A stretch of DNA of 39,881 nucleotides from NCBI GenBank assembly GCA_002737635.1, contig NSIC01000004.1, positions 1 through 39,881 on the forward strand, written 5' to 3'. Positions 1-39,881 of this stretch are shown here, piece by piece. A program made the position numbers and the translations under genes. Source of the DNA: Acidimicrobium sp. (GTDB lineage: Bacteria; Actinomycetota; Acidimicrobiia; Acidimicrobiales; Ilumatobacteraceae). The notes beneath the pieces were generated by a model. That model was not told where the DNA came from. It ran no database searches and saw only the letters and a program-made list of their open reading frames with translations. How positions within the stretch are numbered: position 1 is the first letter of the stretch; each line of letters opens with the position of its first letter.

Positions 1-2070
1 CGTTCCGGTTTCAGGTCGCATTTTAGACAGTTTCAAACCTGTCGTCGAAAGTTGCTGGCCCGTATATTCGCCGACATTGTGAGTCGTCGAGAAATTCGAA
101 TCAAATGCTGCAACACGATATTTGCGATCTTTATCAAGGCCGGGTAATCGCAAAATTTGTGAGTCTTCAGTCTCTTTACTTTCTGCCAACTGCGCGATCG
201 ATACGAGCGCTTCTCTGCGGTCTTGCGAGTAAACACCGTGACTTATTTGTGATGTGCTTTCGCTATCAAATCGCACGGCATCACCCGTGTGCAACAACCC
301 CCGAAACTTTTTATGCCAAGCAACTATTTGCGAAATCAACTCCAATTCGGTATCTGCACACTGGGTCAGATCTAGCTCAAGACCCAAATGACCGAAGACT
401 GCTGAAATTGCTCGAAACTCAAGTGAGTGCGAACGCCCTGTCGTGTGCGCTTTTTCTGCACCAATATGCGCGCCCATCACTTCATTCGGAATAAACATCG
501 AGGCCCCGCGCTGAATTTTTTGTCGGCGATATGGGTCGATGCAATCACTCGTCCAAACGCGGTCGGTGCGCCGCAAAATTTCGTGGTCGATTCGTCCACC
601 ACCAGACGAGCAACTTTCAATCTCAACACTTTGATGCACTGCCCGCAGTTGGTCGATCAATTTGTAAACAGCCAGCGTTTGTTGGTGTGTTCCGGCGGCA
701 CCACTTTGCAAAGTTGCCTGGACATGTGGCCTGTTCATATCCCACTTGACAAACGAAATTTCGTTCTCGCTTAGAAGCATGTCAAGTTTTGAAAAAACAT
801 ATTCATACACGGGTTCATGCGCCAAATTCAACACGAGTTGATTGCGCGATCGCACTGGCTCATAATCTGGCGAGACGAGAGCCCAGTCGGGGTGCTTACG
901 AAACAAATCGCTGTCTTCGTTGACCATCTCAGGTTCAACCCAAATGCCAAAGTCCATTCCCAAGTTTCGAACATGTGAAATCAAAGGCGTCAAACCATTC
1001 GGATATATCTCAGCCGAAACCCACCAGTCGCCCAAACTTGACTTGTCATTTCGCCGACCCGCAAACCAACCGTCGTCCAAAACAAACCGCTCAACACCAA
1101 CTCTCGCTGCCAAATTAGCGAGTTGTTTCAACTTCGCTTGATCATGGTCAAAATAGACGGCTTCCCAAGTGTTGAGCAGTACCTTTCGCGACGAAAAACT
1201 TTTTGATTTTGGCAAATTTGCGCGCACACTGCGATGAAAGTTCCATGAGGCTGGTGTCAAGCCGTGAGAAGAATAAGTTGCCACAACTTCTGGCGTCGAA
1301 TAAGAACCACCTGGTTCTAAGCAAATCTCGCCAGCCATCAGCAATTCGCCAAGCTGCAAATATCTTCTGGTGTCAGCGAGCACCTCGGCTAACAAAACAT
1401 GGTTACCGCTCCAGGCGAAGTGAGCACCCCAAACCTCGCCGTGCCATTCGTTTGCGTTTGCCTGCACCGCCCAAACAACCGGCGGATGTTCATGCGATGT
1501 GCGGCCCGTGCGATTTTCAGAAGTCCACGCACCATGCAAAAAACTTTGGCGATGCAACGAAAACTCTTGCGCCCAGCTGCCGGTCAGCGTCAATAACTCT
1601 TCAGCAATTCTTGGTAACGGCAGTGTGATGCTTAGCGCGTGAAGCAAATATCGACTCATTCCGGTATTGGTCACCGTTGCTTTAATCGCCAAAACGCCCG
1701 ACTCGCAAAGTTCAAACTGACAACGCAAACTCAACTCGGCTGCCGAATCGGCGCTCGTAAAGACAAAACCATAATCTGACTTTTCAATTTCAGGTTGAGT
1801 AAATCGCGGAGCAAAGTGTCTGCCTCCGGGTCGATGACCTGCCAGACCTGGTCGAGCCAAACATCCATCACCGTGTTGTGGCACGACTGCAATCGGTGCA
1901 GTCACATCAACGCCACCGGGCTGCTTTGGCAGATACACCGAAGACAAAATCGAATCACGATCAATTGTTTCGAGTTCTCGCCCCCAGTGGGCGATCACAG
2001 GTACGCCAGTCGCAACATCGACGACGACACTTACGCCAGGTCGCCGAAGATGAATCAAGTTTGCAATCAC
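1..2070 (-). CDS. GH36 alpha-galactosidase (3' end beyond window)
   Basis: Retaining alpha-galactosidase that would release terminal alpha-galactose from melibiose/raffinose-type sugars or galactans. The minus-strand frame is open from a GTG at 2070 to the left edge (690 codons seen; the family is usually about 700-750 residues, so only a short C-terminus is missing). Recognisable GH36 motifs in order are LLNTWEAVYFD, ERFVLDDGWF, FGIWVEPEMVN, KWDMNR with the nucleophile Asp444, SCSSGGGRID, and WTSD with the acid/base Asp509. The start lies 6 bases after the lacZ stop, so the two form one transcript; the GTG start is inferred from this spacing and there is no clear Shine-Dalgarno. No signal peptide is visible, so the enzyme is probably cytoplasmic and its substrate must be imported. 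Family assignment is very secure; exact substrate is not. Confidence 0.95.
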   Translation of the reverse strand, partial: MIANLIHLRRPGVSVVVDVATGVPVIAHWGRELETIDRDSILSSVYLPKQPGGVDVTAPIAVVPQHGDGCLARPGLAGHRPGGRHFAPRFTQPEIEKSDYGFVFTSADSAAELSLRCQFELCESGVLAIKATVTNTGMSRYLLHALSITLPLPRIAEELLTLTGSWAQEFSLHRQSFLHGAWTSENRTGRTSHEHPPVVWAVQANANEWHGEVWGAHFAWSGNHVLLAEVLADTRRYLQLGELLMAGEICLEPGGSYSTPEVVATYSSHGLTPASWNFHRSVRANLPKSKSFSSRKVLLNTWEAVYFDHDQAKLKQLANLAARVGVERFVLDDGWFAGRRNDKSSLGDWWVSAEIYPNGLTPLISHVRNLGMDFGIWVEPEMVNEDSDLFRKHPDWALVSPDYEPVRSRNQLVLNLAHEPVYEYVFSKLDMLLSENEISFVKWDMNRPHVQATLQSGAAGTHQQTLAVYKLIDQLRAVHQSVEIESCSSGGGRIDHEILRRTDRVWTSDCIDPYRRQKIQRGASMFIPNEVMGAHIGAEKAHTTGRSHSLEFRAISAVFGHLGLELDLTQCADTELELISQIVAWHKKFRGLLHTGDAVRFDSESTSQISHGVYSQDRREALVSIAQLAESKETEDSQILRLPGLDKDRKYRVAAFDSNFSTTHNVGEYTGQQLSTTGLKLSKMRPETGT

Positions 2071-2076
2071 GATTTT

Positions 2077-5007
2077 CTAGCTGACTGTCACTCGATATGT
2101 AAACGAATATGTGCCCGACCTAAGTCGATACTCTTCGAGCACATCCGGGCCGCAACTCGCTGTCCCCAAGCCACGGTGAGCGACATCAAGGTGCACGAAC
2201 AACTCTTGTCGTGGCTTCAAGTCACACTGATTTTTAGCAGCAAATAAATCGTGTGCCGAATAATTAGTCGCCGAGAAGTGCATCGATGACGGTTGCAAGA
2301 CTTCGATCCGCACTATTTGTTTTGAGCTTGACGACTTCAACTCAAGCCAACGCGTATCGGTGCGCAAACCAAACTCTTGGGGTATCAAATACGGCGGCAA
2401 ATCTGGCTTGGCTGTCCATTCACCGAGCATTGAACCGCTCTTTCGATCCGGATAATTCTCGTAAGGCCCGCGACCAAACCAGGTAATCGAGTCGAAGCCA
2501 ACTGGCAACGAGAATCGAACACCGACACGCGGCAAATCTTCAAGAGATCTTGTTACCACAACACGATGGACAAACTCAGTCACCCGACCATCGGCGCTGA
2601 TTTCACGCAAGACTTTATGATCAACAAGACTTTCTGCGTCAACTTGATCAAGACCCAACTTGTGCCAGGTTTGCATCGCTTTACTGCCAGTGCCCTGCTT
2701 TTCAAAAAGTTCGGGCATTAACTTGTAGCCATCGTTGTCAACAGGGGCTCGCCAAAGAAACAACTCAACCGGTGAAACCAGCAATCTTTCAAACTTTGAA
2801 ACTGAACTGAGGTTTTTTCTTGCCCCGCGCGAACTACGTTTCGGCTTAGCGCGGGGCTTTCGTTGCAGTTCGATCTGATCCCAAGCCACAAAATGATTCT
2901 TCGGCGCAAACCACTCATCTCGCTTTAGTTGCCAAAGAATATTCAAGTGCACTTCACTTTTGGTCGGTGCAACAACGGGGCATGGCAACGCAAAAAGTTT
3001 CGAAGACCGCGGGCTCAACTTCCATGTGGGCAACTTTCCGCGCGCAGTCACCACACCGTTGACCAATAATTCGAAACTTGCAACATAGCTCTCTGTGCCA
3101 ACAAATGACTGGCGATTCATAACTAATATTTTCGTTCGGCCTTTTATTTTTTTAGCCTCAGCGGTGATTGGTCGATAGACCCATGCAACTTCTTGCATCG
3201 CTGGATGCGGCTCGCAGTCAGAAGAGACGAGGCCGTCGGCAACGAAACTTCGATCATTCGGCTGATCTCCAAAGTCGCCGCCGACTGCGAGTCGTGTCTT
3301 GTCGACACCAAATTTTTGTCGCAGACCATGATCTTTGAACTCCCAAATGAAACCACCTTGCAAGCCTGGCGTATTGCTAATCACCTGCCAATAGTCGGCC
3401 AACGATCCATTTGAGTTACCCATCGCGTGGCTGTATTCGCACATTATTAACGGACGAGTACCAAGACCACTTTCCCCGTATTTTTCTATCGCATCAATCG
3501 ACACATACATCGGGCAAACAATGTCACTCGCATGCAAACCACCGTCAACCCAATTCGAAGTCGAAATTCGATTTTTATCACCGTGAAAAATCGCACCCTC
3601 ATAATGCAACGGTCGTGAAGAGTCTGCGCGTCTGATCCACCCTGCGAGCGCATCGTGATTGGCGCCATATCCAGTTTCATTGCCCAAACTCCAAAGAATT
3701 ATCGATGGATGATTTCGGTCGCGCTGCACCATTCGCGCGCCACGCTCGACAAACGCCGATCGATAACGCTCATCGTCACAGATGCTCGTATTGAATGCGT
3801 GACCCTCGATGTTCGCCTCATCGACGACATACATTCCGAGTTCATCACACAGTCCATAAAAAGCAGCATCATTTGGGTAGTGCGCGCCACGAATCGCCGT
3901 GATGTTATGACGACGCATCACTTCTAGATCGCGACGCATGTCTTCAATCGACACAGTGCTGCCTTTGTCAGGGTGATGGTCATGCCGGTTGACGCCGAAA
4001 ATCCAAACTGCTTGACCGTTAACAAGCAATTGTCGATTTCTTACTTCGACGCGACGGAATCCAATTTGCTGTCGAACCGTTTCAATTACTTCGCCAGACG
4101 GCGCTATCAATTGAGTTTCAACTTGATACAAGTTCGGCGCCTCAGCCGACCACGCCGCACAATTCTTAACTGTCCAACTGAAACTCGTCTTGTGTCCGAC
4201 AAATGAATATGGTTGCTCAGCAATATTTGGCACAGCTTTTGAATGAGTTTTGCCGACTGCTTTGCCGCTCGGTGACAGCAGCGTTGAACGCACGGTGAAA
4301 CCAGATTGAGTTTCGTGCGTAAATTGAACCTCTGTCGTCGCTGTCAGGCTGCCAAGTTTTTTCTTGTTGTCATAATCTGTCTCGCAAACAACATCGGTAA
4401 TACAAACTTTTTTGCGAGATTCGATATAGACACTTCGGTGCAAACCAGCCATCCACCATTGGTCTTGATCTTCGATGTAGCTCATCGCGCTGTACCGCAT
4501 CACGACAATTGCCAGAATGTTCTCTCTGGCCACGAGAAACTTGCTGATGTCATATTCGCTCGGTAGACGGCTATCGGTGCCATAACCGACAAACTCGCCG
4601 TTCAAATAAACAGCGTGAACGCTCTCGGCACCGCCGACGCAGAGCACCGTTTGAGACTCATGCCAGTCGTCGGACACTGCGAACTCTCGACGATAAACAC
4701 CGGTGGCAATTTGTGCCGGCAAATCTGGTGGCGCACCATTGAATGGCATCTGAATATTCGTGTAATGAGGAAAGTCACCGGTGTCTTGCATTGTCCAATT
4801 GCCTGGCACCAAAACCATCTTGCCGCGCTGCAAATCGCGCAACACCGATGAATCAACTTGATCTGGATGCGAAAACAGATCGAACGACCACTCGCCGTCA
4901 AGTGAAAATCTATTTTTTCGAACAATCATCGAATGCGTCTGCAAACGATTGATCTGATTTATTCGTGGGTCGGCCCACGGGCGCAAATTACCGATTGTTG
5001 GCAGCAT
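2077..5007 (-). CDS. lacZ: Beta-galactosidase, GH2 (LacZ)
   Basis: Hydrolyses beta-galactosides such as lactose. It has the full LacZ order: N-terminal jelly roll (NRLQTHS and SLDGEWSFDL near the start), immunoglobulin-like domain, TIM barrel with acid/base Glu in WSLGNETGYG and nucleophile Glu in MCEYSHAMGNSNG, and the C-terminal small-chain domain (WFGRGPYENYPDR). From the ATG at 5007 it is 976 residues, close to the 1023 of the E. coli enzyme. An in-frame TTG at 5058 would add 17 residues but would run into galT, so ATG 5007 is preferred. A lysine/arginine-rich insertion at about residues 713-731, just before the small-chain domain, is unusual, and its DNA (2822-2857) forms a strong inverted repeat. 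It is first in the lacZ-alpha-galactosidase operon and divergent from galT. Confidence 0.96.
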   Translation of the reverse strand: MLPTIGNLRPWADPRINQINRLQTHSMIVRKNRFSLDGEWSFDLFSHPDQVDSSVLRDLQRGKMVLVPGNWTMQDTGDFPHYTNIQMPFNGAPPDLPAQIATGVYRREFAVSDDWHESQTVLCVGGAESVHAVYLNGEFVGYGTDSRLPSEYDISKFLVARENILAIVVMRYSAMSYIEDQDQWWMAGLHRSVYIESRKKVCITDVVCETDYDNKKKLGSLTATTEVQFTHETQSGFTVRSTLLSPSGKAVGKTHSKAVPNIAEQPYSFVGHKTSFSWTVKNCAAWSAEAPNLYQVETQLIAPSGEVIETVRQQIGFRRVEVRNRQLLVNGQAVWIFGVNRHDHHPDKGSTVSIEDMRRDLEVMRRHNITAIRGAHYPNDAAFYGLCDELGMYVVDEANIEGHAFNTSICDDERYRSAFVERGARMVQRDRNHPSIILWSLGNETGYGANHDALAGWIRRADSSRPLHYEGAIFHGDKNRISTSNWVDGGLHASDIVCPMYVSIDAIEKYGESGLGTRPLIMCEYSHAMGNSNGSLADYWQVISNTPGLQGGFIWEFKDHGLRQKFGVDKTRLAVGGDFGDQPNDRSFVADGLVSSDCEPHPAMQEVAWVYRPITAEAKKIKGRTKILVMNRQSFVGTESYVASFELLVNGVVTARGKLPTWKLSPRSSKLFALPCPVVAPTKSEVHLNILWQLKRDEWFAPKNHFVAWDQIELQRKPRAKPKRSSRGARKNLSSVSKFERLLVSPVELFLWRAPVDNDGYKLMPELFEKQGTGSKAMQTWHKLGLDQVDAESLVDHKVLREISADGRVTEFVHRVVVTRSLEDLPRVGVRFSLPVGFDSITWFGRGPYENYPDRKSGSMLGEWTAKPDLPPYLIPQEFGLRTDTRWLELKSSSSKQIVRIEVLQPSSMHFSATNYSAHDLFAAKNQCDLKPRQELFVHLDVAHRGLGTASCGPDVLEEYRLRSGTYSFTYRVTVS
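2822..2857. repeat. Perfect 9-bp GC-rich inverted repeat inside lacZ
   Basis: GCCCCGCGC at 2822-2830 is repeated as GCGCGGGGC at 2849-2857 with an 18-base loop. It lies within the codons of the basic insertion of LacZ. The arms are all G/C, well above the local composition. It could fold in the lacZ mRNA or be a trace of a small insertion; function unknown. Confidence 0.6.
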
Positions 5008-5034
5008 CGCAAAAGTCGCCCATGGCTCAAAAGA

Positions 5035-5040
5035 TACACT
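5035..5040 (+). promoter_or_regulatory. Putative -10 of galT
   Basis: TACACT (4 of 6 match to TATAAT) ends 9 bases before the GTG start of galT. No Shine-Dalgarno is present, so the transcript would be leaderless or nearly so. No convincing -35 is seen. The same hexamer occurs before moaE. Confidence 0.4.
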
Positions 5041-5049
5041 GCTTATTCT

Positions 5050-5877
5050 GTGCGACAAGATCCATGGCTAGACACTTTGGTGCACATCGTCGAGTCGCGA
5101 CAAAACCGCCCTAACTTGCCGAGCGACCAATGCCCGTTTTGTGTTGGTGGTCTAGAAGTGCCTCAACCGTACAAAATAAAATCATTCATAAATCGTTGGC
5201 CAGCAATGCCCGACGAGCGGTGCGAAGTCGTACTTTATACAAGCGACCACGATTCATCACTTGGTGAATTGCAAGTTGACCACATCAAAGAGATTGTCGA
5301 CTTATGGGCAGTGCGCACAGCCACCTTGATGATGCGACAAGACATACACAGCGTTTTAATTTTCGAGAACCGTGGTCGCGAAGTCGGCGCCACGATCGAT
5401 CACCCGCACGGTCAAATTTACGCATTTGACCACGTTCCGCAACGCACTTCACAACGACTTTCACGTAACTGGCGCCCTGACTCAGATCAACAACGACGCT
5501 TAATCGAAATCAACGGTTGGGCCGCATGGGTTATCTCAACGCCGATTTATCCTGTATCAATTGAAATCGCACCGTTAAAACAAGTCGCAAATCTCTCGGC
5601 TCTCACCGAACAAGATCGGATCAATTTTGCGACAATTCTTAAAGATGTGTTGCAACGAATTGATCAACTCTTCAACAGTAAAACTCCTTACATGATGTGG
5701 ATTAACCAAGACGCAAAAAACCATTCAGAGTCATGGCTCAATGTCGAAGTCGTGTCGCCTTGGCGGGACAAGAATGTTTCTCGCTATATTGCCGCAGCCG
5801 AAGTTTCAACCGGCGAGTTTTTTAATCCGGTCAACCCAGAAGATCTTGCGAAACGGCTCCGCTTGCTGAGTTCGTAG
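5050..5877 (+). CDS. galT: Galactose-1-phosphate uridylyltransferase (compact form)
   Basis: Leloir-pathway enzyme that exchanges UDP between UDP-glucose and galactose 1-phosphate. From the GTG at 5050 it is 275 residues. The start fits family alignments (DPWLDTLVHIVESRQNRP corresponds to the usual first strand) and avoids overlap with lacZ. The first zinc pair CPFC (Cys28, Cys31), VVLYTSDH, FENRGREVGATIDHPHGQ with catalytic His120, and the C-terminal EVSTGEFFNPV_PE motif are all present. The protein is shorter than the 318-350 residues typical of the family: the second Cys pair found in bacterial homologues and the C-terminal-half HxH metal ligands are replaced (for example by WLNVEVV), so it seems to have lost structural metal sites. 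Its last 47 bases overlap the 3' end of lgt on the other strand. Confidence 0.93.
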   Translation: MRQDPWLDTLVHIVESRQNRPNLPSDQCPFCVGGLEVPQPYKIKSFINRWPAMPDERCEVVLYTSDHDSSLGELQVDHIKEIVDLWAVRTATLMMRQDIHSVLIFENRGREVGATIDHPHGQIYAFDHVPQRTSQRLSRNWRPDSDQQRRLIEINGWAAWVISTPIYPVSIEIAPLKQVANLSALTEQDRINFATILKDVLQRIDQLFNSKTPYMMWINQDAKNHSESWLNVEVVSPWRDKNVSRYIAAAEVSTGEFFNPVNPEDLAKRLRLLSS

Positions 5878-6661
5878 ATTTATTTTTGGTAATTGCCAAA
5901 TAACCAATCGCACAAGCAAAAACAACAATTGATGTCCATTGATTCAGACGCAGACCCGCGATGTTTTTTGCCTCATCAATGCGCAATGATTCGACAAAAA
6001 AACGAAGAAATGTATACGCCGCAACATACATTGCGAACAATCTTCCGTCACGAAATTGCCGACGCTTCTCGGCTTTGATCAACCCGACACATATAAGTAG
6101 ACATCCCAACGACTCGTACAAGAATGTCGGGTGAAATGTCGTGCCGGCATCAAAGCCAGCCGCTTGCGCCTTGCCTGCCGAAACTTGCAGCGCCCACGGC
6201 AAACTACTCGGCTTACCGAACAGTTCTTGATTAAACCAATTTCCCCATCTTCCAATTGATTGCGCAAGTGCCAACGCAGGGGCAACACAAGTGAGACCCG
6301 CAGCAATCGCTACGTTGCGCTTTTTCGCGGCGACAACACCGGCGACAACACCAACTGCAATTCCCCCCCAAATACCCAGACCACCTTCCCAAATTTTCAC
6401 AACATCAAACCATCGGCCACTGAACCGCCCCCAATCAGTGATCACGTGATACGCGCGCGCGCCGACGATGCCAATCGGCACGGCAATCATCGCAATTGAA
6501 CTTGCATCTTCTGGTTTGCCGATCTGACGCTGTGCAAGTCGTTTCTTAAACAACCAGACTGCGGCGACGACTCCGAGCGCAATCATTAAACCGTATGCGT
6601 TAAATCGCAGCGGGCCGATCTCAAGCGAACCAGCAGATGGGCTGGGCAAACTTGCAAACAT
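5831..6661 (-). CDS. lgt: Prolipoprotein diacylglyceryl transferase
   Basis: Inner-membrane enzyme that moves diacylglyceryl from phosphatidylglycerol to the lipobox cysteine, the first step of lipoprotein maturation. From ATG 6661 it is 276 residues with several membrane segments. Signatures are PLRFNAYGLMIALG, the Lgt hallmark GRWGNWFNQELFG, and HPTFLYES. In-frame ATGs at 6706 and 6757 exist, but family N-termini match MFASLPSPSAG at 6661, and a -10-like TAGTGT (6669-6674) lies 7 bases upstream of that ATG. It is divergent from an M48 peptidase-lnt operon, so both ends of lipoprotein maturation are encoded together. Its 3' end overlaps galT by 47 bases. Confidence 0.96.
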   Translation of the reverse strand: MFASLPSPSAGSLEIGPLRFNAYGLMIALGVVAAVWLFKKRLAQRQIGKPEDASSIAMIAVPIGIVGARAYHVITDWGRFSGRWFDVVKIWEGGLGIWGGIAVGVVAGVVAAKKRNVAIAAGLTCVAPALALAQSIGRWGNWFNQELFGKPSSLPWALQVSAGKAQAAGFDAGTTFHPTFLYESLGCLLICVGLIKAEKRRQFRDGRLFAMYVAAYTFLRFFVESLRIDEAKNIAGLRLNQWTSIVVFACAIGYLAITKNKSTNSASGAVSQDLLG

Positions 6662-6668
6662 CAATATC

Positions 6669-6674
6669 ACACTA
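6669..6674 (-). promoter_or_regulatory. Putative -10 of lgt
   Basis: TAGTGT on the minus strand sits 7 bases before the lgt ATG at 6661, with no Shine-Dalgarno between. Weak match on its own; supported by the same arrangement at many genes in the window. Confidence 0.3.
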
Positions 6675-6698
6675 GTTCTCAGCACAGAATTTGCACGC

Positions 6699-6716
6699 AG
6701 TTGCATATCCGCAACT
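6699..6716. repeat. 6-6-6 inverted repeat between lgt and the M48 gene
   Basis: AGTTGC and GCAACT flank six bases within the 75-base divergent intergenic region. It may be an operator shared by the two lipoprotein-maturation transcripts, but arms this short could arise by chance. Confidence 0.3.
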
Positions 6717-6721
6717 TTTGC

Positions 6722-6730
6722 TGGTCTACT
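6722..6730 (+). promoter_or_regulatory. Putative extended -10 of the M48-lnt-galM operon
   Basis: TGG followed by TCTACT forms an extended -10 element that ends 6 bases before the GTG at 6737. This favours GTG 6737, on a leaderless message, over the in-frame TTG at 6701. Confidence 0.35.
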
Positions 6731-6736
6731 TATTAT

Positions 6737-7630
6737 GTGTCTACCGCTAAACGGCAAGTCGATTCGGCGGCGATTAGTGCACTTGCCCCGGTTGCTGCTC
6801 TAATTCCGATCTGGTTGATCGCAATTGCAATTTTTTGGATACCACTGTGGATCTTCACCGATGTTTCTTATCTATTATTTGCATTTTCTGCGCTTGCTCT
6901 CGGCATCGTTTTGTTTTCGAAGTCAGTACAAAGAGTTTTTCTTGCGCGACTATTGAATGCCCGCAAGCCAACACCCAAAGAAGCTGCCACTCTTCATAAA
7001 TCGTGGCGCAGGGTCGCCCAAGCAAATCATGCCAGCACTGAGAGTTTCGTTCTCGCAGTTGTCGACAGCCAAGACATCAACGCATTCGCTTCTGGGGGTC
7101 ACCTTGTGGTCGTATCGTCATACGCAATCAACGAACTAAACGAAAACGAACTCGCCGGCGTTCTCGCGCACGAACTCAGTCATCACCTCGGCTCACACAC
7201 CATCGCATTGACAATCGCTCAATGGTTGAGTTTGCCGATCTTGTTGCTGGCACGAATTGGCTTTGTGCTGCAACGATTCGCCGAGGCAATTTCGCAAACA
7301 TTCAGTTCAAGATTTGCTGCGCTCAAGTTTTTCGGCTTGTTGATCTCGGCAGCACTAACTGTGATTTCTTCGCTTTTTGTGGCGGGTCTTGTCATGGCGC
7401 AAGCGTTGAGCAGCGCAGTCGGTCATGCATCTGAATTTCAAGCAGATCACCGCGCGGTTCGCATGGGTTTTGGCAATGAACTACTCACGGCGCTAAAACG
7501 AGTTGTCGACGATTCTGAACTTGGTGATCGCCAGTCATCAAACAGCCTTGTGGTTGGGTCACATCCACCAGCGCACGAGCGAATTGCGCAACTTCAGGTT
7601 TTGCTGCGTACCGAAGATCCGTTTCGATGA
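6737..7630 (+). CDS. M48 family (HtpX-like) membrane zinc metalloprotease
   Basis: Membrane-anchored metallopeptidase of the HtpX/Ste24 type, which degrades misfolded membrane proteins in model bacteria. With the GTG start it is 297 residues. It has two N-terminal membrane segments (about residues 10-65), the zinc motif HELSHH (His145, Glu146, His149), two further hydrophobic segments, and the downstream zinc ligand Glu in ASEFQADHRAV. An in-frame TTG at 6701 would add 12 residues, but nothing supports it. The stop codon overlaps the lnt start (ATGA), so it is translationally coupled to lipoprotein N-acyltransferase. That suggests a role in envelope protein quality control linked to lipoproteins, which is inference from position only. 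Confidence 0.9.
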   Translation: MSTAKRQVDSAAISALAPVAALIPIWLIAIAIFWIPLWIFTDVSYLLFAFSALALGIVLFSKSVQRVFLARLLNARKPTPKEAATLHKSWRRVAQANHASTESFVLAVVDSQDINAFASGGHLVVVSSYAINELNENELAGVLAHELSHHLGSHTIALTIAQWLSLPILLLARIGFVLQRFAEAISQTFSSRFAALKFFGLLISAALTVISSLFVAGLVMAQALSSAVGHASEFQADHRAVRMGFGNELLTALKRVVDDSELGDRQSSNSLVVGSHPPAHERIAQLQVLLRTEDPFR

Positions 7631-9117
7631 CGATCAATCTCACGCTGTTTAAGACTTCTTCGCGAGCACGCAAAGTTACCGCGCTCACTTCTGGTTTACT
7701 TGTCGGTTTTAGTTTGCCCCCTTGGGGATGGTGGCCACTGGCAATAATTGGCGTCACAATTTTTTTCGCCCTCTGCAATTTGTCGCTAAGAACCCACGAA
7801 GTCTTTGCGCTCGGCACAATGTTTGCAATTGCATGGCTAAGCCTCGGCATGATGTGGATGTGGTGGCTTACTGCACCTGGCTACATCTTCGTCATAGTTC
7901 TATTTTCTGTTCTTCACGGCGTCGCCGCAGTAGTCGCCAACAAATTTGGCAACACGCCAGTCACGCGCCCGATCGCCCACACTCTGGCCGAAGTCTTGAG
8001 ATTCTCATTGCCGTTTGGTGGGGTTCCACTCGCCACACTGCCGATTGCAATTTCGCAAACGACTTTTGCCGATCTCGTCTCAATTGGTGGTCCAATCTTG
8101 ACGACGTGGTTTGTTTTGCAACTTGGTGCACTGTTCGCTGCATACTTCAACCGTCGAGAGTCGCGAGCGAAAGTGTTTCGAATCGCAATCACTTTGATTG
8201 TGTTGCAAATTTTCGCGATTGCACTGCCCTCGTCCAAACCAACTGGCGAGACTCTGCGCATCGCTATTGTGCAAGGTGGTGGCCCGCAAGGCGTACTGGC
8301 GATCAACGCCTCAGCGCGCGAGGCCTTTGACCGACACCTCAAAGTAACGAAAACTCTGCAACCATCTGACGAACTCGATGCAGTACTTTGGCCGGAGAAT
8401 GTCATCGATGTCGCTGATTTCAAAACAAGTAAAGAATTCATCGAAATCGTCACCGAAGCGTCGCGACTTGATGCTGAGTTCATTGTTGGCATCACAGAAG
8501 ATGCGGGCCCAAACCGGTTCACCAATGCTCAAGTCGTCGTTCAACCAACTGGTGAAATCACATCTCGATACGACAAAGTGCGTCGCGTGCCGTTTGGCGA
8601 ATATGTGCCAGCCGGTTTGCGAAGTGTTCTCAGCGCGATCGGCGCGCCAATGAATCGCATTCCCAACGACGCAGTTGCTGGCAAAGAGTCGGCCATGATT
8701 CAGATCGGCACAACAAAAGCCGCTGTCGTGATCTCTTGGGAGGCATTTTTTGCGGGTCGCGCCAACAGTGGCGTCGAGGCAGGTGGCGAAGTTTTGCTGA
8801 ACCCCACCAACGGCTCGAGCTACACGGGCACCGTTTTACAAACTCAGCAACTCGCCACCAACTCACTACGCGCGCGCGAAACAAGTCGATGGACACTGCA
8901 AGCAGCCACAACTGGCTTCAGCGCCGTCATCTCTCCGCAAGGCGAACTAACTAGTCGTCTCGGCATCGGTGCAGCACAAACTTTAATTGTCGATGTGCCA
9001 CTTCATTCTGGGCGCACGCTATATTCGCGAATCGGCGACGCGCCACTAATAATTGTGCTACTAATCACGTTGATTTCAGTTCGATCGATAAACAAGCGAT
9101 CCAAGATCAAAATATGA
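7627..9117 (+). CDS. lnt: Apolipoprotein N-acyltransferase-like protein; catalytic Cys replaced by Ser
   Basis: Lnt adds the third acyl chain to lipoproteins in the membrane. The 496-residue protein has the expected N-terminal block of membrane helices (about residues 18-200), a nitrilase-fold domain (about 210-470) and one C-terminal membrane helix. Glu257 (LWPEN) and Lys317 (YDKVRRVPFGEYVP) of the Glu-Lys-Cys triad are present. At the position of the nucleophilic cysteine (ICYE/ICFE in studied enzymes) the sequence reads ISWE, giving Ser370 (codon TCT at 8734-8736). It is therefore either a lineage-specific variant, an inactive or altered enzyme, or a sequencing error of one base. It overlaps the M48 gene upstream and galM downstream by 4 bases each. 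Confidence 0.9.
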   Translation: MTINLTLFKTSSRARKVTALTSGLLVGFSLPPWGWWPLAIIGVTIFFALCNLSLRTHEVFALGTMFAIAWLSLGMMWMWWLTAPGYIFVIVLFSVLHGVAAVVANKFGNTPVTRPIAHTLAEVLRFSLPFGGVPLATLPIAISQTTFADLVSIGGPILTTWFVLQLGALFAAYFNRRESRAKVFRIAITLIVLQIFAIALPSSKPTGETLRIAIVQGGGPQGVLAINASAREAFDRHLKVTKTLQPSDELDAVLWPENVIDVADFKTSKEFIEIVTEASRLDAEFIVGITEDAGPNRFTNAQVVVQPTGEITSRYDKVRRVPFGEYVPAGLRSVLSAIGAPMNRIPNDAVAGKESAMIQIGTTKAAVVISWEAFFAGRANSGVEAGGEVLLNPTNGSSYTGTVLQTQQLATNSLRARETSRWTLQAATTGFSAVISPQGELTSRLGIGAAQTLIVDVPLHSGRTLYSRIGDAPLIIVLLITLISVRSINKRSKIKI

Positions 9118-9899
9118 GCGATTCAAAAATCACTCTCACAAGCAAAAACATTCGCTGCACGATTGATCCTCAATTTGGTGGTCGAATTTCATCGCTCATG
9201 GCATTTGGTCGCGAACTTTTGGTTACCCAAAACGGTGAGACAAACCTTCAAAAATGGGGTTCATACCCGATGGTGCCATACGCAGGTCGAGTGCGAAACG
9301 GTAAGTTCAAGTTCGAATCAACAAATCACCAACTCGAAATCAACATGGCGCCACATGCAATTCATGGCACCGTGCTCGACCGAACATTTACCGTCATCGA
9401 ATCATCACCGACAAGCGTGACGATGCAAATTGATCTCGGTTCTCGATTCGCATATCACGGTGCAGTGACCCAAACGGTTTCGGTAAACGATGATGTTGTC
9501 AACTTCGAACTCGAGCTTGCGACTTCAGATACAAGAATGCCGGGGCAAGTCGGCTGGCACCCATGGTTCGCTCGACCATGTCGGATTGAAACTCATTTCG
9601 AAAAAATGTACCTGCGTGACGAATTTGGCATTCCGACAGGTGAAACAATTTCACCACCTGCGCCACCATACGACGATTGCTTCACCGGTTCGCGACGTTC
9701 CCCAAAAATAATTTTTGACGAATCAATAACCATCACAATCGATAGCGACTGTTCACACTGGGTCGTTTATGACCAGACCTCTCATGCAATTTGTGTTGAA
9801 CCGCAATCTGGCCCGCCTGATGGTTTCAACCTTGAACCGTTCGTCATTACTTCGTCAAATCCACTCAAAAAGTTTATGCGATTCTCAATTACTAAATAA
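9114..9899 (+). CDS. galM: Aldose 1-epimerase (galactose mutarotase family)
   Basis: Interconverts alpha and beta anomers of galactose, feeding the Leloir pathway after lacZ-type hydrolysis. The 261-residue protein shows the beta-sandwich mutarotase pattern: FGGRISSL, NGRV-type motif as YAGRVRNG, the His pair region with HAIHG, WHPWF, and C-terminal VEPQSGPPDGFN with the catalytic Glu in VEP. It is shorter than E. coli GalM (346), like other compact actinobacterial members, so another hexose substrate is possible. The galactose genes next door favour galactose. It is the last gene of the M48-lnt-galM operon (ATGA overlap with lnt). Confidence 0.85.
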   Translation: MSDSKITLTSKNIRCTIDPQFGGRISSLMAFGRELLVTQNGETNLQKWGSYPMVPYAGRVRNGKFKFESTNHQLEINMAPHAIHGTVLDRTFTVIESSPTSVTMQIDLGSRFAYHGAVTQTVSVNDDVVNFELELATSDTRMPGQVGWHPWFARPCRIETHFEKMYLRDEFGIPTGETISPPAPPYDDCFTGSRRSPKIIFDESITITIDSDCSHWVVYDQTSHAICVEPQSGPPDGFNLEPFVITSSNPLKKFMRFSITK

Positions 9900-9942
9900 C
9901 TTCAACAACACTTACGCCACGAGACTCTCAACTGCCTCACGG

Positions 9943-9948
9943 TAGGAT
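9943..9948 (+). promoter_or_regulatory. Putative -10 of the glycosyltransferase operon
   Basis: TAGGAT (4 of 6 to consensus) ends 6 bases before ATG 9955 in the 55-base gap after galM. No Shine-Dalgarno is seen, so the message is probably leaderless. Confidence 0.45.
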
Positions 9949-9954
9949 TTTCTG

Positions 9955-11247
9955 ATGACTAACCCGTTTGATGTCAACGGTCCGATTCGAATTGCTTATC
10001 TCACCTATCGCGGCAAGCCACATGTCGGCGGTCAAGGCGTTTACTCGCGCCACTTAACCAAAGCGCTCGTCGACCTGGGTCACCATGTTGAAGTCTTCAG
10101 TGGCCAGCCGTATCCGATTATCGATTCTCGCATTCAACTGCACAAACTGCCAAGTCTCGATATTTTCAATGATCACAACCCCGGAAGATTTCCCGCCTAC
10201 TGGGAGTTAAACACTTGGCCAAATTTTGTCGAAGCGGCATTATTTCTCAAGGGCACTTTCGGTGAACCGCTCTCATTCAGCATGCGGGCTCATCGGGTTT
10301 TGCGCGACCGTGTCAACGACTTCGATCTCGTGCACGACAATCAATGCCTTGGCTCGTCAATTTTGAAAATCGAAAAAATTATTCCAACTATCGTCACCCT
10401 GCATCACCCAATCACAAAAGATAGAGCGCTCGAAATGGCGCACACACCAACCTGGTGGAAGCGTCGCGCGATCGGTCGCTGGTATTCGTTCGTCTGGATG
10501 CAAGGTCGCGTCGCCAGTAAAATGCCGCGCGTCGTCGTGGTCAGCGAAAACTCGATCAACGACATTCATACCGACATGGGCGTCTCTCGAGACCGCATGC
10601 GATTGGTGCCTGTTGGCGTCGATCCAGATTTATTCAAACCAATTCCGTCGATTCAGAGAAAGCCCGGCCATTTAATTACAACTGCATCTGCTGACGTCGC
10701 ACTAAAGGGTCTATCATTTTTGCTCGAGGCTCTCGCCAAACTTCGCACTGAGCGCGAGGTGCACCTGACCATTATCGGCAAACCTCGTGCAGGCGCCAGC
10801 GCCGATTTAATCGAGTCACTCGGCCTTCAAGACTGCATCAGTTATGTATCTGGCGTCACCGATGAACGAATCGTCGAACTTTATGCATCATGCGAACTCG
10901 CCGTTGTACCAAGTCTCTACGAAGGTTTTAGTTTGCCTGCAATCGAAGCAATGAGCACTGGTACCTGCCTTGTCGCCACAACCGGCGGCGCACTGCCCGA
11001 AGTTACTGGTCGCGATGGTGACACAGTTTTGTCTTGCCCACCTGCAGATGCCGATGCATTGGCCGTTGCTATTCGTCGTGGTCTTGACGACAAAGATGTG
11101 CGTGCGAAAGTCGGTCTCGCTGGTCGTCAACGCGTCGCCGAACGCTGGAGTTGGCGCCATTGTGCTCAATTGACTGTTGACCAATACCGCGAAGTGCTCT
11201 CGATGCCACACAATGTCGCCAAACTTGCCAAGCGAGAAAGCAAATAA
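9955..11247 (+). CDS. GT4-family glycosyltransferase
   Basis: GT-B fold retaining glycosyltransferase of 430 residues. The N-terminal half has a glycine-rich acceptor-side loop (GGQGVYSRHLTKAL), and the C-terminal half has the nucleotide-sugar motif with the two glutamates Glu323 and Glu331 (EGFSLPAIE), followed by GGALPEV. No membrane segment or signal peptide is seen, so it acts on the cytoplasmic face. The sugar donor and acceptor cannot be read from sequence. It is first in a coupled operon with a methyltransferase (TAATG overlap) and a toroid protein, which suggests assembly and methylation of a glycan or glycolipid. Confidence 0.92.
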   Translation: MTNPFDVNGPIRIAYLTYRGKPHVGGQGVYSRHLTKALVDLGHHVEVFSGQPYPIIDSRIQLHKLPSLDIFNDHNPGRFPAYWELNTWPNFVEAALFLKGTFGEPLSFSMRAHRVLRDRVNDFDLVHDNQCLGSSILKIEKIIPTIVTLHHPITKDRALEMAHTPTWWKRRAIGRWYSFVWMQGRVASKMPRVVVVSENSINDIHTDMGVSRDRMRLVPVGVDPDLFKPIPSIQRKPGHLITTASADVALKGLSFLLEALAKLRTEREVHLTIIGKPRAGASADLIESLGLQDCISYVSGVTDERIVELYASCELAVVPSLYEGFSLPAIEAMSTGTCLVATTGGALPEVTGRDGDTVLSCPPADADALAVAIRRGLDDKDVRAKVGLAGRQRVAERWSWRHCAQLTVDQYREVLSMPHNVAKLAKRESK

Positions 11248-11990
11248 TGCTGACGATTAAATTTGACCGCCTCAATTTAAAGCCGGGCGATCTCTTCCTT
11301 GATGCTGGCACTGGTTTTGGTCGACACGCATTTGAAGCAGCGCGTCGGGGCGCACAAGTAGTCGCCCTCGACTATGCCGAGCAAGAAGTTACCAGCACTC
11401 GCGCGACATTTGCCGCGATGTATGAAGCAGGCGAACTCAAGGCTGAGTCTTTCACTGGTGTGGTGCGAGGCGATGCGACGCGATTGCCATTCGACGATGC
11501 AACATTTGATTGCATCGTCACATCAGAAGTGCTCGAACACATTCATGACGACACCTCAGCGATCAACGAATTTGTTCGCGTGCTTCGCCCTGGGGGCACT
11601 CTCGCTGCAACCGTGCCATCGTGGTTTCCAGAAAAAATCAACTGGGCACTTTCAGACGAATATCATGCGCCGTTTGTCGAAGGTGGACATGTTCGCATCT
11701 ATCGCGGCAGTGAGTTGCGCTCAAAAATTTCGCAAGCCGGCCTCACAGTTGACGCGACTCACAGAGCCCACGGACTTCACTCGCCATATTGGTGGTTGCG
11801 CTGCGCCGTCGGGCCACAACGCGAAGATCACAAAGCAGTAGCAATGTACAAAAAATTTCTCGAGTGGGACATAATCTCTGCGCCAACCATCACCCGCGCA
11901 CTCGACAAAGCGTTGAGTCCTGTGATTGGTAAAAGTTATGTCGTCTACGCAAAAAAGCCAATTAATCAACTCGTGGGTGCAAAGTCGTGA
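11247..11990 (+). CDS. Class I SAM-dependent methyltransferase
   Basis: A 247-residue Rossmann-fold methyltransferase with the SAM-binding motif LDAGTGFGRHAFEAA near residues 18-32, the acidic end of strand 2 (VVALDYAEQ), motif II DCIVTSEVLEHI, and a post-motif RVLRPGGTLAATVPSW. This is the UbiE/Methyltransf_11 type. Its start overlaps the glycosyltransferase stop by one base and its stop overlaps the next start by four (GTGA), so the three genes are translationally coupled. The target is unknown; a sugar or polyprenyl-linked glycan is plausible from context. Confidence 0.9.
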   Translation: MLTIKFDRLNLKPGDLFLDAGTGFGRHAFEAARRGAQVVALDYAEQEVTSTRATFAAMYEAGELKAESFTGVVRGDATRLPFDDATFDCIVTSEVLEHIHDDTSAINEFVRVLRPGGTLAATVPSWFPEKINWALSDEYHAPFVEGGHVRIYRGSELRSKISQAGLTVDATHRAHGLHSPYWWLRCAVGPQREDHKAVAMYKKFLEWDIISAPTITRALDKALSPVIGKSYVVYAKKPINQLVGAKS

Positions 11991-13027
11991 ACCTGCAACA
12001 AAAATCGCTGGCTACAAACCGTGTGTTGACCGATGCTCAACTTGTGCAAACCGCCAACTCAATCGCCGACTTGCAACGCAAATCAGGAATGATCCCCTGG
12101 TTTAAAAACGGCCACTGCGACCCGTGGAACCACGTTGAAACCGCAATGGCACTCGATGTCATGGGTTTGCACGAAAATGCATATCGCGCGTACCAATGGC
12201 TGCAAAACACACAACGCAATGACGGTGCGTGGTCCAACTATTACAACTTCGACGAAAGCGTAAAAGATTACAAACTTGACAGCAATGTCTGCGCTTATGT
12301 CGGCACCGGACTCTGGCATCACTGGCTTTGCAACTATGACATCGAAACTCTTCAAGAATTTTGGCCGATGCTCGAATCTGCAATGAACTGGGTGCTGAAC
12401 ATGCGCCTGCCAGACGGCACTATTCTTTGGGCGCGCGAAGAAAGCGAAAAGCCATGGAACTACGCGTTGCTAACCGGTTGCTCGTCGATTCGTCATGCCT
12501 TGATCTGCGCGGCGAATGTCGCCGAGATACTCAAAACACCAAAACCTGAATGGTCTACGGCGGCGGCAAGAATAGATTTTGCAATACGCACGACGCCACA
12601 AGTGTTTGAACCAAAAGAACGTTGGGCGATGGACTGGTACTACCCAGTTTTGAGCGGCTCGATAACAGGTTTAGACGCAAAATCTCGGCTTGAAGATCAA
12701 TTTGAGACTTTCGTAATGCACGATCACGGCGTGCGCTGCGTCAGCGACGAACCTTGGATCACAGCCTCAGAGACCGCAGAATGCTCGATGGCGTTTGCGG
12801 CTATCGGCGATACCGACACCGCCCAGTTCTTGTTGAACACGACTTCGCACCATCGCACTAAAGATGGCTCATATTTAACTGGTTTGGTGTATCCAGACAA
12901 AGTCGTATTTCCGGCCGACGAAACTTCGGCATACACGGGTGCTGCGATTATTTTGGCCGCAGATTCTTTATATTCAATTTCGCCAGCCTCGCAAATTTTT
13001 CGCTATAACGAAATAGTCGAAATCTAG
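11987..13027 (+). CDS. QW-motif alpha/alpha-toroid protein (prenyltransferase/terpene-cyclase-like fold)
   Basis: 346-residue soluble protein starting with GTG. Residues 67-82 (RAYQWLQNTQRNDGAW) match the QW motif of squalene-hopene cyclases and related alpha/alpha-toroids. Further helical hairpins follow, with aromatic-rich motifs (WAMDWYYPVLSG, AYTGAAIILAAD). The DXDD acid motif of squalene-hopene cyclases is absent, so a cyclase function is unlikely. Such proteins are usually annotated as prenyltransferase-like, but a glycan-binding or glycosidase-like (six-hairpin) role is equally possible. Coupling to a glycosyltransferase and a methyltransferase suggests it handles the same glycan or lipid. 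Confidence 0.82.
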   Translation: MNLQQKSLATNRVLTDAQLVQTANSIADLQRKSGMIPWFKNGHCDPWNHVETAMALDVMGLHENAYRAYQWLQNTQRNDGAWSNYYNFDESVKDYKLDSNVCAYVGTGLWHHWLCNYDIETLQEFWPMLESAMNWVLNMRLPDGTILWAREESEKPWNYALLTGCSSIRHALICAANVAEILKTPKPEWSTAAARIDFAIRTTPQVFEPKERWAMDWYYPVLSGSITGLDAKSRLEDQFETFVMHDHGVRCVSDEPWITASETAECSMAFAAIGDTDTAQFLLNTTSHHRTKDGSYLTGLVYPDKVVFPADETSAYTGAAIILAADSLYSISPASQIFRYNEIVEI

Positions 13028-13035
13028 AGCGCGAT

Positions 13036-13680
13036 TCACTTTATTCGGCGCAAGACCCGCAAAGACCCGGCCGCCAAGATTTCAACGAACTCACCCGAAT
13101 CAAGTGCAGGTCGATAAATAAAGTCGTGTGGCGCCTGACCACCGTCGCGTGCGTCAGAAAAAACATCATGAATCGCCAGTCGACCACCTAACGCAACTTT
13201 TGGTGTCCATCCTGCATAGTCAAGTTGTGTCGGCAGCTCACCATGACCACCGTCAATAAAGCAAAAAGCGACTTCAAAATTTAATTGACGGCTCGCTATT
13301 CGAGACTCGGCAACAATCGGCACGACTGAATCACCAAGTTGGGCTTGTTGCAAAGTTTTTAGAAGCGTCGGCAGGGTGTTCAGTTTCTGTGTGTCTGCAT
13401 CGATCAAAGATTCATCGAACCACTCCCATCCCTTTTGATTCTCTTCACTGCCTGAATGATGATCGACCGTAAACAAGACCGTCTTGCTGCATTGAGCCGC
13501 GGCACCCAGCCAAACCGTCGAGCGACCACAATAAGTGCCAACTTCAACTATCGGCAATCGCGGCAATTCATCGCATGCCGAGCACGCCGCACTGAACAAG
13601 GCATCGCCTTCAACCTCGGGCATGAAGCCTTTGATTGCCAAAGCAAGTGCTTTTAGTTTTCTATCGATCACTCTCACCAT
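13036..13680 (-). CDS. Class I SAM-dependent methyltransferase (Methyltransf_24 type)
   Basis: 214 residues with the SAM loop VEVGTYCGRSTVWLG (about residues 44-58), strand-2 acidic motif TVDHHSGSEE, and FCFIDGGHGELPTQLDYAGW, typical of the Methyltransf_24 / O-methyltransferase group in which this Asp-Gly-Gly-His segment lies near the active site. It begins 2 bases after the stop of the LIC12162-family gene, so the two share a transcript. It ends 8 bases from the convergent toroid gene. The substrate is unknown; position points to the same surface-glycan pathway as the GT4 operon. Confidence 0.88.
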   Translation of the reverse strand: MVRVIDRKLKALALAIKGFMPEVEGDALFSAACSACDELPRLPIVEVGTYCGRSTVWLGAAAQCSKTVLFTVDHHSGSEENQKGWEWFDESLIDADTQKLNTLPTLLKTLQQAQLGDSVVPIVAESRIASRQLNFEVAFCFIDGGHGELPTQLDYAGWTPKVALGGRLAIHDVFSDARDGGQAPHDFIYRPALDSGEFVEILAAGSLRVLRRIK

Positions 13681-13682
13681 GG

Positions 13683-15275
13683 CTACTTTGATTTCAGCGC
13701 ATGCAAGAAATTCTCTCGCCAGATCTGCTTCCAGTTGGTCGAAAAATTCGCATATTGATTTACAAAATTGCGACGCGCTGTTTGCACTTCTTCACTCAAC
13801 CACCAAGATTCGACATCACCCGAAACTGCATTCGCTTTTTCGGCCGCGCTAGAACCCGACAAATGCAGAATGCCGACTTTTACTAAATCTTCGAGCAACG
13901 ACTTCGCATCAGATCTAAACCGATACGAGTCGACATCGTAAAAACAAATAGTCGGAATATTGTTTCCGAGTGTTTCAAGCCATGATGTACCCAAATAGTT
14001 GTGAAAAACAATCCGACTATTCGCATATTGCGAAAAAATTTCTTGTGAATTATCAAATATCACATCCGCACCTGCCCGCAAGATTGCGTCGCGTTGCTGC
14101 GAGCCATGCTCACCAGGAAACAACCGAATTCGTAACTCGGTTTGGCTTTCTCTTGTGCGCACAAACTCGGCGGTCTCGTCATACATCGTCTGCAAAGTGC
14201 CCGGCAACGGAAAGTACTGCAAACGATAAATCTGTTGAGGCTGATCAAAGCAAATCAGCGCATCAAAAAGCTTTTCGCTGCTGTGAATATCTGGCACAAC
14301 TGGTGTCAGTGGTCGTGTGTTAGCCGCTCCGCGACTCCAACCCCATGTGTAATAGAAATCAGAAACTCGCGATTCGTAATTTTCGCCGACATGAGTCTCG
14401 TCTAACCCATACCAACCGCCGTGCTGGTGATAGTGCAACTTTGTGCCTTGCTCACACCACTGAGCAACTAAAACCTTGAACGCAAAATGCGTCCACAATG
14501 CCTGCGCCGAATAAACATGCTCAAACCTTTTCGGCCTCGCCGCATTAATCTGGCTTTTTAGCGTTTGAAAAGCTTCGGCAAAACACAGTGGAAGAAAGAT
14601 CGACAATATTGAGTTTGCAATATCACTCAAATTTGAGGTGCTTGATATTTGCAAAATATTTTTCTTGCGCCATGCAACATCGGGAACCGTCGAACTAGAA
14701 AACGAGAAGCCAAAATCGTCATGCCTCGCCCATTTGCGCCAAGCGAACATTGTCGCGAACCAAGAAATAGGGACCTTCCCAGATATTGGCTTAACAAATA
14801 ACATGCTGGGCGAACGTCTAGTTGCAATAAATGACAGAAGCCGAGACGCAATCTGATCACGGCGACTTGTTAGAAACGAATTCTGAACATTAATCACCGA
14901 AGGCGAGATTGAAATGCTTTCTGGTCCAGAAACGATAACTGAATTAATTACCTCACTAGCAAACATCGGCAACTGCGGATATTTTGCAAAAAACTCTGCA
15001 GAGTCGCCAAATAATGAAACCTCAAGAGCACTAAGTTGGCTCTGCTGTCTTTGTAAACGTTTTTCGTCGGTAGCTAATTGCTGGGTTGCGACATATACGA
15101 GATGCAGGTATCGCTCGACCCAGTCGCCGAGAATAATGTCATAAAAGCGCAACGAGTGTTCGACACCGTGATACTCATCTAATAGTCGCTTGATATTTAC
15201 CAACACAGCGACTCGCGCAGAGTCAATTTCTGTTAAACCCTCGCTGACGCGTTGAGCATTCCAGACGATTGTCAC
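13683..15275 (-). CDS. LIC12162-family transferase-like protein
   Basis: 530 residues from a GTG start. Recognised by the N-terminal ILGDWVERYLHLVY and the central signature HQHGGWYGLDETHVGENYE followed by DFYYTWGWS, which mark the LIC12162 family. Members occur in surface polysaccharide and flagellin/spore-coat glycosylation clusters and are assumed to be transferases, but the reaction is not known to me. No membrane segment is seen. It is first in a two-gene operon with a methyltransferase. A -10-like TAAGAT lies 7 bases before the GTG, supporting this start on a leaderless message. Confidence 0.82.
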   Translation of the reverse strand: MTIVWNAQRVSEGLTEIDSARVAVLVNIKRLLDEYHGVEHSLRFYDIILGDWVERYLHLVYVATQQLATDEKRLQRQQSQLSALEVSLFGDSAEFFAKYPQLPMFASEVINSVIVSGPESISISPSVINVQNSFLTSRRDQIASRLLSFIATRRSPSMLFVKPISGKVPISWFATMFAWRKWARHDDFGFSFSSSTVPDVAWRKKNILQISSTSNLSDIANSILSIFLPLCFAEAFQTLKSQINAARPKRFEHVYSAQALWTHFAFKVLVAQWCEQGTKLHYHQHGGWYGLDETHVGENYESRVSDFYYTWGWSRGAANTRPLTPVVPDIHSSEKLFDALICFDQPQQIYRLQYFPLPGTLQTMYDETAEFVRTRESQTELRIRLFPGEHGSQQRDAILRAGADVIFDNSQEIFSQYANSRIVFHNYLGTSWLETLGNNIPTICFYDVDSYRFRSDAKSLLEDLVKVGILHLSGSSAAEKANAVSGDVESWWLSEEVQTARRNFVNQYANFSTNWKQIWRENFLHALKSK

Positions 15276-15282
15276 TCGTTAA

Positions 15283-15288
15283 ATCTTA
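15283..15288 (-). promoter_or_regulatory. Putative -10 of the LIC12162-family operon
   Basis: TAAGAT on the minus strand ends 7 bases before the GTG start at 15275. The same hexamer precedes ppx. A TTGATT 15 bases further upstream is a possible -35. Confidence 0.4.
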
Positions 15289-15341
15289 TCTGCATCGACA
15301 ATTAATCAAGTTCTCACGCGTATAGATGCAAGAATAGAACC

Positions 15342-16199
15342 ATGCCTTCAGCGCTTGACGATCTCGTAACACTCTTAGATCTTGAAGTCATTGAAGTAAA
15401 TTTGTTTCGCGGCGTCTCACCACAAGAAAACCGCCAACGGGTTTTTGGTGGCCAAGTTGCAGGCCAAGCACTTGTCGCGGCGGCACGCACAGTTGACGAC
15501 AAATCACGGCGTGTTCATTCTCTTCACGCATATTTCTTGAGACCCGGAGACCCGACAATTCCAATTCTTTATGAAGTTGACCGCATTCGTGACGGAAAGA
15601 GCTTTACAACTCGCCGCGTGATCGCAATTCAACATGGCAAAGCAATTTTCAACCTGCAAGCGAGTTTTCAAATTGCCGAACCTGGTCTTGAGCATTTCAT
15701 TGAAATGCCAAAAGGTCTACCGCAAGCAGAGTCTTTGCCCGACTTTAAAACCCGCATGGAGCCTTTCAAGGATCAAATAGGCGAATGGTTCACTCATCCG
15801 CGTCCGATTGATTTGCGCTACATCGATGCTGATCCACTCACGAGAAAAAATCTAAAGAGCCCCGGACAGAAACTTTGGATGCGAGCCGACGGAAAACTTC
15901 CGGATGACCCTGTTCTACATGCCTGCATCGTCACATACGCCAGTGATATGTCGTTACTTGACACGACTTTGCTGCCACATGGTCGATCATGGACCGAGCA
16001 GACAATTCAAATGGCAAGTCTTGATCATGTGATGTGGTTTCATCGACCATTTAGAGCAGACGATTGGCTGCTCTACGATCAAACTGCGATCTCGACTTCA
16101 AATGCACGTGGTATCGCCAGTGGTTATATTTTTGCGCCAAACGGCGAACTGGTCGTCACAGTCGTACAAGAAGGACTAACACGCTTAGTTGAAAAATGA
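15342..16199 (+). CDS. tesB: Acyl-CoA thioesterase II
   Basis: Hydrolyses acyl-CoA to free acid and CoA. The 285-residue protein is a double hotdog of TesB length. The N-terminal hotdog has ENRQRVFGGQVAGQALVAA and HSLHAYFLRPGD. The C-terminal hotdog has the catalytic Asp in ASDMSLLDT, the Ser/Thr-containing helix start MASLDHVMWFHRPF, and the Gln in VVQEGLTR. It is transcribed alone, divergent from the LIC12162 gene across 66 bases and tail-to-tail with mreB (3 bases apart). A TATAGA at 15321 could be its -10, and there is only a weak purine stretch before the ATG. Confidence 0.95.
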   Translation: MPSALDDLVTLLDLEVIEVNLFRGVSPQENRQRVFGGQVAGQALVAAARTVDDKSRRVHSLHAYFLRPGDPTIPILYEVDRIRDGKSFTTRRVIAIQHGKAIFNLQASFQIAEPGLEHFIEMPKGLPQAESLPDFKTRMEPFKDQIGEWFTHPRPIDLRYIDADPLTRKNLKSPGQKLWMRADGKLPDDPVLHACIVTYASDMSLLDTTLLPHGRSWTEQTIQMASLDHVMWFHRPFRADDWLLYDQTAISTSNARGIASGYIFAPNGELVVTVVQEGLTRLVEK

Positions 16200-16202
16200 T
16201 TT

Positions 16203-17207
16203 TCAGCGACGCGAGTCCATGAACAAACCACGTAACGCTGCATAATTCTCGATGCAATGACCGGCGCCGAGCACGACAGCTTCGAGCGGTTCGTTCGACA
16301 TGTTTACAGGCACGCGAGTCTCGTTCGAAATTCTCTCAGCCATGCCACGCAAGAGCGAGCCACCACCGACAAGATATATACCGCGCTTCAAGAAATCTTG
16401 CGATAGTTCTGGTGGTGCAGATCCCAGACATCGCACAACCGAATCGACCATCTGCGTCACAACTGGGTTGATCGCTTCTCGAACTTCTTTTGCCGTCAAA
16501 ATAACCGTCTTTGGCAAACCCGTCACCAGATCTCGACCACGAACCTCTGCATCGGTATCACCCGGCATTGATATCGCGCTGCCGATCGACTTCTTAATCT
16601 CTTCAGCCGTTCGCTCACCAATTGCGATGCCGTGCTTGCGACGCACAAACGTCTGAATCTCGGTGTCGATATCGAAGCTGCCGACCCGAACAGCTTCAAG
16701 AGCAACGATGCCGCCGAGACTGATGACCGCAGTTTCGGTTGTGCCGCCGCCAATATCAATAACCATGTTGCCAACAGGTTCATCAATCGGCAAATTGGCG
16801 CCAATCGCAGCAGCCACTGGCTGCTCTAACAACTGAGCATCAGCCGCACCCGCTCGACGAGTTGCGTCAGTAACTGCACGACGCTCAACTTCTGTAATCG
16901 CCGACGGCACACAAATCAAAACCTTTGGTCGCGAAAACTTAGAGACACCCGCACGCTGCAACAACAGTCGAATCATTTTTTCGGTCACTTCAAAGTCTGT
17001 GATTGCGCCACCACGCAACGGTCGAACCGCCACGATGTAGCCAGGTGTTCGACCGATCATCTGCCATGCTTCTTCGCCAGTGGCCAAAACTTCGCCAGTG
17101 CGTCGATTGACGGCAATCACAGACGGTTCGTTAATCACGATGCCACGACCCTGCATATAGACGAGTGTGTTTGCCGTGCCTAGATCGATTGCGAGGTCGC
17201 GTGCCAT
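16203..17207 (-). CDS. mreB: Rod-shape protein MreB (actin homologue)
   Basis: 334-residue bacterial actin. Phosphate-1 loop DLAIDLGTANTLVY, connect-1 and phosphate-2 DIGGGTTETAVI, and the adenosine motif LVGGGSLLRGM are intact, so ATP-dependent filaments are expected under the cytoplasmic membrane. It lies 3 bases after a small single-pass membrane protein gene and downstream of moaE. The usual partners mreC, mreD and rodA are not beside it, so its role may be limited or its partners are elsewhere. Confidence 0.97.
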   Translation of the reverse strand: MARDLAIDLGTANTLVYMQGRGIVINEPSVIAVNRRTGEVLATGEEAWQMIGRTPGYIVAVRPLRGGAITDFEVTEKMIRLLLQRAGVSKFSRPKVLICVPSAITEVERRAVTDATRRAGAADAQLLEQPVAAAIGANLPIDEPVGNMVIDIGGGTTETAVISLGGIVALEAVRVGSFDIDTEIQTFVRRKHGIAIGERTAEEIKKSIGSAISMPGDTDAEVRGRDLVTGLPKTVILTAKEVREAINPVVTQMVDSVVRCLGSAPPELSQDFLKRGIYLVGGGSLLRGMAERISNETRVPVNMSNEPLEAVVLGAGHCIENYAALRGLFMDSRR

Positions 17208-17210
17208 TTA

Positions 17211-17432
17211 CTAACCCCGTGTCTGTCTCTGTTTTGCATCGCGCAATTGACTGCGCAAGTGTTCACGCGACTCGTCAGATAATGCATCAAGGTGGCGATG
17301 AAACGCAGCCATACCTTCGTTCGAGGTTTTCGTTCGTTCTTGCGTCAAAACCAACAGTGCCAAACTCACACCAGCAACGATTGATACAGCCGCAAAGAAT
17401 ACGGCGAGCGTTGATGCGGCAAGAATAATCAT
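17211..17432 (-). CDS. Small single-pass membrane protein of unknown function
   Basis: 73 residues: a hydrophobic segment at about residues 2-27 followed by a charged helical tail rich in Arg, Glu and Gln. No family recognised. It is very likely real because its ATG overlaps the moaE stop (ATGA) and its stop is 3 bases from the mreB start, so it is translationally coupled on both sides. A membrane anchor or partner for MreB is a possible role, from position and topology only. Confidence 0.75.
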   Translation of the reverse strand: MIILAASTLAVFFAAVSIVAGVSLALLVLTQERTKTSNEGMAAFHRHLDALSDESREHLRSQLRDAKQRQTRG

Positions 17433-17920
17433 GGCGTTGAACTTTCAACTTTTCGCACGTCAGAAATCTCGTGACTATTTGTGCCCCAGTCGCTGCCGTC
17501 TTTCCAGTGTTCTTGCTTCCAGATCGGCACGCCTATTTTTAATGCATCAATCGCATATCTTGCAGCCGCGAATGCCTCGGGACGGTGTGGTGATGAAACA
17601 ACAACCAAAACAGACGACTCGGTCAATTCAAGTTTGCCAACACGATGGATAAGTGCGATTCGTCCAAGATCGGTCCATCTTGAACGCATCTCATTGGCGA
17701 TAATCTCAAGTTTTGGCACGACTTGATCTTCATACGCCTCATAGGTCAGCGATGTCACATCAGTGCGACCCTCCGCGTTGTCGCGCACAATGCCAGAAAA
17801 TACGACAACAGCACCGCACGATTTAATCGCAGCCCAGTTATAGACAGCACCGACATCTAGGGCTTCACTCGTCAACTCAAGTCGAGTATCGACTGCAAAC
17901 TTATTTTGCGATGTTGACAT
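17429..17920 (-). CDS. moaE: Molybdopterin synthase catalytic subunit
   Basis: Transfers sulfur from MoaD thiocarboxylate to cyclic pyranopterin monophosphate to make molybdopterin. The 163-residue protein has GAVVVFSGIVRD, IHRVGKLELTESSVLVVVSSPHR, AIDALK and the active-site lysines in VPIWKQEHWKDGSDWG. moaD is not adjacent. A -10-like TACACT lies 7 bases before the ATG with no Shine-Dalgarno. It is first gene of a moaE-small protein-mreB operon, an odd pairing of cofactor synthesis and cell shape. Confidence 0.94.
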   Translation of the reverse strand: MSTSQNKFAVDTRLELTSEALDVGAVYNWAAIKSCGAVVVFSGIVRDNAEGRTDVTSLTYEAYEDQVVPKLEIIANEMRSRWTDLGRIALIHRVGKLELTESSVLVVVSSPHRPEAFAAARYAIDALKIGVPIWKQEHWKDGSDWGTNSHEISDVRKVESSTP

Positions 17921-17927
17921 CTAATTA

Positions 17928-17933
17928 AGTGTA
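17928..17933 (-). promoter_or_regulatory. Putative -10 of the moaE operon
   Basis: TACACT on the minus strand ends 7 bases before the moaE ATG at 17920. It matches the hexamer before galT exactly. A leaderless message is expected. Confidence 0.45.
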
Positions 17934-17941
17934 TCTCTGAG

Positions 17942-17961
17942 GGCGAACTGAGCCATTCGCC
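17942..17961. repeat. 6-8-6 inverted repeat in the moaE/DUF2342 divergent region
   Basis: GGCGAA (17942-17947) and TTCGCC (17956-17961) are perfect arms around 8 bases, placed upstream of both start codons in the 90-base divergent region. Possible operator; arms are short enough for chance. Confidence 0.3.
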
Positions 17962-17998
17962 ACTCACAAAGAACTGATGAATTCAATTTCAGTCTGCC

Positions 17999-18004
17999 TA
18001 TCAT
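17999..18004 (+). promoter_or_regulatory. Putative -10 of the DUF2342 gene
   Basis: TATCAT (4 of 6 to consensus) ends 6 bases before ATG 18011, so transcription would begin at or next to the A of the start codon. No Shine-Dalgarno is present. Confidence 0.5.
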
Positions 18005-18010
18005 CTGACT

Positions 18011-19186
18011 ATGCCTCAAGACCCGAGTGATTTCTCTTCGCCAGGCATACCGTTTTTTGACCAAATTGCCAAAGCGATGTCAAGCGCTGGCCCCGTGCAG
18101 TGGGACATGGCTCGACAGTTCGCAATGATGACCGCGACGAACTCAATTGTCGAGCCCAATGTCGAACCGACCGTGCGCATCGCCGTCCATCAACTTGCTA
18201 CGGTCGCCGACCTGCATGTTCGAGATGTCACTGGTCTGTCGACAAGTGAATCAACTCAACCGCCTGTTATTGACGTCGTAACACGTTCAACTTGGGTGCA
18301 TCACACGCTCGATGCATTTAAGTTTTATTTCTCAGAATTTTCGGGCAATTCAACGCCTGCCCCAGACGATGTGAGTCTCGAACTCGAGTCAAACGGCATG
18401 GACGCGATGATGTCAAACCTAACCAAGATGATGGTGCCGGCGATGCTCGGCATGTCTGTTGGCTCAATGATCGGACAACTTTCACTTCGCGCATTCGGTC
18501 AATACGACTTGCCCCTTCCGCGCGAACCAAAGTCTCAACTTTTGTTTGTCGCCCGCAACGGCGAAGAATTCGCCAAAGACTGGAGCATCAAAGTCGAGGA
18601 TATGCAAATGTGGTTGTTGATTCAAGAGTTGACATTTCATGCGGTGTTTCGCATTGAGTTTGTTCGCAGCGCCGTCATCAACTTGGTAAAGCAACACGTC
18701 GCAGGGTTTCATCCAAATCCAAACGCATTAGGCCAACGGCTCACGAACATCGACGTCTCCAACACTGACCCAGCAGCGATAATGCAAAAACTTTTGGGTG
18801 ACCCAACTCTTTTGCTTGGCAGCGAACGCTCAACGCAACAACAGGCTCTCGCCCCCAAACTTGACGCATTAACTTGTGCGATTATCTGCTATGTCGATCA
18901 TGTCGTTGACACAGTCGCGAGTCGAATTCTTGGCAATGGTGCCCAGATCTCAGAGGCTTTTCGACGACGGCGAGTCGAGTCAAGTTCTCAAGACCAATAC
19001 GTTGAACATCTTTTCGGCATCTACTTAACCGACGATCAAGTCGATCGCGGCGAGCGCTTCATTTCTGGCGTCATCGAGCGCGCCGGCGAAAACGGTTTGG
19101 CACGCCTATGGGCTCGCGAAGGCAATCTTCCAACACCTAACGAAATCGCGGCGCCAGGCTTATGGATTGAGCGAATAAACCTTTAG
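18011..19186 (+). CDS. DUF2342 family zinc-metalloprotease-like protein, divergent
   Basis: 391 residues resembling the actinobacterial DUF2342 family, often annotated as putative hydrolase or F420-biosynthesis-associated metalloprotease-like. Supporting pieces are the internal MVPAMLGMSVGSMIGQLSLRAFG region, the helix with LLIQELTFHAVF, YVDHVVDTVASRILG, and the C-terminal LARLWAREGNLPTPNEI. In better-known members the central helix reads like REAAHHRLF; here only one histidine remains in that segment, so zinc binding is doubtful. Starts at ATG with a -10 element 6 bases upstream. Its stop overlaps the stop of the convergent MFS gene by 4 bases. Confidence 0.8.
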   Translation: MPQDPSDFSSPGIPFFDQIAKAMSSAGPVQWDMARQFAMMTATNSIVEPNVEPTVRIAVHQLATVADLHVRDVTGLSTSESTQPPVIDVVTRSTWVHHTLDAFKFYFSEFSGNSTPAPDDVSLELESNGMDAMMSNLTKMMVPAMLGMSVGSMIGQLSLRAFGQYDLPLPREPKSQLLFVARNGEEFAKDWSIKVEDMQMWLLIQELTFHAVFRIEFVRSAVINLVKQHVAGFHPNPNALGQRLTNIDVSNTDPAAIMQKLLGDPTLLLGSERSTQQQALAPKLDALTCAIICYVDHVVDTVASRILGNGAQISEAFRRRRVESSSQDQYVEHLFGIYLTDDQVDRGERFISGVIERAGENGLARLWAREGNLPTPNEIAAPGLWIERINL

Positions 19187-20310
19187 CGCTCGCGATTCAC
19201 AAAGAAATAAACCGAGCCAGCCATACATACAACACCAACAACGGCAAAGCCAACTGCCCCAGGCAGAGTCAGAATTACGGCTACCAAACCAAGACCCACC
19301 CATGCCAGTTGATTCAAAGTTTCAAAACGAACAAATGTCCGCGCGCGGTTCGCATCTGGCGCTTCTCTTTGCACTACGGATTCAAAAGCCAATCGCCCAA
19401 TTGAACCCATTCCGTTGGTTACAGAAATCAAAATGATTCCCACGGTAATTCCACCCACGACTCCGGCGTAAATGCCGATCACTCCAATTATTAAAAAAGC
19501 AAATAGCATCATCGCTTGCTCTGACATTTGGCGACGCAAAAGCGGTGCGATTAAATTGCCGGTCATTATTGACAAGGACGAAAGACCGAGTGCAAGGCCA
19601 AACCACGCAGTACCAGCACTTTCATCACGTAACCAGAAAGCCACATGAAAAAATAAAAATCCGATCATGCCTCGCAGAAGCATCATTGAAAATGCAATCC
19701 GCCTAACTTGCAAACCACGTAGTTCTTCGATTTCAATTTTCTGAATTGCTTTTGGTGTAGTTGCAACATGACGCGGCAACTGCAAGCTTGCTAAACCTGC
19801 AAGGCCAAACATCACTGCCGACAAAACGAGAGTGGCTCGTGCGTCAATCAACTGCAACAAAGCTGCGGGCACAGCGGCCGCAAAACCCATTGCACCAGAA
19901 AGTAACCCGAGTTTTGAGTTTGCCGAAACCAACTCGTCATCGCTTTTGACAAGAGATGGCACGATCGCGGTTTTGCTCACACTGTAAGTGCGTGCCAAAA
20001 CGAGTGAGATAAAAGCAAGAGCAAATAGCGATATCGAATTCAGTCGCGAGATCATCAAAATCACGGTCAAACAGCGCATCACAGCGACGATGAAAACTGT
20101 GATTCGCCTGCCACCCGGAATTCTGTCGATCACTGGTCCAATAAATGGTGCGACTATCGCAAACGGGGCCAAACTCACCGCCAAGAACAAAAGCACTCGA
20201 CTTCGTGCCGCATCAGGGCTGATTGACAAAAACAGTGAGTCGGCTAGAGCAATTGCAAATGCCGCCTCACCACATGCAACCAGCGAATGAACTCGCCCAA
20301 GACGACGCAA
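19183..20310 (-). CDS. Major facilitator superfamily permease
   Basis: 375 residues, almost entirely hydrophobic with about 11-12 membrane segments. The loop after segment 2 reads IGPVIDRIPGGRR, a form of the MFS GxxxDRxGRR motif. The substrate is not predictable. The most likely start is a TTG at 20310 (first residues LRRLGRVHSLVACGEAAFA fit family N-termini); no ATG or GTG is available in the 35-base gap after the response regulator. It probably reads on from the phoU-senX3-regX3 transcript. Confidence 0.85.
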   Translation of the reverse strand: MRRLGRVHSLVACGEAAFAIALADSLFLSISPDAARSRVLLFLAVSLAPFAIVAPFIGPVIDRIPGGRRITVFIVAVMRCLTVILMISRLNSISLFALAFISLVLARTYSVSKTAIVPSLVKSDDELVSANSKLGLLSGAMGFAAAVPAALLQLIDARATLVLSAVMFGLAGLASLQLPRHVATTPKAIQKIEIEELRGLQVRRIAFSMMLLRGMIGFLFFHVAFWLRDESAGTAWFGLALGLSSLSIMTGNLIAPLLRRQMSEQAMMLFAFLIIGVIGIYAGVVGGITVGIILISVTNGMGSIGRLAFESVVQREAPDANRARTFVRFETLNQLAWVGLGLVAVILTLPGAVGFAVVGVVCMAGSVYFFVNRER

Positions 20311-20345
20311 CGGCGACGCCGGAGCAAGACCTGACTTTGAAAAAG

Positions 20346-21065
20346 CTATACGCCTATTTTCGCGTATTTATAGCCAAGCCCACGGATGGTCACCACTAGT
20401 TGTGGTTCTGTGGGTTCTTTTTCAATTTTTGAGCGCAGACGCTTAATGTGCACATCCAGCGTCTTGGTGTCGCCGTAATAGTCGGTACCCCAGACCCGAT
20501 CAATGAGTGTTTCTCTGGTCATCACTCGGCCTGCATTAGCCATCAATAGATACAGCAACTCAAATTCTTTGAGTGGCAGCTTCGTAACTTCGCCACGAAT
20601 TGTCACGACATGTTGCTCGGGATCAATTGAAACTGCACCAATCGCCACAGTGCCGACACCCGTCAAATCACCGTCAGATTTTGACAACTCGCCGCGCCGA
20701 AGAGCGGCCCGCAATCTTGCGACTAGTTCACGCAGACGATATGGCTTGACGATGTAATCGTCAGCGCCAACTTCAAGACCGACAACCGTGTCGATTTCTG
20801 AACCCTTTGCTGAAACCATGATGATCGGCACTGCACTTTTTTTGCGAATTTCGCGACATACATCTGTGCCACTGACTTTCGGCAACATCACATCCAAAAG
20901 AACTGCATCTGGCTTAACAGCATCAAAAACTGCCAAGGCTTCGGCCCCATCACGGGCCACCTCAATTCGAAATCCCTCGCGCTTTAAGCCAACTTGAAGT
21001 GCTTCGATAAACGACTCTTCGTCGTCGACCACCAAAATTGTTGGAAGCGAATTGCTTATACTCAT
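20346..21065 (-). CDS. regX3: OmpR/PhoB-family response regulator (RegX3-like)
   Basis: 239 residues: receiver domain (1-120) with acidic pocket Asp14/Asp15, phosphoacceptor Asp58 (LLDVMLP) and DDYIVKPY, then a winged-helix DNA-binding domain (about 135-237) with LPLKEFELLYLLM and TLDVHIKRLRSKIE. Its start overlaps the kinase gene by 4 bases. With a SenX3-like kinase and phoU upstream, it is expected to control the phosphate-starvation response and to bind GTTCAC-type boxes such as those found upstream of phoU. Orthology to RegX3 is by similarity and context. Confidence 0.93.
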   Translation of the reverse strand: MSISNSLPTILVVDDEESFIEALQVGLKREGFRIEVARDGAEALAVFDAVKPDAVLLDVMLPKVSGTDVCREIRKKSAVPIIMVSAKGSEIDTVVGLEVGADDYIVKPYRLRELVARLRAALRRGELSKSDGDLTGVGTVAIGAVSIDPEQHVVTIRGEVTKLPLKEFELLYLLMANAGRVMTRETLIDRVWGTDYYGDTKTLDVHIKRLRSKIEKEPTEPQLVVTIRGLGYKYAKIGV

Positions 21066-22219
21066 GCCATTACTCCTGTCTGATCTAAGACTGATCCTTT
21101 AGATTGCTTAGGCAGACGCGGCATGCGAACCGTGAATGTCGAGCCAATGCCCTCTTCTGAACGCACATCGATGGAACCACCGTGTTCTAAAACAATGTGA
21201 CGCACGATTGAGAGACCCAAACCAGTGCCACCGGTCGCACGACTTCGTGCCTTATCGACTCGGTAGAACCGCTCAAAAATTCGCTTCTGATCACGTTCAG
21301 CAATACCAATGCCATGGTCGGTGACAGTCACCAAAATCTCATCACCCTGAGTCGCGCTCTCTACCGACACGACCCCACCTGCCTCGCTGTATTTGATGGC
21401 ATTATCTACGAGGTTCGAAAACATTGAAACTAGTTGCGCGCGATCGCCCCGCACCGAAAGTTCGGCCGAACCTGTCAATGACAAACCTAGACCTTGGCGT
21501 TTTGCAGCATGTTGGTTCGTACTCACGACCTCAACCAAAACACGGCCAAGATCGATGTCGGTCCATTCTTCGGTTCCACCGAATTCGACCCGCGACAGAT
21601 CTAAAAGGTCGTCGACAATTCGCGACATACGGTGAGATTCGGTGACGATTCGCTCGGCAAGTCGCCAAACAACTTCAGTTTCTGTTTCGCCATTCAGCGA
21701 ATCAGCAAGTGCCGCGACGGCACCAATAGGAGTTTTTAGTTCATGGCTCAAATTCGCAACAAAATCTGTCTGCATTGTGTCAATTCGCGATTTCTCGGTG
21801 ATGTCTTCAACCGTCACAACGGTTCGCTGATTGTCAATTACCTGCCCACACACTTTGAAAAATCGAGTTGTGCCAGCCACCACTTCAAGAATGCGTTCAC
21901 CTGAATTGGTCGTCTTGACTTCTTCGAGCATTTCATCAACTGCCTGATCAACCAAGATGTCTACATAACGCACCCCAGTCATGGCTGTGGCCACCCCATT
22001 TTGCAACCTTCGATCCAATTTTGCGTCAACGATCACGACACCAATCGGCAGCAGATCAAGAGCGTCCATCAAACTTTCAAGTTGGTCTTCAGTATTTGAA
22101 GTATTGACACCCGTTTCATTTTGAATTGCGTGACTGAGATTTTTTGATGAACGCTTCGAAATCAGAAACGCAATAATTCCTGTTACCACCGCACCAGACA
22201 AGAAAAAAACCAAGTCCAT
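21062..22219 (-). CDS. senX3: Sensor histidine kinase, SenX3/PhoR type
   Basis: 385 residues: one N-terminal membrane helix (about 3-21), a PAS-like domain (about 45-145), the HisKA dimerisation domain with phosphoacceptor His159 in SHELKTPIGA, and an HATPase_c domain with N box NLVDNAIKYS, GIGIAERD, and DKARSRATGGTGLGLSI, closely resembling mycobacterial SenX3. No large extracytoplasmic sensor is present, consistent with sensing phosphate via the Pst/PhoU complex. It lies 15 bases after phoU and overlaps the response regulator by 4 bases. Confidence 0.94.
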   Translation of the reverse strand: MDLVFFLSGAVVTGIIAFLISKRSSKNLSHAIQNETGVNTSNTEDQLESLMDALDLLPIGVVIVDAKLDRRLQNGVATAMTGVRYVDILVDQAVDEMLEEVKTTNSGERILEVVAGTTRFFKVCGQVIDNQRTVVTVEDITEKSRIDTMQTDFVANLSHELKTPIGAVAALADSLNGETETEVVWRLAERIVTESHRMSRIVDDLLDLSRVEFGGTEEWTDIDLGRVLVEVVSTNQHAAKRQGLGLSLTGSAELSVRGDRAQLVSMFSNLVDNAIKYSEAGGVVSVESATQGDEILVTVTDHGIGIAERDQKRIFERFYRVDKARSRATGGTGLGLSIVRHIVLEHGGSIDVRSEEGIGSTFTVRMPRLPKQSKGSVLDQTGVMA

Positions 22220-22234
22220 AACGGCCCTCTAAAA

Positions 22235-22966
22235 TTAACTTTCGGTTCGTGGAAGCAAAATCTCCCCAGTTCGGTCACCCACGCGAGCCTTGTAACGGTT
22301 AATGCCGTCTCTTTCTTTTACCCAGCCTGTGGCGATAAATCTTGTTTTTTCACTCACATTTACGGCATGGTCGCCGATGCGCTCATAAAAGCGAGCGACA
22401 ACCGCGAGCTGCACTGCTACTTGCAAATCAATTTTTGACTTTGAGTGTGACTCGAAAATTTGCTGAATGAACTGGCGGTGCAAACTATCTAAGTAAGAGT
22501 CCATGTCGTCGATTGCTGCGGCTTTTGCCGAATCGCTCTGTTCGAATGCTTCCATGGTTGCACCAAAGAGTTTTTGTGCTTGTTCACTCATTTTCGAAAT
22601 AACACCACGCAACATCGGGTCAATATCGTGACCATATATACGGCGCGCTGCCTTGCAAATGTTTACTACAAGGTCTGCCGAACGCTCAAGTTCGCCGGCG
22701 ATCTTGATGATCGCAATGATTTGACGAAGGTCAGCCGCAACAGGCGCCTGCAATGCCAAAATTTCGAAACATGAAATTTCTAGATCTGCGCTTCGACCGT
22801 CAAATTCGTCATCCGCCTGAACCAAATAATCTGCGCCCTCGAGATCGCCACTCAGCAATACTGCCGTTGCTCGCGGAATTGACTCTGTCAGCGAAGCCCC
22901 AAGACGAATTACTTCGGCGCGTGCCGACTCAAGGTCGCTGTGAAAATTCTTGCGAATCTCATCCAT
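22235..22966 (-). CDS. phoU: Phosphate-signalling protein PhoU
   Basis: Couples the Pst phosphate transporter to the sensor kinase. 243 residues forming two three-helix bundles, each with the PhoU metal motif (ELERSADLVVNI and YERIGDHAVNV). ATG 22966 is chosen over the in-frame GTG at 22984 because AAAGGTG sits 6 bases before it as a ribosome-binding site and the family begins at this point. No pst genes are in the window. It heads the phoU-senX3-regX3 operon and has two PHO-box-like heptamers upstream. Confidence 0.95.
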   Translation of the reverse strand: MDEIRKNFHSDLESARAEVIRLGASLTESIPRATAVLLSGDLEGADYLVQADDEFDGRSADLEISCFEILALQAPVAADLRQIIAIIKIAGELERSADLVVNICKAARRIYGHDIDPMLRGVISKMSEQAQKLFGATMEAFEQSDSAKAAAIDDMDSYLDSLHRQFIQQIFESHSKSKIDLQVAVQLAVVARFYERIGDHAVNVSEKTRFIATGWVKERDGINRYKARVGDRTGEILLPRTES

Positions 22967-23019
22967 CGTCGGCACCTTTCTCACTTTTCTCAGAACTACG
23001 ACTCACCACAACGGTAGCC

Positions 23020-23066
23020 CGTCAAAAGTGAACTTTAGTAGTCAAAAAAGTTACACGACGGTGAAC
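23020..23066 (-). promoter_or_regulatory. PHO-box-like direct repeats and -35 upstream of phoU
   Basis: On the minus strand GTTCACC occupies 23066-23060 and GTTCACT 23033-23027, exactly 33 bases apart, which is three turns of the 11-base unit known for actinobacterial PHO boxes. The unit between them at 23055-23049 reads TGTAACT and is partly similar. TTGACG (23025-23020) directly follows as a possible -35, so the boxes overlap the promoter as in Streptomyces phoRP. The spacing is seen; binding by the adjacent RegX3-like regulator is inferred. Confidence 0.55.
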
Positions 23067-23077
23067 AGATTAAAGCG

Positions 23078-25189
23078 TCACCGAACTTGAGTTGCTACAA
23101 CCCACTCGTGCAGACGCTGCTGAGCATCGCCAATTTCGTCACCCAAATTATGTTTGACCCAACTATCATCGGCGTTCAATTTGAAGTGGACAACATCTTC
23201 AGCGGTCAAAAAACTCAAGACTTTATCAAGCCATGCCCGATGCTTCGGGTGCGTTAATGGCACCAAGACTTCAACTCGCCCATCTAGATTTCTACCCATC
23301 AAGTCTGCCGAACCGATTAGGTGCAACGGTGATTCGTCTTCAAGCCCGTGCTCAAAACGATAGATCCGCGAATGCTCAAGATACCGACCCAGAATTGAGC
23401 GCACCTCGATGTTTTCTGACATGCTTGGCACGCCAGCGCGTAGGCAACAAATACCCCGAACTATCAGTTTTATTTTGACGCCAGCATCACTCGCTGAATA
23501 AAGCGCATCAATGATCGATGGGTCTGAAATCGAGTTCAGCTTTAGGGTGATCTGCCCCTTGTCTTTAAAAGTTGCCTCACGATGAATCAGTTCAAGAATT
23601 CGCGGACGCAATTGGTGCGGTGCGACAAACAGTCGCAAATAATCGGGCTCTTTGGCGTAGCCGGTCAAATAGTTAAACAACTCTGTTGCGTCCGAGCCAA
23701 TTTGCTCTTCACAGGTAAAAAACCCGATGTCTTCGTAAACCCTGGCGGTTACAGAGTTGTAGTTTCCGGTGCCGATGTGCACGTACCGCCTCATCTGGTC
23801 GCTGTCTTCACGCACGACCAAAATGCACTTCGAGTGAGTCTTCAAACCAACAATGCCATAAGTTACGTGCACGCCTGCGTATTCGAGCTCTTTTGCCCAG
23901 GCGATGTTTCGAGCCTCATCGAAGCGCGCCTTGATCTCGAGTACCACGGCCACTTGTTTGCCCGCTTCGGCGGCGCGAACTAAGTGCTTGGCGATTGCCG
24001 AGTCACCCGAAGTTCGATAGAGGGTCATCTTTATCGAGTGAACTTTTGGGTCGCTTGCCGCCTGCGCCACAAACGACTCGACCGAAGAAGAAAATGACTC
24101 ATGCGGGTGATGAACCAATAATTGTCGTTCTCGAATTACTTGAAAAATGCTCTGACTATTAAATTCAGCGGCTAGCAACCTTCCGGCAGTTAGCGGTGGC
24201 CATGGCTTAAATCGCAACCCAGGCAGATCGAGCGACGCCAATTGATTGAGTGCGCTCATTTCGATAAAACCAGAGTGATAGCTGATGTCTTCGAGTTCTA
24301 ATTCGAGTTCTTGACACATCAAGTCGACAGTTTCTTGAGCGGTGCCCTCTGGAATCTCAAGTCGAACTGCACGACCAAATCGGCGGCGGCGCAATTCCAT
24401 TTCGACAGCGGCCAACAAATCTTCGGCGTCTTCGTCGTCAAGTGAGAGGTCAGCGTTTCGCGTGACCCTGAACACGAAGCACTGTTCGATCAACATGCCC
24501 TGAAACAGCCGGGGCAAATTGGTCGAGACAACTTCTTCAAGTAAAACAAATTTATTACCGTCACCCACCCGCATGAACCGCGGAATATTCTTCGGAATTT
24601 TTAGCCTCGCAAATCTTTGTTCAGACGACTGTGGATCGCGCGCAACCACAGCCAAGTTCATCGCAAGGTTCGAGATATACGGAAACGGATGCGCCGGGTC
24701 AACCACTAGTGGGGTTAAGACAGGAAAGATCCTGCGGTCAAAGTCGTCTGAAAGTTTTGCTTTTTCAGATTCGGTTAAGTCTGACCATCCGACGACAAAT
24801 ACTTCAGACTGTTTAAGTCTTGGCAACAACTCTTCAGACCAGACTTCGTGTTGCCGGTTCACGAAATCTTGGGTGCGCCGGGTAATTTCGTGCAACTGTT
24901 GCTGGGGCGTCAAACCATCAACCGTTGGAGTATGAACATCACCTGCCACTTGGTCTTTGAGGGCGGCAACTCTGATTTGATAAAACTCGTCAAGATTCGA
25001 CGAGCAAATTGCCAAAAATCGGCATCGCTCAAGCAGTGGAACTTTGTCGTCACTTGCAAGAGTCAAAACACGATCGTTGAAATCAAGCCAACTCAATTCG
25101 CGGTTGATGTAATTTTGGTTGATATTTTGATCGTACGAAATTATTGACTCTCGTAGGTTTGTCAGAAAACGATTTCGCCAAAAAGTCAC
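23078..25189 (-). CDS. ppk: Polyphosphate kinase 1
   Basis: Reversibly polymerises the gamma-phosphate of ATP into polyphosphate. 703 residues with the four PPK1 domains: N-terminal YINRELSWLDFN (about 27-38), head domain, and two phospholipase-D-like catalytic domains holding His471 (VHIGTGNYN, the autophosphorylated residue) and His606 (RYLEHSRIYRFEHG). The start is a GTG at 25189; there is no ATG before the conserved region. It lies 58 bases downstream of a small unknown gene on the same strand and 93-111 bases upstream of phoU, forming a phosphate-storage block with ppx. Confidence 0.97.
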   Translation of the reverse strand: MTFWRNRFLTNLRESIISYDQNINQNYINRELSWLDFNDRVLTLASDDKVPLLERCRFLAICSSNLDEFYQIRVAALKDQVAGDVHTPTVDGLTPQQQLHEITRRTQDFVNRQHEVWSEELLPRLKQSEVFVVGWSDLTESEKAKLSDDFDRRIFPVLTPLVVDPAHPFPYISNLAMNLAVVARDPQSSEQRFARLKIPKNIPRFMRVGDGNKFVLLEEVVSTNLPRLFQGMLIEQCFVFRVTRNADLSLDDEDAEDLLAAVEMELRRRRFGRAVRLEIPEGTAQETVDLMCQELELELEDISYHSGFIEMSALNQLASLDLPGLRFKPWPPLTAGRLLAAEFNSQSIFQVIRERQLLVHHPHESFSSSVESFVAQAASDPKVHSIKMTLYRTSGDSAIAKHLVRAAEAGKQVAVVLEIKARFDEARNIAWAKELEYAGVHVTYGIVGLKTHSKCILVVREDSDQMRRYVHIGTGNYNSVTARVYEDIGFFTCEEQIGSDATELFNYLTGYAKEPDYLRLFVAPHQLRPRILELIHREATFKDKGQITLKLNSISDPSIIDALYSASDAGVKIKLIVRGICCLRAGVPSMSENIEVRSILGRYLEHSRIYRFEHGLEDESPLHLIGSADLMGRNLDGRVEVLVPLTHPKHRAWLDKVLSFLTAEDVVHFKLNADDSWVKHNLGDEIGDAQQRLHEWVVATQVR

Positions 25190-25247
25190 TTGAGATTCAT
25201 TTCAGCGACATATTGGGTCGCATAAAAATGCTGGTTTTGACTTCTGC

Positions 25248-25562
25248 CTATTCAGCAGGTGCGGCTGCTGGCGCCACTGCCGGAGCCTCGGCTGCAACCG
25301 CATAACCCAGCTCCCATTCGATGCTGATACGTTCACGTTCTGCGTCTTTGTTAACTCGCTCTTGATTGCGACGAAACTGTGGGTCGTTGCGTGGCAAAAG
25401 AATCAGTCGGGCAAGGGTTCGTGCGCGAAATTCTTCAAGCATGTTCTGATCGCCGTAGTCGCCGTAGACCTCCCAATGAGGTGAGACTGAGCCAAGATAA
25501 ACGATGCGCGCATGACCACGCGGTGGCTCATTTAAAGTTGTTGCTTCTGCATAGTTGGTCAT
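25248..25562 (-). CDS. Conserved-looking 104-residue protein of unknown function, upstream of ppk
   Basis: Not recognised. It has an Asp/Tyr-rich middle (HWEVYGDYGDQNMLEEF), a basic helical segment (FRARTLARLILLP then QFRRNQERVNKDAERER), and an Ala/Pro tail of about 16 residues. Soluble, with no signal peptide. A clear AAGGAG ribosome-binding site (25568-25573) lies 5 bases before the ATG, which strongly supports it as a real gene. It is probably co-transcribed with ppk and is divergent from ppx, so a polyphosphate-related role is a reasonable guess but no more. Confidence 0.75.
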   Translation of the reverse strand: MTNYAEATTLNEPPRGHARIVYLGSVSPHWEVYGDYGDQNMLEEFRARTLARLILLPRNDPQFRRNQERVNKDAERERISIEWELGYAVAAEAPAVAPAAAPAE

Positions 25563-25612
25563 GACATCTCCTTCGATTAGTCCTTAAATCCTACCGTCGA
25601 ACCATCGCGTTC

Positions 25613-25618
25613 TAAGAT
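25613..25618 (+). promoter_or_regulatory. Putative -10 of ppx
   Basis: TAAGAT (4 of 6) ends 8 bases before the GTG start of ppx, with no Shine-Dalgarno, indicating a leaderless or near-leaderless message. Confidence 0.45.
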
Positions 25619-25626
25619 GTGCATTT

Positions 25627-27177
25627 GTGGGCCCAAAATCAGAATCAATCATTGCCGCTCTAGACATTGGGACAAATAGTTTTCACTTGGTAGTTGCTCG
25701 GCCAGTTGAAACAGGCTTTGAAGTCATTGCCAGTGAGAAAGAAGTAGTTCGACTTGGCCATGGTGCGGGCGACATGAAACAACTCGAGCCCGATGCGATT
25801 GAACGGGGCCTTGCCTCTCTAAAACGAATGCGTGCAATCTCTGATGTTCACGGTGCAAAATTGCGTGCGGTCGCGACCAGTGCAGTTCGCGAAGCCAAAA
25901 ATCGCGGCGAGTTTATAAAGCGTGCGCGCAAAGAAGCCGACATTGAAGTTGAGATCATTTCTGGTGTCGAAGAAGCACGTCTCATTCACCTTGGTGCCCG
26001 CTACGCAGTTGCGGTCGGCGAACAACCGATGTTGCTTTGCGACATCGGTGGCGGTTCAACCGAGTTGGTAATCGCCTCGGGTGAAGAAATTTTGCTCTCG
26101 CGAAGTTTTAAACTCGGCGCCGTTCGTTTGACTGACAGATTTTTTAGCACCGATGCCCTGCATCCAAGCGCGCTCAGCAGTTGTCGAAAGTTTGTGCGAT
26201 CAATGCTGGCGACGATAAGGCCCGAAGTCACAGAACTTGGCTTTGAAGTTGCTGTCGGCTCATCCGGCACGGTCGAAGCAGTCGCCAAATTGATCAGAAA
26301 ACTCAACGACGAGCCAGAACCAAAGTCGTTCAACCGCCACGAATTCAGCGCCAAAGATGTAACCAAGATGTTGGATTTATTGGCCGAAGCACCGACTGTC
26401 AAAGAGCGTGCCAAGATTTTCGATATTGACTCTTCGCGCGCCGAAATTATTTTGGCCGGAGCCGTCATTTTAGAGGGCATTGCTCAGTCATATGATGTTA
26501 AAACGTTCGTTTACTCTGACTACGCGTTGCGAGAAGGAGTGCTCTTTGACACCCTCGCCCGTGAAAATCTGCTCGACCACCCCGAAGATGTTGACCCGGC
26601 ATTACAGAGTGTCAAACAACTTGCCGATCGATGCGACGATCGACCAGAGCATTCGGTTCATGTTTCAAAAATTGCGCTCTCACTTTTTGATTGTTTGCAA
26701 AAAAAACTCGATCTGCCGCTCGCATCGCGCAGATATCTCGAGGCTGCAGCGCTACTCGCAAATGTTGGCGTGATCGTTTCACACTCGAAACATCATCTTC
26801 ATTCTTACTATGTGATCAGAAACTCAGAACTAGTCGGTCTCACTGATCGCGAAATTGAATTGATCGCAGTCATCGCTCGTTATCACCGCAAAAGTGCGCC
26901 AAAACAGTCACACTCAGAATTTGCCCAACTTGATGAAGTCGACCAAAAACTTGTGACGTCACTTGCTGCAATTTTGCGAATTGCAATCGGTCTTGACCGA
27001 ACTCAAGATGGTCGCGTCAAGTCGGTGACTGTTCGCGCCGAAGATGATCAGTTTTTGATTTTCGCCAAAGCATCAGCGAAGGCAGATATCGAACTAAACC
27101 TTTATGCAGCCAATGAGCGTCGAAGTTTGCTCGCCGATGTGCTCACGACGAGAGTTAAAGTACTCGCACTCAAATAA
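25627..27177 (+). CDS. ppx: Exopolyphosphatase / GppA-type phosphatase with degenerate HD half
   Basis: Degrades polyphosphate from the end, or removes the 5'-phosphate of pppGpp. 516 residues, GTG start. The N-terminal ASKHA fold (about 1-310) has ALDIGTNSFHLVV, ATSAVREAKN, EIISGVEEARLIHLG and DIGGGSTELVI. The C-terminal part (about 325-510) aligns with the HD-domain half of E. coli PPX, but the metal-binding HD/HE pair is replaced by Ala378-Asn379 (LLANVGVIVSHSKHH), while His389/His390 remain. The C-terminal half is thus likely structural. It faces ppk and phoU across a divergent region, completing a polyphosphate synthesis/degradation pair. Confidence 0.94.
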   Translation: MGPKSESIIAALDIGTNSFHLVVARPVETGFEVIASEKEVVRLGHGAGDMKQLEPDAIERGLASLKRMRAISDVHGAKLRAVATSAVREAKNRGEFIKRARKEADIEVEIISGVEEARLIHLGARYAVAVGEQPMLLCDIGGGSTELVIASGEEILLSRSFKLGAVRLTDRFFSTDALHPSALSSCRKFVRSMLATIRPEVTELGFEVAVGSSGTVEAVAKLIRKLNDEPEPKSFNRHEFSAKDVTKMLDLLAEAPTVKERAKIFDIDSSRAEIILAGAVILEGIAQSYDVKTFVYSDYALREGVLFDTLARENLLDHPEDVDPALQSVKQLADRCDDRPEHSVHVSKIALSLFDCLQKKLDLPLASRRYLEAAALLANVGVIVSHSKHHLHSYYVIRNSELVGLTDREIELIAVIARYHRKSAPKQSHSEFAQLDEVDQKLVTSLAAILRIAIGLDRTQDGRVKSVTVRAEDDQFLIFAKASAKADIELNLYAANERRSLLADVLTTRVKVLALK

Positions 27178-27178
27178 T

Positions 27179-27195
27179 CGGCAGACAACCTGCCG
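27179..27195. terminator. Short hairpin between convergent ppx and tatA
   Basis: CGGCAG and CTGCCG are perfect 6-base arms around ACAAC, placed just after the ppx stop and before the tatA stop. Neither side has a strong T-run, so it would be a weak bidirectional terminator at best. It is one of the few hairpins at a convergent junction in this window. Confidence 0.4.
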
Positions 27196-27206
27196 TGACG
27201 CCAAAA

Positions 27207-27386
27207 CTAGTTTGAGTCGGTTTTCGGAGCTTCGTCTTTTTTTGAATCGGCGATGCCTTCAGCGAGACCTTTTTTAAGTTCGCTTTGGGCTTTACCGAGG
27301 TTGCGAGCAATTTTTGGAAGACGTGATCCGCCGAAAAGCACTACAACAAGCAAGATGATGATCCAGATTTCAGGGCCGTTGAACAT
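27207..27386 (-). CDS. tatA: Twin-arginine translocase subunit TatA/E
   Basis: 59-residue protein: FNGPEIWIIILLVVVLFGG membrane helix, the conserved hinge FGGSRLPKIARNLGKA, an amphipathic helix, and an acidic/polar tail ending KDEAPKTDSN. This is the exact TatA/E plan, with family length at the short end. It forms the pore of the Tat system for folded proteins. tatC is not adjacent. A TAGGGT -10 lies 6 bases before the ATG with no Shine-Dalgarno. Convergent with ppx and divergent from the formimidoyltransferase gene. Confidence 0.93.
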   Translation of the reverse strand: MFNGPEIWIIILLVVVLFGGSRLPKIARNLGKAQSELKKGLAEGIADSKKDEAPKTDSN

Positions 27387-27392
27387 ATGTTA

Positions 27393-27398
27393 ACCCTA
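27393..27398 (-). promoter_or_regulatory. Putative extended -10 of tatA
   Basis: TAGGGT preceded by TGC on the minus strand ends 6 bases before the tatA ATG. It fits the leaderless pattern. Confidence 0.4.
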
Positions 27399-27432
27399 GC
27401 ATCACCACCCAAAAATGCGCTAAGCAATATGG

Positions 27433-28239
27433 GTGCTTGAATGCGTGATCAATATCAGCGAGGGTCGGCACCTAGACGCGATCGAAGAAATTCGCAGCCA
27501 GATTGGCCATGATGTACTCGACATCCACAGCGATTTTCACCATCACCGCAGCGTGTTCACACTCGCAACCACAAGTGCGGCACGCCAACTCGCCGAAATA
27601 AGCGCGCAACAGTTTGACTTGCGTCAGCATGTTGGTGTTCATCCGCGAATCGGCATCATCGATGTCGTTCCATTCGTGCCGCTTGAAAATTCGACAATTG
27701 AACAAGCGATTCAGGCAAGAAATGAGTTCGCCGAATATGTGGCCAGCGAACTTAAGATTCCAAGTTTTGTTTACGGCCCCGAAAGAGATCTGCCCGAAAT
27801 TCGCAAACGGGCCTTCGTAGATTTGACGCCAGACTTCGGCCCAAGTAAACCGCACCCAACTGCCGGCGCGATCTGCGTAGGCGCTCGACAAGTATTGGTG
27901 GCCTACAACATTTGGTTGAAGAACTCGACAATTGAAGATGGCCGGCGAATTGCAAAAGAGATTCGTAGCCGACAGGTGCGCACGTTGGGGCTTCAGTTAG
28001 GCAATGAAATACAGGTAAGTATGAACCTAATTTGCCCCGACGAAGTTGGCCCAGAGTTTGTCTTTGGCGAGGTCGCAAAACGAGCCGAAATCGCCCGCGC
28101 CGAACTCGTTGGCCTGGTGCCTGCACGTGTGCTTACACAGATCAAGAAATCGCGTTGGACCGAACTTGATCTAAGCAAAGAAAAAACAATTGAGTGGTGC
28201 TTGGCTGCGCGCAATCGCGCGATACAGAACTTAGATTGA
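27433..28239 (+). CDS. ftcD: Glutamate formimidoyltransferase-like protein
   Basis: 268 residues, GTG start, similar to the formiminotransferase domain of FTCD, which moves the formimino group of formiminoglutamate (histidine breakdown) to tetrahydrofolate. Conserved blocks are ECVINISEGR at the N-terminus, HHHRSVFTLA, the catalytic-His region HVGVHPRIGIIDVVPFVP, and the C-terminal subdomain start GARQVLVAYNIWL. No cyclodeaminase domain follows. No hut genes are nearby, so the substrate is uncertain; stand-alone members may act in folate one-carbon metabolism. Tail-to-tail with whiB, 4 bases apart. Confidence 0.88.
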   Translation: MLECVINISEGRHLDAIEEIRSQIGHDVLDIHSDFHHHRSVFTLATTSAARQLAEISAQQFDLRQHVGVHPRIGIIDVVPFVPLENSTIEQAIQARNEFAEYVASELKIPSFVYGPERDLPEIRKRAFVDLTPDFGPSKPHPTAGAICVGARQVLVAYNIWLKNSTIEDGRRIAKEIRSRQVRTLGLQLGNEIQVSMNLICPDEVGPEFVFGEVAKRAEIARAELVGLVPARVLTQIKKSRWTELDLSKEKTIEWCLAARNRAIQNLD

Positions 28240-28243
28240 CGGT

Positions 28244-28510
28244 TTAAGCGCTGGCGATATTGCGATTGCTCTGGGCGCGCTGACGACGAAGCCGACGACG
28301 CTCTCGCTCTGAGAGCCCGCCCCAGATGCCAAATTTTTCACCGTTTTCTAGGGCGTATTCAAGGCAGTCGTTTTTGACAACGCAGCCGCGGCAAACTTCT
28401 TTTGCCTCGCGGGTTGAAGCACCGCGCTCGGGAAAGAACAGGTCTGGATCGACACCAAGGCAATTTGCCTGGTCTTGCCATACACGCTCACTGCTGACTT
28501 GTATGTGCAT
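28244..28510 (-). CDS. whiB: WhiB-family iron-sulfur transcriptional regulator
   Basis: 88 residues from ATG 28510. The four Fe-S cysteines are Cys17, Cys40, Cys43 and Cys49 (C-x22-C-x2-C-x5-C), followed by the turn GIWGGLSERERRRLRR that contacts sigma factor and DNA. ATG 28510 is preferred over an in-frame TTG at 28522 because GGAAG lies 5 bases before it. The spacing and basic tail resemble WhiB1/WhiB2-type proteins linked to growth or septation, but subtype cannot be fixed by eye. Found only in Actinobacteria and their phages, so it anchors the lineage call. Confidence 0.96.
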   Translation of the reverse strand: MHIQVSSERVWQDQANCLGVDPDLFFPERGASTREAKEVCRGCVVKNDCLEYALENGEKFGIWGGLSERERRRLRRQRAQSNRNIASA

Positions 28511-28571
28511 GCGATCTTCCAATTTTGAAACCCTCCCGATTTGCCGTCGACTGACGCTCGTACGTCAACAA

Positions 28572-28587
28572 CGCTGTAACTACAACG
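28572..28587. promoter_or_regulatory. Imperfect palindrome in the whiB leader
   Basis: CGCTGTAACTACAACG has 7-base arms with one mismatch around a central AC, placed about 62 bases upstream of the whiB ATG and just downstream of a putative promoter. A likely operator, perhaps autoregulatory; no direct evidence for the factor. Confidence 0.35.
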
Positions 28588-28592
28588 GTGTC

Positions 28593-28621
28593 ATTCTGCC
28601 AAACTTTTACAAAAAATGCAA
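28593..28621 (-). promoter_or_regulatory. Putative whiB promoter
   Basis: On the minus strand TTGCAT (28621-28616) and CAGAAT (28598-28593) are spaced by 17 bases, giving a leader of about 75 bases before whiB. The -35 match is weak (3 of 6), the -10 better (4 of 6). Confidence 0.35.
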
Positions 28622-28628
28622 ATACTGC

Positions 28629-30647
28629 CTAACCTGCCCGTCGCACCCCACCGAGACGAGAAAGTTGACGCTTGTGTTCGATGAAGTCGACGAGCACGTA
28701 TTCACCCAAATTTTCTGGTCCTGTAAAAAATGCGCGACCCTTGTTTATCGCCGTCAGCTGTTCAATAAATGACTGCAAAGCACGCGATGCATCAAGCATG
28801 AAAGTGTTTATCCGTATGCCTTCGCGGGTCGCCCGCATGACTTCGCGCAATGTCGCTTCGATGGTTTCACGGACTGGTGGATAATTAAAAAACACGTCCC
28901 CAGATTGTGAAATATGAGCCGTCGGCTCGCCGTCGGTGATCATGATGATCTGTTTGGTGCCGCTCTGTCGGGACAACATTTCACGAGCCAGCATGAACCC
29001 GTGCTGCATGTTCGTGCCATAGACAAAATCCCATGAAACCTCGGGTAATTGATGAGGTTTTAACTCCCTTGCAGTCTCGCTAAAACCGACGATGCCGAGG
29101 TAGTCGCGCGGAAATTGCGAACTCATCAGCGAGTGCAGCGCCATCGCTACTTTTTTTGCCGGCAAAAAATAATCGCGCATCGGCATCGACAACGAGAGGT
29201 CGAGCATCAACACGGTCGATGACCGGGTCAAGTGTTCTGTCTGCTCAATTTCAAAGTCTTCGGCAATCAATTTCACTGGCACAACAGAACCTTGACGCTT
29301 GAGAGCATTACGCAATGTCTGCTGCAGATCTAATTGAAATGGGTCACCATATTCATATGGCTTGGTGTCGTAAGTTCGCTCATGACCGACACCGATTCTC
29401 TCTACTTGATGCTGGCCGAGGCGATCTTTGTCGAGTGCCCCAAACACATCGCGCAAGGCCTTTTCACCGATCTTGCGCAAGCCTCGCGGAGTCATCTCAA
29501 GTTTGCCCTCGGTCTGATCGATCAGTCCTGCTTCTTTGAGCTTTTTCGTAATTTCAGACATGCGTTGCAGCGACTTAGCAACATCTTCACCAAGCAGTTC
29601 ACTGACCCTGTCTAAATCAGCCTCAGCCAACGCCGACGGCGAGGATGCATTGCGCAGCAAATTATCGAGTTGGTCGAGATCACCGAGTTCTTGCATCGAG
29701 CGCATCGCCTCGCCGAACCCCATCGGGTCTTCACCCTTAAATTCTTGCTTTGAGTCCCATCCTTGTTGCGGAAACATCGCCTGAAGTTTTTGAGCCAACT
29801 CGTTCATTTGCCAGCGTAAATCCATATCTTCTAGAAGCTTTTCGCTCAATTGACGCATTTGATCCCGCTGTTCTGGCGTCATCGAATTGAGCATCGCCTG
29901 GGCGTTTGCCATGCGCTTTGCCATGATTGCGAGTAATTCGTCCAAATTTTTCGGGTTCTCCGGAAAGAAATCGCCAAATTTTTGCATGAACTCTTCGAAC
30001 TCTGGGTCTTCGCCCCGTTCACGACGATTGAGCATTTCGTTTAAGGCAGCCATCATGTCTTTAGTGCGTTGCATTTCTGCAGGCGTCAGTTCGTTGATCG
30101 CACTCGAAGCCTGATCTAGATACTGCTGCATCAGTTGATTGCGCAGTTTTTCGAGCAAAGCCTCAAATCTTTGTTGGGCTTGCTGCGATTGAAAGTCGTA
30201 GTGCTCGAGTTCGTTGATCTTGCCGGCGAGATCTTCGGGCAACATATCAAGGCGAAAGTTTTTTTGTTCTGCAGAGTCTTTCGCCAATTCGCTTCGACGT
30301 TCGTCGCCAGATTTGAGCGCATCTTTTAGTGCTTGGTCAATGGCGTGCCGTTCTTCGTCAACTAAGTCATCAAGTTCGTCGGCAATCTCTTTGTAGACGC
30401 CGCCAAGATCTCCGCGATCTTTGATCTCATTTCGTTTTTCGCGCAGCTTCTGCATCATTTCGCGAAGGCCCATCAAGTTTTCGCCACGATCTTTGCGCAT
30501 ACCGTCTTGCATCAATTTGCGCAGAGCCGCATTTACGTCGCCGTGATGAACTAAATCATCTGTCAATTCGTCAATCAAACTTTGTGCATCAAATTCAAAA
30601 CCCTGCTGGGTTCCATCCCAGCGCGAATAATTGAACCTACTTGGCAT
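28629..30647 (-). CDS. VWA-domain protein, chelatase/MoxR partner type
   Basis: 672 residues from ATG 30647. The first 470 are highly charged and helical, rich in Glu, Arg, Gln and Met, with likely coiled coils. The C-terminal von Willebrand A domain has a full MIDAS site: DLSLS (Asp483, Ser485, Ser487), Thr545 (YGTNMQ) and Asp572 (ITDGEP). It resembles M. tuberculosis Rv0959, whose partner is the AAA+ protein Rv0958; here the AAA+ gene follows at 31250-32677 on the same strand, with a cyclase gene between. Such pairs act as ATP-driven metal-insertion or protein-remodelling machines; the target is unknown. An in-frame upstream start at 30683 is less likely, since homologues begin near SRFNYSRWDGTQ. 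Confidence 0.9.
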   Translation of the reverse strand: MPSRFNYSRWDGTQQGFEFDAQSLIDELTDDLVHHGDVNAALRKLMQDGMRKDRGENLMGLREMMQKLREKRNEIKDRGDLGGVYKEIADELDDLVDEERHAIDQALKDALKSGDERRSELAKDSAEQKNFRLDMLPEDLAGKINELEHYDFQSQQAQQRFEALLEKLRNQLMQQYLDQASSAINELTPAEMQRTKDMMAALNEMLNRRERGEDPEFEEFMQKFGDFFPENPKNLDELLAIMAKRMANAQAMLNSMTPEQRDQMRQLSEKLLEDMDLRWQMNELAQKLQAMFPQQGWDSKQEFKGEDPMGFGEAMRSMQELGDLDQLDNLLRNASSPSALAEADLDRVSELLGEDVAKSLQRMSEITKKLKEAGLIDQTEGKLEMTPRGLRKIGEKALRDVFGALDKDRLGQHQVERIGVGHERTYDTKPYEYGDPFQLDLQQTLRNALKRQGSVVPVKLIAEDFEIEQTEHLTRSSTVLMLDLSLSMPMRDYFLPAKKVAMALHSLMSSQFPRDYLGIVGFSETARELKPHQLPEVSWDFVYGTNMQHGFMLAREMLSRQSGTKQIIMITDGEPTAHISQSGDVFFNYPPVRETIEATLREVMRATREGIRINTFMLDASRALQSFIEQLTAINKGRAFFTGPENLGEYVLVDFIEHKRQLSRLGGVRRAG

Positions 30648-30656
30648 AAACGCACG

Positions 30657-30662
30657 ATAGTA
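30657..30662 (-). promoter_or_regulatory. Putative -10 of the VWA gene
   Basis: TACTAT on the minus strand ends 9 bases before ATG 30647, supporting that start and a nearly leaderless message. It lies in the 41-base region shared with the divergent cyclase gene. Confidence 0.4.
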
Positions 30663-30672
30663 CGACTGCCCG

Positions 30673-30678
30673 TAGACT
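30673..30678 (+). promoter_or_regulatory. Putative -10 of the cyclase gene
   Basis: TAGACT (4 of 6) ends 10 bases before ATG 30689; no Shine-Dalgarno. It interleaves with the VWA promoter, so the two genes may compete for polymerase. Confidence 0.35.
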
Positions 30679-30688
30679 GACAATCTAA

Positions 30689-31240
30689 ATGCGTTTTCCC
30701 CGAACCTTTATCTTCGTTGATCTCTCTGGCTTCACAAACTTCACCGAGACCAACGGTGACCGCCGAGCAACGAAACTGCTAGGCGAATTTCGGGCTGTGG
30801 CTCGGGCTGTGGCTTCAGAGCGAGGCGTACGTATCGACAAATACCTTGGTGACGGTCTCATGGCAGTTGCTGTCGAGCAACTTGACGGCATCACATTTGC
30901 GCTCGAACTAGCACGACGAGCCGAGACTGCTTGCGCGCCACTGAAATTGCGAATCGGCATTGACACAGGCGACACGATGCTCTTCGAAGGTGATGACTAC
31001 ATCGGCAGTGCGCCGAACTTGGCGGCCCGACTTTGCGATGAGTCGGCAAATCTCGGCGTGCTAATGCCAACTGATCACATCGAAGAATTACCAAAAGGTG
31101 TTTCGGCAACTCGGCATGGCGCACTAAAACTGCACGGTTTCAACAACGAAGTCGAAGTGTCTGTACTTTCAGGTCGCCCCGTAATTGCCGAGCGCAACGA
31201 CACCAGCGAAATCTGGACTCGCCAACCGTTTATTGGTTAA
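30689..31240 (+). CDS. Stand-alone class III adenylate/guanylate cyclase domain protein
   Basis: 183 residues, essentially one catalytic domain with no sensor, HAMP or membrane part. Metal-binding aspartates are present in FVDLSGFTNF (near residue 10) and KYLGDGLMA (near 54), the latter also carrying the substrate-contacting Lys, and the transition-state Asn/Arg lie in SAPNLAARL. So a purine cyclase activity is plausible as a homodimer. It lies between the VWA gene (divergent, 41 bases) and the AAA+ gene (convergent, 9 bases apart), which are elsewhere adjacent, hinting at a functional link. Whether it makes cAMP or cGMP cannot be said. Confidence 0.88.
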   Translation: MRFPRTFIFVDLSGFTNFTETNGDRRATKLLGEFRAVARAVASERGVRIDKYLGDGLMAVAVEQLDGITFALELARRAETACAPLKLRIGIDTGDTMLFEGDDYIGSAPNLAARLCDESANLGVLMPTDHIEELPKGVSATRHGALKLHGFNNEVEVSVLSGRPVIAERNDTSEIWTRQPFIG

Positions 31241-31249
31241 ATTTCGCGG

Positions 31250-32677
31250 TTAAATAGTTTTCGAACGATAAATCGCTTTGCCCGCCTTGGCATCTTTGTT
31301 TAGACGCTTCGATAAATGCAAACCTTCCAGCACGAATTCGATCGCGCTGGCAACTACAGCAGCAGATTCATCGCCGTTAACCAGATCAGCGACGACAGTG
31401 CGCAAGCCAGGCATTGTCTTGAGTAAAACGACATAGTCGCTCGAAGCAATATCTTCACCAGTTTGCACTACTTTGCCCTCGACGAATTCTTCGGTGACTA
31501 GACGAAGGTTTTCGGCTGATATTCGCTGTTTGGCAACCTGCAACACCGCTCCGCGCACGAGTTGGTCAAAAACTTGAGACTCGCGCGAATCGTCGATTAC
31601 ATCAATTTCAATTTTGCCAGCGGTTGACGCAGCCAATGCATCAAGGTCGCAAACTCGCGGCGCCACATCGGTTTCTTTGGCTTTGAGTGCACGTCGCATC
31701 GCGTTGGCGCACATCAATTCTTGGTTACTTGTGGTCAGACGCACGCTCACACCGCTGCGCTGATTGATCTTCGTGCTGGCTCGGGCAAGATGGCTGATCG
31801 TGGCAATAACTTCTTCCATGAAATTCGGAATTCGAACTTTGACTTCGCCCACGCTCGCGTTGCGCGACTCTTGACGCACGACTGCAATCTCGGTCGCAAT
31901 CTCTAACGGATAATGGGTGCGAATCTGGCTGCCAAAACGATCCTTAAGCGGAGTGATGATTCGTCCGCGATTTGTGTAGTCATCTGGGTTTGCCGACGCA
32001 ACGAGCATGATGTCGAGCGGCAAGCGAATTTTGTAACCGCGAATCTGAATATCTCTTTCTTCAAGCACATTCAGCAGACCGACTTGAATTCGCTCAGACA
32101 GGTCTGGCAATTCGTTAATCGCAAATATGCCACGGTTACAACGAGGCACTAAGCCGTAGTGCAAAGTAAGTTCGTCGCTCAAGTAGCGACCCTCGGCAAC
32201 TTTGATTGGGTCAACTTCACCAATCAGATCGGCAATTGAAGTATCTGGGGTGGCGAGTTTTTCACCATATCGAGCCGAACGATGCACCCAATCAATTGGT
32301 GTTGCATCGCCATGGCTAGCAACAAGTTCACGCGCCTGTCGTGAAACTGGCGCATATGGGTCGTCGTTGATTTCGCTACCACTAATTATTGGCATCCACT
32401 CATCTAATAGGTCAACCAATGATCGGATGATTCGAGTTTTTGCCTGACCACGCTCGCCCAGAAAAACTATGTCGTGACCAGCCAACAGCGCATTCTCAAC
32501 CTGCGGCATCACTGTTTCTTCGTAACCCAGCACACCGACAAAAAGTTGCTGATCTGCAGTTATTCGCGCGACCGTATTTACACGAATTTCTTCTTTGACA
32601 CTTTGCGACTTCCAGCCTGATTGCTTTAGCTCGCCCAATGTTTTTGCAAGACTCGCAGGCACTTTTGTTTCGATCAT
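31250..32677 (-). CDS. AAA+ ATPase, magnesium-chelatase subunit I / MoxR-like
   Basis: 475 residues. Walker A GERGQAKT (residues 74-81), Walker B-like GIFAINELPDL (183-193) with Asn-Glu in place of Asp-Glu, sensor 1 MLVASANPDDY, and the arginine-finger region LKDRFGSQIRTHYP. It resembles M. tuberculosis Rv0958 and is the expected ATPase partner of the VWA protein at 28629-30647. Cobalt, magnesium or protein substrates are all possible; no porphyrin genes are nearby, so true Mg-chelatase is unlikely. A -10-like TAATCT sits 7 bases before the ATG. Confidence 0.9.
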   Translation of the reverse strand: MIETKVPASLAKTLGELKQSGWKSQSVKEEIRVNTVARITADQQLFVGVLGYEETVMPQVENALLAGHDIVFLGERGQAKTRIIRSLVDLLDEWMPIISGSEINDDPYAPVSRQARELVASHGDATPIDWVHRSARYGEKLATPDTSIADLIGEVDPIKVAEGRYLSDELTLHYGLVPRCNRGIFAINELPDLSERIQVGLLNVLEERDIQIRGYKIRLPLDIMLVASANPDDYTNRGRIITPLKDRFGSQIRTHYPLEIATEIAVVRQESRNASVGEVKVRIPNFMEEVIATISHLARASTKINQRSGVSVRLTTSNQELMCANAMRRALKAKETDVAPRVCDLDALAASTAGKIEIDVIDDSRESQVFDQLVRGAVLQVAKQRISAENLRLVTEEFVEGKVVQTGEDIASSDYVVLLKTMPGLRTVVADLVNGDESAAVVASAIEFVLEGLHLSKRLNKDAKAGKAIYRSKTI

Positions 32678-32684
32678 GAGACCG

Positions 32685-32690
32685 AGATTA
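32685..32690 (-). promoter_or_regulatory. Putative -10 of the AAA+ gene
   Basis: TAATCT on the minus strand ends 7 bases before ATG 32677, within the 34 bases that follow the giant protease gene. Weak match (3 of 6), but in the leaderless position seen elsewhere. Confidence 0.3.
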
Positions 32691-32711
32691 GTTGTATCGG
32701 CTCAGTTTCAC

Positions 32712-35700
32712 CTATTTCGAGTTTTTGCTGGTCGAAGCCTTTGATTTTGCATTGGACTTTTTCGGCGCAACTGCCTTGCCGTTCGCCGCGGTCTTTTTCG
32801 GCGCAACTGCCTCGCCGTTCGCCGCAGTCTCATCCGGCGCAACTGCCTTGCCGTTCGCCGCAGTCTTATCCGGCGCAACCGGCGGATTATCCGTAGAGTC
32901 ACCTGCGGTTCCAGCACTTGATGCTGAGTCTGTTACAACCATAGATTTTTCAGATATCGAAATTTTGCCACTTTGTTCGACAATTACGACTTGATACGAG
33001 TTTTCACCCGCCGGATTGTCTGTAACTTTTAGCGCAGCCGCAGCCGCAGCCGGAACGCTACTAACCAAAATGCCGTTGCGATAAACATTTACAGTCGCGC
33101 CTGGTTTGGCAGCAATCTTAAAAGTAACTGCATTGCCAGCTGCTCGTGTGGGAGCCACAATTCGTAGTGTGTTTGCAGCAATTGGAGGCATCAGTTGACC
33201 CAATGTTGGTCGACGAACATTGTTGTTGAAATTGCCTGAATTGTTTGGCGGCAGAGTTGGCGGTACAGCGTTAGCCGGCACCGCGTTGTTAGGTGACGTG
33301 TTGCCAGGGACAGTGTTAATCGGCGCAGTACCAGTCGGAACTGTATTTGCTGGCGCAGTTCCAGTCGGAACTGTATTTGCTGGCACAGTCGTCGGCACAG
33401 TCGTCGGCACAGTCGTCGGCACAGTCGTCGGCACAGTCGTCGTTGTCGTTGTCGTTGTTGTCGTTGGTGCTGGTCGACTACCGCCACCGCCGCCACCACC
33501 ACCGCCACCACTACTTCCACCACCACCGCCGCCACCACTTGCTGGCGGAGTAGTGATTGGTGAACTGATGGATTGTGCAGGAGGTGTTGCACTAAGCAAC
33601 GAGTAGACGAGTTTGTTTGGCGAGCCAACTGGGTTGGCTATCAACTCAGATGTCGCCGTAGATGTGATCCAAGTTGTAACACGACTGACCGAAAGCGACC
33701 TATCGGCACTCAACGCCAAAGCGGCAACGCCTGCAACATGCGGCGACGCCATTGATGTGCCAGAAATAGTGTTCGTCGCAGAAGTCGAGGTATACCACGC
33801 CGAGGTGATGTTTGAGCCGGGAGCAAACACATCGACGCATGAACCGTAATTTGAATAACTTGCTCGCGCATCTGCCGATGTTGTTGCACCAACTGTGATC
33901 ACCGACGCTTCGGCGGCTGGCGAATAGTTGCAGGCATTTGCATTCGAGTTGCCGGCCGCCACGACAAACACGATGCCATCGGCAACGCCACGAGCAACAG
34001 CAAGATCAAGTGCAGCCGAGCGCGCACCACCAAGACTCATGTTGGCAACTGCTGGCACACCAGATTCGTGATGCGCAACAACCCAGTCGATGCCGGCTAT
34101 CACACCAGAAGTTGAGCCCGAACCAGCACAATCTAGAACTCGCACTGGCACGACGGTCGCTGCAGGTGCGACACCATAGTTGGTGCCGGCAACGGTGCCC
34201 GCAACATGGGTGCCGTGACCGTTGCAGTCTTGCGAGCCACGACTATCGGCGATTGAACTGAAACCAGAAACCACTCGACTGCCAAACTCACTATGGTTCG
34301 ACAACACACCGGTGTCAATGATGTAGACATTCACGCCAGCGCCTGAGAAGTTGCTGATGTAACGAGAGTTCAGCGGCAAGTTGCGTTGATCTATGCGATC
34401 TAAGCCCCACGACAATACAGAGATGCCCGATTCATCGCCGGCCGCCGGTACAACTGCAGACGAAGGACTCGATGGCAACGATGTGCCAATCGAGTTTGTC
34501 GCCGTCACCGTAAATGTGTAGCTAACGCCGTTGCTTAAGCCACGCACAACACACGACAATGAACCAGTCGTTGTGCAAGATTTGCTGCCCGGCGCTGATG
34601 TGACCGTGTATGCAGTGATTGCCGAGGCTCCATCACTAATAGGCGCAAGCCAATTAATCGTCGCAATTGAATCTCCTGCACTTGCTCGAACATTTTGAGG
34701 TGCATCTGGTGCTTGCGGAGTTGGCGCGACGGTGAATGCCCAGTTCAAACGCGTTGTACCTTTTTTGCCGCTATAACCATCGATTGCTACAAAATATGTC
34801 GTGCCTGCATTTACTGCGATTGAAACACGACTCCATAAACCAGATTCGCCAGTTGCATCGTCGTTAACAGCAATTGTTGTCAAGGCGTTAACACTGGCGC
34901 CCATATACGCGCCGAGAATCGTATCAAAGTCACTGCCGCTCGTCGTCAGCACGAGAGTGCCAGTCTCGGTGGCAACCCACTTGTACCAAATTGACGCCGC
35001 TGGTGCATAACCGCCGTGATTCGGCTCGCCTGTTTCGCGAGTTGCAGTAAGTGTCGAGCTAGATGAGTTGCCAGTCGAGTTCGTAACCGCAATCGCACCA
35101 GAGAACGGATCGTTCGCCAGCGAACTGATTGTCGTAACAGGTGAACTTTGTGTTGACCAGGCACCAGTGCCAACTTCGTTGGTTGCTGCAACTCTGAAAA
35201 TGTGACTCACGCCAGGGGTCAACGAGCGGATTACCGAGAAAGTCGACGCGCTAACGCCATCTGTGAGCGTTGTCCACGAGACACCCGAGTTTGTTGAATA
35301 TTGGATTGTGTAGTCACTGATTGGTGCGCCACCGTCAGTTGTAGGTTCTTCCCAATCGAGATCAAGTTGCCCGGTGCGTGCAGTCGCAATGACAGTTCTT
35401 GGCGCACCCGCCACGACTGGTGTCCATGGTGTGTAGGCCTCAGACGGTTCTGAAGGTTCGCCAATACCGATTGCATTTTTTGCACGCACCCTGAAAATAT
35501 GTGGCACGCCGTCTGTAAGCGGGCTGACGGTGCGCGCAACATTGGCGCAAACACAGCCGACAACGCCGGTATTGCCGTCCCATGTTGTCCAAGTTGTGCC
35601 GCTGTTTGTTGAATACTCAATGATGTAGTTGGTGAGTTCTGAGCCGCCGTTAAATGTTGGCGCTCCCCACTGAATTGAAACTCTGCGTGGCCCAATCGAA

Positions 35701-38231
35701 ACATCGTTAACACAACACGGGGCCGAAGGAATGCCAGGCGCAACAGCCGTTGTTGAGGTTGATGCAGTGCCGGTGCCTGAAATATTTATTGCACTGACCC
35801 TGAATATGTATGAGGTGGCATTGACCAAACCTGTAACTGTCGTCGAGCGAATTGTGCTTGTTGGGTCTGCGAATGTCGACCACGCCACACCAGCGTTCGA
35901 AGAATATTCAATTAGATAGTCACTAACCGAACTGCCACCATCTGAGACCGGTACCGTCCAACTTAAACCGATTTGATTCAATGCGATGTTTGTAACGCGA
36001 AGATCAAGAGGCGCACTTGGCACAACAATCGCCCACGGTGCACCAGAAGCAACACCTGATGGCTGACCTGTGCCAATGCTGTTAACTGCTTTGACTCTGA
36101 AAAAATAAGTTGTGCCGTTAGTCAGACCAGTGACTGTGGCTGTGGTTGAAGAAGAAACTCCATCATCGACAAGTGCGTAACCAGCGTTTATGTCAGTTGT
36201 GTATTCGACCAGATAGTCGGTGATTACCGAACCTCCATTTAGGGTTGGCGCTGACCAATTTAAACGCACACTTTGGTTGAGGGCAGTTGGCCGCAATGAA
36301 GTCGGCTCACCTGGAATGCCAGGAGTTGTGGCCACAACATTTGATGCGTCGCTAGTGCCCGCACCGCTAACTGCCTTCACTCTGAACGAGTAATTTGTCG
36401 CATTAGTTAAGCCAGTGACAGTTGCGCTCGTTAATGTCGAAACACCATCACTAAAAGTTGACCAAGAAGTGCCAGAGTTTGACGAGAATTCGATTAGATA
36501 ATCGGTGACGCTGCTGCCGTTATCGGTCGTTGGCGCAATCCATGTCAATTCGGCATTCGCATTGCCAGCAACAACGACTAAGTCGCGAGGTGTGCTCGGC
36601 GCAATCGGTGTTGGGGCGAGCCATGCTGACTTTGTGTAGAGAAAAAGATTTATCGACCCCGCACCAGGCGATGTCACGACATCGGGCGTGGCATAAGTAA
36701 TTAATTTTGCGGCGACTGAAGCCGGCGACATAGTCGGGTCGGCCTCAAGCAACAATGCTGCGGCGCCAGCGACATGCGGCGACGCCATTGACGTGCCCGA
36801 CAAACCACGCAATGAAGTCGACGAAGTGTGATACGCCGAGGTGATGCTCGAACCTGGTGCAAAAATGTCGAGACACGAACCGTAATTTGAATAACTCGCG
36901 CGCCCATCAACTGAAGTAGTCGCACCAACGGTTATCGCTGATGGTGCTGATGCTGGCGAATAACTGCAAGCCGAACGGTTGTTGTTGCCAGCAGCCACAA
37001 CCATCGTGATGCCATCGGCAACCGCGTTGGCAATTGCCATGTTGAGCGAACTCGAAAAACTGCCACCGAGACTCAAGTTGGCAACTGCAGGAGTGCCCGC
37101 GGCGTGATCGGTAATCGCCCAATTGACACCGGCAATAACATTTGACATGAAGCCACTGCCACGACAATTTAGAACGCGAACCGGTATCAAGCGAACCGAC
37201 TTGGCCACACCCGTAGTTGAACCACCGATTGTGCCGGCGACATGAGTGCCGTGCCCGTTGCAGTCTCGCGAACCATAACCATCAGCAATGGCGCCGTAGC
37301 CCGATTCAACTCGACCCGAGAATTCGACATGGTCAGGACGAATGCCCGTGTCAATGACATAAGCGGTGACGCCTGCGCCACCAAAGTTATATGTATACAT
37401 TTGGTTCAAGGTGTGGGTGCGCTGATCGATGCGATCTAAACCCCAAGAAGGCGGGTTGGCTTGATCGCCCTCGATCTCAATTACCTGGTTTGGTTCAATT
37501 GTTTCGACTCGCGGGTCTTTGCTGAGGCGCGCAACTTGAGATTCGCTCAACATCGCAACATAACCACTGATCGCTTGGGTGAATGCTTGGATAACTTCAC
37601 CACCTAACGCATTTTCAGCGGCGACGAACGCCTGCACATCAACATCTGGTCGCAACATCACGATCGAAGTGCCCTCGAGCGAGTCTTGCGAAGTAGTTGG
37701 GGGAACTGTCGTCGAGGTTGTAGCTGTTGCAGGAATCGTTGTCGTGCTCGAGCTAGTCGTCGAACTTGATGTGCTCGTCATCGTGGTCGAGCTAGTGGTC
37801 GAGCTAGTCGTCGAACTCGATGTCGAGGTTGAAGTCGTTGCAGGAATTGTCGTCGTAGTTGTAGAACTCGTCGAACTAGTCGTGCTCGTTGAAGTCGTTG
37901 TTGAATCTTCGTCGAGACGAATCACGCGATCAAGTTCGACAATTAAAACATCACGGTCGGCTTTAAGTCGGCGAACATCAGCAGCATCAAGTTCGGCGAC
38001 AAAACCATTTGCCGACCCGTCATAAACATCGCTGATCGAGTTGCCAAGACGCGCCTCTTTGGCAATTTTTGTTTGCAGATCTGCATTGCTCGACAACATC
38101 ACGATGTAGTCGCCCGTTGGCGCATCGGCGCCAGCAACTGGTGTTGGCAAAAATTGCAAACCTAAAGTTGCAACCATCGCAACCGACAGCCATGATCGCC
38201 ACTGTGACCGTTCAATTCGGGTTTGATTCAT
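32712..38231 (-). CDS. Giant secreted protein with two subtilisin (S8) domains, FN3 repeats and a basic tail
   Basis: 1839 residues. Order: signal peptide (1-35, ending PVAGA); inhibitor-I9-like propeptide (41-107); Thr/Ser-rich linker (110-180); second I9-like propeptide (188-254); S8 peptidase (263-535) with Asp294, His327, Ser481; five FN3 domains (545-1035); a pre-peptidase C-terminal-like beta domain (1038-1168); a sixth FN3 (1172-1262); a second S8 peptidase (1275-1547) with Asp1306, His1339, Ser1493; Gly-rich and Thr-Pro linkers (1564-1665); an Ig-like domain (1689-1766); and a Lys/Ala repeat tail (1784-1839). Both catalytic triads are intact, and each peptidase keeps four cysteines at matching positions, as in proteinase-K-like enzymes. 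No LPXTG or membrane anchor; the basic tail may bind the cell surface. GAGGAA lies before the ATG. Confidence 0.93.
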   Translation of the reverse strand: MNQTRIERSQWRSWLSVAMVATLGLQFLPTPVAGADAPTGDYIVMLSSNADLQTKIAKEARLGNSISDVYDGSANGFVAELDAADVRRLKADRDVLIVELDRVIRLDEDSTTTSTSTTSSTSSTTTTTIPATTSTSTSSSTTSSTTSSTTMTSTSSSTTSSSTTTIPATATTSTTVPPTTSQDSLEGTSIVMLRPDVDVQAFVAAENALGGEVIQAFTQAISGYVAMLSESQVARLSKDPRVETIEPNQVIEIEGDQANPPSWGLDRIDQRTHTLNQMYTYNFGGAGVTAYVIDTGIRPDHVEFSGRVESGYGAIADGYGSRDCNGHGTHVAGTIGGSTTGVAKSVRLIPVRVLNCRGSGFMSNVIAGVNWAITDHAAGTPAVANLSLGGSFSSSLNMAIANAVADGITMVVAAGNNNRSACSYSPASAPSAITVGATTSVDGRASYSNYGSCLDIFAPGSSITSAYHTSSTSLRGLSGTSMASPHVAGAAALLLEADPTMSPASVAAKLITYATPDVVTSPGAGSINLFLYTKSAWLAPTPIAPSTPRDLVVVAGNANAELTWIAPTTDNGSSVTDYLIEFSSNSGTSWSTFSDGVSTLTSATVTGLTNATNYSFRVKAVSGAGTSDASNVVATTPGIPGEPTSLRPTALNQSVRLNWSAPTLNGGSVITDYLVEYTTDINAGYALVDDGVSSSTTATVTGLTNGTTYFFRVKAVNSIGTGQPSGVASGAPWAIVVPSAPLDLRVTNIALNQIGLSWTVPVSDGGSSVSDYLIEYSSNAGVAWSTFADPTSTIRSTTVTGLVNATSYIFRVSAINISGTGTASTSTTAVAPGIPSAPCCVNDVSIGPRRVSIQWGAPTFNGGSELTNYIIEYSTNSGTTWTTWDGNTGVVGCVCANVARTVSPLTDGVPHIFRVRAKNAIGIGEPSEPSEAYTPWTPVVAGAPRTVIATARTGQLDLDWEEPTTDGGAPISDYTIQYSTNSGVSWTTLTDGVSASTFSVIRSLTPGVSHIFRVAATNEVGTGAWSTQSSPVTTISSLANDPFSGAIAVTNSTGNSSSSTLTATRETGEPNHGGYAPAASIWYKWVATETGTLVLTTSGSDFDTILGAYMGASVNALTTIAVNDDATGESGLWSRVSIAVNAGTTYFVAIDGYSGKKGTTRLNWAFTVAPTPQAPDAPQNVRASAGDSIATINWLAPISDGASAITAYTVTSAPGSKSCTTTGSLSCVVRGLSNGVSYTFTVTATNSIGTSLPSSPSSAVVPAAGDESGISVLSWGLDRIDQRNLPLNSRYISNFSGAGVNVYIIDTGVLSNHSEFGSRVVSGFSSIADSRGSQDCNGHGTHVAGTVAGTNYGVAPAATVVPVRVLDCAGSGSTSGVIAGIDWVVAHHESGVPAVANMSLGGARSAALDLAVARGVADGIVFVVAAGNSNANACNYSPAAEASVITVGATTSADARASYSNYGSCVDVFAPGSNITSAWYTSTSATNTISGTSMASPHVAGVAALALSADRSLSVSRVTTWITSTATSELIANPVGSPNKLVYSLLSATPPAQSISSPITTPPASGGGGGGGSSGGGGGGGGGGSRPAPTTTTTTTTTTVPTTVPTTVPTTVPTTVPANTVPTGTAPANTVPTGTAPINTVPGNTSPNNAVPANAVPPTLPPNNSGNFNNNVRRPTLGQLMPPIAANTLRIVAPTRAAGNAVTFKIAAKPGATVNVYRNGILVSSVPAAAAAALKVTDNPAGENSYQVVIVEQSGKISISEKSMVVTDSASSAGTAGDSTDNPPVAPDKTAANGKAVAPDETAANGEAVAPKKTAANGKAVAPKKSNAKSKASTSKNSK
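32758..32880. repeat. 36-bp tandem repeats in the protease tail
   Basis: Three full 36-base units (32758-32793, 32794-32829, 32830-32865) and a partial fourth encode a repeated 12-residue unit (VAPDKTAANGKA and variants with K/E changes). They form an in-frame minisatellite in the basic C-terminal tail. Confidence 0.85.
33322..33441. repeat. Two 30-bp and five 12-bp tandem repeats in the Thr-Pro linker
   Basis: Two 30-base units (33322-33351, 33352-33381; one mismatch) are followed directly by five identical 12-base units GGCACAGTCGTC (33382-33441), coding on the minus strand for repeated TTVP. All lengths are multiples of three, so copy-number change keeps the frame. Confidence 0.9.
33477..33542. 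repeat. Poly-glycine coding tract
   Basis: CCG/CCA triplet-rich DNA coding for about 20 glycines with a few serines (residues 1564-1585) between the second peptidase domain and the Thr-Pro linker; a flexible spacer prone to slippage. Confidence 0.8.
37692..37904. repeat. Low-complexity Thr/Ser linker coding region
   Basis: Degenerate short repeats built from GTCGAGCTAGTCGTC-like pieces encode a 70-residue Thr/Ser stretch between the two propeptide-like domains. Likely extended and possibly O-glycosylated. Confidence 0.75.
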
Positions 38232-38239
38232 CGTTCCTC

Positions 38240-38245
38240 AACCTA
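38240..38245 (-). promoter_or_regulatory. Putative -10 of the giant protease gene
   Basis: TAGGTT on the minus strand ends 8 bases before the ATG at 38231; the same hexamer recurs at 38260-38265. Only one may be used: the distal copy would give a short leader with the GAGGAA ribosome site. Confidence 0.35.
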
Positions 38246-38267
38246 CCCAACCCGTGTGCAACCTAAC

Positions 38268-38287
38268 TTTGAGCAAGCGTGCTCAAA
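38268..38287. promoter_or_regulatory. Perfect 8-4-8 palindrome, putative operator
   Basis: TTTGAGCA and TGCTCAAA are perfect arms around AGCG in the 145-base region between the giant protease gene and the peroxiredoxin gene. It overlaps the likely -35 region of the protease promoter and lies upstream of the peroxiredoxin -35. No T-run follows, so an operator is more likely than a terminator. Confidence 0.55.
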
Positions 38288-38305
38288 CAAAAACTCATCT
38301 TAAAG

Positions 38306-38336
38306 TTGACTAAATCACTCGGGATTCAGATATCCT
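38306..38336 (+). promoter_or_regulatory. Putative peroxiredoxin promoter
   Basis: TTGACT (38306-38311, 5 of 6) and TATCCT (38331-38336, 4 of 6) are separated by 19 bases, or by 17 if GATATC is used. A leader of about 35 bases then carries a strong AAGGAG (38363-38368) 8 bases before the ATG. Confidence 0.5.
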
Positions 38337-38376
38337 TGCTCACAGTTACAAACCCCGACATCAAGGAGAATCAAAA

Positions 38377-39009
38377 ATGTCTATTCGACTTGGCGACCTA
38401 GCCCCAGACTTCGTAGCCGAAACAACCCAAGGCACGGTCAACTTTCATGAGTGGCTCGGCGACTCATGGGGCGTGCTGTTCAGTCATCCAAAAGATTTCA
38501 CCCCAGTTTGCACCACCGAGTTGGGTTATGTTGCAAAAATCAAACCAGAGTTTGACAAGCGCAATGTCAAAGTCATCGGTCTCTCGGTTGACTCGGTCGA
38601 GTCGCACAACAAATGGGAAGCCGACATTGCCGAAACGCAAGGCACGCCCGTGAATTTCCCGATGATTGGTGACCCCGACCGCAAAGTCAGCAATCTTTAC
38701 GACATGATTCACCCGAACGCCAACGACACGCTCACCGTGCGCAGTGTGTTCGTGGTCGGACCAGATAAAAAAGTAAAACTATCGATCACCTACCCGGCAT
38801 CGACTGGTCGCAATTTTGACGAAATTTTGCGTGTGATCGATTCGTTGCAACTGACTGCGAAACACAAAGTCGCGACGCCGGCCAACTGGAAGAACGGCGA
38901 AGACGTGATCATCGGTGGCGCAGTCTCAGACGAAGACGCAAAAAAATTATTTCCACAAGGATGGAAAACGATTAAGAGTTATCTAAGAGTTCTTCCACAA
39001 CCAAAGTAA
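38377..39009 (+). CDS. 1-Cys peroxiredoxin (Prx6 type)
   Basis: Reduces hydrogen peroxide and organic hydroperoxides. 210 residues; the only cysteine is the peroxidatic Cys45 in HPKDFTPVCTTELG, so there is no resolving cysteine and an external thiol is needed. The Prx6-type C-terminal extension (from about residue 165) is present, with PANWKNGEDVIIG. It has a strong Shine-Dalgarno and a good promoter, unlike most genes here, which suggests high or inducible expression. Transcribed away from the giant protease gene and sharing a palindrome with it. Confidence 0.96.
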   Translation: MSIRLGDLAPDFVAETTQGTVNFHEWLGDSWGVLFSHPKDFTPVCTTELGYVAKIKPEFDKRNVKVIGLSVDSVESHNKWEADIAETQGTPVNFPMIGDPDRKVSNLYDMIHPNANDTLTVRSVFVVGPDKKVKLSITYPASTGRNFDEILRVIDSLQLTAKHKVATPANWKNGEDVIIGGAVSDEDAKKLFPQGWKTIKSYLRVLPQPK

Positions 39010-39026
39010 GGGTTCGCACCACGGCA

Positions 39027-39032
39027 TAGAAT
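39027..39032 (+). promoter_or_regulatory. Putative -10 of the ABC transporter operon
   Basis: TAGAAT (5 of 6 to consensus) ends 8 bases before the GTG start at 39041, giving the transporter its own leaderless promoter 17 bases after the peroxiredoxin stop. Confidence 0.5.
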
Positions 39033-39040
39033 TAGTCGCC

Positions 39041-39796
39041 GTGATCCAGACATCTCAAAATATCGACCCAGCAAATATTGCGGCGCGAGCTGATTCGGCG
39101 TCAAAAATATACGGCAAGGGCGAGAGCGAAGTTCGCGCGCTTGACAATGTCAGCGTCAGTTTTGAGCGCGGCAAGTTCAGCGCGATCATGGGTCCAAGTG
39201 GCTCGGGTAAATCAACCCTGATGCACTGCATCGCGGGTCTCGATGCGCTTACATCTGGCAGCGTTTTTATTGGCGACACCGACCTGTCGAAACTTAGCGA
39301 CAAAGAAATCACAAAACTGCGCCGAGAAAAAGTTGGGTTCGTCTTTCAAAGTTTCAACTTGATACCGACACTCAATGCATACGAGAACATCACCTTGCCA
39401 CTTTCGCTTGGCAAGTCCAAAGGTGACAAAGCATGGATTCAACAAGTCATCGACACGATCTCGCTCAACGATCGACTCGACCATCGCCCAAGCGAACTTT
39501 CAGGTGGTCAACAACAACGAGTCGCAGTTGCACGCGCTCTTGCGACACAGCCTGAAATTATTTTTGCCGACGAACCGACCGGTAACCTTGACTCAAAATC
39601 GGGTGGCGACATTCTTAAATTTATGCGCCGTGCCGTAACCGACTTGAAGCAAACCATCGTCATGGTGACTCACGACGCCGTATCGGCAAGTTATGCCGAC
39701 CGCATTGTGTTTCTCAGCGACGGCCATGTCGCCGGCGAAATGACCGATCCGACACCCGAAAAGGTTCTCGACTATCTAAAACACTTGGGCGAGTAA
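39041..39796 (+). CDS. ABC transporter ATP-binding protein, LolD/MacB type
   Basis: 251 residues, GTG start. Walker [12 protein letters not shown]-loop [16 protein letters not shown], signature [15 protein letters not shown], Walker [16 protein letters not shown], and switch His in VTHD. The FNLIPTL and EPTGNLD motifs place it with the LolD/MacB/FtsE branch that pairs with FtsX-like permeases rather than with importers. The following frame begins such a permease. Likely role is mechanotransmission-type export or lipoprotein/peptide handling at the membrane; the substrate is unknown. Confidence 0.95.
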
Positions 39797-39804
39797 CCAC
39801 TTCA

Positions 39805-39881
39805 ATGTTTCGACTTTCGCTCAAAATGACCCTCGCCCGCAAAGGGCGTTTGTTGCTCACTTCGCTGGCGATTATTCTCGG
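39805..39881 (+). CDS. ABC permease, FtsX-like (N-terminus only, runs off window)
   Basis: ATG at 39805, 8 bases after the ATPase stop. The 25 visible codons read MFRLSLKMTLARKGRLLLTS then a hydrophobic AIILG start of a membrane helix, typical of MacB/FtsX-type permeases. The rest lies beyond the right edge. Confidence 0.8.
   Translation, partial: MFRLSLKMTLARKGRLLLTSLAIIL

Follow-up and report, generated by a model that had tools for sequence, protein, structure and literature searches.

The window, the whole stretch of 39,881 nucleotides analyzed here, belongs to an assembly of 983,952 bases that is 71% complete. On its minus strand ppk1 is followed, after a gap of 111 bases, by phoU (ATG at 22966), senX3 and regX3. 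The gap contains GTTCACC (23060-23066) and GTTCACT (23027-23033), both on the minus strand and with their starts exactly 33 bases apart, and directly thereafter TTGACG (23020-23025); the positions given in the preliminary description, which read the pair as an 11-base PHO-box-like array and TTGACG as its −35 region, are correct. The features of the locus are:

20346 to 21065, minus strand: gene of a RegX3-like response regulator, the predicted binder of the array (Response_reg and Trans_reg_C; best solved relative RegX3, 2oqr, E 6.6e-81)
21062 to 22219, minus strand: gene of a SenX3/PhoR-like sensor kinase (HisKA and HATPase_c; among NCBIfam models PnpS and PhoR score best, each below cut-off)
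22235 to 22966, minus strand: phoU (PF01895, TIGR02135), start taken as ATG 22966
22973 to 22979, minus strand: likely ribosome binding site of phoU, AAAGGTG, found by eye
23011 to 23016, minus strand: predicted −10 region TACCGT (TAnnnT); all 26 same-genus loci have TAnnnT at +50 relative to unit 1
23020 to 23025, minus strand: TTGACG, the tail of unit 4 plus spacer, rejected as −35 region; found in 8 of 26 loci
23023 to 23033, minus strand: unit 4, GTTCACT plus TTTG; all 26 loci have GTTMA at precisely +33
23034 to 23044, minus strand: unit 3, TGACTAC plus TAAA (consensus nGACRAC), degenerate and deviating from the unit consensus; GAC invariant in 25 distinct sequences
23045 to 23055, minus strand: unit 2, TGTAACT plus TTTT (consensus of the relatives nGTCACT); G and A in 25 of 25, C in 24 of 25 distinct sequences
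23056 to 23066, minus strand: unit 1, GTTCACC plus GTCG; GTTCAC without variation in all 26 same-genus loci
23078 to 25189, minus strand: ppk1 (TIGR03705), in the same direction as phoU, its stop 11 nt ahead of unit 1

For phoU the ATG at 22966 was preferred to the GTG at 22984 of the open reading frame list because the latter precedes the likely ribosome binding site; in the relatives aligned over this region the first codon is ATG, GTG or TTG. Divergent to ppk lies a gene of the Ppx/GppA phosphatase family (25627-27177), so that genes for both synthesis and breakdown of polyphosphate likely adjoin the phosphate signalling operon.

The heptamer alone is not rare, since GTTCACY occurs 11 times in the window as against 10.3 times expected. 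There are 78 perfect GTTMAY sites (41 on the plus and 37 on the minus strand), among which the pair in the ppk-phoU gap is the only one on the same strand at a distance of 11, 22, 33 or 44 bases; by rough arithmetic about 0.3 such pairs are expected by chance. The spacing by itself is therefore weak evidence, and it is conservation in 26 of 26 loci that decides. A further pair phased by 11 nt with one mismatch, GTCAACACAAAGTTCACC, lies on the minus strand at 35140-35157 within the open reading frame 32712-38231; no other adjacent pair of this sort occurs in the window, and this one is probably due to chance. Upstream of ppk no pair phased by 11 nt was found in the window at the thresholds used.

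Conservation was examined in same-genus freshwater Acidimicrobiia, here labelled acIV-like. The set comprises the window and 25 further genomes, hence 26 loci, of which 25 blocks are distinct; left out of the 28 other genomes of the genus were G007, G009 and G012, in which the gap runs off the contig or regX3 is cut. In all 26 loci, which are related and not independent sequences, unit 1 reads GTTCAC, GTTMA follows as unit 4 at +33, and TAnnnT comes at +50, both counted from unit 1. Columns +12 to +17 (nGTCACT) and +23 to +28 (nGACRAC) are conserved as well, which gives four units with a period of 11 bases, the third degenerate. The 11-nt type of array proposed at the outset thus stands, with four units instead of two (23023-23066), and the 33-base spacing, the loss of which in close relatives had been named as an argument against it, is kept throughout. 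When compared with the PHO-box core, a direct repeat of 11 nt made up of a 7-nt GTTCACC core and 4 loose bases, units 1 and 4 match, unit 2 matches in part and unit 3 poorly. The distance from the box to the start of phoU varies from 100 to 142 among the same-genus loci, which marks the conserved block as a separate unit.

The proposal that TTGACG is a −35 region did not survive the alignment: the hexamer is present in only 8 of the 26 loci and lies only three bases ahead of the conserved −10 region, and by eye there is no TAnnnT 16-19 nt after it.

Outside the genus the array was followed with a unit model built solely from the acIV phoU blocks, namely from their units 1 and 4. Upstream of phoU in other genera (14 loci) a four-unit spacing of 11 was the best among spacings of 8-16 (mean −1.0 versus about −12.5 or lower), as it also was for pstS-like genes (14 rows, 13 distinct sites), arsC (5) and pstS (2); with a two-unit model a spacing of 12 tied with 11 in the other-genus phoU set (4.60 versus 4.66). 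The array is absent from 4 of these 14 loci (L058, L059, L060 and L104). The −10 count omits these four and takes L109 for L055, which is on the same contig; among the ten loci with array, nine have TAnnnT at +49 and L057 has it at +71. The full 58-nt acIV weight matrix transfers across genera in part and is a poorer guide than the unit model: at most 7 of 500 shuffles reached its score in seven of the 14 loci, and 25 to 412 did so in the other seven. In another family of the order (L064, genome G044) a perfect GTTCACC-N4-GTTCACC precedes a PhoU-like gene whose product is 32% identical to the query.

For pstS of other families 16 loci were available, from 14 genomes and 14 other families of the order. 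A spacing of 11 was again the best, here among 7-18 (6.8 versus −9.4 or lower). Four of the 16 loci (L121, L123, L124 and L139) have no array and are omitted from the −10 count; among the 12 with a pair, TAnnnT lies at +49 in nine and at +60 in two and is missing in one, so that the −10 region keeps the same 11-nt phase in 11 of 12. With the pair as anchor, the unit score averaged over the 12 loci is raised again at +33 and −11. In one of them (L118) another spacing scored slightly higher (14.0 versus 13.2).

The preliminary description had also expected the box near other phosphate genes. This holds for pstS and pstS-like genes of sister genomes; it does not for ppk of the window, for PhoD-type phosphatase, a possible target of which none was found in the 29 genomes of the genus, or for raw numbers. 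The exact pattern GTTMACN5GTTCAC has 24 matches in the 29 genomes versus 25 for the reversed pattern, the relaxed pattern 47 versus 48 and, in the own genome with up to two mismatches, 46 versus 68; a regulon was therefore not argued from raw counts of the two-unit pattern. Enrichment concerns where the matches lie and not how many there are, as 14 of the 24 exact matches are intergenic versus 1 of the 25 reversed ones (by one open reading frame rule, at least 120 amino acids). One more (L149), counted as coding by this rule owing to a start 6 nt ahead of the box, brings the number to 15, and these precede pstS-like genes (8), pstS (3, in one case with the gene off the contig) and arsC-like genes (4). 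Six of the remaining nine (L141, L145, L153, L154, L155 and L158, from six genomes) read GTTCACCA(A/G)GCGTTCAC inside what looks like one and the same coding gene, and are probably fixed by the coding sequence. The relaxed matches received 27 new identifiers (L164-L190, among them some sites already identified before), of which 13 were read by eye: two precede pstS-like genes and one an arsR-type gene, while the others look coding or have no recognized phosphate gene, although L187 may be intergenic. The own genome has three relaxed matches, and the two read by eye look coding; in this assembly, 71% complete, neither pstS nor arsC was found.

A pstS-like gene occurs in 16 of the 29 genomes of the genus, in 14 with its 5′ end, and 13 of these 14 carry the pair (the exception is L255), in two cases with GTTTAC as second unit. 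TAnnnT is at +71 in all 13 and in 4 of 4 acIV pstS loci, a count that leaves out L241, where the contig ends 269 bases above the match. From this phase the acIV pst promoters look like six units, 5 bases and the −10 region, and those of phoU like four units and 6 bases. The pstS-like protein (L246-L259) is unusual in having an open frame of about 455-489 amino acids with a TIGR02136 match in two separated pieces; in several of these loci its gene lies, by eye, just downstream of a pstB-like open reading frame. The box thus recurs upstream of phosphate genes: at phoU in 26 of 26 loci, at acIV pstS-like genes in 13 of 14 and at other-family pstS in 12 of 16, and in addition at pstS and arsC-like genes of the genus.

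ArsC-like proteins are encoded in 14 of the 29 genomes; they belong to LMWPc, and the NCBIfam models nearest to them are those of arsenate reductases, with scores below cut-off. Of 13 arsC loci examined, ten matched the search motif and three (L226-L228) did not and were left out. In five of the ten the pair is directly upstream of arsC (four perfect, one with one mismatch), in three it precedes a gene for an arsR-type/LMWPc fusion, confirmed by Pfam in one locus, that lies ahead of arsC (two perfect, one with one mismatch), and in two (L217 and L221) it is absent at up to one mismatch. Where the pair stands directly upstream of a lone arsenate-reductase-like gene (L216, L220, L222, L223 and L225), TAnnnT is at +49 or +50 in five of five. 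In L218 and L219, from position 528 of the strand read, the pair is soon followed by a perfect palindrome of 22-28 nt and by genes for the arsR-type/LMWPc fusion, an ArsC-like protein with an N-terminal extension and an aquaporin-family protein (MIP), TAnnnT being here at +61, outside the usual phase. The palindrome could be an ArsR operator, and a joint control of the operon by phosphate and arsenic is possible. In the genomes of L136 and L137 pst and arsenic genes cluster: the contig with the pstS-like gene also carries arsC-like genes and, in the neighbourhood of the pstS-like gene, an open reading frame that by eye is aquaporin-like. In those parts of the literature on PHO control of arsC that were accessible no arsC with a PHO box was found; PhoBR control of arsenite oxidation is reported, in a source available in part, for Halomonas.

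The RegX3-like protein aligns best with RegX3 from Mycobacterium tuberculosis (274 bits versus 199 for MtrA), the two sharing the nearly identical stretch GDTKTLDVHxKRLRSKIE, which is presumably the recognition helix. The genome thus contains an OmpR-family regulator of the PhoP/RegX3 type, and a match to it with E of at most 0.001 exists in each of 61 genomes, a count that includes paralogues.

The actinobacterial systems with which the array can be compared are described as follows in the accessible parts of the papers. In Streptomyces coelicolor the PHO box, the site of PhoP, consists of 11-nt units of GTTCACC (PMC4415409), and the box of Streptomyces pitH2 has four of them, two good and two weaker (PMC7866108). 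Heptamer, unit length, the four-unit case and pstS as target are as found here (PMC4415409, PMC7866108). Streptomyces ppk, however, has a box, whereas ppk of the window has none and the box lies before phoU; and here the regulator is encoded in a co-directional phoU-senX3-regX3 operon behind ppk. In Microlunatus the PolR site GTTCACnnnnnGTTCaC, found as a MEME motif and supported by EMSA and DNase I footprint, has pstS, ppk and pit as targets (PMC6754071). Its two-unit motif is identical, although the lineage is a different one and PolS-PolR is speculated to sense oxygen (PMC6754071). The mycobacterial RegX3 site is an inverted repeat of GTGAAC with 5-7 nt between (PMC7525159); regulator (2oqr) and half-site (GTGAAC/GTTCAC) are homologous or shared, whereas the repeats here are direct, of 11 nt, with units 1 and 4 in the same direction 33 bases apart, so that the array is not of the inverted-repeat class.

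There is a slight chance that another OmpR-family regulator, MtrA-like or some other paralogue, binds the array and that RegX3 is merely nearby. The MtrA motif is a direct repeat too, and in the own genome the regulator finds three matches, one with 45% identity. Direct repeats are, in the available part of the source, used by OmpR/PhoB-family regulators (PMC4832192). Against this, the targets are phoU-senX3-regX3, pstS and arsenate genes, the protein encoded next to the array is nearer to RegX3 than to MtrA, and the motif equals that of PolR and PhoP (PMC6754071, as far as available).

The position of the array relative to the −10 region resembles that in E. coli. At pstS and phoA of strain K-12, both of them activated promoters, there are 11-nt direct repeats, which we take to be PhoB boxes: at pstS the first of four units, the third being degenerate, starts 50 nt ahead of TATTTT, and at phoA the last unit starts 17 nt ahead of TATAGT. 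The numbers of the acIV phoU promoter are the same, 50 from unit 1 and 17 from the last unit, although the E. coli unit is CTGTCAT and not GTTCACC, and from the TCA core of the last unit to the −10 region there are 14 nt in E. coli and in other-family pstS and 15 in acIV phoU. In E. coli the spacing of the pho box to the core promoter is described as strict (PMC10294691), and PhoP of M. tuberculosis, also of the OmpR family, as binding direct repeats with a strict 4-bp spacer as a tandem dimer (PMC4832192), both in the portions of the reports at hand.

Very likely, in our view, the array serves a phosphate-starvation promoter as its operator, and there the RegX3-like protein would activate its own phoU-senX3-regX3 operon. 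Upon phosphate limitation the phosphorylated protein would bind to the four 11-nt units head to tail as two tandem dimers. Unit 4, which ends 6 nt ahead of the −10 region, would substitute for a −35 region, and since the last unit takes this place, bound RegX3 is predicted to recruit RNA polymerase and to raise expression of the operon that encodes it, a positive autoregulation. The pst transporter and, in part of the relatives, the detoxification of arsenate are probably turned on by this regulator too. Binding, dependence on phosphate and the sign of the effect are what we infer from the computed features, namely the array, its spacing, its phase to the −10 region, its recurrence at pstS and arsC-like genes and the adjacent RegX3-type regulator.

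The sign could in principle be the opposite, with RegX3 sitting over the promoter and lowering transcription of phoU-senX3-regX3, as PhoB represses or activates depending on the position of its site (PMC10294691, in the part available). This is a shade less probable still than binding by another regulator, since the array is placed relative to the −10 region as at E. coli pstS and phoA and in nearly the same phase as at pstS of the relatives, which is expected to be induced. It is scarcely credible that GTTCACC instead belongs to a weak intrinsic ppk terminator (GTTCACCGTCGTGTAAC plus T6), with the repeat arising by coincidence: 11 nt past the ppk stop GTT-CAC can form a stem with GTG-T-AAC immediately ahead of TTTTTT, but the fold is no better than that of shuffled sequences (z 0.78, 158 of 200 shuffles at least as good), a terminator scan found none, the stable G+C-rich hairpin with T run that defines the class is lacking, and in relatives such as L033, L034 and L041 pairing and T run are lost (by eye) while unit 1 is kept.

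Judged by its sequence, the array is a genuine PHO box of the ordinary kind, and the control is probably a RegX3-driven autoregulation, as the preliminary description had predicted from an 11-nt array ahead of phoU-senX3-regX3; position and conserved spacing both argue for it. Its further supposition that the box had not been described in this lineage agrees with the literature joining Acidimicrobiia and PHO boxes, in which no description was found, most subscription papers lying outside the search; Acidimicrobi, RegX3 and phosphate together led only to a Microbacteriaceae genome paper, available in part.

With some reserve we lean towards a wider rule for the order, according to which RegX3 would act at mostly four or six 11-nt units, the last starting 16-17 nt before a TAnnnT −10 region and replacing the −35 region, so that targets would be predictable in each genome from the phase. 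The freshwater acIV regulon would then include arsenate reductase and an arsR-arsC-aquaporin operon under joint PHO/ArsR-type control, which would couple phosphate scavenging with the detoxification of arsenate. Of the findings, the phase rule and the arsenate targets deserve the attention of specialists.

Phosphate is often limiting in lakes. The actinobacterial PHO box, described for Streptomyces and relatives, is here extended to the largely uncultured Acidimicrobiia of such waters, and the fixed 11-nt phase from array to −10 region would provide a sharp rule for finding phosphate-starvation genes in incomplete genomes from metagenomes. The recurrence of the box at arsenic genes suggests a connection between phosphate shortage and the detoxification of arsenate.
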